Made by a program: the position numbers and the translations under genes
The notes under the pieces: generated by a model
What the model was told of the DNA's origin: nothing
The model's database searches: none
Seen by the model: only the letters and a program-made list of their open reading frames with translations
Origin: Pseudomonas sp. 2FG
Lineage (GTDB): Bacteria > Pseudomonadota > Gammaproteobacteria > Pseudomonadales > Pseudomonadaceae
DNA: 64,000 bases
Direction of reading: 5' to 3'
Assembly: GCF_005502935.1 (NCBI RefSeq)
Contig: NZ_SCMP01000006.1
Span: 1-64,000, forward strand
Shown: piece after piece, positions 1 through 64,000 of the stretch
Layout: each line of letters begins with the position of its first letter
Position numbering within the stretch: position 1 is the first letter of the stretch

Positions 1-165
1 GTTCTTAGACTGCGCCCCCAGGTCACACCCGGCAGCCGGAACCCGCCCGCGCTGATGCCACTCTCAGCAACGCTCGCTCCAGCGTCCCGACCCTCCCGGC
101 AGTGTCCCGGTCGCAGCGGGCGGCTTTCCGTTATCATTGCGCCATCTTCGACTTGCGAGACCTCC

Positions 166-1950
166 ATGCGCCGCCTGCTCAGCCTAATCCTGCTGTTGCT
201 CGCCCTGCCTGCCAGCGCGGGCCTGTTCGACAACCGCCCAAGCCCGGTGCTCGGTGCGCCGCTGAACAACAGCGCGGACTTCCTGCCGGTGCGCGAAGCC
301 TTCCGCCTGAGCCTGGTGGACAGCAGCGCGCAGTCGATCAAGCTGCGCTTCGTCGCCGCCGAGGGCTATTACCTCTACCGCCACCGCTTCCAGTTCCGGA
401 TCGAACCCGCGGATATCGCCAACGGCGCGGCTCAGTTGCCCGCCGGCCAGCAGAAGACCGACGCCTACTTTGGCGAGGTCGAGGTGTATTACGGGGTACT
501 CGATGTCGAGCTGCCGCTGAAAAACCCGGACCAACGGCCCTTTAGCCTGCAGGTGACCTATCAGGGCTGCGCCGATAAGGGCCTGTGCTACCCACCGGAA
601 ACCGAACGCCTGGAAATCGGGGATAACAGCCCGGCCAGCGCCCCCGTCGCTATCGGTGCCGCCACGCCCCCTGTGCCGCCGGCCGGCTGGAATTGGCACG
701 AACTGGCGCTGTTCTTTCTCGCCGGCCTCGGCCTGACCTTCACCCCCTGCGTGCTGCCGATGCTGCCGATCCTGTCCGGGGTGGTGCTGCGCGGGCAGGT
801 CGGCGGCCTGCGCGGCTTGAGCCTGTCGCTCGCCTATGTGCTGTCGATGGCCGCCTGCTTCGCCCTGCTCGGCGCGCTGATGGGCATATTCGGCGCCGAA
901 CTGAATCTGCAGGCGCGCCTGCAATCGGCCTGGGTACTGGTGCCCTTCGCGCTGTTCTTCGGCCTGTTCGCCCTGGCCATGTTCGGGGTCTTCGAGCTGC
1001 GCCTGCCGCGCGTGCTCAGCGAACCCTTGGACCGCCTGGCGGGCAACGCCCGCGGCGGTTCGCTGTGGGGCGCGGCGCTGCTCGGGGTGGTTTCCAGCCT
1101 GCTGGTTTCGCCCTGTGTTTCCGCGCCATTGGCCGGTGCGCTGCTGTATATCAGCGCCAGCGGCGATGCCCTCGGCGGCGGCCTCAAGCTGTTCGCCCTC
1201 GGCCTCGGCATGGGTGCACCGCTGGTGCTCTTCGCTGCCGGTGGCGGCGCCCTGCTGCCGAAGAGCGGCTCCTGGATGGTCATAGTGCGCAATGCCTTCG
1301 GCGTGTTGCTGCTAGCGGTGGCGGTCTGGTTGCTCGAACGCGTGCTGCCCGGCACTTGGTCGCTGGCACTCTGGGGCCTGCTGGCCGGCGGCGTCGCCTT
1401 GTTCCTCGGCGCCTTGGAGTTCAACTATAAGTCACCCCGCCAGCGCTTGGCGCAATTGGCCGGCCTGGCTCTGCTGGCTTACGCCCTGAGCGCCTGGGTC
1501 GGCGCGCTGCGCGGTGAATCCGACCCGTTGCGCCCGCTCGGCCGCCCATCGTTGGCCGGCAGCGCAACCAGCACGGCAGTCAGTGGCAGCTGGCAAACCC
1601 TGAAAACCGCAAGCGAACTGGACACCGCCCTCGCCGCCGCCAAAGCCGCCAAGCAACCGCTGCTGCTCGACTGGTATGCCGACTGGTGCATCAGTTGCAA
1701 GGTGATCGAACGCGAAGTGCTGAGCGCCCCGGAAGTCGTCCAGCAACTGGCCGGCTACCGGCTGATTCGCTTCGACATGACCGCCAGCACCCCCGAACAA
1801 CGCGCCCTGCTCGATCGCTACCAGCTGTTCGGCCCACCGGCGCTGCTGTTTTTCTCGCCCCTGGGTGACGAGTGGGCGGATTTGCGTGTCGTAGGTGAGA
1901 TCGATGCGGGCAACTTTGTCGAACGACTCAACCAAGCCGCCGCACGCTAG
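166..1950 (+). CDS. dsbD: Thiol:disulfide interchange protein DsbD
   Basis: Inner-membrane reductase that carries electrons from cytoplasmic thioredoxin to periplasmic DsbC/DsbG-type partners. A signal peptide (MRRLLSLILLLLALPASA) leads into an N-terminal periplasmic domain with the cysteine pair of GCADKGLCYPP. A hydrophobic multi-pass domain follows, with the paired cysteines of TFTPCVLPMLP and VSPCVSAPL. The C-terminal thioredoxin domain has the active site WYADWCISCK. The open frame extends upstream to position 55, but the start at 166 gives a clean signal peptide and the usual family length (594 aa). The CISC active site differs slightly from the CVAC I remember from E. coli. It stands alone, 113 nt before aroQ. 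Confidence 0.95.
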   Translation: MRRLLSLILLLLALPASAGLFDNRPSPVLGAPLNNSADFLPVREAFRLSLVDSSAQSIKLRFVAAEGYYLYRHRFQFRIEPADIANGAAQLPAGQQKTDAYFGEVEVYYGVLDVELPLKNPDQRPFSLQVTYQGCADKGLCYPPETERLEIGDNSPASAPVAIGAATPPVPPAGWNWHELALFFLAGLGLTFTPCVLPMLPILSGVVLRGQVGGLRGLSLSLAYVLSMAACFALLGALMGIFGAELNLQARLQSAWVLVPFALFFGLFALAMFGVFELRLPRVLSEPLDRLAGNARGGSLWGAALLGVVSSLLVSPCVSAPLAGALLYISASGDALGGGLKLFALGLGMGAPLVLFAAGGGALLPKSGSWMVIVRNAFGVLLLAVAVWLLERVLPGTWSLALWGLLAGGVALFLGALEFNYKSPRQRLAQLAGLALLAYALSAWVGALRGESDPLRPLGRPSLAGSATSTAVSGSWQTLKTASELDTALAAAKAAKQPLLLDWYADWCISCKVIEREVLSAPEVVQQLAGYRLIRFDMTASTPEQRALLDRYQLFGPPALLFFSPLGDEWADLRVVGEIDAGNFVERLNQAAAR

Positions 1951-2063
1951 TCATACATTTGCCGCAAACAGCGGGCATCGTGTGGGCTATTGCCGACAAC
2001 TAGACAGTCTTTACCGCTCTGCGGCATAGTCCTGCGCAGCGTGACAATAAGGAAGACAAGCAC

Positions 2064-2507
2064 ATGGCCACCTTACTGGTGTTGCACGGCCCCAATCTGA
2101 ACTTGCTGGGCACTCGCGAACCCGGCGTCTATGGCGCCGTCACCCTCGAACAGATCAACCTCGATCTGGAGCGCCGCGCCCGTGAGGCCGGCCACCACCT
2201 GCTCTATCTGCAGAGCAATGCCGAATACGAACTGATCGAGCGCATCCACGCCGCACCGGGCGAAGGGGTGGACTTCATCCTGATCAATCCGGCGGCATTT
2301 ACACATACCAGCGTCGCATTACGTGACGCGCTGCTGGCGGTGAGCATCCCATTCATCGAAGTGCACCTGTCCAACGTGCACAAACGCGAAGCTTTCCGCC
2401 ATCACTCCTACTTTTCCGACGTTGCCGTGGGAGTGATCTGCGGCCTTGGCGCCAGCGGTTATCGGCTGGCCCTGGAGGCTGCCCTGGAACAACTTGAACG
2501 CCCCTGA
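2064..2507 (+). CDS. aroQ: 3-dehydroquinate dehydratase, type II
   Basis: Dehydrates 3-dehydroquinate to 3-dehydroshikimate in the shikimate pathway, as a cytoplasmic dodecamer. The 147-aa length is typical of type II enzymes. The N-terminal [18 protein letters not shown] carries the conserved Asn and the catalytic Tyr of the lid. [17 protein letters not shown] and [18 protein letters not shown] hold the conserved Asn/His/Arg substrate-binding residues. A ribosome site (AAGGAAGA) lies just upstream. It is followed after only 24 nt by accB, so aroQ-accB-accC is probably one operon, the arrangement usual in Pseudomonas. Confidence 0.96.
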
Positions 2508-2531
2508 CCTTACCTTTGGGAGTTGCTGCTT

Positions 2532-2990
2532 ATGGATATTCGTAAAGTTAAGAAACTGATCGAGCTGCTGGAAGAGTCCGGTATCGACGAACTGGAGATC
2601 CGCGAGGGCGAAGAGTCCGTACGGATCAGCCGCCACGGCAAGCAACCGCAATTTGCCGCGCCGCAAATGTACGCCGCCCCGGCACCGGTGCCAGTCGCCG
2701 CGGCCGCCCCCGCGCCAGCCGCCGAAGCCGCCGCTCCGGCCGCCGCCAAGCTGAATGGCAACGTGGTGCGCTCGCCGATGGTCGGCACCTTCTACCGCAC
2801 CCCAGCACCGACCTCGCCGGCCTTCGTCGAGATCGGTCAGAGCGTGAAGAAAGGCGACATCCTCTGCATCGTCGAAGCGATGAAGATGATGAACCACATC
2901 GAAGCGGAAACCAGCGGCGTTATCGAATCCATCTTGGTGGAGAACGGCCAGCCGGTGGAATACGACCAGCCGCTGTTCACCATCGTTTGA
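2532..2990 (+). CDS. accB: Biotin carboxyl carrier protein of acetyl-CoA carboxylase
   Basis: Carries the biotin that AccC carboxylates and that the carboxyltransferase (AccA/AccD) discharges onto acetyl-CoA, the first step of fatty acid synthesis. An N-terminal helix ([15 protein letters not shown]) is followed by an Ala/Pro-rich flexible linker around residues 42-72, then the biotinyl domain. The biotinylation motif EAMKM places the modified lysine near residue 118, and the hammerhead thumb seen in AccB is present ([10 protein letters not shown]). An in-frame TTG lies 9 nt upstream, but the ATG at 2532 gives the normal N-terminus and 152 aa. accC starts 17 nt after its stop. Confidence 0.96.
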
Positions 2991-3007
2991 ACCGCGGAGA
3001 GCCTGCG

Positions 3008-4357
3008 ATGTTGGAAAAAGTTCTGATCGCCAACCGCGGCGAAATTGCCCTGCGCATCCTGCGCGCCTGCAAGGAGCTGGGCATCAAGACCGTGGCGGTG
3101 TACTCCACGGCCGACCGCGAGTTGATGCACCTGGGCCTGGCCGACGAAACGGTGTGCATTGGCCCGGCCTCTGCCGCCCAGTCCTACCTGCATATCCCGG
3201 CCATCATCGCGGCGGCGGAAGTCACCGGCGCCACGGCGATCCACCCGGGCTATGGCTTCCTCGCGGAAAACGCCGACTTCGCCGAACAGGTCGAGAAATC
3301 CGGCTTCGCCTTCATCGGCCCGAAAGCCGACACCATTCGCCTGATGGGCGACAAGGTCTCGGCCAAGCACGCCATGAAGAAAGCCGGCGTGCCGACCGTC
3401 CCGGGCTCCGATGGCCCGCTGCCGGAAGACGAAGAAACCGCCCTGGCGATCGGCCGCGAAGTCGGTTACCCGGTGATCATCAAGGCCGCTGGCGGCGGCG
3501 GTGGCCGCGGCATGCGCGTGGTGCATGACGAGGAAGAGCTGATCAAGTCGGCCAAGCTGACTCGCACCGAAGCCGGCGCAGCCTTCGGCAACCCGATGGT
3601 CTATCTGGAAAAGTTCCTCACCAACCCACGCCACGTGGAAGTGCAGGTGCTGTCTGACGGCCAGGGCAACGCCATCCACCTCGGTGACCGCGACTGCTCG
3701 CTGCAGCGCCGCCATCAGAAGGTTCTGGAAGAAGCGCCAGCCCCGGGCATCGACGAGAAGGCCCGTGCCGAAGTGCTGGATCGTTGCGTGCGTGCCTGCA
3801 TCGAGATCGGCTACCGCGGCGCCGGCACCTTCGAGTTTCTCTACGAGAACGGCCATTTCTACTTCATCGAGATGAACACCCGCGTGCAGGTGGAGCATCC
3901 GGTGTCGGAGATGGTCACCGGCATCGACATCGTCAAGGAAATGCTCAGCATCGCCGCCGGCAACAAGCTGTCGATCAAGCAGGAAGACGTCGTGATCCGT
4001 GGCCACGCGCTGGAATGCCGGATCAACGCGGAAGACCCTTCGTCCTTTATGCCGAGCCCCGGCAAGGTCAAGCACTTCCATGCGCCGGGCGGTAATGGCG
4101 TGCGCGTCGACTCGCACCTGTACAGCGGTTACACCGTGCCGCCGAACTACGACTCGTTGATCGGCAAGCTGATCACCTACGGCGCCACCCGTGACGAAGC
4201 CCTGGCGCGCATGCGCAATGCGCTGGACGAGATCGTCGTCGACGGGATCAAGACCAACATCCCGCTGCACCGCGACCTGGTTCGTGACAAAGGCTTCTGC
4301 AAAGGTGGAGTCAATATCCATTACCTGGAAAAGAAACTAGGTATGGATAAGCACTGA
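3008..4357 (+). CDS. accC: Biotin carboxylase subunit of acetyl-CoA carboxylase
   Basis: ATP-dependent carboxylation of AccB-bound biotin with bicarbonate. The 449-aa length equals that of E. coli AccC when the ATG at 3008 is used; a TTG frame opening at 2987 would add seven residues and overlap accB. Features seen: N-terminal [20 protein letters not shown], the glycine-rich ATP loop [12 protein letters not shown], the catalytic region [16 protein letters not shown] (conserved Glu and Arg), and the C-terminal lobe ending in [12 protein letters not shown]. The gene closes the aroQ-accB-accC operon and is followed by a strong hairpin at 4371-4410. Confidence 0.97.
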
Positions 4358-4370
4358 GTAACCTGTCGCT

Positions 4371-4410
4371 GAAATGATAAGGGCTGCCCACGGGCGGCCC
4401 TTGTCATTTC
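4371..4410 (+). terminator. Long hairpin after accC
   Basis: An 18-bp near-perfect inverted repeat (arms begin GAAATGATAAGGGC and end GCCCTTGTCATTTC, loop about 4 nt, two G-U type pairs) starts 13 nt past the accC stop. There is no clear T-run after it, so it may be a weak intrinsic terminator or an mRNA-stabilising hairpin. Confidence 0.6.
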
Positions 4411-4530
4411 AGCCCGTCGCAAGCTTGCCCCATAGCAGTGGAAGCCCGTTCGCCCCTCAAGTAAGCTTGCCCGCCAATTGCGCCAGCCCACGCCATCGGC
4501 TAGCCACGTCATCGTTCAAGAGGTTTGCCC

Positions 4531-5409
4531 ATGCCCTGGTTACAAGTCCGTCTCGCCATCAGCCCGGAACAGGCGGAAACCTACGAAGACGCCCTGCTCG
4601 GCGTCGGCGCCGTGTCGGTGACCTTCATGGACGCCGAAGACCAGCCGATCTACGAACCGGACCTCGGCACCACGCCGCTCTGGTCGCACACGCACCTGCT
4701 CGCCCTGTTCGAAGCCGACACCGATGAAACCAACCTGCTCGCGCACCTCGAACTGCTGACCGGCACGCCGTTGCCGCTGCACCAGTTCGAACGCATCGAA
4801 GACCAGGACTGGGAACGCAGCTGGATGGACAACTTCCAGCCTATGCGCTTCGGCCGCCGCCTGTGGATAGTGCCGAGCTGGCATGCCGCGCCGGAGCCGG
4901 ACGCCGTCAACCTGCTGCTCGATCCAGGCCTGGCCTTCGGCACCGGCACCCACCCGACCACCGCGCTGTGCCTGGAGTGGCTGGACGGCCAGGACCTGCA
5001 AGGGTGCAACGTGCTGGACTTCGGCTGTGGCTCCGGCATCCTCGCCATCGCCGCCCTGCTCTTGGGCGCCAAGCAGGCGGTCGGCACCGATATCGACCCG
5101 CAAGCGCTGGAAGCGTCGCGCGACAACGCCGGGCGCAACGGCATCGATCCGGCATCGTTCCCGCTTTACCTGCCGGCCGAGCTGCCGCCACAACCGGCCG
5201 AAGTGGTGGTCGCCAACATTCTGGCCGGCCCGCTGGTGCAATTGGCCGCGCAAATCACCTCACTGGTGCAGACCCATGGGCGCCTGGCACTCTCGGGCAT
5301 CCTCGCCGAACAGGCGGAAGAAGTGCGGGCGGCCTACCGCGATGCCTTCGAACTGGATCCCACGGCAGAAAAAGACGGCTGGGTACGCATCACCGGGCGC
5401 CGCCGCTGA
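4531..5409 (+). CDS. prmA: Ribosomal protein L11 methyltransferase
   Basis: SAM-dependent trimethylation of lysines and the N-terminus of L11. It has the family N-terminal substrate-recognition domain ([21 protein letters not shown]) and, from about residue 161, the methyltransferase motif [16 protein letters not shown]. The preceding [12 protein letters not shown] and the later ANILAGPL (the N-I-L-A motif of PrmA) are diagnostic. 292 aa from the ATG at 4531; an in-frame TTG at 4525 is less likely. It is separated from accC by a hairpin, so it likely has its own promoter within the 173-nt gap. Confidence 0.96.
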
Positions 5410-5456
5410 GAGCCTGTTCAAGATCGTCGCGAGCGCAGCAGATCATCAACAGGCTC
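5410..5456. repeat. 47-bp palindromic repeat element
   Basis: Inverted repeat with arms GAGCCTGTT and AACAGGCTC, and a second GATC/GATC pairing inside, immediately after the prmA stop. The layout (short GAGCCTGT ends, intergenic, next to a stop codon) resembles REP/MITE-like palindromes dispersed in Pseudomonas genomes. It may also act as a 3'-end hairpin for prmA. No T-run follows. Confidence 0.5.
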
Positions 5457-5530
5457 CGAGGCGCCATCCGCAGTAGCCTTGAGTTAGACTAACCGCCCCG
5501 ATTGACTCGCGTACAACGCCGGATCGCCGC

Positions 5531-6751
5531 ATGACCGCCAGCTTCGTCACCCAGTGCCCCCATTGCCGCACCAGCTTTCGCGTGAGTCGCGCGCAGTTGG
5601 GCGCAGCCCATGGCGCGGTGCGGTGCGGTGCCTGTTTGCATGTATTCAATGCCGCGGTCCAGCTCGTTGGCGCACAACCGGCCGCCAAAGCGGCCGTTAG
5701 CCCGCCACCGACTGCTATGGCCAGTCAGCCCGCCACGCCGCCGGGCAAAGCCGCCGGCGACACGCTGTGGATCCATGACGACCTCGACCTCGACAGCCTC
5801 GATGAAGAGCTGGCCAAGCAGGAGCAGCAGGAGCTGCACCTCTCGCAGGAGTTTCTCGCCCTGGAACCCGGCCCGAAATCGGCCGAGGACCTCCTCAAGG
5901 CGCCGGAACAAGCGCGCGAGCAGGACGACGAAGACTGGGCCGAGGCACTCCTGCAGGACCACCCCGCGCCGCCAGCCGAAGCGCCGCCGCCCAGCCTGGC
6001 GAGCGATGAGTCCGCGCAGCCCTGCGGCATCGCGGATGCCGCGGATGCCGCGGATGAGGAACCGGAGCACGACTTCAAGCTCAGCGCCGAGCGCGACGAA
6101 CCGGAGGCCGGCTTGTCCGCCACCGACGAGCCTGAGGATCCGGACAACAGCTTTGCCGCCGTCCGCACCCTGCAGAACCCCGGCCGCAGCGAGCCTGGGT
6201 CGCGTGACGAAGGGCTGTTCAATCTGACCGAAGAGCCCCTGCACCTCGACTGGCAAGAGCAGCGCAAACCCTGGGGCCGCTGGCTGGGCTGGGGCCTGTT
6301 GAACCTGATCGGCGCGCTCGCCCTGACCAGCCAATACATCGCCTACCATTTCGACGAACTGGCGCGTCAGGATCAGTACCGCCCCTGGTTCGAGCAGTTC
6401 TGCCCAAACCTCGGCTGCAGCCTGCCATCCAAGGTCGAGATCAGCCTGATCAAGAGCAGCAACCTGGTGGTGCGCAGCCACCCGGAGTTCACCGGCGCCC
6501 TGGTGGTGGACGCGATCCTCTACAACCGTGCGCCTTTCGCCCAACCCTTCCCCTTGCTGGAAATGCGCTTCGCCGACCTCAACGGCCAGCTGCTTGCCAG
6601 TCGTCGTTTCAAGCCCAGCGAATATCTGGCGGGCGAGCTGGCCGGTCAGGCCGAAATGCCACCGCAAACGCCGATCCACATTTCCTTGGACATTCTCGAC
6701 CCGGGCACCAAGGCCGTGAATTACAGCCTAAGCTTCCACTCGCCCGAGTAA
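5531..6751 (+). CDS. Zinc-ribbon and DUF3426 domain membrane protein
   Basis: 406-aa protein of unknown function. The N-terminus is an MJ0042-type zinc ribbon with two CxxC pairs (TQCPHCRTSFRVS and VRCGACLHVFNA). Residues about 55-235 form a long acidic, low-complexity linker rich in Asp, Glu, Pro and Ala. One transmembrane helix (WLGWGLLNLIGALALTSQYI) follows near residue 255, then a DUF3426-type C-terminal domain with the cysteines of FCPNLGCSLPS. The gene sits in the usual Pseudomonas position between prmA and dusB-fis. Part of the linker is coded by three nearly identical 9-bp units at 6032-6058, where length could vary between strains. Confidence 0.85.
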   Translation: MTASFVTQCPHCRTSFRVSRAQLGAAHGAVRCGACLHVFNAAVQLVGAQPAAKAAVSPPPTAMASQPATPPGKAAGDTLWIHDDLDLDSLDEELAKQEQQELHLSQEFLALEPGPKSAEDLLKAPEQAREQDDEDWAEALLQDHPAPPAEAPPPSLASDESAQPCGIADAADAADEEPEHDFKLSAERDEPEAGLSATDEPEDPDNSFAAVRTLQNPGRSEPGSRDEGLFNLTEEPLHLDWQEQRKPWGRWLGWGLLNLIGALALTSQYIAYHFDELARQDQYRPWFEQFCPNLGCSLPSKVEISLIKSSNLVVRSHPEFTGALVVDAILYNRAPFAQPFPLLEMRFADLNGQLLASRRFKPSEYLAGELAGQAEMPPQTPIHISLDILDPGTKAVNYSLSFHSPE

Positions 6752-6839
6752 CCGCCGCGCCCTGGTTTTTGGCATTTTCACGGCCATCGACAGGCACCCT
6801 GAGCGGCCAATAACTGTTCATAATTTATCCAGAACAACC

Positions 6840-6868
6840 TTTATCCAGCCCTCGAGAGCGGGTATTAT
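6840..6868 (+). promoter_or_regulatory. Possible dusB-fis promoter
   Basis: TATTAT at 6863-6868 is a good -10 element, with a poor -35 candidate (TTTATC, 6840-6845) at 17-bp spacing. A GC-rich run follows, as is common at growth-rate-controlled start sites such as fis promoters. It lies 50 nt before dusB. Read by eye only. Confidence 0.4.
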
Positions 6869-6918
6869 GCCCACCCTTTTTCGCACTCCCAGATCCGCCT
6901 TTTCAGCAGGGAAGCCCC

Positions 6919-7917
6919 ATGTCGGCGGTACGCATCGGTCCATACACACTGCCCAATCAGTTGATACTCGCGCCCATGGCGGGAGTCACTGATCGCCCGT
7001 TCCGTCAGCTCTGTCGCCGCCTTGGCGCGGGCCTGGTGGTGTCGGAGATGGTCACCAGCGATATGAGCTTGTGGAACACCCGCAAATCGAGCCTTCGGCT
7101 GATTCATGCCGGCGACCCGGAACCCCGTTCGGTGCAGATTGCCGGCGGCTATCCGCAGATGCTGGCCGATGCCGCGCGCGCGAACGTCGCACTGGGCGCG
7201 CAAATCATCGACATCAACATGGGCTGCCCGGCCAAGAAGGTCTGCAACAAGGCGGCAGGTTCGGCGCTGCTGAAGGATGAGCTGCTGGTCAGCGCGATTT
7301 TGCAGGCCGTGGTGGCCGCGGTGGATGTCCCTGTGACCCTGAAAATCCGCACCGGCTGGGATCGCGAGAACAAAAACGGCATCGCCGTGGCGAAGATCGC
7401 CGAACAATCGGGGATTCAGGCGCTGGCCGTGCATGGGCGGACGCGCGCGGATCTGTACAGCGGCGAGGCCGAGTACGAAACCATCGCCGCGATCAAGCAG
7501 GCGGTGTCGATTCCGGTGTTTGCCAATGGCGATATCGACTCGCCAGAGAAAGCCCGGCAAGTGCTCGCCGCCACCGGTGCCGATGCCCTGCTGATCGGGC
7601 GTGCCGCGCAAGGGCGGCCGTGGATTTTTCGTGAGATCGAGCACTACCTGCGCACCGGGGTAAAATTGCCGGTGCCAACGCTGCACGAGGTGGAACGCAT
7701 TCTGCTAGAACATCTGGCCGAACTGCACAGTTTCTATGGCGACGTGATGGGCGTGCGTATCGCCCGCAAACATGTCGGCTGGTACCTCGCCACCCTGCCG
7801 GGCGCCAGGGAGTTTCGCGCCCAATTCAATCGTCTGGAGAACACGGACGTGCAATGCGCCAGCGTTCGGCAGTTTTTCGCCGAGCGTCATAACGACGGAG
7901 AAGGGGTCGCTGCATGA
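6919..7917 (+). CDS. dusB: tRNA-dihydrouridine synthase B
   Basis: FMN- and NADPH-dependent reduction of uridine in the tRNA D-loop. It has the TIM-barrel Dus fold: N-terminal [19 protein letters not shown], the catalytic Cys loop [18 protein letters not shown], the FMN-phosphate-binding LKIRTGW and [10 protein letters not shown], and the C-terminal [20 protein letters not shown]. 332 aa, usual for DusB. The stop overlaps the fis start by 4 nt, giving the classic translationally coupled dusB-fis operon. Confidence 0.96.
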
Positions 7918-8234
7918 CGATGATGACTGAGACATTAGTGAGTGGAACTGCACCCGTGACCGATAACGTCAATCTGAAACAGCACCTGAACACGCCGAGC
8001 GCAGAGGGCCAGACCCTGCGCGGCAATGTGGAAAAGGCGCTGCACAACTACTTTGCCCACCTGGATGGGCAGGATGTCTCTGACGTCTACAACCTGGTGC
8101 TCTCCGAAGTCGAGGCACCGCTGCTGGAGACCGTGATGAATTACGTCAAGGGTAACCAGACCAAGGCCTCCGAACTGCTCGGACTGAACCGCGGCACGCT
8201 GCGCAAGAAGCTCAAGCAATACGACTTGCTGTAA
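7914..8234 (+). CDS. fis: DNA-binding protein Fis
   Basis: Nucleoid-associated homodimer that bends DNA and adjusts rRNA, recombination and global transcription with growth rate. 106 aa. The C-terminal helix-turn-helix [20 protein letters not shown] and the preceding dimerisation helices ([15 protein letters not shown]) are unmistakable. The ATG at 7914 overlaps the dusB stop and gives an N-terminus ([12 protein letters not shown]) like that of other pseudomonads. A strong terminator follows. Confidence 0.97.
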
Positions 8235-8252
8235 GCATGCACTCCAACGAAG

Positions 8253-8290
8253 AAGGGCGGCCCCCGTTGACGAAACGGCCGCCCTTTTTT
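8253..8290 (+). terminator. Intrinsic terminator after fis
   Basis: GC-rich hairpin with arms AAGGGCGGCC and GGCCGCCCTT, followed by a run of T residues, 18 nt past the fis stop. It is a textbook rho-independent terminator and separates dusB-fis from purH. Confidence 0.9.
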
Positions 8291-8321
8291 GCTGATTTCT
8301 CTGCTTTAGATGGAAATTGAG

Positions 8322-9929
8322 ATGACCGACCAAACCACCCGCCTGCCCATCCGCCGCGCCCTGATCAGCGTTTCCGACAAGACCGGAATTCTCGAATTCG
8401 CCCGTGAGCTCTCGGCCCTCGGGGTCGAAATTCTCTCCACCGGCGGCACCTTCAAGCTGCTCAAGGACAACGGCGTGGCCGCCGTGGAAGTCGCCGACTA
8501 CACCGGCTTCGCGGAAATGATGGACGGCCGGGTGAAGACCCTGCACCCGAAAATCCATGGTGGCATCCTAGGTCGCCGCGGCATCGACGACGCCATCATG
8601 GCCGAGCACGGCATCAAGCCGATCGACCTGGTCGCGGTCAACCTCTACCCCTTCGAAGCAACCGTCGCCAAACCGGGTTGCGACCTGCCCACCGCCATCG
8701 AGAACATCGACATCGGCGGCCCGACCATGGTCCGCTCGGCGGCCAAGAACCACAAAGACGTCGCCATCGTGGTCAACGCCCGCGACTACAGCGCCGTGCT
8801 GGACAGCCTGAAAGCCGGCGGCCTGACCTACGCCCAGCGTTTCGACCTGATGCTCAAGGCCTTCGAACACACCGCCGCCTACGATGGCATGATCGCCAAC
8901 TACTTCGGCACCGTGAACCAGGCCGCCGAGACCCTGGGCACCGAAGCGCGTGGCGCCTTCCCGCGGACCTTCAACAGCCAGTTCATCAAGGCCCAGGAAA
9001 TGCGCTACGGCGAGAACCCGCACCAGAGCGCGGCGTTCTACGTGGAGGCCAAGCCGGTGGAAGCCAGCATCGCCACCGCGATCCAGCTGCAAGGCAAGGA
9101 GCTGTCGTTCAACAACGTGGCCGACACCGACGCCGCGCTGGAATGCGTGAAGAGCTTCGTCAAGCCCGCCTGCGTGATCGTCAAGCACGCCAACCCGTGC
9201 GGCGTGGCCGTGGCCCTCGACAGCGAAGGCGGCATCCGCCAGGCCTACGAGCTGGCCTACGCCACCGATACCGAGTCGGCTTTCGGCGGCATCATCGCCT
9301 TCAACCGCGAGCTGGATGCAGAAACCGCCAAGGCCATAGTCGAGCGTCAGTTCGTCGAAGTCATCATCGCGCCGAAAATCAGCGCCGAAGCCCGTGCCGT
9401 GGTCGCCGCCAAAGCCAATGTGCGCCTGCTCGAATGCGGTGAATGGGCCGCCGAGCGCACTGCCGCCTGGGACTTCAAGCGGGTCAACGGCGGCCTGCTG
9501 GTACAGAGCCGCGATATCGGCATGATCGGCGCCGATGATCTGAAGCTGGTGACCCAGCGCGCGCCGAGCGAGCAGGAAATCCACGACCTGATCTTCGCCT
9601 GGAAAGTCGCCAAATACGTCAAATCCAACGCCATCGTCTACGCCAAGAATCGCCAGACCATCGGCGTCGGCGCCGGCCAGATGAGCCGGGTCAACTCCGC
9701 CCGTATCGCCGCGATCAAGGCCGAGCATGCCGGTTTGCAGGTGCAGGGTGCGGTGATGGCGTCCGACGCCTTCTTCCCGTTCCGCGACGGCATCGACAAC
9801 GCCGCCAAAGTTGGCATCACCGCGGTGATCCAGCCGGGTGGTTCGATGCGCGATAACGAAGTGATAGCCGCGGCCGACGAAGCGGGTATCGCCATGGTGT
9901 TCACCGGCATGCGCCACTTCCGTCACTGA
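8322..9929 (+). CDS. purH: Bifunctional AICAR formyltransferase / IMP cyclohydrolase
   Basis: Last two steps of IMP synthesis. The N-terminal MGS-like IMP cyclohydrolase domain ([20 protein letters not shown], then the [10 protein letters not shown] phosphate loop) is followed by the AICAR transformylase domain ([44 protein letters not shown]). I chose the ATG at 8322 (MTDQTTRLP, 535 aa) over the in-frame ATG at 8310, because it matches the family N-terminus and has a purine-rich site upstream. The 169-nt gap to purD holds a small hairpin (TTGCC/GGCAA) near 10000; purH and purD are probably co-regulated. Confidence 0.97.
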
Positions 9930-10098
9930 TTTTTGTCTGGGCGGCCGCGCTGAAGCAGGCATCTGCTGCGTTGGAGTCGGTCCCGCTGATGCTCATTGCC
10001 AAAAGGCAACTCCGCTCATCGAGACCGCCTCCGCCTTGCATCTACCCGCTTGATCGCGACCTCTATCAGGCGCGATCAACGAACAAAGGAATAGCGAT

Positions 10099-11388
10099 AT
10101 GAACGTACTGATCATCGGCAGCGGTGGCCGCGAACACGCCCTGGCTTGGAAGGTTGCGCAAGATCCGCGCGTGGAGAAAGTCTTCGTCGCCCCGGGCAAC
10201 GCCGGCACCGCCACCGAAGCCAAGTGCGAGAACGTCGCCATCGACGTACTGGCCCTGGAGCAGCTGGCTGACTTCGCCGAGCAGAACGTCGGCCTGACCA
10301 TAGTCGGCCCGGAAGCGCCACTGGTGGCGGGGGTGGTCGATCTGTTCCGCAGCCGCAACCTCAAGTGCTTTGGCCCCACCGCCGGCGCCGCCCAACTGGA
10401 AGGCTCCAAGGCCTTCACCAAGGACTTCCTCGCCCGCCACAAGATCCCCACCGCCGACTACCAGAACTTCACCGAAGTCGAGCCGGCGCTGGCCTACCTG
10501 CGCGAGAAAGGCGCACCGATCGTGATCAAGGCCGACGGCCTGGCCGCCGGCAAAGGTGTGATAGTCGCCATGAGCCTCAGCGAGGCCGAAGACGCCGTGC
10601 GCGACATGCTCGCCGGCAATGCCTTCGGTGACGCCGGCTCGCGCGTGGTGATCGAAGAGTTCCTCGACGGCGAAGAAGCCAGCTTTATCGTCATGGTCGA
10701 TGGCCACAACGTGCTGCCGATGGCCACCAGCCAGGATCACAAACGCGTCGGCGACGGTGACAGCGGCCCGAATACCGGCGGCATGGGCGCCTACTCGCCG
10801 GCGCCGGTGGTCACCGCCGCGGTGCACCAGCGCGCCATGGACGAAGTGATCTGGCCGACCGTGCGCGGCATGGCCAGCGAAGGCAATGTCTACACCGGCT
10901 TCCTGTATGCCGGGCTGATGATAGACAAGGCCGGCCAACCGAAAGTCATCGAGTTCAACTGCCGCTTTGGCGATCCGGAAACCCAGCCGATCATGCTGCG
11001 CCTGCAATCGAGCCTGGTGCTGCTGATCGAAGCCGCCTTGGCCGAAGCCCTGGATAAAATCGAAGCCCAGTGGGACCCGCGCCCCAGCCTGGGCGTGGTG
11101 CTGGCTGCCGGTGGTTACCCCGGCGACTACGCCAAAGGCGCGCCGATTAAAGGCCTGGACGCCGCCGTCAGCGACCAGGGCAAGGTGTTCCACGCCGGCA
11201 CGGCGCTGCAGGACGGCCAGGTGCTCACCTCTGGCGGCCGCGTACTCTGCGCCACCGCCCTGGGCGAGACCGTCTCGGCGGCCCAGCAACACGCCTATGC
11301 GCTGGCGGCGAAGATCGACTGGGACGGCTGCTTCTACCGTCACGACATCGGTTATCGGGCCATCGCCCGCGAGCGCGGCGAGGATTAA
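10099..11388 (+). CDS. purD: Phosphoribosylamine-glycine ligase
   Basis: ATP-dependent formation of glycinamide ribonucleotide, the second step of purine synthesis. ATP-grasp enzyme of 429 aa: N-terminal MNVLIIGSGGREHALAWK, the ATP-binding VIKADGLAAGKGVIVA, the signature DGDSGPNTGGMGAYSP, and the metal-site region VIEFNCRFGDPETQ. AAGGAA lies before the start. It follows purH in the order purH-purD, upstream of retS as in P. aeruginosa. Confidence 0.97.
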   Translation: MNVLIIGSGGREHALAWKVAQDPRVEKVFVAPGNAGTATEAKCENVAIDVLALEQLADFAEQNVGLTIVGPEAPLVAGVVDLFRSRNLKCFGPTAGAAQLEGSKAFTKDFLARHKIPTADYQNFTEVEPALAYLREKGAPIVIKADGLAAGKGVIVAMSLSEAEDAVRDMLAGNAFGDAGSRVVIEEFLDGEEASFIVMVDGHNVLPMATSQDHKRVGDGDSGPNTGGMGAYSPAPVVTAAVHQRAMDEVIWPTVRGMASEGNVYTGFLYAGLMIDKAGQPKVIEFNCRFGDPETQPIMLRLQSSLVLLIEAALAEALDKIEAQWDPRPSLGVVLAAGGYPGDYAKGAPIKGLDAAVSDQGKVFHAGTALQDGQVLTSGGRVLCATALGETVSAAQQHAYALAAKIDWDGCFYRHDIGYRAIARERGED

Positions 11389-11413
11389 CCGGGAATACGT
11401 TGTACGGCGTGCC

Positions 11414-11435
11414 AAGGCAGCCATTTGGCTGCCTT
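11414..11435 (+). terminator. Hairpin after purD
   Basis: Perfect 10-bp inverted repeat (AAGGCAGCCA / TGGCTGCCTT, 2-nt loop) 25 nt past the purD stop. There is no T-run beyond the arm, so termination efficiency is uncertain. Confidence 0.6.
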
Positions 11436-11442
11436 CCGCGTA

Positions 11443-11471
11443 TTACCGCCAAGCAGGCGCTTGGCTATAAT
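11443..11471 (+). promoter_or_regulatory. Possible retS promoter
   Basis: A consensus TATAAT at 11466-11471, 31 nt before the retS start, with a weak -35 candidate (TTACCG, 11443-11448) at 17-bp spacing. It lies just after the purD hairpin, as expected for an independent retS promoter. Confidence 0.5.
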
Positions 11472-11501
11472 CGAGCCATTCACCTTCGAAGGGACTTCGC
11501 C

Positions 11502-14312
11502 GTGCGCGGGCTCAGGATCGCCATAGGACTCACCGTCAGTCTGCTGCTGACTGCGCTCAATCTATTCCCGGCGCAGGCGGCCGAGCCAGGGCAATGGTCC
11601 GCACTGATCGATAGCGAAGCCGCATTGCAACTGGACGATATCCGCTCCCCGCGCTATCTCCCGCAGTTCAGCCCGATCGATCTCCAGCAGCTCTACACCC
11701 CCGGTGGGCACACGGCGTTGTGGCTGCACTACCGTCTGCCGGCCAGTGAGCGGGAGCAACTGCTGCGGGTCTTCGCCCCGTACCTGGACTTCCTCGACCT
11801 GTACGTGCTGCAGGGCGATGAACTGGTCGCCAGCACCCGCACCGGCAGCCGCCTCCCCTTTGCCAGCCGCCCGCTGCCCAGCCGTGATTTCCTCCTGCCG
11901 CTGCCGGTGGCCAAGGAGCCGCTGGATCTCTACCTGCGCCTGGCCTCGGCCCATGCTCTGCGCCCGAGCATCAGCCTCGAGTCGGCCGCCGCGCTGGCCG
12001 CCAACGACACCCGCCCATTGCTCTATGGCCTGCTGCTCGGCGCCTTTGGCATGTTGCTGCTCTACAACCTGGTGCGTTTTGCCTACGCCCGCATCCGTAG
12101 CAGCCTGTGGCTAGCGGCCACCCAAGTCTGCTTGCTGGTAACCAGCCTGAGCCTGCTGGGAATCAGCAGCCCTTGGCTGGCCGACTGGCAGACCACCCAA
12201 CCACAGATCGCCAATCTGGCGATGCTGCTGGCGATGCTCTGTGGCCTGGCCTTCACCGTCAGTTTCTTCCGCAGGGTCTGCCCGAGCACCGCGCTACGGC
12301 GCGTACTGATCGGCGAAGGCCTGCTGATCGGCCTGACCGGCATAGTGCTGCTGACCGCCAGTAACCTGCAGCTCAGCCAACTGGTGTATGTGCTTGCCGC
12401 CGTGACCAGCCTGAGCATCTTGGTCGTTGCCGCCTTTCACTGGCAGCACGGCTATCCGCCGGCACGGCTGTTCACCCTGGCCCTGCTGGTGTTTAGCCTG
12501 GCATTTATCGGTGCCCTGCCGGCGCTGTTCGGCTACTGGGCGGTGCCGTCCGACTGGCTGGCTTTCGGCCTGCTGAGCGTGGCCGCCCTCAGCGGCTTCA
12601 TGCTGAGCATCGCACTCAGCGAGCGCCAGCGACGGATCATTCAAGACGACTTCAGCGTCAGCCGGGAGCTCGCCGCCAGCTCCGCCGAGCTGAAGGCCAA
12701 AGCCGAATTCCTCGCCAAGATCAGCCACGAAATCCGCACGCCGATGAACGGCGTGCTGGGCATGACCGAATTGCTCCTCGGCACTCCGCTCTCGGCCAAG
12801 CAACGCGACTATGTGCAGACCATTCACAGCGCCGGCAATGAGCTGCTGACGCTGATCAACGAGATCCTCGACATTTCCAAACTGGAGTCCGGGCAGATCG
12901 AACTGGATGACGTGCAGTTCGACCTGAATGCGCTGATCGATGATTGCCTGGACATCTTCCGCGCCAAAGCCGAACAGCAGAGAGTCGAGCTGATCGGCTT
13001 TATCCAGCCGCAAGTACCCCGGGTGATCAGCGGCGACCCGACGCGCCTGCGCCAGACCTTGCTCAGCCTGCTGGACAACGCCTTCAAGCAAACCGACGAA
13101 GGCGAGATTCTCTTGGTGGTCGCGCTGGACACCAGCGCCGCTGCCCCGCGTCTGCGAATTGCGGTACAGGACAGCGGCCGCCCACTGGAAAGCAGCGAAC
13201 GCGACGCCTTGCTCAACGCCGAACTGCACAGCAAAGACTTCCTCGCCGCCACCAAGCTCGGCGGCCGTCTCGGCCTGATCATCGCCCGCCAGCTGGTGCG
13301 CCTGATGAGCGGCGCATTCGGCATCCAGAGTGGTGGCAACCAGGGCAACACCCTGTGGCTCACCCTGCCGCTGGATGCCGAGCGCCTGGAACAACCCACC
13401 GCCGACCTCGACGGCACCCTGCAAGGCGCGCGCTTGCTGGTGGTCGATGACAACGACACCTGCCGCAAGGTCCTGGTGCAGCAGTGCAGCGCCTGGGGCC
13501 TGACGGTCAGCGCGGTGCCTTCCGGCAAAGAGGCCCTGGCCCTGCTACGGACCAAGGCGCACATCCGCGAATACTTCGATGCGGTGCTGCTCGACCAGGA
13601 CATGCCCGGCATGAGCGGTATGCAGTTGGCGGCGAAGATCAAGGAAGACCCCAGCCTCAACCACGACATCCTGTTGATCATGCTCACCGGCATCAGCAGC
13701 GCGCCGAGCAAAATCATCGCCCGCAACTCCGGGATCAAACGCATCCTGGCCAAGCCGGTGGCCGGCTACACGCTAAAGACCACCCTCGCCGACGAGCTGG
13801 CGCAGCGCAAACAGGGTGGAGCCATGCGCTGGGCGCCGCCCCTGGTGAGTGCGCCGCTGAATGTGCCCAGCGACTTCCGCATTCTGGTCGCCGAAGACAA
13901 CAGCATCTCCACCAAGGTGATCCGCGGCATGCTCGGCAAACTCAACCTGCAACCGGACACCGCCAGCAACGGCGAGGAAGCACTGATTGCGATGAAAGCT
14001 CAACAGTACGATCTGGTGCTGATGGACTGCGAGATGCCGATCCTCGATGGTTTTTCCGCCACCCAGCAACTACGCGCCTGGGAAGCCGCAGAGCGGCGCA
14101 GCCGCACCCCGGTGGTGGCCCTCACCGCGCATATCCTCGCCGAACATAAAGAGCGCGCACGCCTGGTCGGCATGGACGGGCATATGGCCAAACCGGTGGA
14201 GCTGTCGCAATTGCGTGACCTGATCGAACACTGGGTCGCCGAACGCGAGCTGCGCCGCCTGCGCGAAGCCGATGACGCCCCTCCTGAGCCCTCTGCGAAT
14301 GGCGTCGGTTGA
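11502..14312 (+). CDS. retS: Hybrid sensor kinase RetS
   Basis: Membrane hybrid sensor of the Gac/Rsm network. In P. aeruginosa RetS blocks GacS by direct contact and favours acute-virulence over biofilm traits. From the GTG at 11502 the protein is 936 aa. It has a signal segment, a periplasmic 7TMR-DISMED2 domain, seven hydrophobic helices (about residues 165-380), a HisKA box ISHEIRTPMNGVLG with His409, an HATPase domain, and two receivers with phosphoacceptor Asp698 (LLDQDMPGM) and Asp842 (LMDCEMPILDG). The spacing of these residues fits what I recall for RetS. The ATPase glycine boxes are degenerate (DSGRPLESS and GGRLGLI). Its position right after purD is also as in P. aeruginosa. An upstream TTG frame (11400) is rejected because it would cross the promoter. 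Confidence 0.92.
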   Translation: MRGLRIAIGLTVSLLLTALNLFPAQAAEPGQWSALIDSEAALQLDDIRSPRYLPQFSPIDLQQLYTPGGHTALWLHYRLPASEREQLLRVFAPYLDFLDLYVLQGDELVASTRTGSRLPFASRPLPSRDFLLPLPVAKEPLDLYLRLASAHALRPSISLESAAALAANDTRPLLYGLLLGAFGMLLLYNLVRFAYARIRSSLWLAATQVCLLVTSLSLLGISSPWLADWQTTQPQIANLAMLLAMLCGLAFTVSFFRRVCPSTALRRVLIGEGLLIGLTGIVLLTASNLQLSQLVYVLAAVTSLSILVVAAFHWQHGYPPARLFTLALLVFSLAFIGALPALFGYWAVPSDWLAFGLLSVAALSGFMLSIALSERQRRIIQDDFSVSRELAASSAELKAKAEFLAKISHEIRTPMNGVLGMTELLLGTPLSAKQRDYVQTIHSAGNELLTLINEILDISKLESGQIELDDVQFDLNALIDDCLDIFRAKAEQQRVELIGFIQPQVPRVISGDPTRLRQTLLSLLDNAFKQTDEGEILLVVALDTSAAAPRLRIAVQDSGRPLESSERDALLNAELHSKDFLAATKLGGRLGLIIARQLVRLMSGAFGIQSGGNQGNTLWLTLPLDAERLEQPTADLDGTLQGARLLVVDDNDTCRKVLVQQCSAWGLTVSAVPSGKEALALLRTKAHIREYFDAVLLDQDMPGMSGMQLAAKIKEDPSLNHDILLIMLTGISSAPSKIIARNSGIKRILAKPVAGYTLKTTLADELAQRKQGGAMRWAPPLVSAPLNVPSDFRILVAEDNSISTKVIRGMLGKLNLQPDTASNGEEALIAMKAQQYDLVLMDCEMPILDGFSATQQLRAWEAAERRSRTPVVALTAHILAEHKERARLVGMDGHMAKPVELSQLRDLIEHWVAERELRRLREADDAPPEPSANGVG

Positions 14313-14367
14313 CGCTACGCGGCCCACGCCTTGGCGCGGGTCCCACCTCCAACGATGAGCCACGCCC

Positions 14368-14964
14368 ATGCTCTCCGAGCTGTTCAGCCTGTACTTGAAG
14401 ATGCTGGTGCTCTATGGGCCCTTCTTCGTCCTCTCCTGCTTTATCAGCCTGACCCGCGGCTACACGGTGAAGGAGCGCAAGAAGCTGGCCTGGAAGGTCG
14501 CCGCCGGCGTGGTGATCGCCAGCCTGTTGTTGTACCTGTTCGGCCAGAGCATCTTCACCGTGTTCGGTATCACCATCGACGCCTTCCGCATCGGCGCCGG
14601 CAGCGTGCTGTTCATTTCCGCGCTGGGCATGGCGCAGGGCAGCCCCGTGGTGCAGAGCGACAACCTGCAGCAGGACGTCACCATAGTGCCGCTGACCATC
14701 CCGCTGACAGTGGGCCCCGGCACCATCGGGGCGATGCTGGTGATGGGCGCCGGCCAACCGCATTGGGACGATAAGCTGGTGGCCGTGCTGGGGATTGTGC
14801 TGGCCAGCCTGACGGTCGGCGTCGTGCTCTACCTCTCCGACCGCTTCGAGCGCCTGCTCGGCGAGCAAGGCTTGCAGATTGTCAGCCGGCTGATGGGCTT
14901 GTTCGTCTGCGCCCTGGCGGCGCAAATCATCTTCACCGGGGTGAAGAACTACCTGGTGCCGTAG
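14368..14964 (+). CDS. MarC family integral membrane protein
   Basis: 198-aa polytopic protein with about six hydrophobic segments: MLVLYGPFFVLSCFISL, VAAGVVIASLLLYLFG, FRIGAGSVLFISALGMAQG, the polar DVTIVPLTIPLTVGPGTIG segment and two C-terminal helices. The repeated pattern with FRIGAG and the TIPLTVGPGTI stretch is the MarC/UPF0056 signature. The family's function is not established; it is not a proven drug exporter. It follows retS by 55 nt in the same direction and may be cotranscribed. Confidence 0.85.
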   Translation: MLSELFSLYLKMLVLYGPFFVLSCFISLTRGYTVKERKKLAWKVAAGVVIASLLLYLFGQSIFTVFGITIDAFRIGAGSVLFISALGMAQGSPVVQSDNLQQDVTIVPLTIPLTVGPGTIGAMLVMGAGQPHWDDKLVAVLGIVLASLTVGVVLYLSDRFERLLGEQGLQIVSRLMGLFVCALAAQIIFTGVKNYLVP

Positions 14965-15118
14965 GCGCGCAGCTTGCGCCTCGAGTGCGTTGTGCCCGCC
15001 GACCCCGTCCGCTTAGTTAGCCGATTCGGCTCCCCTTCATCGCCAAGCCGTAACCTTCTACAGCATCGCCCTGCCCTCTCGCGCTAAACTGCGCGGCTGT
15101 CTTTAACCGGAACACATC

Positions 15119-16384
15119 ATGAATAACGCGCTTCCCGCTCGTGCCTGTGGCATCGATTTCGGCACGTCCAACTCCACTGTCGGCTGGCTACGCCCGGGCC
15201 TGGAGTCGTTGATCGCGCTGGAAGACGACAAGATCACCCTGCCTTCGGTGGTGTTCTTCAACTTCGAGGAACGCCGCCCGGTGTATGGCCGGCTGGCCCT
15301 GCACGAGTATCTGGAAGGCTACGAAGGCCGCCTGATGCGCTCGCTGAAGAGCCTGCTGGGCTCGAAACTGCTGAAGAGCGAAACCGCCGTGCTCGGCAGT
15401 GCCTTGCCGTTCAAGGACATCCTCGGCTTCTTTATCGGTGAACTGAAAAACCGCGCCGAAGCGGTGGCCGAGCGCGCGTTCGAAGAAGTGGTGCTGGGAC
15501 GCCCGGTGTTCTTCGTCGACGATGACGAAAAAGCCGACCAGGAAGCCGAAGACACCCTGGTGGCCGTGGCGAAAAAACTCGGTTTCAAGGACGTCTCCTT
15601 CCAGTACGAACCTATCGCCGCTGCCTTCGATTACGAGAGCACACTCGAGCGTGAGGAGCTGGTGCTGATCGTCGACATCGGCGGCGGCACCTCGGACTTC
15701 TCGTTGATCCGCCTGGCCCCCGAGCGGCACATGCTCGCCGAGCGCCACGAAGACATCCTGGCCACCGGCGGCGTGCATATCGGCGGCACCGATTTCGACA
15801 AACAGTTGAGCCTGAGCGGGGTCATGCCGCTGTTCGGCTATGGCAGCCGGATGAAGAATCAGGCCTACATGCCCACCAGTCACCATCTCAACCTGGTCAC
15901 CTGGCACACCATCAACGCGGTCTACTCGCAGCAGGCGCAGACCGCGTTGCGCAACATGCGTTACGACGCGCTGGACACCCCCGGCTTTGACCGCTTCTTC
16001 AAGTTGATCGAGCAGCGCGCCGGGCATTGGCTGGCGATGCAGATCGAGCAAACCAAGATCGAGCTGACCGAGGTCGAGCGGCGCACCGTGCTGCTCGACC
16101 GGATCGAGCCAGGCCTGGCGGTCGAGCTGGACCGTGCCGGCTTCGACGAGTCCATCGCCAGCCTGCTGGAACGCATCAGCGGTAGCGTCACGCAGTTGCT
16201 CGGCGCTGCCAATGTCAGCGCCGAACAGATCGACACGGTGTTCTTCACCGGCGGCTCCAGCGGCATTCCGGCCCTGCGCCAGAGCATCAATATGCTGCTA
16301 CCCAACGCCCGGCATGCCGAGGGCAATACCTTCGGCAGCATCGGCAGCGGGTTGGCCATCGAGGCGAAGAAGCGCTACGGCTGA
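15119..16384 (+). CDS. Hsp70 family chaperone-like protein (YegD type)
   Basis: 421-aa actin-like ATPase related to the DnaK nucleotide-binding domain, without a DnaK-type substrate domain. Phosphate 1 loop: CGIDFGTSNSTVGWL. Connect and phosphate 2 motifs: EPIAAAFDYE and LVLIVDIGGGTSDFSLIRL. Adenosine motif: VFFTGGSSGIPALRQSI. The length and the FGTSNSTV variant point to the YegD subgroup, whose clients are unknown. It stands alone; a 154-nt gap precedes it. Confidence 0.87.
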   Translation: MNNALPARACGIDFGTSNSTVGWLRPGLESLIALEDDKITLPSVVFFNFEERRPVYGRLALHEYLEGYEGRLMRSLKSLLGSKLLKSETAVLGSALPFKDILGFFIGELKNRAEAVAERAFEEVVLGRPVFFVDDDEKADQEAEDTLVAVAKKLGFKDVSFQYEPIAAAFDYESTLEREELVLIVDIGGGTSDFSLIRLAPERHMLAERHEDILATGGVHIGGTDFDKQLSLSGVMPLFGYGSRMKNQAYMPTSHHLNLVTWHTINAVYSQQAQTALRNMRYDALDTPGFDRFFKLIEQRAGHWLAMQIEQTKIELTEVERRTVLLDRIEPGLAVELDRAGFDESIASLLERISGSVTQLLGAANVSAEQIDTVFFTGGSSGIPALRQSINMLLPNARHAEGNTFGSIGSGLAIEAKKRYG

Positions 16385-16407
16385 CGCTGGCTCGCGGTGA
16401 CTGGGAA

Positions 16408-16890
16408 TCAGACGACTTCCAGCACCTCGAATTCTTGCCGCTGCTTGGCCACGCGAATCTCCACCCGCGCGCCCTGCGCCTTACCCAGCAGGCCCTGGCC
16501 CATGGGTGAGCGCGGGGTGATGACCATCACCTCTCGGCCGGCATCCATGACCTTCAAACCGGCGGCATCCGGGCCGAGAAACAGCATCCGTTGCGCGCCA
16601 CTTTCCAGTTCGAGCAGCACCAGCGCGGTCAGTTGAATACCGCGCGACGGTTCGAAGGCCCGCAGCAGCAACTGCCGATAGGCCATTAATGCCTGCTCTA
16701 TTTCGGCCACCCGCCTCGCTTGGCCGTGCGCCAGATAGCCGGCCTCCAGGCCGAGGGTGTCATATTTGTTTTCGGCAATATTCTCCTCATGGGTTGCCGC
16801 CTCATAGGCGGTTTGCAACGCGCCCTGCGCGACCTGCAAGTCGGCTACGAGCTTGTCGATGATCAGCTGATGGATACGTGGTTTATTCAT
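16408..16890 (-). CDS. GreA/GreB family transcription elongation factor-like protein
   Basis: 160-aa protein with an N-terminal helical hairpin (about residues 1-75, with acidic residues at the tip region HEENIAENKYDTLGLEAG) and a C-terminal Gre/Rnk-like FKBP-type domain ending ITPRSPMGQGLLGKAQGARVEI. This SPMGxxLLGK segment is typical of GreA/GreB. Gre factors stimulate RNA cleavage by backtracked RNA polymerase; whether this paralogue does so is not shown by sequence alone. The start at 16890 (MNKPRIHQ) is preferred over the upstream ATG at 16917. Convergent with the yegD-type gene. Confidence 0.78.
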   Translation of the reverse strand: MNKPRIHQLIIDKLVADLQVAQGALQTAYEAATHEENIAENKYDTLGLEAGYLAHGQARRVAEIEQALMAYRQLLLRAFEPSRGIQLTALVLLELESGAQRMLFLGPDAAGLKVMDAGREVMVITPRSPMGQGLLGKAQGARVEIRVAKQRQEFEVLEVV

Positions 16891-17087
16891 GGTTCCGGTC
16901 ATTTGGCAGCGAGACATAAGCCCAGGCGGCAGCCGTTAGTCGACCCCAGGCACAGTGTGTCGGTAAGCGCTGGGGTTTATGAAGCGCTTTCGAGTTTTCT
17001 GCTCCGCACGCGACAGTTGCCGCAGCCCATCACCTGGCTAAGCATGGCCAACATCGCCCAGACCAACCCGACCGGCAGGAGCCATCC

Positions 17088-17234
17088 ATGGAAACCTTTC
17101 AGGCCGCCGCTGCGCTGCTCGCCCTACTCGCGCTAACCGCGTGCGGGGCCGGGGAGACTGCCGCAACGGCGGCCCTGCAGGCCAACGCGTTGAATAACCA
17201 GCGCCTGCAGCAGGCCACTGAACACGCGCAATAG
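17088..17234 (+). CDS. Small predicted lipoprotein (48 aa)
   Basis: Short gene with a good ribosome site (AGGAG 7 nt before the ATG). The peptide starts METFQAAAALLALLALTACG, a compact signal sequence ending in a lipobox (LTAC), and continues with a short Ala/Gln/Asn-rich tail. Lipidation would fall on Cys19, leaving about 30 residues anchored in the membrane. Codon choice matches its neighbours. I do not recognise the family. It precedes a second lipoprotein gene (OsmE) by 129 nt. Confidence 0.6.
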   Translation: METFQAAAALLALLALTACGAGETAATAALQANALNNQRLQQATEHAQ

Positions 17235-17362
17235 CGCGCAATTTGGGTTGAGCTCCGCGCCAGCCGACCTACACTCTCCAGAGTCCCTGCCGTGAACGCT
17301 CCGCGAGTGTCCGGGCACCAAGCCTTGTACGCCTCCCAACCCTCACCACGAGGAAGCATCCC

Positions 17363-17725
17363 ATGTACAAGCAAACCCTCGCAGCTGTATCTGTGCTGAC
17401 CGCGCTGGCGGGTTGTGCCAGCAAATACGAGAACCCGATCGATTACCTGACCTACCGCGACGAGCCGCTGGTCAAGAACGTCGAGAAGGACATGAGCAAG
17501 CAAGAGGTCCTCGGCATTGGCGGCCAACCCTCGGCGGAAAGGGCGCGCACGGTGAATCCGGGCTCCTGCAACGACTACATCCTCAACGTCGACGGCCACC
17601 AGCAGCCTTATCACGTGAGCTTCGATTCGGCGGGCCGGGTGGACCACAAAGGCTATATGTCCTGCCAGGACATGGAGAACAACGAGCGCGCAAGGGAGCG
17701 CCCCGTCCACGAAGGGGGCTATTAG
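17363..17725 (+). CDS. osmE: Osmotically inducible lipoprotein OsmE
   Basis: 120-aa outer-membrane lipoprotein of the SmpA/OmlA (BamE-like) fold. The signal peptide MYKQTLAAVSVLTALAGC ends in the lipobox LAGC. The mature region NPIDYLTYRDEPLVKNVEKD followed by MSKQEVLGIGGQPS and SCNDYILN matches OsmE. In E. coli osmE responds to osmotic stress and stationary phase; regulation here is inferred by homology only. CACGAGGAAGC supplies the ribosome site. Confidence 0.9.
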   Translation: MYKQTLAAVSVLTALAGCASKYENPIDYLTYRDEPLVKNVEKDMSKQEVLGIGGQPSAERARTVNPGSCNDYILNVDGHQQPYHVSFDSAGRVDHKGYMSCQDMENNERARERPVHEGGY

Positions 17726-17823
17726 CCGTCCCCGGCCCCTCGAAGCAGCAACCGGCAGACCTTAGCTCCGCCTGGCGGCGCAAACAGCGAGCACGTCTGC
17801 GCGGCGACTGCCATAGTGTTGAG

Positions 17824-18567
17824 ATGGTCACCGCCACCTTCCGCTTCTACGAGGAACTCAACGACTTCCTCCCGGCCGAGCGCCGCCGCCAGGCGTTCGC
17901 CTGCGTCTGCGCGCGGGCGGCAAGCACCAAACACATGATCGAGGCGCTCGGCGTGCCGCACACCGAGGTCGAGTTGGTGCTGGTCAACGGCGAGTCGGTG
18001 GGCTTCGAGCGGCTGCTTGAGGACGGCGACCGGGTGGCGGTCTATCCGAAGTTCGAGGCGCTGGACATCAGCTCGCTGCTCAAGGTGCGCGAGCAGCCCT
18101 TGCGGGTGCTGCGCTTTGTCGCCGACGCCCATCTCGGCGGGCTCGCCCATCTACTGCGCATGGCCGGCTTCGACACGCTCTACGACAACCACTTCAACGA
18201 CCCGGAAATCGCCGAGATCGGCGCCAGTCAGGTGCGCATCGTGTTGACCCGCGACCGCGAACTGCTCAAGCGCCGGATCATCAGCCACGGCTGCTATGTG
18301 CATGCGCTAAAGCCCGCACAGCAGCTGCGCGAGCTGTTCGAGCGCCTGGACCTAGCCTCCAGCGCCCGGCCCTTCACGCTCTGCATCCACTGCAACCTGC
18401 CGTTGCGCGAGGTGGACAAGTTCGAGGTGCTGGAGCGCCTGCCACCCAAGGTGCGCCAACTGTATCAACGCTTTCTCACCTGCGAGCGCTGCCAGCGGCT
18501 GTTCTGGGAAGGCTCGCACTGGCGCAGCATGCGCGCGCTGCTGCAGCCCTTGCTGGACCAAGCCTAG
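17824..18567 (+). CDS. Mut7-C RNase-type protein with N-terminal ubiquitin-like domain
   Basis: 247-aa protein. Residues 1-80 look like the Mut7-C ubiquitin/ThiS-like domain (VTATFRFYEELNDFLP ... GDRVAVYPKFE). Residues about 95-240 are Mut7-C, a PIN-fold domain: FVADAHLGGLAHLLRMAGFDT, then ILTRDRELL-type acidic motifs, then a zinc ribbon with two CxxC pairs (CIHCNLPL and CERCQRLFW). The acidic residues D, D and RDRE suggest a metal-dependent nuclease, but the substrate is unknown. The open frame reaches back through osmE in another frame; the ATG at 17824 is the first sensible start. It ends 4 nt inside the convergent cysteine synthase gene. Confidence 0.85.
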   Translation: MVTATFRFYEELNDFLPAERRRQAFACVCARAASTKHMIEALGVPHTEVELVLVNGESVGFERLLEDGDRVAVYPKFEALDISSLLKVREQPLRVLRFVADAHLGGLAHLLRMAGFDTLYDNHFNDPEIAEIGASQVRIVLTRDRELLKRRIISHGCYVHALKPAQQLRELFERLDLASSARPFTLCIHCNLPLREVDKFEVLERLPPKVRQLYQRFLTCERCQRLFWEGSHWRSMRALLQPLLDQA

Positions 18568-19538
18568 GCGGGCGACAGGCCCCGTTCACTCAGCCAAACG
18601 GGGTTGAACAGGCGCTGGAAGTAGAGCCCGCCGCGGTCACACAACAGGGTCACCACGGTATGCCCTGGGCCCAGCTCGCGCGCCACCCGCACCGCGGCGA
18701 CCAGATTGATCCCGGATGAGCCGCCGAGGAACAAGCCTTCCTCGCGCAGCAGGCGGTAAACCATGCTCACGCAGCTCTGGTCGTCGACCCGCACGGCGCC
18801 GTCGATCGGCGTGCCCTCCAGATTGGCGGTGATCCGCGTGGTGCCTATGCCCTCGGTGATGGAGCTGCCCTCGGCCTGCAGTTCGCCGCTCAACACCCAG
18901 TGGTAGAGCGCACTGCCCATGGGGTCGGCGAGGACGATGCGGACCTTGGGGTTGCACTCCTTGAGGTAGCGGGCGACGCCGGCCAGGGTGCCGCCGGTGC
19001 CGGTGGCGCAGACGAAGGCGTCCACCTGGCCCTGGGTATCGCGCCAGATCTCCGGCCCGGTGGTCTCGTAGTGCGCCTGGCGGTTGGCCAGGTTGTCGAA
19101 CTGGTTGGCCCAGATCGCATTGGGCAATTCGTGGGCCAGGCGGCCGGCGATCTTCTGGTAGTTGTCCGGGTCCTTGTAGGGCTTGGCCGGCACCGGGCGC
19201 ACCTCGGCGCCGAGCACCCGCAGCAGTTCCAGCTTCTCCGGCGACTGGTTGTCGGGAATCACGATGATGCAGCGGTAGCCGCGCGCGGCGCCGATATGGG
19301 CGAGGCCGATGCCGGTGTTGCCGGCGGTGCCCTCGACTATGGTGCCGCCGGGGCGTAGCGCGCCGCGCCGTTCGGCGTCCCGCACTATGGCGAGCGCGGC
19401 GCGGTCCTTCACCGAGCCGCCGGGGTTGAGAAATTCGGCCTTGCCGAGAATCTCGCAGCCGGTCTCGGCGCTGAGCCGGCCGAGGCGGATCAGTGGGGTG
19501 TTGCCGATACTGCCGATAAAGCCTTCACGGATGTCCAT
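18564..19538 (-). CDS. Cysteine synthase family protein (CysK/CysM-like)
   Basis: PLP enzyme making L-cysteine from O-acetylserine and sulfide (or thiosulfate for CysM). 324 aa. N-terminal GSIGNTPLIRLGRLS, the PLP-lysine motif NPGGSVKDRAAL, the substrate loop EGTAGNTGIGLAH, the phosphate-binding ATGTGGTLAGVARYL, and the C-terminal SSGINLVAAV are all present. The start at 19538 gives MDIREGFIGSIGNTP and the family length; a longer frame to 19733 has an Arg-rich, unlikely extension. Whether it is CysK- or CysM-type cannot be settled by eye. Convergent with the Mut7-C gene. Confidence 0.88.
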   Translation of the reverse strand: MDIREGFIGSIGNTPLIRLGRLSAETGCEILGKAEFLNPGGSVKDRAALAIVRDAERRGALRPGGTIVEGTAGNTGIGLAHIGAARGYRCIIVIPDNQSPEKLELLRVLGAEVRPVPAKPYKDPDNYQKIAGRLAHELPNAIWANQFDNLANRQAHYETTGPEIWRDTQGQVDAFVCATGTGGTLAGVARYLKECNPKVRIVLADPMGSALYHWVLSGELQAEGSSITEGIGTTRITANLEGTPIDGAVRVDDQSCVSMVYRLLREEGLFLGGSSGINLVAAVRVARELGPGHTVVTLLCDRGGLYFQRLFNPVWLSERGLSPA

Positions 19539-19875
19539 GCTGCACCTCCACCTGGCGCACGGGAAAGGCCGTTTGCACTGTTTCAGTCTAGCGCCCGCGC
19601 GGCGAAGGGCACGCCGAGGTTGCGCCGGTTCGGCTGCACGCCCCGCGGGTCTGGCGCTGTTATTTCCCCGGCCCCGGGAGCTGTTGCAGCAACAGAGCGC
19701 ACGGGTTTGCCCGCGCGCAGCTGGGGGCGACAAACGCCTGAAAGCCCCGTCATAGAGCCATCCACACCAGCATCGACAGTGTTGATAGGCACTATCGAGC
19801 GGCTCAACTTCTTATTCCCGGCGCAGAATTTAGTATTGCCTCCGAACCCATTACCCCCGTTTTCCGGAGATCAGC
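19539..19875. other. Intergenic region between divergent genes
   Basis: 337 nt between the cysteine synthase start (minus strand) and the repeat-protein start (plus strand), so promoters for both should lie here. A ribosome site (CCGGAGAT) precedes 19876. A small inverted repeat (GCTGTTGCAGCAACAG) lies near 19680. No clear promoter pair was picked out by eye. Confidence 0.5.
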
Positions 19876-20247
19876 ATGAAAACCAAATTACTGCTCAGCC
19901 TGACCCTCAGCGTCCTCGCAGCCAATGTCTTCGCCTTGCCACGAGACGCGCAACCGACCTTTGAAGAAGTCAAAGACAGCCAGCAAGAAACCCGCACGCT
20001 AGATCGCAACCTAGCCGAAGGGGGGGCTGATCGCCTTCTGGAGCGCGTTCGTGTCGCAGCAGATGGCACTGAGCGCACGCCGGGCCAACAGCGCTTTCGT
20101 GTAGCCGCCGACGGCGCTGACCGCACCCTGGGGCAAAAGCGCTTTCGCGTAGCCGCCGATGGTGCCGACCGCACCCCCGGCCGGCAGCACCTGCGAGTAG
20201 CGGAAGGTGGCTCCGAGCGTTTGCTGGAGCAACGCCATGCGGGCTAA
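19876..20247 (+). CDS. Secreted tandem-repeat protein
   Basis: 123-aa protein with a signal peptide (MKTKLLLSLTLSVLAANVFA, cleavage after VFA). From residue 57 it is built of four 16-residue units with the core R-F-R-V-A-A-D-G-A-D-R-T-x-G-Q; a degenerate half unit precedes them at 43-56 (AEGGADRLLE). The units alternate hydrophobic and charged residues, suggesting an extended or beta-repeat structure. Similar short Pseudomonas proteins with VAEGGADR-like repeats exist, but I know no proven function. The matching 48-bp DNA repeats span about 20044-20235. A bidirectional terminator follows. Confidence 0.8.
   Translation: MKTKLLLSLTLSVLAANVFALPRDAQPTFEEVKDSQQETRTLDRNLAEGGADRLLERVRVAADGTERTPGQQRFRVAADGADRTLGQKRFRVAADGADRTPGRQHLRVAEGGSERLLEQRHAG
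20044..20235 (+). repeat. Four 48-bp in-frame tandem repeats
   Basis: Units at about 20044, 20092, 20140 and 20188, each coding for one 16-residue repeat of the secreted protein. The second and third units are the most alike at DNA level (CGCTTTCG.GTAGCCGCCGA..), so copy number could change by slippage or recombination. Confidence 0.75.
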
Positions 20248-20262
20248 AGCGACGCCTCGCCC

Positions 20263-20300
20263 GAATAAAAAGCCCGGCCTGATGGCCGGGCTTTTTATTC
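20263..20300. terminator. Bidirectional terminator
   Basis: Perfect 17-bp palindrome (arms GAATAAAAAGCCCGGCC and GGCCGGGCTTTTTATTC, 4-nt loop) with A- and T-runs on both sides. It lies between the convergent repeat-protein and desaturase genes and serves both strands. Confidence 0.93.
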
Positions 20301-20311
20301 TGCAGGCTTAA

Positions 20312-21394
20312 TCAATCCGCCAACGGCTCGCGATTCGGCAGACGATAGATCCAGATGCGCCGCAGCACCGTCGCGAACTGCGCACTCAGCCGACCGCTGT
20401 TGTAGGTCTGCCCGTAACGCGCGGCGATCTCGCGCACCTCCACCGCCATGGCGGCATAGCGACGGGCCGGCAGGTCGGGGAACAGGTGGTGTTCGATCTG
20501 GTGGCTGAGGTTGCCGGTGAGAATATGGAACAGCCTGCCACCCTGCAGATTGCTCGATCCGCGCAACTGGCGCAGATACCAGTGGCCACGGGTTTCGCCC
20601 TGCAGCACCTCGCGCGGGAAGACCGCGGCCTGCGCAGTGAAGTGGCCGCAGAAGATGATGCTGAAGGTCCACAGATTGCGCAGCAGGTTGGCGGCGATAT
20701 TTCCCGCCAAGACCGCCAGCCCATTGGCGCCGAGCGGCAGGGCCAGCAGCGGGAAGAACAGGTAGTCCTTGGCCCACTGCCGCAGCAGTTTGGCCTTGAA
20801 CTGTTGGAGCAGCGGCCTGACTTCCTCCTTGGAAATCTTGCCCTTGTAGAGCTTGTCCAGGCGCAGGTGCTGGATCCCTATCGAGTACTGGAACAACACG
20901 GCCTGGATCGTCACCCACAGCGGCTGCCAGCGGTAGAACGGCTTCCAGCGCTGCTCGGGGAACAGCCGCACCAGGCCATAGCCGACGTCGTCGTCCATGC
21001 CCAGCACGTTGGTGTAGGTATGGTGGATATGGTTATGGGTATGCCGCCAGAAGTCGCCGGGGCCGGCGATATCCCAATCGTAGCTGCGCCCGGCGAACTC
21101 CGGATCGTTCATCCAGTCGTACTGGCCGTGCATGACATTATGGGCCAGCTCCATGTTCTCGAGGATCTTCGCCAGGCCGAGCAGGACGGTGCCGAGCAGC
21201 CAGGTCGGCGGGAACCAGCCGAACAACAGCAGCGCCCGGCCACTCCAGGCACAGCCCCGGGTGACGGCGCGGATACGGCGGATATAGCGGGCATCCTGCT
21301 CGCCCAGCTCGGCCTGGGTCCGTTGCCGCAAGGCATCCAGCTCGGCGCCGAAGGCCTGCAGCTCGGCGGCGGAAAGGTCGCGGTCGATGCGCAT
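20312..21394 (-). CDS. desB: Acyl-CoA delta-9 fatty acid desaturase (DesB-like)
   Basis: Membrane di-iron desaturase that makes monounsaturated acyl chains from exogenous saturated acyl-CoA. All three histidine boxes are visible: HNVMH, HTHNHIHH and HQIEHH, with hydrophobic segments between (LLLFGWFPPTWLLGTVLLG; LLALPLGANGLAVLAG). The start at 21394 is fixed by AAGGAGAT just upstream and gives 360 aa; the frame opens further upstream without a ribosome site. It lies next to a ferredoxin-type reductase and a divergent TetR gene, the desB-reductase-desT arrangement of P. aeruginosa. Confidence 0.9.
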   Translation of the reverse strand: MRIDRDLSAAELQAFGAELDALRQRTQAELGEQDARYIRRIRAVTRGCAWSGRALLLFGWFPPTWLLGTVLLGLAKILENMELAHNVMHGQYDWMNDPEFAGRSYDWDIAGPGDFWRHTHNHIHHTYTNVLGMDDDVGYGLVRLFPEQRWKPFYRWQPLWVTIQAVLFQYSIGIQHLRLDKLYKGKISKEEVRPLLQQFKAKLLRQWAKDYLFFPLLALPLGANGLAVLAGNIAANLLRNLWTFSIIFCGHFTAQAAVFPREVLQGETRGHWYLRQLRGSSNLQGGRLFHILTGNLSHQIEHHLFPDLPARRYAAMAVEVREIAARYGQTYNSGRLSAQFATVLRRIWIYRLPNREPLAD

Positions 21395-21435
21395 GGCGAT
21401 CTCCTTATCGGTCATAGGGTGCGGTGTAACGCCGG

Positions 21436-22551
21436 TTATACATCCACCGCCACATCGCCCTGGGGGGCGCTGACGCAGAGGCGGATCGGCTGATTGGGTT
21501 CGCTGAACAGGGCGCCGCTGCGCAGATCGCGCACCGCACCGCTGAGCAACAGACAGGTGCAACTGGCGCAAATGCCCTGGCGGCAGCCGTGGGCCGGCCG
21601 CAGGCCTTCGGCTTCGGCCTGCTCCAGCAGGCTGCGCCGGCTGTCGCCCTGAACCTCCCGTTGCGCGCGGGCGAAACGCAGGCGCACCGGACGCACGGGC
21701 TCGGCCTGGTTGAAGGCCGGCGGACTAAAGGTCTCGACCTGCAGCTGACCGTCGCGCGGCGCGCCGTGCCACCAGCCCTGCACCTGCTCGACGAAGCCCG
21801 CCGGGCCGCAGGCGAACACGCTGCGCCGCTCGACATCGCCCAGCTCGTGCAGGTGCTCGGCGGCAAAGCGCCCACTCAGCTCGCCGGCCTGCGCCGGGTC
21901 GCCGCTCAGGGCCCAGCGCACCCGCAGATTGGCGTGCTGCGCCTGCAGGGCCTGCAACTCGTGGACGAAGGCGCGCTGGCCGTGCCGGCGCACGTAATGC
22001 AGCAGGGTGACGGGGGCGCCGAAGCCCTGCGCCAGGGCGCCGCGCAGCAAGCCGAGCAGGGGCGTCAGGCCGCTGCCGGCGGCCAGCAGCAGCACGCCCG
22101 GGGCCTGTTCCACCCAGCACAACTCGCCGAACGGCTGACCGATCTCCAGCACCTGGCCGACCGCGACCCAATCCAGCAGACGATTGGACAGACGACCGCC
22201 GGGCTGGCGTTTGATGGCGATCTCCAGACTGCCGTCGGCATGCAGTGCGGTCAGGCTATAGCTGCGGCTCAGGCGCACCCCAGCGACCTCCAGATACAGC
22301 CGCACATGCTGGCCCGGCCGCGCCCCACGCCAGTTGCCGTTAGGTTGCAGAGTCAGCGCCAGCATGTCGTCGGCGACCCAGCGCCGCCCCTGGACGCGGG
22401 CGAACACCCGGTTCAAGCGCCAGGTCGGATTGAGCAAGGCCAGCAACCCATCGATTTCGGCTTCGCGCAGCCAACGGCGAGCGGCCAGGGCGCGCAGCGG
22501 GCGCAACCAGGGCGCGAGGTAACGCACGGCAGACAGCGGGACAAGAGGCAT
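21436..22551 (-). CDS. Ferredoxin reductase-type electron donor of the DesB desaturase
   Basis: 371-aa flavoprotein with an FNR-like FAD/NAD(P)H module (the FAD-binding RLSRSYSLT and the glycine-rich LLLAAGSGLTPLLGLLR) and a C-terminal plant-type [2Fe-2S] ferredoxin domain (CRQGICASCTCLLLSGAVRD, giving C-x4-C-x2-C, with the fourth Cys less clear). It should pass electrons from NAD(P)H to DesB. The ATG at 22551 is chosen over a GTG at 22581 that lies inside the DesT operator. The desaturase starts 41 nt after its stop, so they form one operon. Confidence 0.88.
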   Translation of the reverse strand: MPLVPLSAVRYLAPWLRPLRALAARRWLREAEIDGLLALLNPTWRLNRVFARVQGRRWVADDMLALTLQPNGNWRGARPGQHVRLYLEVAGVRLSRSYSLTALHADGSLEIAIKRQPGGRLSNRLLDWVAVGQVLEIGQPFGELCWVEQAPGVLLLAAGSGLTPLLGLLRGALAQGFGAPVTLLHYVRRHGQRAFVHELQALQAQHANLRVRWALSGDPAQAGELSGRFAAEHLHELGDVERRSVFACGPAGFVEQVQGWWHGAPRDGQLQVETFSPPAFNQAEPVRPVRLRFARAQREVQGDSRRSLLEQAEAEGLRPAHGCRQGICASCTCLLLSGAVRDLRSGALFSEPNQPIRLCVSAPQGDVAVDV

Positions 22552-22564
22552 GGCATGGACTCTC

Positions 22565-22582
22565 AGTGAACAGTTGTTCACT
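22565..22582. promoter_or_regulatory. DesT-type operator 1
   Basis: Perfect-arm palindrome AGTGAACAGTTGTTCACT in the divergent region between the reductase and desT. It fits the inverted AGTGAAC/GTTCACT pattern I associate with DesT sites. It abuts the reductase start, so binding would repress the reductase-desB operon. Confidence 0.75.
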
Positions 22583-22606
22583 AACCTGACAGAGACGAAG
22601 CACTCC

Positions 22607-22624
22607 AGTCAACACTTGTTCACT
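22607..22624. promoter_or_regulatory. DesT-type operator 2
   Basis: Second palindrome AGTCAACACTTGTTCACT, with one mismatch between arms, 42 bp from operator 1 (four helical turns). It is placed for control of both divergent promoters. Confidence 0.7.
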
Positions 22625-22692
22625 GAAACCGGTTCGACGCCCGCAAAGCCCATTTGTTAAAGTGCCCGCAACTCCTTGAAAATCAGCCCTGC

Positions 22693-23328
22693 ATGTCGCC
22701 GCGCACCCTCCAAAAACAGCAAACCCGCCAGGCCTTGATGGATGCCGCGCGCAACCTGATGGACAGCGGCCGCGGGTTTGGCAGCTTGAGCCTGCGCGAG
22801 GTGACCCGCAGTGCCGGCATAGTGCCGACCGGCTTCTACCGGCACTTCAGCGACATGGATCAACTCGGCCTGGCGCTGGTGACCGAGGTCGGCGAAACCT
22901 TCCGCGAAACCATCCGCAGGGTGCGGCATAACGAATTCGAACTGGGTGGGTTGATCGACGCCTCGGTGCGCATCTTCCTCAGCGCCGTCAGCGCCAACCG
23001 CTCGCAGTTCCTGTTCCTCGCCCGCGAGCAGTTCGGCGGCTCGCTGCCGGTGCGCCAGGCACTCGCCACCCAGCGCGAAGGCATCACCGCCGATCTGGTC
23101 GCCGACCTGCAATTGATCGACAAACTGCAACACCTGGACACTCCGGCCCTGGCGGTGCTCGCCGACCTGGTGGTGAAAACCGTGTTCGCCACCCTGCCGG
23201 AGCTGATCGACCCGCCCGCCACGGAGCTGCCCGCACACCTGACCCCGCAAGCGAAGATGATCCAGCAGCTGCGTTTCATCTTTATCGGCACCAAGCACTG
23301 GCAAGGCCTGGGCAGCGCACAGGGCTAA
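22693..23328 (+). CDS. desT: TetR-family regulator DesT
   Basis: Acyl-CoA-sensing repressor of desaturase genes in P. aeruginosa. 211 aa. The N-terminal TetR DNA-binding domain includes RQALMDAARNLMD and the helix-turn-helix SLREVTRSAGIVPTGFYRHF; the C-terminal ligand domain is helical. The ATG at 22693 (MSPRTLQKQQTRQ) is preferred over an upstream TTG/ATG-less extension. Divergent from the reductase-desB operon, with two matching operators between them. Confidence 0.9.
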   Translation: MSPRTLQKQQTRQALMDAARNLMDSGRGFGSLSLREVTRSAGIVPTGFYRHFSDMDQLGLALVTEVGETFRETIRRVRHNEFELGGLIDASVRIFLSAVSANRSQFLFLAREQFGGSLPVRQALATQREGITADLVADLQLIDKLQHLDTPALAVLADLVVKTVFATLPELIDPPATELPAHLTPQAKMIQQLRFIFIGTKHWQGLGSAQG

Positions 23329-23521
23329 AGCTCGACGCGCAAATCGCATAGCCGCAAACCCAGGCGGCGTGTGGATACCCTGCTGCGCGGATTGAGGGCG
23401 AATCCGACATTTCTCCGCCGTTGTCGGACGCCATGTCTTGTTGCCCTCGTTCTCTCGTCACACCTTTGTCATAGTCTGGGCGTTTGCTGTGCCACGCCCG
23501 CCACCTTGTCTGGAACACGCC

Positions 23522-24436
23522 ATGCTGCGCTTCGCCCGCTTCCTGCTCGCTCCACTGCTACTGATAGTTGCCGCGCTCGGCGTACTGGCTCTGACCAGTA
23601 CGCCTACCAGCACCCCGGCGGTGCTCGCGACCCTGGGTGACGAGCCGCTGGTGATCGCCCATCGCGGCGGCCGCGGGCTGTGGCCGGAAAACAGCCTGTT
23701 CGCCTTTGAGCGGGCCAACGCGTTGGGCGTCGACATGCTGGAAATGGACCTTCGGCGCAGCCGTGATGGCGAGTTGGTGGTGATCCACGACGCCAAGGTC
23801 AACCGCACCACCAATGGTTCGGGCCAGGTCGCCGAGCTCGACCTGGCCGAGCTGCAAGCGCTGGACGCCGGCTACCGCTGGAGCGCCGACGGCGGCGAAA
23901 GCCACCCGTACCGCGATCAGGGCATCCGCATCCCGACCTTCGCCGAGGTGCTCGCGCGCTTCCCGCAGAAGGCCAAAGTAGTCGAGATCAAGGTGCCGGA
24001 TATCGGCATGGAAGCGCAGTTGTGCCAGTTGCTCGAAGCCAGCGGCCAGCGTGATCGGGTGCTAGTCGGCAGCTTTTACGAGCGCAGCCTGCAACAGTTT
24101 CGCGAAGTCTGCCCGGGCGTGGCCACCTCCGCCGGGCCGACCTCGGTGCGCCTGCTCGTCGCGTTGAATTGGGTCGGTCTCGGCACGCTGCTGTCGCCGT
24201 CTTACCAGGCCCTGCAGATCCCTTTACGCAGTGGCAGCCTGGAAGTCGCCAGCAACAGCCTGCTCGACACCGCACAGGCGCGCGGCCTCAATGTGCAGCT
24301 GTGGACCATCAACGAGCAGCCGGCGATGCGCCACCTGCTCGACATGGGCGCCCAAGGCCTGATCACCGATTACCCGGATCGCGCCCTGCAACTGCTCGGG
24401 CGCTCGACCCAAGTCAGCGCGCTGAGCGCTCAATAG
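23522..24436 (+). CDS. Glycerophosphodiester phosphodiesterase family protein
   Basis: Hydrolyses glycerophosphodiesters to an alcohol and glycerol 3-phosphate. 304 aa from the ATG at 23522, beginning with one hydrophobic segment (FLLAPLLLIVAALGVLAL) that should anchor or export it. The GDPD core shows IAHRGGRGLWPENSLFAF, the metal pair LEMDLRRSRDGELVVIHDAKVNRTT (E, D, H), VVEIK, and the C-terminal VQLWTINE and LITDYPD. Its end overlaps the convergent dehydrogenase gene by 23 nt. Confidence 0.88.
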   Translation: MLRFARFLLAPLLLIVAALGVLALTSTPTSTPAVLATLGDEPLVIAHRGGRGLWPENSLFAFERANALGVDMLEMDLRRSRDGELVVIHDAKVNRTTNGSGQVAELDLAELQALDAGYRWSADGGESHPYRDQGIRIPTFAEVLARFPQKAKVVEIKVPDIGMEAQLCQLLEASGQRDRVLVGSFYERSLQQFREVCPGVATSAGPTSVRLLVALNWVGLGTLLSPSYQALQIPLRSGSLEVASNSLLDTAQARGLNVQLWTINEQPAMRHLLDMGAQGLITDYPDRALQLLGRSTQVSALSAQ

Positions 24437-25178
24437 CGAAGCCCGCCCACGACTGGCTCACCGGCATCAACTCCAGGCTGTTGATGTTGATGTGGGCCGG
24501 TTGGTTGAGCACCCAGAAAATTGTCTCGGCAATGTCTTCCGATTGAATCGCCTCGGCGCCCGCGTAGGTCGCATCGTACCTAGCCTGATCACCGCCGAAA
24601 CGCACCAAGGAAAACTCGCTCTCGCACAGCCCCGGCTCGATATTGGTCACCCGCACGCCGGTGCCTTGCAGATCGCAGCGCAGGCTCAGCGAGAACTGCC
24701 GCACGAACGCCTTGGTCGCGCCATATACATGGCTGCCCGGATAGGGATAACTGCCGGCGATCGAGCCCAGGTTGAGGATGCTCGCGCCACGCCCATGGGC
24801 GATCAGCCGCGGTAGCAGCAGGCGGGTGCTGTACATCAGGCCCTTGATGTTGGTGTCGACCATGGTGTCCCAGTCATTCAGATCGCACTGCGGCGCCGGG
24901 TCCGTACCCAGCGCCAGCCCGGCGTTATTGATCAGCCCGCGCAGCTTGGCGAACTTCGCCGGCAAGGTGGCGATCGCCGCCTCCATCGCATGCCGGTCCC
25001 GCACATCGAGTTCCAGCGGGTACACATCGGTGAGTGCCGACAACTCATCACAGAGCGCCTGCAGGCGGCTCGCGCGGCGGCCACTGAGCACCAGCGACCA
25101 GCCGGCCTGGGCAAAGCGCCGAGCACAGGCTTCGCCGAAGCCGGACGTGGCGCCGGTAATAAACAGGGTCGAAGTCAT
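24414..25178 (-). CDS. ydfG: Short-chain dehydrogenase, YdfG-type
   Basis: NADP-dependent 3-hydroxy acid dehydrogenase family (serine, 3-hydroxyisobutyrate and related substrates; also malonic semialdehyde reductase activity in E. coli YdfG). 254 aa. Rossmann motif TGATSGFGEACARRF, NNAGLALG, catalytic Ser in LNLGSIAGSYPY, and YGATK with catalytic Tyr/Lys. The C-terminal half closely follows the E. coli YdfG pattern (RVTNIEPGLCESEFS). AAGGAGAA lies before the start. Confidence 0.9.
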   Translation of the reverse strand: MTSTLFITGATSGFGEACARRFAQAGWSLVLSGRRASRLQALCDELSALTDVYPLELDVRDRHAMEAAIATLPAKFAKLRGLINNAGLALGTDPAPQCDLNDWDTMVDTNIKGLMYSTRLLLPRLIAHGRGASILNLGSIAGSYPYPGSHVYGATKAFVRQFSLSLRCDLQGTGVRVTNIEPGLCESEFSLVRFGGDQARYDATYAGAEAIQSEDIAETIFWVLNQPAHININSLELMPVSQSWAGFAIERSAR

Positions 25179-25885
25179 AGCGTTCTCCTTGAGCGACTAC
25201 TCGCCGCGAAACCCAGCCATCAACATGGCCAGGCACAACGCAGCCCTTGGGTAGCGCGCAACAGCGTCGGGCTGCGCGCTCAATCAGCCATAGGGTACGC
25301 CATCGTTTTCAGCTTGGCGCGGCGGCACGCAAGCTGATCCACTCCCGCCAGCGAACATATGGTCAAAAAACGTACAGTTTTGCCGAAGCCACGCCAGGCG
25401 AGGTTCAAGCCCAGCTTTACCCACCTTATCCACAGTTCGCTCCACAGGCTCCTGGGATAACTTTTCCACAGCGGCCTCAGGCTTGCGCTAAATCCTTGAA
25501 AAAGCAGCTTTATCCCTTGACTCCGAAGTGACAGACGTGCCGCCCATGGCAATTCAAGGCGCCTGATCAAATCCTAATCAATCGGCGCAAAGCCTTACCG
25601 GCTATGGGCTCGAGACATTGCTCCCGCACTTACCCACAGGCCTACCCACAGTAGTTGGGGGCAACTCTGCAAAGTGCATCAAACGACAGTGGATAAAGTG
25701 GATAAACCGCTGTTTTAACTCTAAAAACCCTATTGATCAAAAAATCACCAAAGCCCGCAAGAGCGCTACCGCTATGGCTGCCTGATAGCTCTACCCACCT
25801 TATCCACAGAACGCCCCACAGCTTTTGGGGACAACTTTGTGCTTTTACGCAAGCATGGGCGATGCGGCGATGGACAATCTTGCTC
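25179..25885. other. Long intergenic region with clustered DnaA-box-like sites
   Basis: 707 nt without a credible gene. DnaA-box matches on the plus strand: TTATCCACA at 25426-25434 and 25800-25808, and TTTTCCACA at 25462-25470. On the minus strand: TTATCCACT at 25688-25696 and 25697-25705. Looser copies: TTACCCACA (25630) and CTACCCACA (25642). Three of the clusters (about 25420, 25630 and 25795) belong to a degenerate repeat of about 45 bp, in which a box is followed by a second CCACAG and then a G-rich GGGG.CAACT-like stretch. Stretches of lower GC lie between. It is not the usual oriC, as no dnaA, rpmH or gidA is near. Confidence 0.7.
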
Positions 25886-26824
25886 TCACAGCACCGGCGG
25901 CTGCTCGAGCAAGGCCCGGGCGGCGATCAGGTCTTCCAGGGCATAGCCCACCGACTTGAACAGGGTGATCTCCTCTGCGTTGTCGCGCTGCCCACGGCCG
26001 TGCAGCAGGTCGCTCAGCTCGAGATGGATGTCCGCCTCGGTAATCGCGCCCTCGCCGAGTGCAAACAGCAGGTCACCCGCCTCCTCCAGCGCACCTGCGC
26101 GGGTGTCCACGACAATCCGTGCGCGGGCGACCGCGGCCGAATCGGTCTCACGCATGCTCGGCAGAAAGGCCCCGACCAAATCCAGGTGCGTACCCGGCTT
26201 GAGCCAGGCGCCCAGCACCAGCGGGGTGCGAGAGTTGGTCACACAGGTGATGCTGTCGGCCTGCTCGACACTGCGTTGCAGGTCGGCTGCGGCGCTGACC
26301 GGATAACCTTCGCCAGCCAGCTGTTCGACCAGCGCCGCGACTTTTTCCGCACTGCGCCCCCAGATCTGCACCTGCTGGTAAGCGCGCACCGAGCAGTGCG
26401 CCCGCACCATATGCGCCGCCAGGGTGCCGCTGCCGACGATCAGCAAGCGCTGCGCATCGCGGCGCACCAGGTAGTCCGCGGCCAGTGCGGAGGTGCAGGC
26501 GGTGCGCCGTGCGGTCAGCTCCGAGGCTTCCAGCAGGGCCAGGGGCTGGCCGCTGACGTCGTCGAACAGGGCGAAGACCGCCGCTACCGAAGGCAGGCCG
26601 CGCGCGCCGTTGTGCGGAAACACCGTGACCAGTTTCACACCGATGCCCTGGCCGCTTTGCCAGACCGGCATGTGCAGCAAACTGGCCTCGTCAGGCAACG
26701 CCTGGCAGCCACGCACGGGCGCCTCGCAAGGCTCGGCCAGGCCTTTTCGCAAGGCTTCGATCAGTGCGGGATAAGCCAACGCCGCAGCGACGTCGGCATT
26801 GGTGAAAAAACGCAGGCTTTGCAT
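25886..26824 (-). CDS. Ornithine cyclodeaminase / mu-crystallin family protein
   Basis: 312-aa NAD(P)-dependent enzyme. The family includes ornithine and lysine cyclodeaminases, alanine dehydrogenase and ketimine (delta1-piperideine-2-carboxylate) reductases. Seen: GVKLVTVFPHN (substrate-binding Lys), ARRTACTSALAADYL, the nucleotide-binding LLIVGSGTLAAHMVRAH, ITCVTNSRTPLV, and HLDLVGAFLPSMRE (the D-x-x-G-A-F motif). AAGGAG precedes the ATG. It is next to a Liv transporter and 6 kb from amaAB, which makes a role around pipecolate or lysine plausible; this is inference. Confidence 0.85.
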   Translation of the reverse strand: MQSLRFFTNADVAAALAYPALIEALRKGLAEPCEAPVRGCQALPDEASLLHMPVWQSGQGIGVKLVTVFPHNGARGLPSVAAVFALFDDVSGQPLALLEASELTARRTACTSALAADYLVRRDAQRLLIVGSGTLAAHMVRAHCSVRAYQQVQIWGRSAEKVAALVEQLAGEGYPVSAAADLQRSVEQADSITCVTNSRTPLVLGAWLKPGTHLDLVGAFLPSMRETDSAAVARARIVVDTRAGALEEAGDLLFALGEGAITEADIHLELSDLLHGRGQRDNAEEITLFKSVGYALEDLIAARALLEQPPVL

Positions 26825-26953
26825 CGAATGACTCCTTGGGCCGCCCCTCCTTCACCTCGCGCACCGGAAGAGGTCGACAAGATCGATGGGGAGGAAAACG
26901 GCAGCATTGCGGTTTGCGTTGAAGGTGGCGGCGGTGCATCCCTCACCGCCAGC

Positions 26954-26980
26954 CCTCTCCCCCCATCGGAGGGAGGGGGC
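26954..26980 (-). terminator. C/G-rich hairpin after livF
   Basis: Inverted repeat (arms CCCTCTCCCCCC and GGAGGGAGGGGG, one mismatch, 3-nt loop) starting 9 nt downstream of the livF stop on the minus strand. It is not followed by a T-run, so it could be a processing/stability hairpin as well as a terminator. Confidence 0.45.
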
Positions 26981-26988
26981 GACCAGCA

Positions 26989-27705
26989 CTAATGCCCGCC
27001 GAGGTAGGCGTTACGCACTTCCTGATTGACCAGCAGTTCCTGCCCCGTGCCGGTCAGGCGAATCTCGCCGTTGACCATCACGTAGCCTCGATCGGAAAGC
27101 CGCAGCGCATGGTTGGCGTTCTGCTCCACCAGGAAGATGGTCATGCCGGTCTTGGCCAGTTCGCGCAGGGTCTGGAAGATCTGCTTCACCACGATCGGCG
27201 CCAGGCCCAGGCTCGGCTCGTCGAGCAGCAGCAGCTTGGGCCGACTCATCAACGCCCGGGCGATGGCGAGCATCTGCTGTTCACCGCCGGACATGGTCAT
27301 CGCCCGCTGATTGCGCCGCTCCTTGAGCACCGGGAACAGATCGAACATGCGTTGCATATCCTCATCCGCATGCTCGTCGCCGATTGGGATGGTGCCCATC
27401 AGCAGGTTTTCCTCGACGCTCATGTCGGGGAAAACCCGCCGCCCTTCCGGTGACTGCGCCACGCCGTTGGAGGCGACGTAGTGCGACGACTTGTGGGTGA
27501 TGTCCGTGCCGCGATAGATGATCTGCCCGGCCGCCGCCCGCGGCTGGCCGAAGATCGACATCAGCAGGGTGGATTTACCCGCGCCGTTGGAGCCGATCAG
27601 GCTGACCGTCTCACCTTCGTTGATATGCAGCGACACCTGCTTCAACGCCTGGATCGGGCCGTAGAACACGTCTATGGCTTTTAGTTCGAGAATGGGTGCG
27701 CTCAT
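26989..27705 (-). CDS. livF: Branched-chain-type amino acid ABC transporter ATPase LivF
   Basis: One of the two cytoplasmic ATPases of a HAAT-family importer. 238 aa. Walker A GSNGAGKST, Q-loop region VAQSPEGRRVFPDMSVEENL, signature MSGGEQQML, Walker B LLLLDEPSLGL, and the H-loop replaced by EQN as usual in LivF (FLVEQNANHALRL). It ends the five-gene operon SBP-livH-livM-livG-livF and is preceded by a truncated copy of its own 5' end. Confidence 0.93.
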   Translation of the reverse strand: MSAPILELKAIDVFYGPIQALKQVSLHINEGETVSLIGSNGAGKSTLLMSIFGQPRAAAGQIIYRGTDITHKSSHYVASNGVAQSPEGRRVFPDMSVEENLLMGTIPIGDEHADEDMQRMFDLFPVLKERRNQRAMTMSGGEQQMLAIARALMSRPKLLLLDEPSLGLAPIVVKQIFQTLRELAKTGMTIFLVEQNANHALRLSDRGYVMVNGEIRLTGTGQELLVNQEVRNAYLGGH

Positions 27706-27857
27706 GCCGCCGCCTCCTTGCCCACGCCGTTGGAGGAGTCCACCCAGCCCAGGCTGACCGTCTCACCTTCGTTGATATGCAGCGACACCTGCTTGAGCGC
27801 CTGGATCGGGCCGTAGTACACATCGATGGCTTTCAGTTCGAGAAGTGGCGCAGTCAT
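27702..27857 (-). pseudogene. Truncated tandem duplicate of the livF 5' end
   Basis: A 51-codon frame reading MTAPLLELKAIDVYYGPIQALKQ..., nearly identical to the LivF N-terminus. It diverges just before Walker A (VSLGWVDSSNGVGKEAAA) and stops. At DNA level, 27753-27857 repeats 27601-27705 with an offset of exactly 152 bp and scattered substitutions. Its ATG overlaps the livG stop (ATGA), the position expected for the original livF start, and its end overlaps the intact livF start. It cannot bind ATP and is most likely a duplication scar, although it is probably still translated. Confidence 0.8.
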
Positions 27858-28729
27858 ACCAGCTCCTCCTCGTCCGCGCCCAGATAGGCGGCGATCACCT
27901 TGGGATCGTGGCGGATCGCCTGGGGCGGCCCTTCGGCAATCACCTCGCCATGGTCGAGCACCACTATGTGATCGGAAATGCTCATGACCATGCCCATGTC
28001 GTGCTCGATCAAGACCACGGTGAGATCGTGTTCGTCGCGCAGCAGCCGGATGATGCGGCTGAGCGCTTCGGTCTCGGCCGGGTTGAGGCCGGCCGCCGGT
28101 TCGTCCAGGCAGATGATCTGCGGCCGCGTGCACATGGCCCGGGCGATTTCCAGGCGGCGTTGCTGGCCGTAGGACAGTTCACCGGCCAGGCGGTTGGCGC
28201 AGTCCACCAGCTCGACCACTTCCAGCCAGTAGAAGGCGTGGTTCAGCGCCGCCTCTTCGGCCTTGCGAAACCCCTTGGTATTGAAGATCCCGGCGAGCAT
28301 GTTGTGGTTGATCCACATGTGCTGCGCCACCAGCAGGTTCTCGATCACCGACATTTCCCGGAACAGGCGAATGTTCTGGAAGGTCCGTGCCAGCCCCGAG
28401 CGGTTGACCAGATGGGTGCCGCCGAACATCTTGTAGAAGAGCCGGCTGCCGAGGGTTTTCAGGGAGATGAAGTCCGTCGCCCGGAAGGGCTCACCGAGCA
28501 CCTTGATCACGTCGGTGGTGGCGCCACGGGCCTGCATCTTGATGCTGCCGCCGGTGGCTTTGTAGAAGCCGGTCAGGCAGTTGAACACCGTGGTCTTGCC
28601 AGCGCCGTTGGGGCCGATCAGGGCCGAGATGCTGTTGCGCTTGATCTTCAGGCTGACATCGTTGAGCGCCTTGATCCCACCGAAGTGCATCATCAGGCGG
28701 TCCACGGACAGGACGATTTCGTCGCTCAT
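27854..28729 (-). CDS. livG: Branched-chain-type amino acid ABC transporter ATPase LivG
   Basis: Second ATPase of the importer, 291 aa, longer than LivF because of the insertion typical of LivG (residues about 80-130). Walker A GPNGAGKTT, RTFQNIRLFREMSV (Q-loop), signature LSYGQQRRLE, Walker B IICLDEPAAGLNP, H-loop IEHDMGMV. It overlaps livM upstream by 4 nt and the livF remnant downstream by 4 nt, pointing to translational coupling. Confidence 0.94.
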   Translation of the reverse strand: MSDEIVLSVDRLMMHFGGIKALNDVSLKIKRNSISALIGPNGAGKTTVFNCLTGFYKATGGSIKMQARGATTDVIKVLGEPFRATDFISLKTLGSRLFYKMFGGTHLVNRSGLARTFQNIRLFREMSVIENLLVAQHMWINHNMLAGIFNTKGFRKAEEAALNHAFYWLEVVELVDCANRLAGELSYGQQRRLEIARAMCTRPQIICLDEPAAGLNPAETEALSRIIRLLRDEHDLTVVLIEHDMGMVMSISDHIVVLDHGEVIAEGPPQAIRHDPKVIAAYLGADEEELV

Positions 28730-30012
28730 GGCGCTACTCCCTTACGCGGAACGAAGCCACTGCGGCTGATCCGGATCAAGCCACGCGGACGCCAGATCAT
28801 CATCAGCACCATCAGCAGGCCCAGCAGCAGCACCCGGTATTCGGCGAAGGTGCGCAGCAACTCCGGCGCCACCGTCAGCACGAAGGCGGCGATCACCACC
28901 CCCACGGTCGAGCCCATGCCGCCGAGTACGACGATGGCGAGCACCATCGCCGACTCGAAGAAGTTGAACGACGACGGGTTGACGAAGCCTTGATAGGTGG
29001 CGAAGAACACCCCGGCCAGGCCGGCAGTGGAGGCACCGAGCATGAAGGCCGAGAGCTTCACCAGCACATGGTTCAGGCCCATGGCGCGGCAGGCGATCTC
29101 ATCCTCGCGCAGCGCTTCCCAGGCGCGGCCGACCGGCATCCGAGTGAGGCGGTGCTTGATGTAGAGCACCAGCATCACCACTAGGAACAGCACAACGTAG
29201 ATGAACAGGAACTTGATGTTGGGGTTATAGGCGAGGCCGAAGAACTCATGGAACGGCACCCCGCCATCCTTGGCCCGACGGGCGAACTCCAGGCCGAAGA
29301 AGGTCGGCGACGGCGCCGGCATGCCATTCGGGCCGCCGGTGAAGGACAGCCAGTTGTTGAGGATCAGGCGGATGATTTCACCGAAGCCGAGCGTGACTAT
29401 GGCCAGGTAGTCGCCGTGCATGCGCAGCACCGGAAACCCCAGTAACGCCCCGGCCAGCGCCGCCATCAGCGCCCCCAGCGGCAGCACCGTCCAGAAGCCC
29501 AGGCCGAGGTACTCATAGCCCAGCGCCAGCCCGTAAGCGCCGATGGCGTAGAACGCCACGTAACCGAGGTCGAGCAGCCCGGCCAGACCGACCACTATGT
29601 TCAGGCCGAGGCCGAGCAGCACGTAGATCAGGCCGAGGATCACCACCGTCAGCAGGTACTTGCTGGCGAAGAAGGGAAAGATCACCGCCAGGACTATGAC
29701 CAGCGGGATGATCCAGCGCAGGCGGGTCTTGTAATCCGGCGCCAGCACATGCACACCCGAACCGGTGGTTTCGAAGGTCTCGGCGATGGCCAGGCCTTTG
29801 CTGGTTTGCATGAACAGGCTGATGGCGAAACGGCCGAGCACCACCGCCGCGATGATCCAGCCGACCCGCGCGAACTGCAGATTGAAGTTGTAGCCGTCGA
29901 GCACTACCCCGACGATCGGGCCGAATACGATCAGCGCGATCAACCCGGCGAGAATCGCATCGACCAGACTCTTCTTGAGGTCCAGAGACTTGCTATGAAT
30001 GGCTGCGGACAT
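28726..30012 (-). CDS. livM: Branched-chain-type amino acid ABC transporter permease LivM
   Basis: Inner-membrane permease, 428 aa, with around ten hydrophobic helices; the family motif region reads LNIVVGLAGLLDLGYVAFYAIGAY in pieces, followed by the EAA-like loop GRAWEALREDEIACRAMGLN. The start MSAAIHSKSLD at 30012 lies 2 nt after the livH stop; a longer frame through livH is a shadow. The N-terminal 130 residues, with extra helices before the core, are usual for LivM of proteobacteria. Confidence 0.93.
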   Translation of the reverse strand: MSAAIHSKSLDLKKSLVDAILAGLIALIVFGPIVGVVLDGYNFNLQFARVGWIIAAVVLGRFAISLFMQTSKGLAIAETFETTGSGVHVLAPDYKTRLRWIIPLVIVLAVIFPFFASKYLLTVVILGLIYVLLGLGLNIVVGLAGLLDLGYVAFYAIGAYGLALGYEYLGLGFWTVLPLGALMAALAGALLGFPVLRMHGDYLAIVTLGFGEIIRLILNNWLSFTGGPNGMPAPSPTFFGLEFARRAKDGGVPFHEFFGLAYNPNIKFLFIYVVLFLVVMLVLYIKHRLTRMPVGRAWEALREDEIACRAMGLNHVLVKLSAFMLGASTAGLAGVFFATYQGFVNPSSFNFFESAMVLAIVVLGGMGSTVGVVIAAFVLTVAPELLRTFAEYRVLLLGLLMVLMMIWRPRGLIRISRSGFVPRKGVAP

Positions 30013-30014
30013 GC

Positions 30015-30929
<915 letters not shown>

Positions 30930-31283
30930 TGACTCAGTCTCGTCTGTTGGGGCAACCGGCCTGGGGTTCGGCCGGTCTCCTCAAGTGAAATCAGACGGGT
31001 ACTGCTGAACAACCTCGGCACTGAATGCGGCGGTGAGCGCGGTTGACGACTCAGCAGTTCCCGGAAGGCACCAACCGCTCAGGCGCGGGTAGCATCTGAG
31101 CGGTTAGCCGAGCCAGGAACCTGTCGGGCTTAGGCGTCCGTAGCGAGAAAGTCTGGGATTGAGACTGTTTTTTCACTCAGCCGAGGCGAATAGCCATTCT
31201 CTTTAACGAGGCTGAGTGAAAAAACGGGCCAATATCCAGGCTTTCGCAGTAGGACAGTCCTAAGTCCGACAGGCTCCTAGAGC
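30930..31283. other. Gap between binding-protein gene and livH
   Basis: 354 nt inside an otherwise tightly packed operon. The part next to the binding-protein gene (31115-31277) is a long imperfect palindrome described separately. The remaining 185 nt upstream of livH show no gene; a Pro-rich out-of-frame peptide possibility was dismissed. Confidence 0.6.
31115..31277. repeat. 163-bp palindromic MITE-like element
   Basis: Two arms of about 68 bp in inverted orientation. The outer ends are AGGAACCTGTCGGGCTTAGG and, on the opposite strand, AGGAGCCTGTCGGACTTAGG. The inner 16 bp (GTTTTTTCACTCAGCC, 31167-31182, against 31210-31225) match perfectly, around a loop of 27 nt. It begins 7 nt after the stop of the binding-protein gene. 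No open frame for a transposase. It looks like a non-autonomous insertion or a large 3'-stabilising hairpin. Confidence 0.7.
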
Positions 31284-32405
31284 TTACTGCTGGTGGTATT
31301 TGCCCTGCGCGTCCCACTCGTAGACCACGTAGTCGGAGACCTTCAGGTCGCCCTTCTGGTCCCATTCCTTCTTGCCCAGCACGGTCTGCACCGGATGGCC
31401 TTTCAGCCACTCGCCGGCCTTGGCCGCATCGTTAGCGCCGGCGCCATTGAAGCCCGCCGCCAATGCCTGCAACGTGGCGTAGGCATACAGGGTGTAGCCT
31501 TCCGGCTCGAAGCCGCCGGCACGGAACTTCTCGATCACCGGCTGGCCGTCCGGAATCTTCCGCGGGTCGGCGCCGAAGGTCATCAGCACGCCCTTGGTGT
31601 ACTGCGGCCCGCCGGCGGTGGTGACCAGTTCGTCGGTGACTATGCCGTCGCCGGAGAGGAAGACGGCGGTCAGGCCCTGCTCGCGCATCTGCCGCACCAG
31701 CGGGCCGGCCTCCGGGTGTAGGCCGCCGAAGTAGACCACTTCGGCGCCGGAGGCGCGCAGCTTGGTGACCAGCGCGTTGAAGTCTTTCTCGCCGCGGGTC
31801 AGGCCCTCATAGAGCACTTCCTTCACGCCGCGCTTGGCCAGCTGGGCCTTGGTCGCATCGGCCAGCCCCTGTCCGTAGGTGTCCTTGTCGTGAAGGATGG
31901 CGACCTTCTTCGCCTTCAGCGTATCGACTATATAGTTGCCGGCGACTATGCCCTGCTGGTCGTCACGCCCGCACATGCGGAACATGCCGGACAGGCCACG
32001 CTCGGTGACCACCGGGTTGGTCGAGCCGGGAGTCATGGCGAGCACGCCCGCCTCGTCGTACACCTCGGAAGCCGGGATGGTCGAGGAGGAGCAGAAGTGG
32101 CCGACCACGGCCAGCACCTTGTCCTGATCCACCAGGCGGTTGGCCACGGCCACGGCCTGTTTCGGCTCACAGGCGTCATCGGCCTTGACCAGCTTGATCT
32201 TTTCCCCATTGATGCCACCGGCAGCGTTGATGTCTTCCGCCGCTTGGGAAGCACCGCGCCAATATTGTTCACCGAAGGATGCGTTGGCGCCTGTGTGAGG
32301 GCCAGCTACACCGATTGTTACGTCCGCCTGTGCGACGGCAGAGATTCCTAATGCAGTGGTAACTGCGAGAGCCAGAAAGCCTTTTCTGAAAATCTTCTGC
32401 GACAT
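31284..32405 (-). CDS. Branched-chain-type amino acid ABC transporter periplasmic binding protein
   Basis: 373-aa LivK-like solute-binding protein. A signal peptide (FRKGFLALAVTTALGISAVAQA) is followed by DVTIGVAGPHTGANASFGEQYWRGA, the typical fold start, and the conserved DDACEPKQAV and GHFCSSSTIPAS (the ligand-binding Ser/Thr cluster, with the disulfide-forming Cys pair). AGGAG precedes the ATG. The ligand could be branched-chain amino acids or, given the amaAB neighbours, another amino acid such as pipecolate or lysine; sequence alone does not decide. Confidence 0.92.
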   Translation of the reverse strand: MSQKIFRKGFLALAVTTALGISAVAQADVTIGVAGPHTGANASFGEQYWRGASQAAEDINAAGGINGEKIKLVKADDACEPKQAVAVANRLVDQDKVLAVVGHFCSSSTIPASEVYDEAGVLAMTPGSTNPVVTERGLSGMFRMCGRDDQQGIVAGNYIVDTLKAKKVAILHDKDTYGQGLADATKAQLAKRGVKEVLYEGLTRGEKDFNALVTKLRASGAEVVYFGGLHPEAGPLVRQMREQGLTAVFLSGDGIVTDELVTTAGGPQYTKGVLMTFGADPRKIPDGQPVIEKFRAGGFEPEGYTLYAYATLQALAAGFNGAGANDAAKAGEWLKGHPVQTVLGKKEWDQKGDLKVSDYVVYEWDAQGKYHQQ

Positions 32406-32827
32406 GGAGTTTTGCTCCTGAGGGGTTTGAGTTGCGCTCGTACTTCGGGGAATAACGAGAGCAAGTGGCGTGCCATTATTTTTTATATTTTGAGATCGCC
32501 CTTAACGTCTTTTTTGTGCGCTGCTTACCTCATATTAAGTGTTTTAAATCAGATACTTACTCAAATAAAACAGGAAGCCTAAAACATCTCTTGACGCAGC
32601 ATCGGCGCAATCCGTCAATACGATAAGTAACAATAGACAGAGGGCTGATATTTGCACATGCCTGGTGCGCAATCCACTGTCCCGCGCACTGCGGCGAACC
32701 GCCCGAAAAACCGTGAAAATCCCGCCGTGGTTCGAGCCAAATCCGCGTAAACCCCAGCCCCCAAAACACCGGCCTCAGTGCCGCACAGATGCCCCGGAAT
32801 GATCACCGCAAAAACGACCTCCAGCAT
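32406..32827. other. AT-rich intergenic region upstream of the liv operon
   Basis: 422 nt, clearly lower in GC than its surroundings (for example ATTATTTTTTATATTTTGAGAT near 32477, shortened here to its core). It should hold the promoter of the binding-protein/liv operon and the 3' end of amaA. No gene was found; a 70-codon minus frame (32557-32769) lacks a ribosome site. Confidence 0.55.
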
Positions 32828-34111
32828 TCAAATAACGACACGCAAACATTGCCCCGCGTGATACAGCGAGAAGCCCGCCTCATACAAACAACTGCGCAGG
32901 CCGGCCGCGGTAACGCTCCGCATGGGCTGTAACGGCATAGGTAACGCTTGCGCATCCCCACTCACCAGGTAATCGGCGAAGGCCTTGCCCACCACACTGC
33001 CGGTGGTGACCCCGCGACCGTTGTAACCGGTCACCGCGACCAGGCCCGGCGCCGGCTCGAACAGGCGCATCAGGTGATCGGGCGTGAAGGCGATGGTGCC
33101 GGTCCAGGTGCTTTCCCAGTCCACGCGTCCCAGCTCGGGAAAGTAATGCTGCTGGATCCGATCGGCCCAGGCCCGCAGGAACCAGGCCGGTTTACTCGTA
33201 CCACTGCCGAGGCTGCCCAGCAGCAGACGGCCCGCGGCATCCCGGCGAATACTGCTGAGCACTTGCCGAGTATCCCAGGACCCTTGGCCGCCCGGCAGGA
33301 TGCGCGCGGCCGCTTCGCTGTTGAGTGGCGCGGAGGCGACCTGATAGTAGAAACCGGGAAAGAAATTGCGCCGCAGTTCGCTCCACTCGCCTTCGGTGTA
33401 GGCATTCGAGGCGATCACCACCTGCTCGGCATTGACCGCGCCGCGCTCGGTGATCACGCACCAGGTCGAGCCTTGACGCTCCAGGCGGGTGACCGGCGAA
33501 TGATGGAACAACTTGCCGCCCAGCTGGGTTACCGCCCTCGCCAGGCCGCTGGTGTACGCCATCGGATTGAGCGTGCCGGCGCGCCGATCGAGCAGGGCCG
33601 CCGCAATCCGCCGGGTACCTGTCGCTTCGCTGCACGCCGCGCCGGTCAACATCTCCACCGGCGCACCGCGACGCTGCCACTGCCCGCAACGGCTTTGCAG
33701 ATCGGCCAGACCGCGCGCGTTATGCGCCATGTGCAGGGTGCCTTCGCGGCGTGCCTGGCAGTCGATGGCGTATTTGTCGATCAGCGAAAACACCAGTGCC
33801 GGTGCCGCCCCCATGGTCGCCACCAGCTTGCTGCCGACCGCCTGACCCAGCCCGGATTCGACCTCGTCCGGCGCGATCCACATGCCGGCGTTGACCAGCC
33901 CGACGTTGCGCCCCGAGCCGCCATGCCCGGTTTCGTGAGCCTCCAGCACGCACACGCTTTTACCTTGTTCGAGCAGGTGCAGCGCGGCGGACAGCCCGGT
34001 GATGCCGGCGCCAATCACGCAGACATCGACCTTCAGCTCGCCGCTCAGGGCGTTGGCTGTTGGCCGCTCGGGCGTCAGTTGTTCCCACAGGCATTCTTGG
34101 CGCAGCGTCAT
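32828..34111 (-). CDS. amaA: FAD-dependent oxidoreductase, probable L-pipecolate oxidase AmaA
   Basis: 427-aa DAO-family flavoprotein: N-terminal dinucleotide-binding motif VDVCVIGAGITGLSAALHLL, then GGSGRNVGLVNAG, QVVIASNAYT, and the C-terminal FAD motif VAVTGYNGRGVTTGSVVGKA. DAO-type enzymes oxidise amines and amino acids. Position beside amaB and a divergent LysR gene is that of P. putida/P. aeruginosa amaA, which oxidises L-pipecolate to delta1-piperideine-6-carboxylate in the D-lysine route. It is 79 nt downstream of amaB. Confidence 0.83.
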   Translation of the reverse strand: MTLRQECLWEQLTPERPTANALSGELKVDVCVIGAGITGLSAALHLLEQGKSVCVLEAHETGHGGSGRNVGLVNAGMWIAPDEVESGLGQAVGSKLVATMGAAPALVFSLIDKYAIDCQARREGTLHMAHNARGLADLQSRCGQWQRRGAPVEMLTGAACSEATGTRRIAAALLDRRAGTLNPMAYTSGLARAVTQLGGKLFHHSPVTRLERQGSTWCVITERGAVNAEQVVIASNAYTEGEWSELRRNFFPGFYYQVASAPLNSEAAARILPGGQGSWDTRQVLSSIRRDAAGRLLLGSLGSGTSKPAWFLRAWADRIQQHYFPELGRVDWESTWTGTIAFTPDHLMRLFEPAPGLVAVTGYNGRGVTTGSVVGKAFADYLVSGDAQALPMPLQPMRSVTAAGLRSCLYEAGFSLYHAGQCLRVVI

Positions 34112-34190
34112 TCCCGAATCCTTATCGACATAGTTCCTGTAGGCGCGGCGTTAGCCACACTTACGCAGGCAACTCGAACAGCGTCGCAAC

Positions 34191-35681
34191 TCAATCAAAG
34201 CTAATACCTTGGGCCAACGGCAGTTCGTGGGAGTAGTTGACCGTATTGGTCTGCCGGCGCATATAGGCGCGCCAGGCATCCGAGCCGGACTCACGACCGC
34301 CACCGGTTTCCTTCTCGCCGCCGAAGGCGCCGCCAATCTCCGCGCCGCTGGGGCCGATGTTGACGTTGGCGATGCCGCAATCGCTGCCGAGCGCCGACAT
34401 AAACAGCTCCGCCTCACGCACGTCGGTGGTGAAGATGCAGGAGGACAGCCCCTGGGGTACGGCGTTGTTCAAGCGCAGCGCTTCGTTGAAATCGCGGTAG
34501 CCGATCACGTAGAGAATCGGCGCGAAGGTTTCAGTGCAGACCACTTCGCTCTGCTCCGGCATTTCGACTATGGCCGGCGCCACGTAATAGGCGTCGGGGA
34601 ATTGCTCGGCCAATTGCCGGGTGCCGCCGAAGACCTTGCCGCCCTCGCTCGACGCCTGCTCCAGCGCGTCCTGCATGCTGTCGAAGCCGTGCTTGTCGAT
34701 CAGCGGGCCGACCAGGTTGCCTTCCAGCGGGTGACCGATACGCACCTTGGCGTAAGCGGTCTGCAAGCGGCTGACGATCTCGTCTTTGACCGACTCATGG
34801 GCGATCAGGCGCCGCAGCGTGGTGCAACGCTGCCCGGCCGTGCCGATGGCGCTGAACAGGATGCCGCGTACCGCCAGATCGAGATCGGCGCTTGGCGCCA
34901 GGATCATCGCGTTGTTGCCGCCCAGCTCGAGAATCGAGCGGGCGAAACGGGCCGCCACTTTCGGCGCCACTTCACGGCCCATGCGGGTGCTACCGGTGGC
35001 ACTGATCAGCGCCACGCGCGGATCGTCCACCAAGGCCGCGCCCGCCTCCCGCGCACCGATCATGACTTGGCTGAGATAAGCCGGCGCCTCACTGAATTGC
35101 TTGGCCACGCCATCGAACAGCGCCTGGCAGGCCAGTGCCGTCAGCGGCGTCTTTTCCGAGGGCTTCCACACCACCGAGTTGCCACAGACCAGCGCCAGCG
35201 TGGTATTCCAGGCCCATACCGCGACCGGGAAATTGAAGGCGCTGATCACTCCGACTACGCCAAGCGGGTGCCAGGTCTCGCGCATATGGTGGCCGGGGCG
35301 CTCGGAGGCGATGGTCAGACCGTAGAGCTGGCGCGACAAGCCGACGGCGAAGTCGCAGATGTCGATCATCTCCTGCACCTCGCCCAGACCTTCCTGGGTG
35401 ATCTTGCCGGCCTCCCAGGACACCAGCTCGCCGAGTTCGGCCTTGTGCTGGCGCAGCGCTTCACCGAACAAGCGGATCAGCTCGCCGCGACGCGGTGCCG
35501 GCACCTTGCGCCAGGCCTGGAATGCCTGCTCGGCGCGGCCGATCTGCTGCTCGACTTCGGCGCCACTCTGCAGCTGCACCGTGCCGATCTGGCTGCCGTC
35601 TATGGGTGTGTGGACGGCATGACCGCCCTGTTGATAACGCTGCGGGTCGACGCCCAACTTATCGAGCAATGAGGCAACCAT
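34191..35681 (-). CDS. amaB: Aldehyde dehydrogenase, probable piperideine-6-carboxylate dehydrogenase AmaB
   Basis: NAD(P)-dependent oxidation of 2-aminoadipate 6-semialdehyde (from delta1-piperideine-6-carboxylate) to L-2-aminoadipate. 496 aa, the ALDH7 (antiquitin-like) length. N169-type motif SAFNFPVAVWAWN, KPSEKTPLT, the glutamate motif LELGGNNAMIL, the catalytic cysteine in TAGQRCTTLRRL, and the C-terminal GGAFGGEKETGGGRESGSDAW typical of the ALDH7 group. The start at 35681 (MVASLLDKLGV) gives the family length; a frame reaching 35840 runs into the LysR gene. Confidence 0.9.
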   Translation of the reverse strand: MVASLLDKLGVDPQRYQQGGHAVHTPIDGSQIGTVQLQSGAEVEQQIGRAEQAFQAWRKVPAPRRGELIRLFGEALRQHKAELGELVSWEAGKITQEGLGEVQEMIDICDFAVGLSRQLYGLTIASERPGHHMRETWHPLGVVGVISAFNFPVAVWAWNTTLALVCGNSVVWKPSEKTPLTALACQALFDGVAKQFSEAPAYLSQVMIGAREAGAALVDDPRVALISATGSTRMGREVAPKVAARFARSILELGGNNAMILAPSADLDLAVRGILFSAIGTAGQRCTTLRRLIAHESVKDEIVSRLQTAYAKVRIGHPLEGNLVGPLIDKHGFDSMQDALEQASSEGGKVFGGTRQLAEQFPDAYYVAPAIVEMPEQSEVVCTETFAPILYVIGYRDFNEALRLNNAVPQGLSSCIFTTDVREAELFMSALGSDCGIANVNIGPSGAEIGGAFGGEKETGGGRESGSDAWRAYMRRQTNTVNYSHELPLAQGISFD

Positions 35682-35782
35682 GAGTTCTGCACCTGAAGTG
35701 ATTGAGGAATGGCAAGCAATGACAGCAGTAATAGCTGGACTGTTGCGCGCCAACAAACGACCTTTACTCCGTATATCATTCC

Positions 35783-35800
35783 GTTTAGTCATGCTTAAAC
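35783..35800. promoter_or_regulatory. Candidate LysR-type operator between amaB and amaR
   Basis: Palindromic GTTTAGTCATGCTTAAAC (arms GTTTA/TAAAC, fits the T-N11-A LysR box) 26 nt before the amaR start and 102 nt before amaB. It is the only clear dyad in the 144-nt divergent gap. Confidence 0.55.
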
Positions 35801-35825
35801 CTTCCCCAATCCAATGAGGCTCGCC

Positions 35826-36728
35826 ATGCTCAAGCGCCATATGCCCTCACTGACCGCCCTGCAATGCTTCGAAGCCGTGGCGCGGCACCTGAGTTTCACC
35901 CGCGCCGCGGAAGAACTGAGCCTGACCCAGAGCGCCGTGAGCAAGCAGGTCGCGCAACTCGAGGAACTGGTTCAGCATTTGCTGTTTCGCCGCGTGCGCC
36001 GCAGCCTGCAACTGACGCCCGCCGGCTCGCTGTACCTGGTCGAGGTGCGCAAGATCCTCACCCAGGTGGAGATGTCCACGCATTACCTGCGCTCCTACGG
36101 CGGCGAGACCGAGGTGCTGCGGGTTTCCACGCTGCCGACCTTCGGCTCGCGCTGGCTGATCCCGCGACTCAAGGGCTGGCGCCTGCGGCATCCGAATATC
36201 CATCTGGATGTGCGCAATGAGCTGGAACCCGACGATCTGGCGCAAGGCCGCAGCGACGTGGCCTTCTTCTACGGCCAGAGCGCGCGACCCGGGGCCGAGT
36301 GCATCAGATTGTTCGGCGAGGAAATGGTCCCGGTCTGCGCGCCCAGCGCCTTGCCGGCCGAACCTTTCAGCGATCCGACCCAGTTGACCGAACTGGTGCT
36401 GCTGCAAAACGCGACCCGCCCGGAGGCCTGGCACGAGTGGTTCCAGAGCCAGGATCGGCATACCGAACACAGCTATCATGGGCCACGCTTCGACACCTTC
36501 TACATGTGCATCCGCGCCGCCCAGGTCGGCTGCGGCGTCGCGCTGTTGCCGCGGTTCCTGGTGGAGGAAGAGCTGGCCGAAGGCAAGCTGGTGATCCCTT
36601 GGCAGCACAGCCTGGCGAGCAGCAATGCCTACTACCTGGCCTATGCCGAACAGGCCGCCGAGGTGCCGAAGGTGCGCGACTTTGTGCGCTGGATACTCGA
36701 ACACCTCGAGGTGCCGCCAGAGCTGTAG
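35826..36728 (+). CDS. amaR: LysR-family regulator, probable AmaR
   Basis: 300-aa LysR regulator. N-terminal helix-turn-helix: SLTALQCFEAVARHLSFTRAAEEL, SLTQSAVSKQVAQLEELV. The C-terminal effector domain is of the GcvA-like type (STLPTFGSRWLIPRLKGW; IRAAQVGCGVALLPRFLVE). The ATG at 35826 is preferred to one at 35814 because GAGG lies 8 nt before it. Divergent from amaBA, so it probably activates that operon in response to a pathway intermediate such as pipecolate; this is by analogy with P. aeruginosa amaR-amaAB. Confidence 0.85.
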   Translation: MLKRHMPSLTALQCFEAVARHLSFTRAAEELSLTQSAVSKQVAQLEELVQHLLFRRVRRSLQLTPAGSLYLVEVRKILTQVEMSTHYLRSYGGETEVLRVSTLPTFGSRWLIPRLKGWRLRHPNIHLDVRNELEPDDLAQGRSDVAFFYGQSARPGAECIRLFGEEMVPVCAPSALPAEPFSDPTQLTELVLLQNATRPEAWHEWFQSQDRHTEHSYHGPRFDTFYMCIRAAQVGCGVALLPRFLVEEELAEGKLVIPWQHSLASSNAYYLAYAEQAAEVPKVRDFVRWILEHLEVPPEL

Positions 36729-36891
36729 GCGGCGTTACCCTGCCGACGGCTGCCGGCTGCTCGCTGGCGCACGAAGACCGCAGCGGCCAACAAGAATAAA
36801 TGGAATGAACCCGGCATTTTTTTTCACTTGCGACCCGCGCCTGGGCCGGCTTTTATACAGGCTCGCCTTCACCGTCAGAGCCGCCGACACC

Positions 36892-37920
36892 ATGCCCACC
36901 TCCACACGCCTGCTTAACCTAGTCGCCTCGGTCATTGGCCAACCTGCCGCCGACTGGGTCTTCGCCCACGTCGAAATCCCCGAAGGGTTGCAAGGCTTCG
37001 CCAACAGCGAGCAAAGCCTGCACCGCGCCTGGCTGGCCGAGGCGCTTAACCTCTGCCTGTTCCACAAACTGGTGGAGGCAGTGCCAGCCGGACGAATTTA
37101 TGTAGAAGAACAGCTTATGCAAGGCCGCAAGGTGAGCTTCGACCACGGCGCTATCCGCACCGTCGACTGGCCGGAGAACGGGGACTTGCCACGCGGTCGC
37201 CAGGCCTTCACCCGCTTGCTGGAGCCGCTGGGCTTTACCGATGTGCGCACCTACCCGCTGACCAAGCTGAACATGACCGGCTATGCCTATCGCCAGCAGG
37301 ACCTGCCGGCGGATATCGCCCAGTTCTTCGTCTCCGAGCTGCATCCGGGGCGCTTCGGCGAAGCCTTCCAGCAAGCGGTCAGCCGCGTCGTCGAGAGCAG
37401 CCGCGACCCGCTGCAAGCGGAGCATCTAAGCATACTCAAAGGCCTGCGGCTGACTCGCCACTGCAGCCAGGAACAAGCACAGACCCTGCTGCCGGCGCTG
37501 TATTTGGCCTTCGACTGCCAGCATGCCGTGGTGCGGGAAAGCGACTATCGACTGCTGCTCAGGGAAAGCGCGGAAATGGCCTGGATCGCCACCGAAGGCA
37601 ATCGCTTCAACCACCTCACCGACCGGGTCGGCGATCTCGAACGGGTGGTCGCAGAGCAAAGGGCCAAAGGCCGACCGATGAAGGACAGCATCGAAGTCTC
37701 CAGCTCTCGCCGGGTCATGCAAACCGCCTACAAGGCGGTGCAGGTACAGCGGACTTTTCTCGACGCCGCCGGCCAACGCGTCCAGCGTGAAGTACCGGGC
37801 TCCTTCGTCGAATTCATTCAACGCGAGATCGACGACGAGACGGGGCAGCTCGACCTGCATTTCGACAGCAGCAATGCCCAGGGCATCTTCAAGATGACCG
37901 ATTCGCGCAGCGCTCGCTGA
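36892..37920 (+). CDS. hglS: 2-oxoadipate dioxygenase/decarboxylase (HglS/DUF1338 family)
   Basis: Fe(II)-dependent enzyme of the former DUF1338 family. In P. putida HglS converts 2-oxoadipate to D-2-hydroxyglutarate in D-lysine catabolism. 342 aa. The likely metal ligands are His85 (in FDHGAIRT), His241 (in NRFNHLT) and Glu307 (in SFVEFI). Arg89, four residues after the first His, fits the substrate-binding Arg. The H-H spacing of 156 equals what I recall for HglS. The start is uncertain: ATG 36892 fits the domain, but ATG 36805 is in frame and neither has a strong ribosome site. It follows amaR by 163 nt, as in P. putida. Confidence 0.85.
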   Translation: MPTSTRLLNLVASVIGQPAADWVFAHVEIPEGLQGFANSEQSLHRAWLAEALNLCLFHKLVEAVPAGRIYVEEQLMQGRKVSFDHGAIRTVDWPENGDLPRGRQAFTRLLEPLGFTDVRTYPLTKLNMTGYAYRQQDLPADIAQFFVSELHPGRFGEAFQQAVSRVVESSRDPLQAEHLSILKGLRLTRHCSQEQAQTLLPALYLAFDCQHAVVRESDYRLLLRESAEMAWIATEGNRFNHLTDRVGDLERVVAEQRAKGRPMKDSIEVSSSRRVMQTAYKAVQVQRTFLDAAGQRVQREVPGSFVEFIQREIDDETGQLDLHFDSSNAQGIFKMTDSRSAR

Positions 37921-37922
37921 CT

Positions 37923-38004
37923 GTAGGGCGTACTCGCGAAGCAGTACGCCAGCCGCCCAATCAGCAATGGCGGGCTGTTCGCTGCGCTCCCGAGGCCGCC
38001 CTAC
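37923..38004. repeat. Nested palindromic intergenic repeat
   Basis: Outer arms GTAGGGCG (37923-37930) and CGCCCTAC (37997-38004). Inside lies a smaller hairpin GCGTACT/AGTACGC (37928-37934 and 37943-37949). Such GTAGGGCG-bounded elements beside stop codons are common in Pseudomonas. It may fold as an RNA 3' structure for hglS. Confidence 0.55.
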
Positions 38005-38114
38005 GGAGCTATCGCCGCCATTGAGCCAATCAACAGGCGTTAAGCCCATCTGCAGCCTTAGCATGGCGGCAGCGCTACTATTTTGTAGAAGCCCACCTGT
38101 TTGGAGAAACCCAC

Positions 38115-38204
38115 ATGCCCCTCACCGACTTGATGCGCAGCCTGCTCGCCGCCTATGCCTGCGGCGCCAGTGGTGCCTGCCCGGATGAACGACACCCCGC
38201 CTAA
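38115..38204 (+). CDS. Possible very small protein (29 aa)
   Basis: ATG with GGAG 9 nt upstream, coding MPLTDLMRSLLAAYACGASG and then ACPDERHPA. The first half is mildly hydrophobic and there are two cysteines. No family is recognised. With only 29 codons the coding call rests on the ribosome site and the position after a repeat; it could be chance. Confidence 0.3.
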   Translation: MPLTDLMRSLLAAYACGASGACPDERHPA

Positions 38205-38306
38205 CGCTTGGTCGCCGACACCGCAGCCATTACTCTGTGGGCATTCCCAAGCCGAGCCGAGGCAGGCGCCTAGTCGAGGATGGACGGTTCAGAGGGGTTG
38301 CAGGCC

Positions 38307-39173
38307 ATGAGTAAGAGGAACCTCCTGCTAGGCAGCGGCGTGCTGCTAGTCGCCCTGCTGGCCTGGCCTGCGGTGAAGCTCCTGTGGTCTGGCTATGGCG
38401 ACTTCGCCTGCTCCGTCTACCCACCTGGCTGCCCTCTGGCCCCACGCTCGGCCAACCTCGAACGCGTGCACATCACACTCTCGACCGGCACGGCCAAGGG
38501 CCGTGAGTTCAGCGCGGCGCCTGAAGGCAGTGCGCGACGAATAGTCCAGCTGGACATACCGCGCGCCTACCTGAACTGGACTCCCTACATCCACGAGCAG
38601 CCGCAGCACGACATCGAGTTCGATGCCGGCGGCCCGGACCTGGCGCCGCTGAGCCTATGGATGCAGCAGCTCAATGCGGGCGGCGCGAGCCCGCGGGGAA
38701 CGCAGGCTGCCAGACACCCGTTAAAACAACGGGTCAAAATCACACTGAGCCTAAGGCTCGACTCGAATCAGCCTGACTGCCTGGGCGGTTTCTGTGGCAA
38801 CACGCCCGTGGAAAGAGGCCTGAACTACGAGACCGGCACTATCTTCACCGAAGAAGTAAGCAATGCCGCGAGTAGCTTTCGCATCTTCCGCAGCGCCCCG
38901 CCACCGGCACAAGGCTCGGCCTGGAGCGACCAACAGCTGCTGATTGCCAATCCTGGGCAGACTGCGGAGTTGCTCTACATGGTCTGCGACATCGACCCGC
39001 AAGCCGCGTTCAGATGGTGCCGGGCCAACAGCATGCTGGATAAGGATCTAGCCCTTACTTACGAGTTCGAAGCGTCTCGACTGGGTCAGTTTCAACAGTT
39101 GGATAAGCAGGTTAGAACCCTGGTCAAAGGCCTGATTATCTCGGATCAGAGCTTCCCCGAATCACCGCAATAA
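38307..39173 (+). CDS. Hypothetical membrane-anchored protein with conserved-looking cysteine pairs
   Basis: 288 aa, family not recognised. One N-terminal transmembrane segment (LLLGSGVLLVALLAWPAVKLLW) should place the rest in the periplasm. The remainder has six cysteines in three close pairs (CSVYPPGC, CLGGFC, and CDIDPQAAFRWC), which suggests disulfides. An ATG at 38280 is also in frame; 38307 is chosen because GAGGGG precedes it and the signal-anchor then starts at residue 5. It is convergent with the MscS gene. No operon partner is evident. Confidence 0.7.
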   Translation: MSKRNLLLGSGVLLVALLAWPAVKLLWSGYGDFACSVYPPGCPLAPRSANLERVHITLSTGTAKGREFSAAPEGSARRIVQLDIPRAYLNWTPYIHEQPQHDIEFDAGGPDLAPLSLWMQQLNAGGASPRGTQAARHPLKQRVKITLSLRLDSNQPDCLGGFCGNTPVERGLNYETGTIFTEEVSNAASSFRIFRSAPPPAQGSAWSDQQLLIANPGQTAELLYMVCDIDPQAAFRWCRANSMLDKDLALTYEFEASRLGQFQQLDKQVRTLVKGLIISDQSFPESPQ

Positions 39174-39258
39174 CCCCTCGCCCGGCATACGGCGCAAGCT
39201 CCTCCGTTTAATTGCGCCGTACCCAATCCAGGCAGCGCCACTGCCGGCCCAGTCGCAG

Positions 39259-40107
39259 CTAGCTCGCTTGCTGCATGATCACCGTCTGCGCCGGCATTGG
39301 CGCCGGGAAGCCGCCTTCGCCGAGGGCATCTTTGATCGTTTTGTTGGTGTCGAAATACACCTGCCAGTACTGGTCGTTATGGCAATACGGACGTACCGCC
39401 AGCACCGGACCGAGCAGGTTGAACTCGAGGATCTCGACATCCACCGCAGGCTCGGCCAGGACGTTGGGGATCGCGGCGATACGGCCTTTCAGCAGCGCGA
39501 TGGCCGCCGGATAGTCCGCCGCACCCGACAGCTGCGCCTTCAACTCCACCCGGCGGAAGGAGTTATGGGAGTAGTTCTGGATGTTGTCGGAGAAGATCTT
39601 GTTATTGCCGACCAGGGTCAACACGTTGTCCGGGGTGTTGATCGCGGTGACAAACAGGCCGATTTCGACCACGGTGCCGGTCACGCCGCCGGCGCTAATG
39701 AAATCGCCAACCTTGAACGGCCGCAGCACGATGATAAAACCGCCCGCCGCCAGGTTCGCCAACAGCCCAGACCAGGCCATACCGATGGCCAGCCCGACCG
39801 CCGCCAGCAACGCCGCGAAGGTCGTGGTCTGCACCCCGAAGAAACCGAGGATACCGATCACCAAGATGATGTTCAGCGTCACGGTGATAAAGGAGCCGAC
39901 ATAGCGCAGCACGGTCGGGTCGACCTTCTGCCGGCCCAATGACTTCTGCACCAGACCGACGGCGAAACCGATCAGCCAGCGGCCGATCACCCAAAATGCA
40001 ACCGCCGAGAGAATCTTGATGGCAAACGCCGCGCCGTACTGCGAAGCCAGATTGACCAGCGAATTGATTTTTTCCGTACCCACATTAACGATCGTTGTTT
40101 CGTCCAT
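39259..40107 (-). CDS. Small-conductance mechanosensitive channel (MscS family)
   Basis: Membrane-tension-gated channel that relieves hypo-osmotic shock. 282 aa, the MscS core size: about three TM helices, with the pore helix TM3 region AALLAAVGLAIGMAWSGLLANLAAG (Ala/Gly packing pattern), followed by the beta domain FKVGDFISAGGVTGTVVEIGLFVT. GNNKIFSDNIQNYS is typical of the family. The start at 40107 (MDETTIVNVG) is chosen; the frame runs upstream to 40233 without a ribosome site. Confidence 0.9.
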   Translation of the reverse strand: MDETTIVNVGTEKINSLVNLASQYGAAFAIKILSAVAFWVIGRWLIGFAVGLVQKSLGRQKVDPTVLRYVGSFITVTLNIILVIGILGFFGVQTTTFAALLAAVGLAIGMAWSGLLANLAAGGFIIVLRPFKVGDFISAGGVTGTVVEIGLFVTAINTPDNVLTLVGNNKIFSDNIQNYSHNSFRRVELKAQLSGAADYPAAIALLKGRIAAIPNVLAEPAVDVEILEFNLLGPVLAVRPYCHNDQYWQVYFDTNKTIKDALGEGGFPAPMPAQTVIMQQAS

Positions 40108-40422
40108 GGTTATGCGCCTAGTGCTGGGGAATGACTCAAAAACGCTAGCACGCCAAACGCCGGCTGGCTGGAAACTTAGGCGCCGCGGATAAGGCCGCAG
40201 AGCGGTTGCTGGGCCGCTGGCCGGACTGCGCAAGGCTAAACCCTGGCAAATCCAGCGGCGCCGGAGCCCGGGTCTGGCTGCCGAGGTGCGCTAGCCGGAG
40301 CGTTCAGGGACTTTTGCGCGGATAATCGCGTTTAAATCGGGGCGAATCGTCGAGAACAACCCAAAGTCGAAGGACTCACTGGCATAATCCATCCAACATC
40401 GCCCCACGAGAGAGGATCACCA
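40108..40422. other. Intergenic region upstream of the MscS and 60-aa protein genes
   Basis: 315 nt between divergent genes, expected to hold promoters for both. GATAAT (40321) and CATAAT (40383) are possible -10 elements for the rightward gene. Nothing further is seen. Confidence 0.4.
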
Positions 40423-40605
40423 ATGGCCAAACCTAATTATTCCTTCGCCAAGCGTCAGCGCGATCTCGCCAAAGAGCAGAAGAAAGAGGAAAAACTGCAG
40501 CGTAAAAACGCCGCTCAGGCCGAACAGGCACAACTGGAGCAAGCCGAGTCGTCCGCCGACGAAACTGCCGATCAAGCGCCGACAGACGAAGCCCCTAACG
40601 CCTAA
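40423..40605 (+). CDS. Small charged coiled-coil-like protein (60 aa)
   Basis: 60-aa protein starting MAKPNYSFAKRQRDLAKEQK: strongly basic helix in the first half, then Gln/Ala-rich, then an acidic tail. Clear ribosome site (AGAGAGGATC). The N-terminal MAKPNYSFAKRQRDLAK is a conserved short family in Pseudomonas as far as I recall, with no assigned function. A bidirectional terminator lies 106 nt downstream. Confidence 0.8.
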   Translation: MAKPNYSFAKRQRDLAKEQKKEEKLQRKNAAQAEQAQLEQAESSADETADQAPTDEAPNA

Positions 40606-40710
40606 TCCCCGTGCCAGCCCCAGGCCCGATACCCTGCAATTCTCCCGCGCACGACCGTCAACAACCCTTCTGCGCCGCTCTCGCGCAACTCAAAATGCGA
40701 AGCGCTCAAT

Positions 40711-40742
40711 GCAAAACGCCAGCCCTAAGGCTGGCGTTTTGC
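40711..40742. terminator. Bidirectional terminator
   Basis: 14-bp palindrome (GCAAAACGCCAGCC / GGCTGGCGTTTTGC, 4-nt loop) with A/T-runs at both ends, between the convergent 60-aa gene and ygiQ. Confidence 0.9.
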
Positions 40743-40755
40743 TGATCGCGGCGAA

Positions 40756-43053
40756 TTAACGCGGCACTACGGGCCGCTTCACTGGCTTCTTGCCTTTACC
40801 CTTGCTCGCATCGGCACGGGCCTTGGCTTCTTCCTTGCCCTTGGCGAAAGCGGCAGCCTTGGCGGCCTCGCGCTTGTCCCAGGGGTTGCTGCCGTCACTG
40901 CCGCGCGGGGGTAAGCCGGTGTGCTGGGTCAACAGCGTCTGGGTCTTACCGACCTTGTGGCTGCCGGCCGGGGTGGAGTTCTTGCGCCGTGCGCTCTGGT
41001 AGCTGTCGGTGGCCGGCTGATGCAGCGGGATCAGCTGGTTCTTGCCCGGGCCGATCAGGTCGGCACGGCCCATGCGGGTCAGCGCCTCACGTAGCAGCGG
41101 CCAGCCCTTCGGGTCGTGGTAGCGCAGGAAGGCCTTATGCAGGCGGCGCTGCTGCTCACTCTTGACGATATTCACCGTGTCACTCTTATAGGTGACCTTA
41201 CGCAGCGGGTTCTTGCCGGAGTGGTACATGGCGGTGGCGGTGGCCATCGGCGAGGGGTAAAAGGCCTGCACCTGATCGGCCCGGAAGCCGCTGCTCTTGA
41301 GCCACAGGGCGAGGTTCATCATGTCCTCGTCGGTGGTACCCGGGTGCGCGGCGATGAAATAGGGGATCAGGTACTGCTCCTTGCCCGCCTCTTTCGAGTA
41401 CTTCTCGAACATCCGCTTGAACTTGTCATAGCTGCCGATGCCCGGCTTCATCATCTTGTTGAGCGGACCCTCCTCGGTGTGCTCCGGGGCGATCTTCAGG
41501 TAGCCACCGACGTGGTGGGTGACCAGCTCTTTGACATACTCCGGCGACTCGACCGCCAGGTCGTAACGCAGGCCCGAGGCGATCAGGATCTTCTTCACGC
41601 CCGGCAGTGCGCGGGCGCTGCGATACAGCTGGATCAACGACGAGTGGTCGGTATTCAGGTTCTCGCAGATGCCCGGGAACACGCACGAAGGCTTGCGGCA
41701 GGCGGACTCGATCTCCGGGCTCTTGCAGGCGATGCGGTACATGTTCGCGGTCGGTCCGCCGAGGTCGGAAATCACGCCGGTGAAGCCTGGGACCTTGTCG
41801 CGGATCTCCTCGATCTCGCGGATGATCGACTCTTGCGAACGGTTCTGGATGATTCGGCCTTCGTGCTCGGTGATCGAGCAGAAGGTACAGCCGCCGAAGC
41901 AGCCACGCATGATGTTCACCGAGAAACGGATCATGTCGTAGGCCGGAATTTTCTCCTTGCCGTACGCCGGGTGCGGAATGCGCGCATAGGGCATGCCGAA
42001 CACGTAGTCCATCTCGTCGGTGGTCATCGGGATGGGTGGCGGATTGAACCAGACATCCACCTCGCCATGCTTCTGCACCAGCGCACGGGCGTTGCCCGGG
42101 TTGGTTTCCAGGTGCAACACGCGGTTGGCGTGGGCGTACAGCACCGAATCGCCGCGGACCTTCTCGAAGGACGGCAGGCGGATCACCGTCTTGTCGCGGG
42201 TCAGCCGGGGGTTCGGCAGCAGCTGCACGACCTTGGCTTCCTGCGGGTCATCCGCCGGGCCCTTGTCCTGCTCGATGGCGCAGGCCTGGGTGTCCTGGGT
42301 GTTGACGTAGGGGTTGATGATCTTGTCGACCTTGCCCGGCCGGTCGATGCGGGTGGAGTCGATCTCGAACCAGCCTTGCGGGGTATCCCGACGGATAAAG
42401 GCGGTGCCGCGGATATCGGTGATCTCTTCGATCTTCTGGCCGTAGGACAGGCGCTGGGCGACCTCGACTATGGCGCGCTCGGCGTTGCCGTACAGCAGAA
42501 TGTCGGCGCAGGCGTCGATCAGGATCGAATGGCGAACCTTGTCCTGCCAGTAATCGTAATGGGCGATGCGCCGCAGCGAGGCCTCGATCCCACCCAATAC
42601 GATGGGTACGTGCTTGTAGGCTTCCTTGCAGCGCTGGCTGTACACCAGGCTGGCGCGGTCCGGGCGCTTACCGGCCAGACCGCCCGGGGTGTAGGCGTCG
42701 TCCGAGCGGATCTTCTTGTCGGCGGTATAGCGGTTGATCATCGAATCCATGTTGCCGGCCGCGACGCCGAAGAACAGGTTCGGCTCGCCGAGCTTCATGA
42801 AGTCGTTTTTGCTGGTCCAATCGGGCTGCGCGATGATGCCGACCCGGAAGCCCTGGGCCTCCAGCAGACGGCCGATGATGGCCATGCCGAAGGACGGGTG
42901 ATCGACGTAGGCATCGCCGGTGACGATGATGATGTCGCAGGAATCCCAGCCAAGCTGATCCATCTCTTCCCGGCTCATCGGCAGGAAGGGTGCGGGCCCG
43001 AAACATTCGGCCCAGTACTTGGGATAGTCGAATAACGGCTTGGCTGCGTGCAT
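40756..43053 (-). CDS. YgiQ family radical SAM protein
   Basis: 765-aa radical-SAM protein of unknown reaction. N-terminal B12-binding-like region ([23 protein letters not shown]), then the radical SAM cluster motif [18 protein letters not shown] (C-x3-C-x2-C). YgiQ-type landmarks include [17 protein letters not shown] and [18 protein letters not shown]. The C-terminus is a Lys/Ala-rich tail. It stands alone between two hairpin/promoter regions. Confidence 0.92.
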
Positions 43054-43267
43054 GTCGGTGACCGATGGCGTTCAAGAGGAAAATCGCGGGCGCGGAATAT
43101 AGCACAAATTTTAACCAAATCCGACCGTGGCGCTGGGCCTTAGCCGCGCCCACAGAAGCGAAAGAGTTTGTCTGACACTTTACGATCATAGGCACGGCTT
43201 GTGGTTATACTCGGCCGGAAATAATACCGCCCGGCCCTATAGAAGCCGGGTATATGGAGCCTGAGCG

Positions 43268-45175
43268 GTGCGGTGTTTAATCTCCCTAAGCATCCTGTTG
43301 TGCCTGGCCGGCATCGGCGGCTGGGCCAGTGCCGCCCCCATAGTGTTGGAACGCGCCAGCAGCGGCTTGTCGCTGAATGCACAGATCGAGCTGCTGGAGG
43401 ATAGCGGCGGCCAGCTGACGATCGACGACATGACCGACCCGGCGGTGCAGCAACGCTTCCAGCCGGCCGCCGGGCGCACCAGCGTCGGCCAGAGCCGCCA
43501 CCCCTGGTGGATCAAGCTGCAGTTGGCGCGCGCCAGCGACGCGCCGCGCGACTGGTGGCTGGCGGTCGGCGCCGTCACCCTGCTCGATCTACGCGTTTAT
43601 CTGCCGGACGACCGTAGCGGCTGGACCCAGCGCCAGGCCGGCGAGCGGGTCGCCCATGCCGCCGGCCGCGACCATGACTATCGGCGCATGCTGTTTCGCC
43701 TGCCCGAACTCGGCGAGCAGCCGCTGACGCTCTACCTGCGCAGCTACGACCCAGCCGGCAACTCCTTCCCGCTGAACATCTGGCAACTGAGCGACCTGGA
43801 ACGGCAAGCGACTCACGAGAACCTCGCCCTCGGCCTGATCTACGGAGTGATCCTCGCACTCCTTCTGTACAACCTGTTCATCCTCCTAGCCCTGCGCGAC
43901 CGCGCCTACCTCTGGTACGTGCTGGCCACGACCGGCGGCCTGGTGTTCATCCTCAGCATGACCGGGCATGGCTTCCAATACCTCTGGCCGGACGCCGCAG
44001 TGCCCGTCTGGCTCGACCGCATCACCCTACCCTCGCTGTGGGGCCTGTTCGTCACCCGTTTCACCCAGGAACTGCTCTACACCAAACGCGGCCTGCCCTG
44101 GGCTCATCGCCTCCTCGGCGCCGGCTGCGCCCTCTACCTGGTGGCCCTGCTGATCAACGCCCTCGGTCTGCGTGCCGAGGCCGCGTTGCTGATCGCCCTG
44201 ATCCCCATCGCGACCGTACCCACCGCCCTGATCAGCGCCAGCATCCGCTGGTACCAGGGTTTCTTCCCGGCGCGCCTCTACCTGTTCGGCTACGGCTCCA
44301 TCCTCACCAGCACCGTGATCCTGCTGCTGCGTGCCGCCGGCATCATCCAGCCGGGCAACTTCACCGCCTACCTGTTCCCCCTGGCGGTGGCCGCCGAGTC
44401 GATCCTGTTCTCCTTCGCCCTGGCCTACCGCATCCAGATGCTCAAGCAGGAAAAAGCCGCCGCGCTGGAGCTGGCCGACCGCGAGAAAACCGCACGCCTG
44501 ACCCAGATGCAGACCAGCGCCGACGAGCTGCAGACGGCCGTGGCCCTGCGCACCGCCGAGCTGGCCGCGGCCAATCTGAACCTGTGCGAGCGTGAGCAGG
44601 CGTTGCAGCATGCGGCCTTCCACGACCCGCTGACCGATCTACCAAATCGCCGCTATCTGATCGAACGCGTCGAAGTGGCGCTGGCCGATGCACAACGGCG
44701 CGCGGAGACGGCGGCCCTGATGCTGATCGACCTGGATCATTTCAAACCGATCAACGACAACCATGGCCACGACGCCGGCGACCTGATGCTGCGCACCATC
44801 GCCCAGCGCCTGAGCCAGCATGTGCGCAGCAACGACATGGTGGCGCGCCTGGGCGGCGACGAGTTCGCCGTGCTGATCGGCGGGCCGGAGGCGGAACAGC
44901 ATGCTCGCGAGATCGCCGAACGCCTGCTCGCCGAGCTGGCCCAACCGGTGCTCTACGGCGCGCTGCAACTGGTGGTGACCATCAGCATCGGGGTGGCGCT
45001 CTACCCGCGCCATGGTGAGCAGTTCACCAGTCTGTACAAGGCCGCCGACGGCGCACTGTACCGGGCCAAGGCGCGCGGCCGCTCGGGCTTCGCCCTGTGT
45101 GGCGCCGCTGGCGAGCCGAGCACTGACGCTTGCCTGCACCTGGATGTGCTGAAGGTGCCGAACGGGCTGCTTTGA
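43268..45175 (+). CDS. Membrane diguanylate cyclase with 7TMR-DISM sensor
   Basis: 635 aa. Signal peptide (SLSILLCLAGIGGWASAAP), a periplasmic 7TMR-DISMED2-type beta domain (to about residue 185), seven hydrophobic helices (about 190-385), a short coiled coil, then GGDEF (about 450-610). The active-site motif is intact (RLGGDEFAVLIGG) and an inhibitory I-site RSND lies five residues before it, so it should make c-di-GMP with product inhibition. GTG start. The sensor half is of the same type as that of RetS in this window, suggesting recognition of related carbohydrate-like signals. Confidence 0.9.
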   Translation: MRCLISLSILLCLAGIGGWASAAPIVLERASSGLSLNAQIELLEDSGGQLTIDDMTDPAVQQRFQPAAGRTSVGQSRHPWWIKLQLARASDAPRDWWLAVGAVTLLDLRVYLPDDRSGWTQRQAGERVAHAAGRDHDYRRMLFRLPELGEQPLTLYLRSYDPAGNSFPLNIWQLSDLERQATHENLALGLIYGVILALLLYNLFILLALRDRAYLWYVLATTGGLVFILSMTGHGFQYLWPDAAVPVWLDRITLPSLWGLFVTRFTQELLYTKRGLPWAHRLLGAGCALYLVALLINALGLRAEAALLIALIPIATVPTALISASIRWYQGFFPARLYLFGYGSILTSTVILLLRAAGIIQPGNFTAYLFPLAVAAESILFSFALAYRIQMLKQEKAAALELADREKTARLTQMQTSADELQTAVALRTAELAAANLNLCEREQALQHAAFHDPLTDLPNRRYLIERVEVALADAQRRAETAALMLIDLDHFKPINDNHGHDAGDLMLRTIAQRLSQHVRSNDMVARLGGDEFAVLIGGPEAEQHAREIAERLLAELAQPVLYGALQLVVTISIGVALYPRHGEQFTSLYKAADGALYRAKARGRSGFALCGAAGEPSTDACLHLDVLKVPNGLL

Positions 45176-45236
45176 GGACTTGCCATGCTCTGCCTACGAC
45201 GCCGAGCGAGCTGCTGTCGGGTGCGATTTACACACC

Positions 45237-46310
45237 CTAGAAGTGGTAACGCCGCGGCACGCGGGCGGTGACCTTGGTCAGCAGCTCGTAGCCGATAGTG
45301 CCGCAGGCCTGGGCCAACTCATCGACCGGCAACTGCGCGCCCCACAACTCGACCGCATCGCCCAACTGCGCCTCGGGACAATCCGTCAGATCGACCGCCA
45401 ACATATCCATCGACACCCGCCCTGCCAACGGCACACGCTGGCCGCGCAGCACCAGCGGCGTACCGGAAGGCGCATGCCGCGGATAACCGTCGGCATAACC
45501 GCAACTGACCGTGCCGATCCGCGAAGGCCGCCGCGCGACCCAGCCGGCACCGTAGCCGACACTCTCGCCAACCGCGACGTCGCGCAGGCCGATCAGTTGC
45601 GCGGTGAGACTCATGGCCGGGCGCAAACCCAGCTCCTTGGCCGTCAGTTCGGCAAAAGGCGTGGCGCCATAGAGCATGATGCCCGGCCGCAGCCAATCCA
45701 TATGCGCCGCCGGGATGGTCAGGATGGCCGCCGAGTTCGCCAGCGAGCGCTGCTGGAAATCCAGGTCGAGTAGATCGAGGAAGGCCTCCACCTGTTGCTC
45801 GGTGAGCGGATGACCACGCTCATCGGCACAGGCGAAATGACTGAGCAGATTGAGCTCGGCGACCTGCGCCGCGCCAGCCAGACGCCCATGCCAATGCCGC
45901 AGCCGATCCGCCGTAAAACCCAGCCGGTGCATGCCGCTGTCGAGCTTGAGCCAGACACTCAGCGGCCCCGGCAACTGCGCGGCGAGCAAGGCCTCGGCCT
46001 GCTCCGCGCCCTGCACCACCACATCCAGAGCCAGCTGTGCAGCGGCCTGGTACTCCGCCGGCTCGAAGCAGCCCTCGAGCAACAGGACCCGCGCCTCGGC
46101 ATTCACCCGCCGCACCTCGGCCGCCTCTTCCAGGCAGGCCACCGCAAAGCCATCGGCCTCCGGCAGGCTGCCGACCACCTCGCGCACGCCATGCCCATAG
46201 GCATTCGCCTTCACCACCGCAAACGCCTCACGCCCCGGTGCGCAGCGTTTGGCGAGCGCGTAGTTATGGCGAATGGCAGCCAGATCGATGGTGGCAACAA
46301 GCGGGCGCAT
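45237..46310 (-). CDS. alr: Alanine racemase
   Basis: PLP-dependent interconversion of L- and D-alanine for peptidoglycan. 357 aa. PLP-lysine motif FAVVKANAYGHG near the N-terminus, LKLDSGMHRLGF, and the C-terminal catalytic tyrosine region VGYGAGWVARRPSRI with SMDMLAVDLT. It lies downstream of dnaB but a terminator separates them, so it should have its own promoter. Confidence 0.94.
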   Translation of the reverse strand: MRPLVATIDLAAIRHNYALAKRCAPGREAFAVVKANAYGHGVREVVGSLPEADGFAVACLEEAAEVRRVNAEARVLLLEGCFEPAEYQAAAQLALDVVVQGAEQAEALLAAQLPGPLSVWLKLDSGMHRLGFTADRLRHWHGRLAGAAQVAELNLLSHFACADERGHPLTEQQVEAFLDLLDLDFQQRSLANSAAILTIPAAHMDWLRPGIMLYGATPFAELTAKELGLRPAMSLTAQLIGLRDVAVGESVGYGAGWVARRPSRIGTVSCGYADGYPRHAPSGTPLVLRGQRVPLAGRVSMDMLAVDLTDCPEAQLGDAVELWGAQLPVDELAQACGTIGYELLTKVTARVPRRYHF

Positions 46311-46328
46311 GCGACGTCGTCCTAAAAC

Positions 46329-46366
46329 AAAACGGGCGCCCAGTTTAACCGCTGGCGCCCGTTTTA
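46329..46366 (-). terminator. Terminator after dnaB
   Basis: Hairpin with arms AAAACGGGCGCC / GGCGCCCGTTTT, followed on the minus strand by GTTTTAG. It lies between the dnaB stop (46448) and the alr start (46310). Confidence 0.85.
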
Positions 46367-46447
46367 TTGAGGTAAACCGCCTGCCAAACCGCTCGACGCC
46401 GACTGTGCCGCGCGCAGTAGGTTTGGCGGGAGACCTACCCGGCCGGG

Positions 46448-47845
46448 TTATTCGTTGTCGTCGAAGTTGTAGCTACCTGGGGCGAGGTTCTCGAAGCGGG
46501 TGTACTTGCCGAGAAACGCCAGGCGGATAAAGCCGATCGGGCCGTTCCGCTGTTTGCCGATGATGATTTCGGCAATGCCCTTGTGCTCGGTCTCCGGGTG
46601 ATACACCTCGTCGCGGTAGACGAACATGATCACGTCGGCGTCCTGCTCGATCGCACCGGACTCACGCAAGTCGGAGTTTATCGGACGCTTGTTCGGCCGC
46701 TGCTCCAGCGAGCGGTTGAGCTGCGACAGGGCCACTACCGGGCAGTTGAACTCTTTGGCCAGGGCCTTCAAGGAGCGCGAGATCTCGGAAATCTCGTTGG
46801 TGCGGTTGTCGCCACCGGAGCCCGGGATCTGCATCAGCTGCAGGTAGTCGATCATGATCAAACCCACCTCACCATGCTCGCGGACGAGCCGGCGGGTACG
46901 CGCGCGCATTTCCGAGGGGCTGATGCCGGCGGTGTCATCGATGAACAGCTTGCGGTCATTGAGCAGGTTGACGGCCGAGGTCAGGCGCGGCCAATCGTCG
47001 TCGTCCAGCTGGCCGGAACGCACCTTGGTCTGATCGATGCGGCCCAAGGAGGAGAGCATCCGCATCATCAGCGATTCGCCGGGCATCTCCAGGGAGTACA
47101 CCAGCACCGCCTTGTCGCTACGCAGTACGGCATTCTCCACCAGGTTCATGGCAAAGGTGGTTTTACCCATCGACGGACGACCGGCGACTATGATCAAGTC
47201 GGCCGGCTGCAGGCCGCTGGTTTTGTCATCGAGATCGGTGTAACCGGTGGACAGGCCCGTGATGCCGGCGCCGGTATTGAACAGGGTATCGATACGATCG
47301 ATGGCCTTGGTCAGCAGAGCGTTGACGCCGACCGGGCCGCCGGTTTTCGGGCGCGCTTCGGCGATCTGGAAGATCTGCCGCTCGGCCTCGTCGAGAATCT
47401 CAGCCGCCGCCCGGCCCTGCGGGTTGAAGGCGCTGTCGGCGATCTCGTTACTGATGCCGATCAACTGGCGCAGGGTGGCCCGCTCACGGACGATCTGCGC
47501 ATAGGCCTTGATGTTGGCCACCGACGGGGTGTTCTTCGCCAATTCACCGAGGTACGCGAGGCCGCCGGTCTGGGCAGTCTGCCCTTCCTTGTCCAGTTGT
47601 TCGGACAAGGTCACGACGTCGAACGGCTGGTTATGGTCGGCCAGCTTGGCGATGGCGCGGAAGATCAAGCGGTGGTCATGCCGATAGAAGTCACCATCGG
47701 ACACCTGGTCCAACACCCGCTCCCAGGCGTTGTTGTCGAGCATCAGACCACCGAGCACGGCCTGTTCGGCCTCGATGGAGTGCGGCGGCACCTTGAGGGC
47801 GGCGGTTTGCAGATCGTACTGCTCGGGGGCGGAGATATCGTTCAT
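46448..47845 (-). CDS. dnaB: Replicative DNA helicase
   Basis: Hexameric 5'-3' helicase at the replication fork. 465 aa. N-terminal DnaB domain begins KVPPHSIEAEQAVLGGLMLD. RecA-like C-terminal domain: Walker A VAGRPSMGKTTFAM, the Walker B region LIMIDYLQLM, SQLNRSLEQR and RESGAIEQDADVIMFVYRDE. The ATG at 47845 (MNDISAPEQYDL) is preferred to a GTG two codons upstream. It follows rplI after a terminator. Confidence 0.97.
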   Translation of the reverse strand: MNDISAPEQYDLQTAALKVPPHSIEAEQAVLGGLMLDNNAWERVLDQVSDGDFYRHDHRLIFRAIAKLADHNQPFDVVTLSEQLDKEGQTAQTGGLAYLGELAKNTPSVANIKAYAQIVRERATLRQLIGISNEIADSAFNPQGRAAAEILDEAERQIFQIAEARPKTGGPVGVNALLTKAIDRIDTLFNTGAGITGLSTGYTDLDDKTSGLQPADLIIVAGRPSMGKTTFAMNLVENAVLRSDKAVLVYSLEMPGESLMMRMLSSLGRIDQTKVRSGQLDDDDWPRLTSAVNLLNDRKLFIDDTAGISPSEMRARTRRLVREHGEVGLIMIDYLQLMQIPGSGGDNRTNEISEISRSLKALAKEFNCPVVALSQLNRSLEQRPNKRPINSDLRESGAIEQDADVIMFVYRDEVYHPETEHKGIAEIIIGKQRNGPIGFIRLAFLGKYTRFENLAPGSYNFDDNE

Positions 47846-47871
47846 GGCCACACAGAATCAGGGGTACAGAA

Positions 47872-47909
47872 AGACAAAAGGCACGACTCCGCTCACGCGG
47901 GGCCGTGCC
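47872..47909 (-). terminator. Terminator after rplI
   Basis: Hairpin (arms GGCACG.. and CGTGCC with inner CCGC/GCGG) that on the minus strand ends in TTTTGTCTTT. It ends the rpsF-rpsR-DUF2232-rplI operon. Confidence 0.8.
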
Positions 47910-47955
47910 CGATGTTAACCGCCCGGCACTCGAGGTGCCAGGCGATTGGTGTTGC

Positions 47956-48402
47956 TTAGGCAGCCACCACGACAACGCGGACGGTTGCTTCGACGTCGGA
48001 GTGCAGGTGCACAGCAACGTCGAACTCGCCAACGTGACGGATAGTACCGTTCGGCAGACGAACTTCGCTCTTCGCCACTTCCACGCCAGAGGCGGTCAGG
48101 GCATCGGCGATGTCGTGAGTACCGATCGAACCGAACAGCTTGCCTTCGTCACCGGCGGTGGCGGTGATGGTCACCTCCAGCTCAGCCAGTTGGGCGGCGC
48201 GAGCTTCGGCAGAAGCTTTCTTGTCTGCAGCCAGCTTTTCCAGCTCGGCGCGACGCACTTCGAACGCAGCAACGTTCGCAGCGGTAGCGGCGGTGGCTTT
48301 GCCGAACGGCAGCAGGAAGTTACGACCGTAACCGGCCTTAACATTCACTTTATCGCCCAGGTTGCCCAGGTTGGCGATTTTTTCCAGCAGGATGACTTCC
48401 AT
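47956..48402 (-). CDS. rplI: 50S ribosomal protein L9
   Basis: 148 aa. N-terminal [32 protein letters not shown] is the L9 signature, followed by the long connecting helix and a C-terminal RNA-binding domain ([16 protein letters not shown]). Last gene of the rpsF-rpsR-DUF2232-rplI operon. Confidence 0.98.
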
Positions 48403-48423
48403 TTGGGTCTTACCTCTTAACTT

Positions 48424-49317
48424 TTAACCTTCACCGTTCGCAGGGCCGGCGCCGTTCTTGCGCGCCAGGCGTCCGCGAAAATCAATCAGACTGTCGACAA
48501 TGGCCAATACCACGAGTAACGGATAGATCAACTGCATAAACAGCAGCAGGGTTACGTACAACCCGACCAGCCAGAACTTGCCTAGTCGCCCTTCAGCCAC
48601 CAGCCCATGCAGCAAGGCCAGCCCGGCGAACGCCAAGGGTACACTGCACAACGGTGTCAGCATCGCCAACTGCGAGCCCAGATTGGGCCCCAGCAACATG
48701 CTCACCAGCAGCAACATCGCCAGCGCTGACGGCAGTCGCAGCGCGCGGAATTCACGGCCAAAACCACCGGGGTTATACAACGCCGCCTGCCAATAACGCC
48801 CAAGCATCAGGCATAGCAGGCTGACGATCTGCAGCACAGCTGCCAAAAGTCCGATCAGTACAGGCGCCAGCAAGGCATCCAGATGCGCTCGCTCATCCAC
48901 CGATAACTGCTGGTGGAGTTCACCGAGCGCTTGCGGCAAGAGTTTCTGCAACTCTCCCACCAGCGCCTCGATGAATTCGCGGAACACCGCACCCAAGACC
49001 AAGCCGTACACCAGGCCTAAAGCCACGCTGCAGAGCAACACCCGAGTCCAGGACTGGCCGGCGCGCAACATCAACGCCAGCCCCAGCGATCCGAGCAACA
49101 CCAACAAGGTGCGCGGCTCGCCGAAATACCACCAGACCAAAGCCGGTAGCAGGGCCCAAACCAGGATGCCAGCAGCATCGCTCAGACCGCGCCGCAGCAG
49201 CACCAGGCAACCTGCGGCAGCACTTAACCAGAACAGCAGCGGCAACGCCGCAGAACCCACCACTACGAGAGTGGCCTGCATGCGACCGCGCATGATGAAC
49301 TCAGCTAAGGCGCGCAT
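48424..49317 (-). CDS. DUF2232 family membrane protein
   Basis: 297-aa polytopic protein (about eight hydrophobic helices, for example LVVVGSAALPLLFWLSAAAG and LVGLYVTLLLFMQLIYPLLVV) between rpsR and rplI, the usual place of the DUF2232/YybS-like protein in Pseudomonas. Function unknown. A large hydrophilic loop between residues about 115 and 145 may face the periplasm or cytoplasm. Confidence 0.85.
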   Translation of the reverse strand: MRALAEFIMRGRMQATLVVVGSAALPLLFWLSAAAGCLVLLRRGLSDAAGILVWALLPALVWWYFGEPRTLLVLLGSLGLALMLRAGQSWTRVLLCSVALGLVYGLVLGAVFREFIEALVGELQKLLPQALGELHQQLSVDERAHLDALLAPVLIGLLAAVLQIVSLLCLMLGRYWQAALYNPGGFGREFRALRLPSALAMLLLVSMLLGPNLGSQLAMLTPLCSVPLAFAGLALLHGLVAEGRLGKFWLVGLYVTLLLFMQLIYPLLVVLAIVDSLIDFRGRLARKNGAGPANGEG

Positions 49318-49353
49318 GCGATCTATCCCTTACTTCTTGTCGACCGTCCGGTC

Positions 49354-49584
49354 TCAGCGGCCGTGGCTGTCGGTGTAGGCCAGCAGGGCCAGGAAGCGGG
49401 CGCGCTTGATAGCGGTGGCCAGCTGACGCTGATAACGAGCCTTGGTACCGGTGATACGGCTAGGAACGATTTTGCCGGTTTCGGACACATAGGCTTTCAG
49501 AGTGTTGAGATCTTTGTAATCGATCTCCTTCACGTCTTCAGCGGTGAAACGGCAGAACTTACGACGACGGAAGAAACGTGCCAT
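49354..49584 (-). CDS. rpsR: 30S ribosomal protein S18
   Basis: 76 aa: [61 protein letters not shown], in family order. 28 nt after rpsF. Confidence 0.98.
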
Positions 49585-49612
49585 GAGAGTGGCTCCTCAA
49601 TAGATCCGTGGA

Positions 49613-50035
49613 TTACTCGTCAGCGTTATCGCTGTCGCTGTTGTCACTGTCATCGCCATCGACGGAGTCAGCGCTTTCAGGACGATCACGACGCTCGCGG
49701 CGCTCGCTACGATTTTCCTCAGCCTTGAGCATCTCGGACTGGCCGGTTACGGCTTCGTCGCGACGGATGACCAGGTTACGGATCACGGCATCGTTGTAAC
49801 GGAAGTTGTCTTCCAGCTCAGCCAGGGCCTTGCCGGTGCACTCAACGTTCAGCATCACGTAGTGAGCCTTGTGAACATTGTTGATTGCGTAGGCCAGCTG
49901 ACGGCGGCCCCAATCTTCCAGGCGGTGAATTTTGCCGCCGTCTTCTTCGATCAGCTTGGTGTAACGCTCAACCATGCCGCCGACTTGCTCGCTCTGGTCC
50001 GGGTGAACCAGAAAGATGATTTCGTAATGACGCAT
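49613..50035 (-). CDS. rpsF: 30S ribosomal protein S6
   Basis: 140 aa. [25 protein letters not shown] and [20 protein letters not shown] are the S6 fold; the C-terminus is an Asp/Ser-rich acidic tail ([15 protein letters not shown]). The tail is a substrate for glutamate addition in E. coli, but here it ends in DNADE, not EE. First gene of the S6-S18-L9 operon; the 227-nt upstream gap holds its promoter. Confidence 0.97.
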
Positions 50036-50262
50036 AAATGCTCCTTACGGGTTGTAGCCTGCCGCCAAAAGCGGTCAGACAAGGAGTGAATGACACTGTG
50101 TGTCTTGCCGAACTGAAAGGCACATAAGCGCCTGCCGTCACGGCAAGGGGCGCCATTCTAGAGAAGGGCCCTGGGCCGCGCAAGGCAATTGGTGATTATT
50201 TGAACAGCAGGCTCAGGCTAGACCAGGGCTTTGGAGCCGCCCTGACCTAGCCTCGAACAGAC

Positions 50263-51015
50263 TTACTTCGGTGCCTTGGCGCGACGCTGACGCATGGCCT
50301 CGAACAGGCAGACGCCCGTGGCGACAGACACGTTGAGGCTGCTGACGCTACCGGCCATCGGCAGACGCACCAGGTAATCGCAATGATCGCGAGTCAGCCG
50401 GCGCATGCCCTTGCCTTCGGCACCCATGATCAAGACGGTCGGGCCGGTCATATCCTGCTGATAGAGCTCCTGCTCCGCCTCGCCCGCCGTACCGACCACC
50501 CACAGACCGCGCTGTTGGAGTTTTTCCAGGCTGCGCGCCAGATTGGTCACGGCCACCAGCGGGATCACCTCCGCCGCACCACAAGCCACCTTGCGCACCG
50601 TGGGATTGAGGGTGGCCGACTTGTCTTTCGGCACTATAACCGCCAACGCCCCCGCCGCATCGGCCGTACGCAAGCAGGCACCGAGGTTGTGCGGGTCGGT
50701 CACGCCGTCCAGCACCAGCAACAACGGCGGGCCTTCGGCGCGATCCAGCAGCTCCTCGAGCATCGCCTCGCCCCACACCTGGCTGGGGCTGACCTCCGCC
50801 ACCACGCCCTGATGCACACCCTCGACCCAGGCATCCAGCTCACGGCGCTCGGCCTGGCCTACCGACACACGCGATTGCGCCGCCAGCTCGATCAGCACCT
50901 GTACGCGCGGATCATTGCGACCCTCCGCCAGCCAGATCTGCTTGACCCGCTTGGGGTGATGGCGCAGCAGCGCCTCTACGGCATGCACGCCGTAGATTTT
51001 TTCCAACTGACTCAT
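50263..51015 (-). CDS. rlmB: 23S rRNA (guanosine-2'-O-)-methyltransferase RlmB
   Basis: SpoU-family enzyme methylating G2251 (E. coli numbering) of 23S rRNA. 250 aa. N-terminal substrate-binding domain (KIYGVHAVEALLRHHPKRV), SpoU motif 1 VLDGVTDPHNLGACLRTADA, motif 2 VLIMGAEGKGMRRL, and motif 3 LPMAGSVSSLNVSVATGVCLFE forming the trefoil knot. Its start overlaps the rnr stop by 4 nt, giving the rnr-rlmB operon. Confidence 0.96.
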   Translation of the reverse strand: MSQLEKIYGVHAVEALLRHHPKRVKQIWLAEGRNDPRVQVLIELAAQSRVSVGQAERRELDAWVEGVHQGVVAEVSPSQVWGEAMLEELLDRAEGPPLLLVLDGVTDPHNLGACLRTADAAGALAVIVPKDKSATLNPTVRKVACGAAEVIPLVAVTNLARSLEKLQQRGLWVVGTAGEAEQELYQQDMTGPTVLIMGAEGKGMRRLTRDHCDYLVRLPMAGSVSSLNVSVATGVCLFEAMRQRRAKAPK

Positions 51016-53597
51016 GACTTGGCCTTAGGTTTACGCGCCCCGCCGCTCTTCCCGGCGGGCGCAGAGCCGGACTTGGCCGGCCCTTTACGATGACTGCTTG
51101 GCTTGCCCGGCTTGGCTCCGTTTTTGGCTGGCGCGGCAGCACCCGCCTTAGCCTTGCCTGAGCGACCGCCGCCCTTGGCCTCGGCCAGCAGCGCCTGCTT
51201 CACCTCACGGCTTTTTCTCACATCGGTATTGGCCAGGAGCGCATCGCCCTGGGCCGAGGCGGTCTTCTCCGCCCGCTCGCGACCGCCTTTAGCGGCAGGC
51301 GCAGCGCCACGGCCCTTACGACCGATCGGCGCATCCATCACGCTTTGCGCCAGCTCGAAGTCGATCTTGCGCTCGTCCAAATCGACGCGCATCACCCGCA
51401 CGTCGACGCTGTCGCCCAGACGGAAGCTGCGACCGGTGCGCTCGCCAGCCAGGCGATGATGGACCGGGTCGAAGTGGTAGTAGTCGCCCGGCAACGCCGT
51501 GACATGCACCAGCCCCTCGACGTAGATGTCTTTCAACTCAACGAACAGACCAAAACCGGTCACCGCGGTGATCACGCCCGGGAAGGTCTCGCCGACCCGA
51601 TCTTTCATGAACTCGCATTTGAGCCAGTTCACCACATCACGCGTGGCCTCATCCGCGCGCCGCTCGGACAACGAGCACTGCTCGCCCAGTTGCTCCAGCG
51701 CCGGCTCGTCGTAGGGGTAGATCCGCGCCTTCGGAATCGTCATCGCGCCCGCACGTTTGACGTGCGGCGTATCAGCCTTGGAGCGAATCACGCTGCGAAT
51801 CGCACGGTGGGTCAACAAATCCGGATAGCGGCGGATCGGCGAGGTGAAGTGGGTATAGGCCTCGTAATTCAAGCCAAAGTGGCCCTGGTTGTCGGCGCTG
51901 TACACCGCCTGACTCAGCGAACGCAGCATCACCGTCTGAATCAGGTGATAGTCCGCACGCTCGCGAATGCTCTCGAGCAAGGCCTGGTAGTCCTTGGGCG
52001 ACGGGCCTTCTTTGGCCTTGCCGCGGTGCAAGGACAGGCCGAGCTCGGTCAGAAAGGCCTTCAACTTCTCCAGACGCTCTGGCGGCGGGCCGTCATGCAC
52101 GCGATAGAGCGCTGGGATTTCGTGCTTCTTAAGGAACTCTGCGGTGGCCACGTTGGCGGCCAGCATGCACTCCTCGATCAGCTTGTGCGCATCGTTACGC
52201 GTGGTCGGGCGGATTTCCGCGATCTTGCGGCCCGAGCCGAAGATGATGCGGGTTTCCTGGGTTTCGAAATCGATGGCACCACGCTCGTGGCGCGCCGCCA
52301 ACAACACCTGATAGAGCGAATAGAGCTGTTTGAGGTGCGGCACTACATCCGCGTACTCGCTACGCAGTTGCTTGGCTTCAGTGCTTTTCGGCTGTTCCAG
52401 GATCGCGCTGACCTTGTTGTAGGTCAGGCGCGCATGGGAATGGATCACCGCCTCGTAGAACTGGTAGTCGGTCATCTTGCCGGTTTTCGAGATGGTCATC
52501 TCGCAGACCATGGCCAGACGATCGACCTGCGGGTTCAGCGAGCACAAGCCATTTGACAGCTGCTCCGGCAACATCGGTACCACGCGCTCGGGGAAATACA
52601 CCGAGTTACCGCGTACCTGGGCCTCGTCATCCAAGGCCGAGCCGATTTTGACGTAGTGGGAAACGTCGGCGATGGCTACATATAAGCGCCAGCCACCGGA
52701 GAACAGCCGCCAGTTGCTGCCGCTCTTCTCGCAGAACACCGCGTCATCGAAGTCGCGCGCATCTTCACCGTCGATGGTGACAAACGGCAGATGCCGCAGA
52801 TCGACACGCTTCTCCTTGTCTTTCTCTTCGACCTCCGGCTTGAGCTTGGCGGCTTCCTTGAGCACGGCCTCCGGCCACACATGGGGGATATCGTAGCTAC
52901 GCAGCGCGACGTCAATCTCCATCCCCGGCGCCATGTAGTTACCCACCACTTCGACCACATCACCCTGGGGCTGGAAGCGCGGGGTCGGCCAGTGGGTGAT
53001 TTTCACCTCAACGAACTGACCCTGTTTGGCGTTGGCATTACGCCCCGGCGTGACCAGCACTTCCTGCTGGATCTTCGGATTGTCGGCAACCACGAAGCCG
53101 ATGCCGCTTTCTTCGTAGTAGCGACCGACGATGCTTTCATGGGCCCGGGCAATCACTTCGACAATCGCCCCCTCGCGGCGGCCACGCCGATCGAGGCCGG
53201 AAACCCGCGCCAAGGCACGGTCACCGTCGAATACCAGGCGCATCTGCCCTGGACTCAGGAACAGGTCATCGCTGCCATCGTCGGGGATGAGGAAGCCGAA
53301 GCCATCGCGATGGCCGCTGATGCGACCGAGGATCAGATCGAGCTTGTCCACCGGCGCATAGGTGCCGCGACGGGTGTAAATCAACTGGCCATCGCGCTCC
53401 ATCGCACGCAGCCGACGACGCAGGGCTTCCAACTGCTCTTCAGTGGAGAGGCCAAATTCTTCCACCAACTGCTCGCGGTTCGCCGGCGAGCCACGATCGG
53501 CGAGGTGCTGCAGAATCAGCTCGCGACTGGGGATGGGGTTTTCGTATTTTTCCGCTTCACGGGCGGCCTCGGGATCGAGGGATTGCCAATCGGCCAT
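51012..53597 (-). CDS. rnr: Ribonuclease R
   Basis: 3'-5' exoribonuclease that degrades structured RNA. 861 aa: N-terminal helix-turn-helix (REQLVEEFGLSTEEQLEAL), cold-shock domains, the RNB catalytic domain (LPFVTIDGEDARDFDDAVF, with the metal-binding aspartates), an S1 domain (GETFPGVITAVTGFGLFVEL), and a long basic C-terminal tail rich in Lys, Ala, Gly and Pro (about residues 750-861), which helps RNase R unwind duplexes. Divergent from tRNA-Leu. Confidence 0.97.
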   Translation of the reverse strand: MADWQSLDPEAAREAEKYENPIPSRELILQHLADRGSPANREQLVEEFGLSTEEQLEALRRRLRAMERDGQLIYTRRGTYAPVDKLDLILGRISGHRDGFGFLIPDDGSDDLFLSPGQMRLVFDGDRALARVSGLDRRGRREGAIVEVIARAHESIVGRYYEESGIGFVVADNPKIQQEVLVTPGRNANAKQGQFVEVKITHWPTPRFQPQGDVVEVVGNYMAPGMEIDVALRSYDIPHVWPEAVLKEAAKLKPEVEEKDKEKRVDLRHLPFVTIDGEDARDFDDAVFCEKSGSNWRLFSGGWRLYVAIADVSHYVKIGSALDDEAQVRGNSVYFPERVVPMLPEQLSNGLCSLNPQVDRLAMVCEMTISKTGKMTDYQFYEAVIHSHARLTYNKVSAILEQPKSTEAKQLRSEYADVVPHLKQLYSLYQVLLAARHERGAIDFETQETRIIFGSGRKIAEIRPTTRNDAHKLIEECMLAANVATAEFLKKHEIPALYRVHDGPPPERLEKLKAFLTELGLSLHRGKAKEGPSPKDYQALLESIRERADYHLIQTVMLRSLSQAVYSADNQGHFGLNYEAYTHFTSPIRRYPDLLTHRAIRSVIRSKADTPHVKRAGAMTIPKARIYPYDEPALEQLGEQCSLSERRADEATRDVVNWLKCEFMKDRVGETFPGVITAVTGFGLFVELKDIYVEGLVHVTALPGDYYHFDPVHHRLAGERTGRSFRLGDSVDVRVMRVDLDERKIDFELAQSVMDAPIGRKGRGAAPAAKGGRERAEKTASAQGDALLANTDVRKSREVKQALLAEAKGGGRSGKAKAGAAAPAKNGAKPGKPSSHRKGPAKSGSAPAGKSGGARKPKAKS

Positions 53598-53712
53598 TAG
53601 AGAGAGTTCGCCTTATCTATATAAAGTATTTTTGCCATGCGCCTATTGAAGCGCGAAAACGCTATCTTGGTCTGCCCGATGGCATGAATAAAGTTTTTTT
53701 TCACATCAGGGG

Positions 53713-53741
53713 TTTACAACCTTTCAGCTGGTCCGTATATT
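53713..53741 (+). promoter_or_regulatory. Promoter of tRNA-Leu
   Basis: TTTACA (53713-53718) and TATATT (53736-53741) at exact 17-bp spacing, with a GC-rich stretch after the -10 as expected for stringently controlled stable-RNA promoters. It lies about 65 nt before the tRNA. Confidence 0.65.
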
Positions 53742-53806
53742 TCGCGCCCACAACGACGGCAAACGTTGTTGTAGTTGAAAGTAGATGAGCAATCAACGAA
53801 ATCAAC

Positions 53807-53893
53807 GCCCAGGTGGCGGAATTGGTAGACGCACTAGGTTCAGGTCCTAGCGATGGCAACATCGTGGAAGTTCGAGTCTTCTCCTGGGCACCA
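53807..53893 (+). tRNA. tRNA-Leu (anticodon CAG)
   Basis: 87 nt including CCA. Acceptor stem GCCCAGG/CCTGGGC with ACCA encoded. D arm GGCGGAATTGGTAGACGC (leader, class II tRNA), anticodon stem-loop CTAGG-TTCAGGT-CCTAG with anticodon CAG, a long variable arm (class II), and T loop GTTCGAGTC. It reads CUG, the major leucine codon in this GC-rich genome. Confidence 0.97.
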
Positions 53894-53931
53894 ATTACAG
53901 ACCAAGGATCTACCAATCCTTGGAAACAGAG

Positions 53932-53957
53932 AAACCGGCCTAGCGCCGGTTTTTTTG
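53932..53957 (+). terminator. Terminator of tRNA-Leu
   Basis: Hairpin ACCGGC/GCCGGT followed by seven T residues, 38 nt after the tRNA 3' end. Confidence 0.9.
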
Positions 53958-54190
53958 TGCCCGCGAATCGATACACCGCTTGCGCACTTCCGTCGAAACG
54001 CCCTGCGACAATATCAGCCAATAAAAAGCCGAGCACCTGCTCGGCCTTTCGCTCTCCCGCACTGCGCTTCGCGCCTGATGAGCCGCCCCGCTCGCAGCAG
54101 GCACGTCATCGACCGTCGGCCGCAGGCGCGCACTATCGCGCAGCGTCTGCAAAGCTTCGCCAGCCTGCGCGACAGCTCCCCCCCTAAAAC

Positions 54191-54221
54191 GACAAAGGGC
54201 CGCACATGGCGACCCTTTGTC
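54191..54221 (-). terminator. Terminator after purA
   Basis: Hairpin GACAAAGGG/CCCTTTGTC, followed on the minus strand by GTTTTAG, 13 nt past the purA stop. Confidence 0.85.
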
Positions 54222-54233
54222 AGATTACGGCAC

Positions 54234-56767
<2,534 letters not shown>

Positions 56768-56809
56768 TTCGCCATTCCCCTCTTGATCCGGGCGGCGAGC
56801 CGTTAGGCT

Positions 56810-56995
56810 CTAGTGAAGCCAATATAGGAGGGCCGTTCCCAGCAGCATGCTGGCTAGCCCGATTAGGCGCAGGTGGCGATCAGGCAGCTGCAACAACTGC
56901 GTGAACGTCTCGCGCCAACCTCGTGGATAAAGGAAGGGCAGGATGCCTTCCAGCACCAGCAACAGACAAAACGCTATGCCGAGTTCCTGCCACAT
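56810..56995 (-). CDS. DUF2065 small membrane protein
   Basis: 61 aa with two hydrophobic helices (LGIAFCLLLVLEGILPFLYP and LIGLASMLLGTALLYWL) separated by a polar turn. It belongs by sequence and position to the DUF2065 family found between hflC and hisZ/purA in proteobacteria; function unknown. The start at 56995 (MWQELGIAF) is chosen over one at 57004. A terminator isolates it from hflC, so it is transcribed separately or with hisZ. Confidence 0.85.
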   Translation of the reverse strand: MWQELGIAFCLLLVLEGILPFLYPRGWRETFTQLLQLPDRHLRLIGLASMLLGTALLYWLH

Positions 56996-57010
56996 GATTC
57001 CCACAGACGC

Positions 57011-57035
57011 AAAAAAGCCGGGATTTTCCCGGCTG
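57011..57035 (-). terminator. Terminator after hflC
   Basis: Hairpin AGCCGGGA/TCCCGGCT with a 3-nt loop, followed on the minus strand by TTTTTTG. It is a strong intrinsic terminator closing the hfq-hflX-hflK-hflC end of the supercluster. Confidence 0.93.
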
Positions 57036-57101
57036 GCCTATGATAACACGTTTCCTTAATCGGTCACCCCGGCGGACGACTGGCGCCCGCCGGAGCACTG
57101 A

Positions 57102-57971
57102 TTACGGTTTGGACTTTTCCAGGTAGCGGAAGAAGTCGCTACTCGGGTCCAGCACCAGTACATCACGCTTATCCGCAAAGCTTTCACGGTAGGCGCGCAG
57201 GCTGCGATAAAACGCATAGAACTCCTGATCCAGACCGTAAGCCTTGGCGTAGATGGCTGCCGCCTTAGCGTCACCGTCACCGCGCGTCTCTTCCGCCTCA
57301 CGGTAGGCTTCAGCCAGGATCACGCGCTTCTGCCGATCGGCGTCAGCACGAATACCCTCAGCCAACTCCTTACCCTTGGCGCGATGCTCACGGGCTTCAC
57401 GCTCACGCTCAGAGCCCATGCGATCGAATACGCTGCGGTTAACTTCTTTCGGCAGGTCGATGGCCTTAACCCGCACATCCACCACTTCGATACCCAGCTC
57501 GCGCTGCGCCGCTTTGTTAAGGGTCGCGGTCACGTCAGCCATCAACGCATCACGCTCACCCGACACCGACTCGTGCAGGGTGCGCTTACCAAACTGGTCA
57601 CGCAGCGAGGCTTCAAGGCGGCGCGACAGCCGCTCATCCGCAATCTGCTTAAGACCAGAAGTCGCGGTATAGAAACGCTCGGCGTCCAGCACTCGCCATT
57701 TGGCGAAGGCATCGACCATCAACGCCTTCTTCTCCAGGGTCAGGAAGCGCGAAGTGGAGGAATCGAGCGTCATCAGCCGGGCATCGAACTTGCGCACCTG
57801 GTTGACGTACGGAACCTTCGCATGCAGGCCAGGCTGCACGTCCGCCTGGACGATACGACCAAACTGCAACAGCACCGCGCGCTCGGTCTGAGCGACGATA
57901 TAGAAGCAATTCCAAGCGACCAGCGCGACTACCACGCCGACAATCAGGGCGATCAGCGATTTATTGCTCAT
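57102..57971 (-). CDS. hflC: HflC, SPFH-domain partner of HflK
   Basis: Membrane-anchored periplasm-facing regulator of the FtsH protease. 289 aa with an N-terminal TM helix (LIALIVGVVVALVAWNCFYIV), the SPFH domain (VLLQFGRIVQADVQPGLHAKVP) and a C-terminal coiled coil rich in Ala, Glu and Arg (RAKGKELAEGIRADADRQK). Its start overlaps the hflK stop by 1 nt (TGATG). Confidence 0.96.
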   Translation of the reverse strand: MSNKSLIALIVGVVVALVAWNCFYIVAQTERAVLLQFGRIVQADVQPGLHAKVPYVNQVRKFDARLMTLDSSTSRFLTLEKKALMVDAFAKWRVLDAERFYTATSGLKQIADERLSRRLEASLRDQFGKRTLHESVSGERDALMADVTATLNKAAQRELGIEVVDVRVKAIDLPKEVNRSVFDRMGSEREREAREHRAKGKELAEGIRADADRQKRVILAEAYREAEETRGDGDAKAAAIYAKAYGLDQEFYAFYRSLRAYRESFADKRDVLVLDPSSDFFRYLEKSKP

Positions 57972-59125
57972 CAGCGAGTCTCCCTCGAACGCAGATCACG
58001 CTGCTGCAACTCAGCACTCACGCGTGATCCCAGATCACCACTGGCGGCGCTCGCAGGAACACCCGGAGCGGCAGTGCCACGGCTGTCGATCATCTTATCC
58101 AGCGGTAGATAGAGCAGATTGTTCTGCCCCTGCTCGCCAGTCACTAACACTTTGCTGGTGTTGCTCATCAACTCTTGCATGGTGTCCAGATACAGACGCT
58201 CACGCGTCACCTCCGGCGCCTTGCGGTACTCGGCGACCAATTTGCTGAAGCGATCGGCCTCACCGGTGGCGCGGGACACCACTTCATCGCGGTAACCGCT
58301 GGCGTCTTCGATCAAGCGCTGAGCCTGACCGCGGGCCTCGGGCACCACGCCATTGGCGTAGGTTTCCGCCAGATTGCGCTCGCGCTGTTCGTCTTCACGG
58401 GCACGAATCACGTCATCGAAGGCTTCCTGCACTTCACGCGGCGCCGCGGCGCTCTGCAAGTTCACCTGGGTCACGGTGATACCGGTTTTATAGGTATCCA
58501 TGAAACGCTGCAGGCGCTCTTTGACCTCGCTGGCCATCAGCTCACGACCTTCGGTCAGCACCTGATCCATCGCCGTGGAACCCACCACGTGGCGCACGGA
58601 GCTGTCCGTAGCCTGCTGCAGGCTAACTTCCGGCTGGTCAACGTTAAGCACGAAGTCCTGCAAGTTGCTGATCTTGTACTGCACAGTGAGCGGGACTTCG
58701 ATGATGTTTTCATCTTCGGTGAGCATCTGCCCCTGCTTGCTGTAAGCACGCTCGCGGGTGACGTTCTCCTGATACTTACGATCGATCGGCGGGAAATAGA
58801 AATTCAGGCCCGGGCCGACCGTTTCGTAGTACTTGCCGAAGCGCAGCACAACGGCCTGCTCCTGCTCATCCACGACATAAACGGCGCTATACAGCCAAAC
58901 AGCAGCCAGCAACCCCAGACCGATGGCGAGCAAGCCGAAGCCACCACCACTGCCCAAGCCGTCCCCGCCGCCACGTTTCTTACCGCTGCCGAACAGCCCA
59001 TTCAGGCTTTCCTGCAACTTGCGGAAGGCTTCGTCGAGATCAGGCGGCCCCTTGCGGTCGCCGCCTTTGCGCCCACCCCAGGGATCCTGATTGTTCGAGT
59101 TGCCACCCGGCTCATTCCAAGCCAT
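57971..59125 (-). CDS. hflK: HflK, SPFH-domain partner of HflC
   Basis: Partner of HflC in the FtsH complex. 384 aa. Gly-rich N-terminal cytoplasmic region (MAWNEPGGNSNNQDPWGGRK), one TM helix (LLAIGLGLLAAVWLYSAVYV), the SPFH domain (AVVLRFGKYYETVGPGLNFY) and a coiled coil. The start MAWNEPGG at 59125 is chosen; the frame opens to 59176 with no ribosome site. Confidence 0.96.
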   Translation of the reverse strand: MAWNEPGGNSNNQDPWGGRKGGDRKGPPDLDEAFRKLQESLNGLFGSGKKRGGGDGLGSGGGFGLLAIGLGLLAAVWLYSAVYVVDEQEQAVVLRFGKYYETVGPGLNFYFPPIDRKYQENVTRERAYSKQGQMLTEDENIIEVPLTVQYKISNLQDFVLNVDQPEVSLQQATDSSVRHVVGSTAMDQVLTEGRELMASEVKERLQRFMDTYKTGITVTQVNLQSAAAPREVQEAFDDVIRAREDEQRERNLAETYANGVVPEARGQAQRLIEDASGYRDEVVSRATGEADRFSKLVAEYRKAPEVTRERLYLDTMQELMSNTSKVLVTGEQGQNNLLYLPLDKMIDSRGTAAPGVPASAASGDLGSRVSAELQQRDLRSRETR

Positions 59126-59221
59126 AGCGCTCTCCATACTGATAAAGCAAAGACGCACCCACGGCACGCCCGCCAATGCTACAGATGCCGGTCACTAGCA
59201 GCAAAGCCGCAGTCGCAGGCT

Positions 59222-60523
59222 TTATTGCAAAGTGTGTTGCTCGAGAAACTCTGACGGTTGCCAGCCTTCGCGACTGATTAACCGATGTAGCTCAACCCGC
59301 GGCACGCGAATCGCCAGCAGGCTACCGCCCTCCTCGTCATGCCCTTCGCTTTGCACAACACCCAAAGCAAAAAATTGTGCCCGCAGCCTACCAAGACGCT
59401 GCGGCAAACACAGGGTGCCGACAAACAAATCCTCACCCAGCAATTCGGCAATCGCCTGACGCAACAAATCCAGCCCCCGCCCATCACGGGCCGACAGCCA
59501 GACTCGCTGCGGTTTACCTTCGGCATCACGCTGAATCTGCGGCTCTACGCCTTCGAGCAGATCCAGCTTGTTGTAGACCTCGAGAATCGGCAGAGCTTCG
59601 GCGCCGATCTCGGAGAGCACCGCCATGACCTGCTCGATCTGCTGCATGCGCTCCGGCTCATGGGCGTCGATCACATGCAACAGCAGCTCGGAGTTGCTCG
59701 ACTCTTCCAGGGTAGCGCGAAAGGCCTCGACCAGCTTGTGCGGCAGATGACGGATAAAGCCCACGGTATCGGCCAACACCACCGGCCCCAGATCATCTAG
59801 CTCCAGACGACGCAGAGTGGGATCAAGCGTCGCGAAGAGCTGGTCGGCGACGTAAACCTCGGACGCGGTCAGCGCATTGAACAGCGTGGACTTGCCGGCG
59901 TTGGTGTAGCCCACCAGAGAAACCGAAGGAATATCCGCACGCTTACGCCCGCGCCGCGCCTGCTCACGCTGGCTGCGAACCCGCTCGAGCTTTTGCTTGA
60001 TCTGACGGATGCGCACACGCAGCAAACGGCGGTCGGTTTCCAGCTGAGTTTCACCTGGGCCGCGCAGACCAATACCGCCTTTCTGCCGCTCCAAGTGAGT
60101 CCAGCCGCGCACCAGCCGGGTACTCATGTGATCCAACTGGGCTAACTCAACTTGCAGCTTGCCCTCATGGGTACGTGCGCGCTGAGCAAAAATATCGAGA
60201 ATCAGCCCGGTGCGATCAAGCACGCGACACTCGAACACGCGTTCGAGGTTGCGTTCCTGACTGGGCGTGAGGGTGTGATTGAAAATCACCAGATCGACCT
60301 GCTCAACCTTGATCAGGCCGCGTAACTCATCGACCTTGCCACTGCCGATCAGGTATTTAGCGGTCGGCCGATGACGCGGTACGCTAATAAACGCCACCGT
60401 GTCCGCACCCGCTGAAAGCGCTAGTTCCTGAAACTCCTGTGGATCTTCGCGCGCCTCGGGATCCTGGCCGTCCAGATGAACCAGGATCGCCCGCTCACCC
60501 CCTTCATGACGCTCGAAGAACAA
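59222..60523 (-). CDS. hflX: GTPase HflX
   Basis: Ribosome-associated GTPase that rescues or splits stalled 50S/70S particles. 433 aa: N-terminal HflX domain (the glycine-rich YLIGSGKVDEL), the GTPase P-loop SLVGYTNAGKSTLFNAL, switch region LADTVGFIRHLPHKLVEAF, and G4 motif VYNKLDLL. It begins at a TTG codon (MFFERHEGG), 12 nt after hfq; no ATG gives the conserved N-terminus. Confidence 0.95.
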   Translation of the reverse strand: MFFERHEGGERAILVHLDGQDPEAREDPQEFQELALSAGADTVAFISVPRHRPTAKYLIGSGKVDELRGLIKVEQVDLVIFNHTLTPSQERNLERVFECRVLDRTGLILDIFAQRARTHEGKLQVELAQLDHMSTRLVRGWTHLERQKGGIGLRGPGETQLETDRRLLRVRIRQIKQKLERVRSQREQARRGRKRADIPSVSLVGYTNAGKSTLFNALTASEVYVADQLFATLDPTLRRLELDDLGPVVLADTVGFIRHLPHKLVEAFRATLEESSNSELLLHVIDAHEPERMQQIEQVMAVLSEIGAEALPILEVYNKLDLLEGVEPQIQRDAEGKPQRVWLSARDGRGLDLLRQAIAELLGEDLFVGTLCLPQRLGRLRAQFFALGVVQSEGHDEEGGSLLAIRVPRVELHRLISREGWQPSEFLEQHTLQ

Positions 60524-60535
60524 GGCAGCCTCCTA

Positions 60536-60796
60536 TCAGGCGTTACCTGGCTCGGCTTCGGCTTGCTCGCCTTCAGTCGCGCTAGGCAGACGAACCGGAC
60601 GGCTCGGCACTACAGTGGAAATGGCGTGCTTGTAGACCATCTGGCTGACAGTGTTCTTCAGCAAAATCACAAACTGGTCGAAGGACTCGATCTGGCCTTG
60701 TAGCTTGATGCCGTTAACCAGATAGATCGAAACCGGTACGCGTTCCTTACGCAGGGTATTGAGGTAAGGGTCTTGTAGCGAATGCCCTTTTGACAT
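60536..60796 (-). CDS. hfq: RNA chaperone Hfq
   Basis: Hexameric Sm-like protein that pairs small RNAs with mRNAs. 86 aa: [42 protein letters not shown] covers Sm1, and Sm2 is [14 protein letters not shown]. The tail is short and acidic ([12 protein letters not shown]), unlike the long E. coli tail. The start at 60796 is unambiguous; the longer frame is a shadow. Confidence 0.98.
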
Positions 60797-60890
60797 GTGC
60801 CGCACTCCTTTGTGGGTCAATAGTTGTAGTAATAAAAAGTACATGACTTATGCCGTCTCCCCCCAAGGATAGACGGCTACAAGCAAGGTC

Positions 60891-61865
60891 TCAGTTCAAT
60901 ATGGAGACCGATGCCAAGTATTTCAAGGCGCGCGGCAGATTGTCGCAAGCCAGGCTATCCAACCAATGTAGATCAGACCAGCTACGCAGCCAGGTGAACT
61001 GCCGCTTGGCCAATTGCCGCGTGGCGATGATGCCACGCTCGACCATCTCCGCCCGATCTAGGTTGCCATCCAGATAATCCCAGACCTGGCGATAGCCCAC
61101 CGCACGAATAGACGGCAATCCCGCATGCAAGTCGCCGCGCTTGCGCAGGGCTTCGACCTCTTCGATAAAGCCCTGTTCCAACATCAGCTGAAATCTTTCG
61201 GCGATACGCGCATGCAGCACCTGACGCTGCGCTGGCGCTATCGCCAAGCGCGCGACAGTATAAGGCAATTGCTCGTGGCCTGATGCGTCTAAACCGGAGT
61301 TTTGCCCAGCCTGACGCTGACGATGTGCGGTCATCGTCAAGCCGCTGACACGAAAGACTTCCAGCGCGCGGGTCAGTCGCTGCGGATCATTCGGATGGAT
61401 ACGTGCCGCCGACTCCGGGTCGACCGCCGCCAGCTCGCGATGCAGCGCCTCCCAACCCTCGACCGCAGCGCGCGCCTCCAGCTCGGCACGCACCTGCGGA
61501 TCGGCCCCCGGCATATCCGCCAAGCCTTCCTGCAACGCCTTGTAATAAAGCATGGTGCCGCCGACCAGCAACGGAATCCGCCCCCTGGCCGTAATCTCGG
61601 CCATGGCCGCCAGGGCATCGGCGCGAAACTCGGCGGCCGAATAGCGCTCAGCCGGGTCGCGGATATCAATCAGGCGATGAGGAAACTCCGCCAGCAGTTC
61701 TTTCGACGGCTTGGCCGTACCTATATCCATCCCGCGGTAGATCAACGCCGAATCGACGCTGATCAGCTCGCAGGGCAATACCCGGGCTAGCTCGATGGCC
61801 AAATCGGTTTTGCCGGCCGCGGTCGGGCCCATCAGAAAGATCGCCGCAGGCAATCGGCTGGACAT
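60891..61865 (-). CDS. miaA: tRNA dimethylallyltransferase MiaA
   Basis: Adds an isoprenoid group to A37 of tRNAs reading UNN codons. 324 aa: P-loop [57 protein letters not shown], and the C-terminal FTWLRSW. It is 11 nt after mutL and 94 nt before hfq, forming the amiB-mutL-miaA-hfq cluster. Confidence 0.97.
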
Positions 61866-61876
61866 AAACAGTGCTC

Positions 61877-63772
61877 TTAGCGGCCGCGCAGGAAAAGTTT
61901 GTCGAGATCATCCATGCCCAGCTGCGTCCAGGTCGGCCGACCATGGTTGCACTGGCCACTGCGCTCGGTGTGCTCCATATCGCGCAGCAGAGCGTTCATC
62001 TCCGGCAAGGTCAAACGCCGATTGGCACGTACCGCGCCGTGACAGGCCATAGTGCCGAGCAGCTCATTGAGATGCGCCTGAATGCGGTCACTGGTGCCAT
62101 ATTCCAGCAGATCGGCCAGCACATCGTGGACCAGGCGATTGGCCTCCGCCTGCTTGAGCAATGCGGGGATCTGCCGAATCGCCAAGGTTTCCGGGCCAAG
62201 ACGTTGCAACTCGAAGCCCAAACGCTGGAACCAGGCGCCGTGCTCTTCGGCGCAATCCGCCTCGCGCTGGCTGACCGCAATCGATTCGGGCACCAGCAAG
62301 GGCTGACCACTCAAACCTTCGCTGGCCATGGCGACCTTCAAGCGTTCGTAAGTGATGCGCTCATGGGCCGCGTGCATATCGACCAGCACCAGACCCTGGG
62401 TGTTTTCGGCGAGGATATACACGCCTTTCAGTTGGGCCAGGGCATAACCGAGCGGCGGCACATCGCCCTGGCTGTCCGGCAACACCGCCGCAGGTGTACC
62501 CGGCAGCGGCGAGAAAAACTCCCGGTAAGCGCCCTGCGCCTCAGCCGCCGGCAGGCTCTGACCAGGCCGCGGGGCCGAATAGCCGCCAATTGGCGCGCGC
62601 CAGCTCGACTCGGACACCGGTCGCTCCAGCACATTGGCCGCCAGGCTCATCTCGTTCTGCGGGCCGAACTCCCCCGCCGCCTGACCGGTCGGCCGCAACA
62701 TGCCCGCCACGGCTGCCGGCGCCGCCAACTGATCTTCCGGGCGCACCTCGCCGAGGGCGCGATGCAAGGTGCCGTAGAGGAAGTCATGCACCATGCGCCC
62801 GTCGCGGAAGCGCACTTCATGCTTGGTCGGGTGCACGTTGACGTCGACGACCGCCGGATCGATCTCGAGAAACAGCACAAAGGTCGGATGGCGACCATTG
62901 AACAGCACATCGCGATAAGCCTGGCGCACCGCGTGGGCGACCAGCTTGTCGCGCACCATGCGGCCATTCACATAGAAATACTGTAGATCCGCCTGGCTGC
63001 GCGAAAAGGTCGGTAAGCCGACCCAGCCCCACAGGCGCAAGCCGTTACGCTCGATCTCGATCGGCAGCGCCTGCTCCAGAAAAGCCGGCCCACAGACGGC
63101 CGCCACCCGCCGCGCACGACCAGCCTCATCCGGCGCCTCGTGCAGCGCCAGCACGTTTTTACCGTTATGCCGCAGATGAAAGGCCACATCGAAGCGCGCC
63201 AGGGCCAGGCGCTTGATGACTTCCTGCAGGTGGTCGAATTCGGTTTTCTCGGCGCGCAGGAACTTGCGCCGCGCCGGGGTGTTGAAGAACAGATCGCGCA
63301 CTTCCACCGAGGTGCCGACCGGGTGCGCCGCCGGCTGCACCCGTGGCGCCATGTCACGCCCTTCGGTTTCCACCTGCCAGGCCTGGTCCGCCCCGGCGGT
63401 ACGCGAGGTCAGGGTCAGGCGCGCCACCGAGCTGATCGAGGCCAACGCCTCGCCCCGAAAGCCCATGCTCATCACCCGCTCGAGGTCTTCCAGCTCACGA
63501 ATCTTGCTGGTGGCATGGCGCGCCAACGCCAGCGGCAGATCGTCGGCGGCAATGCCGCCACCGTCATCGCGCACCCGCAGCAACTTGCTGCCGCCCAGTT
63601 CGACATCCACCTCGATGCGCTTGGCGCCGGAATCCAGACTGTTCTCCAGCAACTCCTTGATCACCGAGGCGGGCCGTTCGACCACTTCACCGGCGGCAAT
63701 CTGGTTCGCCAGCCGCGGGCTCAGCAGCTGGATACGCGCCTGCTCTTTCATCGAGGGCTCATGGCTGCTCAT
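61877..63772 (-). CDS. mutL: DNA mismatch repair protein MutL
   Basis: Couples mismatch recognition by MutS to strand removal. 631 aa. GHKL ATPase N-domain: [38 protein letters not shown] and MGFRGEAL. The C-domain contains [13 protein letters not shown], which keeps the D-x-H-A-x2-E-x4-E pattern of endonuclease-type MutL with Met in place of Gln, plus [12 protein letters not shown] and CNHGRPT, also found in nicking MutL proteins. Its start overlaps the amiB stop by 4 nt. Confidence 0.97.
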
Positions 63773-64000
63773 GGCTGCGCCGCCAATGCAGTCGCCGGGA
63801 TCTGCAGATTCTGGCCGACCTTGATGCTGTCGGACTTCAGGCCATTGGCACTGCGCAACGCCGGCAGGCCGACCTGGTAGCGTTGCGCAATCAGCGCCAG
63901 GCTCTCGCCCGAGCTGACCACATGCTCGCGCGGCCCCGGGGCAATCTTGCCCTCATCACGCAACCAGGCGATGTAGGTCCCAGGTGGCGGATTTTGCTGG
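63769..64000 (-). CDS. amiB: N-acetylmuramoyl-L-alanine amidase AmiB (C-terminal part)
   Basis: Partial; the N-terminal part and catalytic domain lie beyond the window edge. The visible 76 codons read [20 protein letters not shown], then a LysM peptidoglycan-binding repeat ([29 protein letters not shown]). AmiB amidases of Pseudomonas end in LysM modules of this kind, and the position upstream of mutL is typical. Confidence 0.9.

Follow-up and report, generated by a model that had tools for sequence, protein, structure and literature searches.

A candidate DARS-like array of tandem DnaA-box modules with Fis-like sites at conserved loci near oriC in Pseudomonas

Introduction

An interval free of likely genes in Pseudomonas sp. 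2FG carries three tandem copies of a module in which three DnaA boxes are arranged as in DARS1 and DARS2, the DnaA-reactivating sequences of Escherichia coli, and are followed at a fixed distance by a Fis-like site. Judged by its sequence and by those of its relatives, this interval is, on balance, probably a Fis-gated DARS-like locus, whose three modules would serve the recharging of ADP-DnaA. We favour this reading because of the box geometry, the fixed distance of the Fis-like site and the persistence of the module beside different neighbours. An earlier, sequence-only reading of the window (the whole stretch of DNA analysed, 64,000 nucleotides long) had noticed a cluster of DnaA boxes here and had proposed a reactivating locus, a titrating locus, a secondary origin or a DnaA-controlled regulatory region; of these the first is now best supported and the second comes next, while the other two are disfavoured.

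The source for DARS-like sequences across many proteobacteria is reportedly a 2009 study by Fujimitsu. Such sequences are conserved in many proteobacterial species (PMC10380432); the DARS2 core has been tied to gamma-proteobacteria related to E. coli (PMC4245941), and seven E. coli-proximal species have been compared (PMC8682772). No Pseudomonas is among the species described in the accessible portions of these sources, and the Pseudomonas loci differ from the DARS-homologous sequences of other proteobacteria in neighbours and layout. The accessible portions of the open-licence literature yielded no report of DARS or datA in Pseudomonas; what appears to be new here is the DARS geometry in a new layout and in this genus, DARS itself being already known.

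Results

Three tandem modules in a gene-free interval

The sequence-only reading had called the interval gene-free, and positions 25179–25885 indeed hold no likely genes, with one gene at each border (Table 1). Every box that it had listed was found, namely TTATCCACA at 25426 and 25800, TTTTCCACA at 25462 and TTACCCACA at 25630 on the plus strand, and TTATCCACT at 25688 and 25697 on the minus strand. The degenerate 45-bp repeat that it had described exists too, but its extent was underestimated, since it is part of a larger module of three DnaA boxes and a Fis-like site, within an element at 25361–25834 where three direct copies of about 100 bp lie on the minus strand. In each, box I (+) is followed after 5 bp by box II (−) and after a further 3 bp by box III (−), and a Fis-like 15-mer starts 50 bp after box III. 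Boxes I and II differ in the window from TTATCCACA by 2–4 bases (6–7 of 9 positions match in box I, 5–7 of 9 in box II), their positions being conserved, and box III is the best box of these modules. A half-palindrome, AGGCC ... GGC, is conserved between box III and the Fis-like site, at core positions +54 to +58 and +70 to +74. Any TTATCCACT box at the spot of the head-to-tail pair is found in only 3 of 30 stretches of this locus, our own included.

Table 1. Features of the interval and its borders, in window coordinates
Feature	Position	Strand	Details
Short-chain dehydrogenase gene	24414..25178	-	Left flank, outside the element; Pfam PF00106
Interval free of likely genes	25179-25885		Between short-chain dehydrogenase and ornithine-cyclodeaminase genes
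Module 1, Fis-like 15-mer	25361..25375	-	GTACGTTTTTTGACC; 1 mismatch to GNNYAWWWWWTRNNC, offset 50
Module 1, core	25426..25460	-	Box I TTATCCCAG, 5 bp, box II (CGCTCCACA inverted), 3 bp, box III (TTATCCACA inverted); read as TTATCCCAG GAGCC TGTGGAGCG AAC TGTGGATAA; 0 mismatches to composite
Extra box	25462..25470	+	TTTTCCACA; adjoins module 1, outside the modules
Module 2, Fis-like 15-mer	25565..25579	-	GATTAGGATTTGATC; 2 mismatches, offset 50
Module 2, core	25630..25664	-	TTGCCCCCA, 5 bp, CTACCCACA inverted, 3 bp, TTACCCACA inverted; read as TTGCCCCCA ACTAC TGTGGGTAG GCC TGTGGGTAA; 0 mismatches to composite
Two boxes, head-to-tail	25688..25705	-	TTATCCACT; between modules 2 and 3
Module 3, Fis-like 15-mer	25735..25749	-	GGTGATTTTTTGATC; 1 mismatch, offset 50
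Module 3, core	25800..25834	-	TTGTCCCCA, 5 bp, CGCCCCACA inverted, 3 bp, TTATCCACA inverted; read as TTGTCCCCA AAAGC TGTGGGGCG TTC TGTGGATAA; 0 mismatches to composite
Ornithine cyclodeaminase/mu-crystallin gene	25886..26824	-	Right flank, outside the element, then liv-type transport genes; Pfam PF02423

DnaA boxes with at most one mismatch number 17 in the 64-kb window, against a shuffle mean of 4.5, and that figure was reached in none of 100 shuffles; across the genome there are 526 such boxes (281 for a backward control) and 35 exact ones (9 for the control). Six boxes with at most one mismatch within 385 bp have a Poisson expectation of about 2e-7 genome-wide, by a rough and post hoc estimate. 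Exact boxes with a neighbour closer than 600 bp occur at five places among the 35: three boxes directly upstream of dnaA, two pairs 28–31 kb from dnaA on the same contig, a pair on contig C32, and the cluster in the window. Chance clustering is ruled out by conservation and by the backward, spacing and shuffle controls. A mobile element was set aside on account of the synteny of the locus, and a non-coding RNA was rejected since Rfam gave no match at E≤1 in 24900–26100.

The box geometry of DARS1 and DARS2

The three-box core, its 5-bp and 3-bp spacers and its box orientations are all equal in the window and in E. coli. A geometry scan of MG1655 picked TTATCCACT ATTCC TGTGGATAA CCA TGTGTATTA between bioD and uvrB as the DARS1 core and TTATTCACC TTTTC TGTGGATAG AGT TGTGAAGAA upstream of mutH as the DARS2 core, with one further match in each of these two E. 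coli stretches; the DARS2 core read in this way comes directly after the primer printed for DARS2 in PMC4585315. Reviews, in their accessible text, ascribe the same box spacing to DARS1 and DARS2, their box I pointing the other way from boxes II and III, and regard the head-to-head boxes I and II as characteristic of DARS and essential for it. Scanning for I(+)N5 II(−)N3 III(−) returned the three modules as the sole matches in the 64-kb window and no match in the E. coli datA stretch. A pattern-free scan of 316 combinations of offset and orientation around 98 exact boxes of loci A and B (defined below) ranked −12 in the same orientation first (mean 4.86 of 9) and −26 in the opposite orientation second (4.47 of 9), followed by 3.59 for the third, with an overall mean of 2.21 and a standard deviation of 0.53. 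These top two offsets are exactly those of DARS; leaving the pattern out of the scan served to keep it from being fitted to itself.

Other features set the Pseudomonas modules apart from E. coli DARS. Box II is the best box there, whereas box III is strongest in the window. The Fis-like site of the modules is in line with the Fis dependence of DARS2 (PMC4245941), but it is a single site at a fixed +50, not matched to the FBS2-3 distance of E. coli; DARS2 also requires IHF, while the Pseudomonas modules have no IHF-like site at a fixed place, nor is DARS1 described with one in the accessible sources. Finally, Pseudomonas has 1–7 cores per locus and usually several loci, closer to oriC than DARS1 or DARS2. 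Some cores are of a second type whose box II is perfect (CTGTGGATAACTCTGTG...), which brings them nearer to E. coli DARS; besides the window's own genome, this type occurs in genomes G028, G085, G099, G238 and G252; in G028 it is the sole match, with two mismatches.

A Fis-like site at a fixed distance

We scored 15-mers against GNNYAWWWWWTRNNC, which we take to be the Fis consensus. The best match to this assumed consensus lies at +49 to +51 with at most two mismatches in 167 of 173 modules, which are related by descent, were chosen by their pattern and are thus not independent; such a site is missing in the other 6. Matches with at most one mismatch number 144 of the 173, against about 8.5 in shuffled flanks. 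For this set 86 sequences were given, 81 yielding modules, 24 from the 119 named stretches described below; duplicates and cores near locus ends were removed. All six cores of the window's own genome have a Fis-like site at +50 with 1–2 mismatches. Among 30 of the 35 exact boxes of that genome, both boxes that belong to a core have such a site at +50 (two mismatches each), and the remaining 28 have none with at most two mismatches at +49 to +51. IHF-like matches with at most one mismatch were seen in 39 of the 173 modules, against about 9 in shuffles, scattered and with no fixed offset.

Distribution of the module

As a composite we used the 35-bp pattern TTRYCC-N7-CTGTKG-N6-CTGTGGRTAA, allowing at most two mismatches unless stated otherwise. 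It occurs in 41 of 57 relatives, comprising all 36 of the same genus (our own included) and 5 of 21 others. A family draw found it in 134 of 158 Pseudomonadaceae, including 20 of 21 same-genus genomes, two of them shared with the 36-genome sample; the 24 family genomes without it include 10 of the 13 of genus group g27, and the same-genus exception is G231. It is present in all 18 further single-contig genomes of the genus and, at one mismatch, in 50 of 369 genomes of a class draw. The backward composite had no match in any of these draws, and a composite with its spacing off by one (one spacer base missing) had none in the 57 genomes.

At least 119 named stretches matched, among them P. putida 31800, P. 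fluorescens, P. fragi, P. citronellolis, P. panipatensis, P. nitroreducens, P. peli, P. borbori and Stutzerimonas. Four loci recur; their assignment rests on neighbours for some genomes and on position together with core sequence for the rest. At locus A as many as four modules stand in tandem, in several genomes in a gbcA-like/etfB-like interval and in some beside other neighbours; locus B is that of the window; locus C has single or few copies beside a histone-deacetylase-domain gene and an HI0933-like gene, and locus D single or few copies beside a UPF0029 gene and a TetR gene. By neighbours of at least 60% identity, the 119 matches listed divide into 32 at B, 25 at A, 20 at C, 4 at D, one near a DnaA gene (Nocardiopsis) and 37 at none of these, the last including P. 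peli (L177), L160 and non-pseudomonads such as Polaromonas, Competibacteraceae and Methylobacter. Stretches L047, L048, L051, L054, L055, L056, L058, L123 and L124 belong to locus A. Composites with a perfect or near-perfect box II are also seen in other gamma-proteobacteria (for example genomes G361, G525, G515 and G556, and stretches L144, L181, L193 and L200).

The six cores of the window's genome comprise three in the window (no mismatches) and one each on contigs C12 (none), C1 (one) and C32 (two). The C12 core is locus D by its neighbours. The single C1 core (G000:C1:164068-164102), with a Fis-like site at +50, is unassigned to loci A–D and lies beside what by eye is an elongation factor G-like gene, and the C32 core (G000:C32:255105-255139, L111) is of the second type, beside a LonB-like gene and likewise with a Fis-like site at +50.

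Conservation at locus B

Searching with the whole interval at nucleotide level gave, outside the own genome, only matches of 38–207 bp in 12 of 56 genomes, for which reason the dehydrogenase protein was used as an anchor together with the composite pattern. The dehydrogenase has a match of at least 79% identity in 100 of 119 genomes of the genus (own included). At least one exact DnaA box precedes its gene at all 30 loci examined, our own among them, and two exact boxes stand 200–225 bp apart at 27 of the 30, the exceptions being the own genome, L063 and L066. Alignment of the locus displays two modules as direct repeats and, in one group, an exact box between them; box I is missing in that group, except in the window's type. 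The ornithine cyclodeaminase gene on the other side is likewise next to the cluster in both P. panipatensis (L176) and P. nitroreducens (L206). No dehydrogenase stands between the triple array and the ortholog of the window's glycerophosphodiesterase in P. peli (L177) and L160, where these two are direct neighbours.

Position relative to oriC

Chromosomal position was tabulated for relatives, the window's own genome being a draft; the table holds 26 single-contig genomes of the genus, namely 8 of 13 dnaA-located genomes (without G010, G012, G014, G020 and G029) and 18 of 21 others (without G101, G120 and G133). Counted from dnaA, the first 35% of the oriC-ter arm holds 195 of 208 cores and 60 of 61 multi-core loci in these genomes, mostly at 12–32% and usually on both sides of oriC. 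The common layout places A at −0.51 to −0.65 Mb, C at −0.83 to −0.99 Mb, B at +0.62 to +0.71 Mb and D at +0.75 to +0.86 Mb, and is mirrored and nearer to oriC in G015, G124, G130 and G086. The sequence-only reading had considered that equal clusters might turn up at many loci; they do recur, at a few loci per genome and with all four at their usual places in 16 of the 26 (by position and core sequence), but they are not scattered genome-wide. Exceptions include G018, in which loci A, B and D share an arm, as well as a single core at 47% and five more single cores beyond 50%. Outside the table, G014 has an array near 0.9 Mb of its 3.75-Mb genome, about 48% of the arm, and the dehydrogenase match of G029 is about 2.25 Mb from dnaA.

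Two further observations concern individual sites. Seven cores of alternating types stand within about 1.1 kb at 45% of the arm in G062 (C1 1113595-1114713), an apparent tandem expansion. A recurrent single composite match, TTGTCCACGAAAACCGTGGGTATCTCTGTGGATAA, lies near the terminus, at 84–94% of the arm, in G032, G017 and G119, is identical in G004, G190, G207, G215, G264, G278 and G287, and differs by one base in G223; this match may be coding sequence or a distant site of the DARS1 kind.

Partner proteins

The DnaA of this genome shares 321 of 467 residues with E. coli DnaA; D269, L290, R281, R285 and R334 are all retained, and of these sensor 1 D269 and AID-2 L290 are used at DARS (PMC5742627). 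Hda (TIGR03420) and Fis (NF001659) are both present above the curated cut-offs, the fis gene lying in the window itself at 7941–8228 (+), about 17 kb from the cluster.

Discussion

In the DARS-like reading, ADP-DnaA would assemble on the modules, head-to-head on boxes I and II, and DnaA at box III would steady this complex, while Fis, bound 50 bp away, would bend the DNA and gate it. ADP would then leave and apo-DnaA would reload with ATP, so that more ATP-DnaA is at hand before initiation. Several loci near oriC may thus share the task that DARS1 and DARS2 perform in E. coli. The weakness of boxes I and II might restrict the response to high levels of DnaA or to the presence of Fis, or it might mean that DnaA is held by box III alone, in the manner of a titrator. 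The occurrence of the composite outside the Pseudomonadaceae counts against the DARS-like reading.

A DnaA-titrating or datA-like role is the more serious alternative, although we think it rather unlikely: early-replicated clusters would sequester DnaA, or stimulate ATP hydrolysis, soon after initiation, and re-initiation would thereby be blocked. The window shares with E. coli datA a non-coding cluster of DnaA boxes near oriC, and strong boxes gather in Pseudomonas on the oriC-proximal part of the arms, often on both sides. Relative distances to oriC in E. coli are 0.10 for datA, 0.21 for DARS2 and 0.33 for DARS1 (PMC5010248); on the same whole-chromosome scale the Pseudomonas loci are mostly at 0.06–0.16, nearer to the datA value, and position therefore favours titration and argues against DARS. 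The DnaA-box clusters of Bacillus subtilis also lie near oriC and titrate DnaA (PMC5010248), and the density of DnaA boxes near oriC in E. coli has been taken to favour titration (PMC12371093); the weakness of boxes I and II fits as well. However, the essential boxes of datA run in a single direction, with an IHF site (PMC5742627, PMC4585315), whereas the modules have a rigid head-to-head arrangement of boxes I and II that the datA stretch lacks and no IHF-like site at a fixed position, and pure titration leaves the Fis-like site at exactly +50 unexplained.

That the array instead regulates the adjacent genes in response to DnaA and Fis seems improbable. It lies upstream of the short-chain dehydrogenase gene, and DnaA is also a transcription factor (PMC8203912), but unrelated genes stand beside the module at loci A–D, another gene adjoins it at locus B when the dehydrogenase is missing, and no sigma-70 promoter-like site, the one type sought, was found in 24900–26100. 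Because the array stays while its neighbours differ, a regulatory role is disfavoured.

A narrower alternative, to which we give little credence, keeps the rest of the DARS-like reading and has the +50 site bound by a protein other than Fis, such as IHF or one of the H-NS family. The site often ends in TTTTTTGATC, and the IHF consensus given in PMC8682772 contains TTGATW; IHF-like matches are also commoner than in shuffles, but their scatter over offsets speaks against such a binder. A secondary or cryptic origin is very improbable: the interval has several DnaA boxes and is richer in A+T than the window (54% against 63% GC), but no module was found with up to four mismatches at 15 Pseudomonas dnaA loci (in G010, G015 and G018 the sequence begins at most 25 bases from dnaA and in G014 only 648 bases precede it, so that these four offer little or no upstream sequence), and the sequence-only reading's doubt about a chromosomal origin, given that no dnaA is nearby, is borne out by a dnaA with three exact upstream boxes on contig C22, the window being on C34.

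The DARS-like reading extends to a broader proposal, which we hold tentatively and as somewhat short of probable: distributed Fis-gated DARS modules of identical geometry, usually at four small loci and at near-constant distances on both arms beside oriC, would time replication in Pseudomonas, unlike the one or two dispersed DARS of E. coli. For the recharging of DnaA after Hda-type inactivation in pseudomonads we found no description in the accessible open-licence literature; the analysis supplies a 100-bp module of defined build, a pattern to search with and four loci that are conserved and separately deletable in P. putida. Should the loci titrate DnaA, another reason for the head-to-head geometry would have to be found. 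If they are active in recharging, they would represent another placement of DnaA recharging sites, with numerous copies close to oriC that Fis would couple to growth phase.
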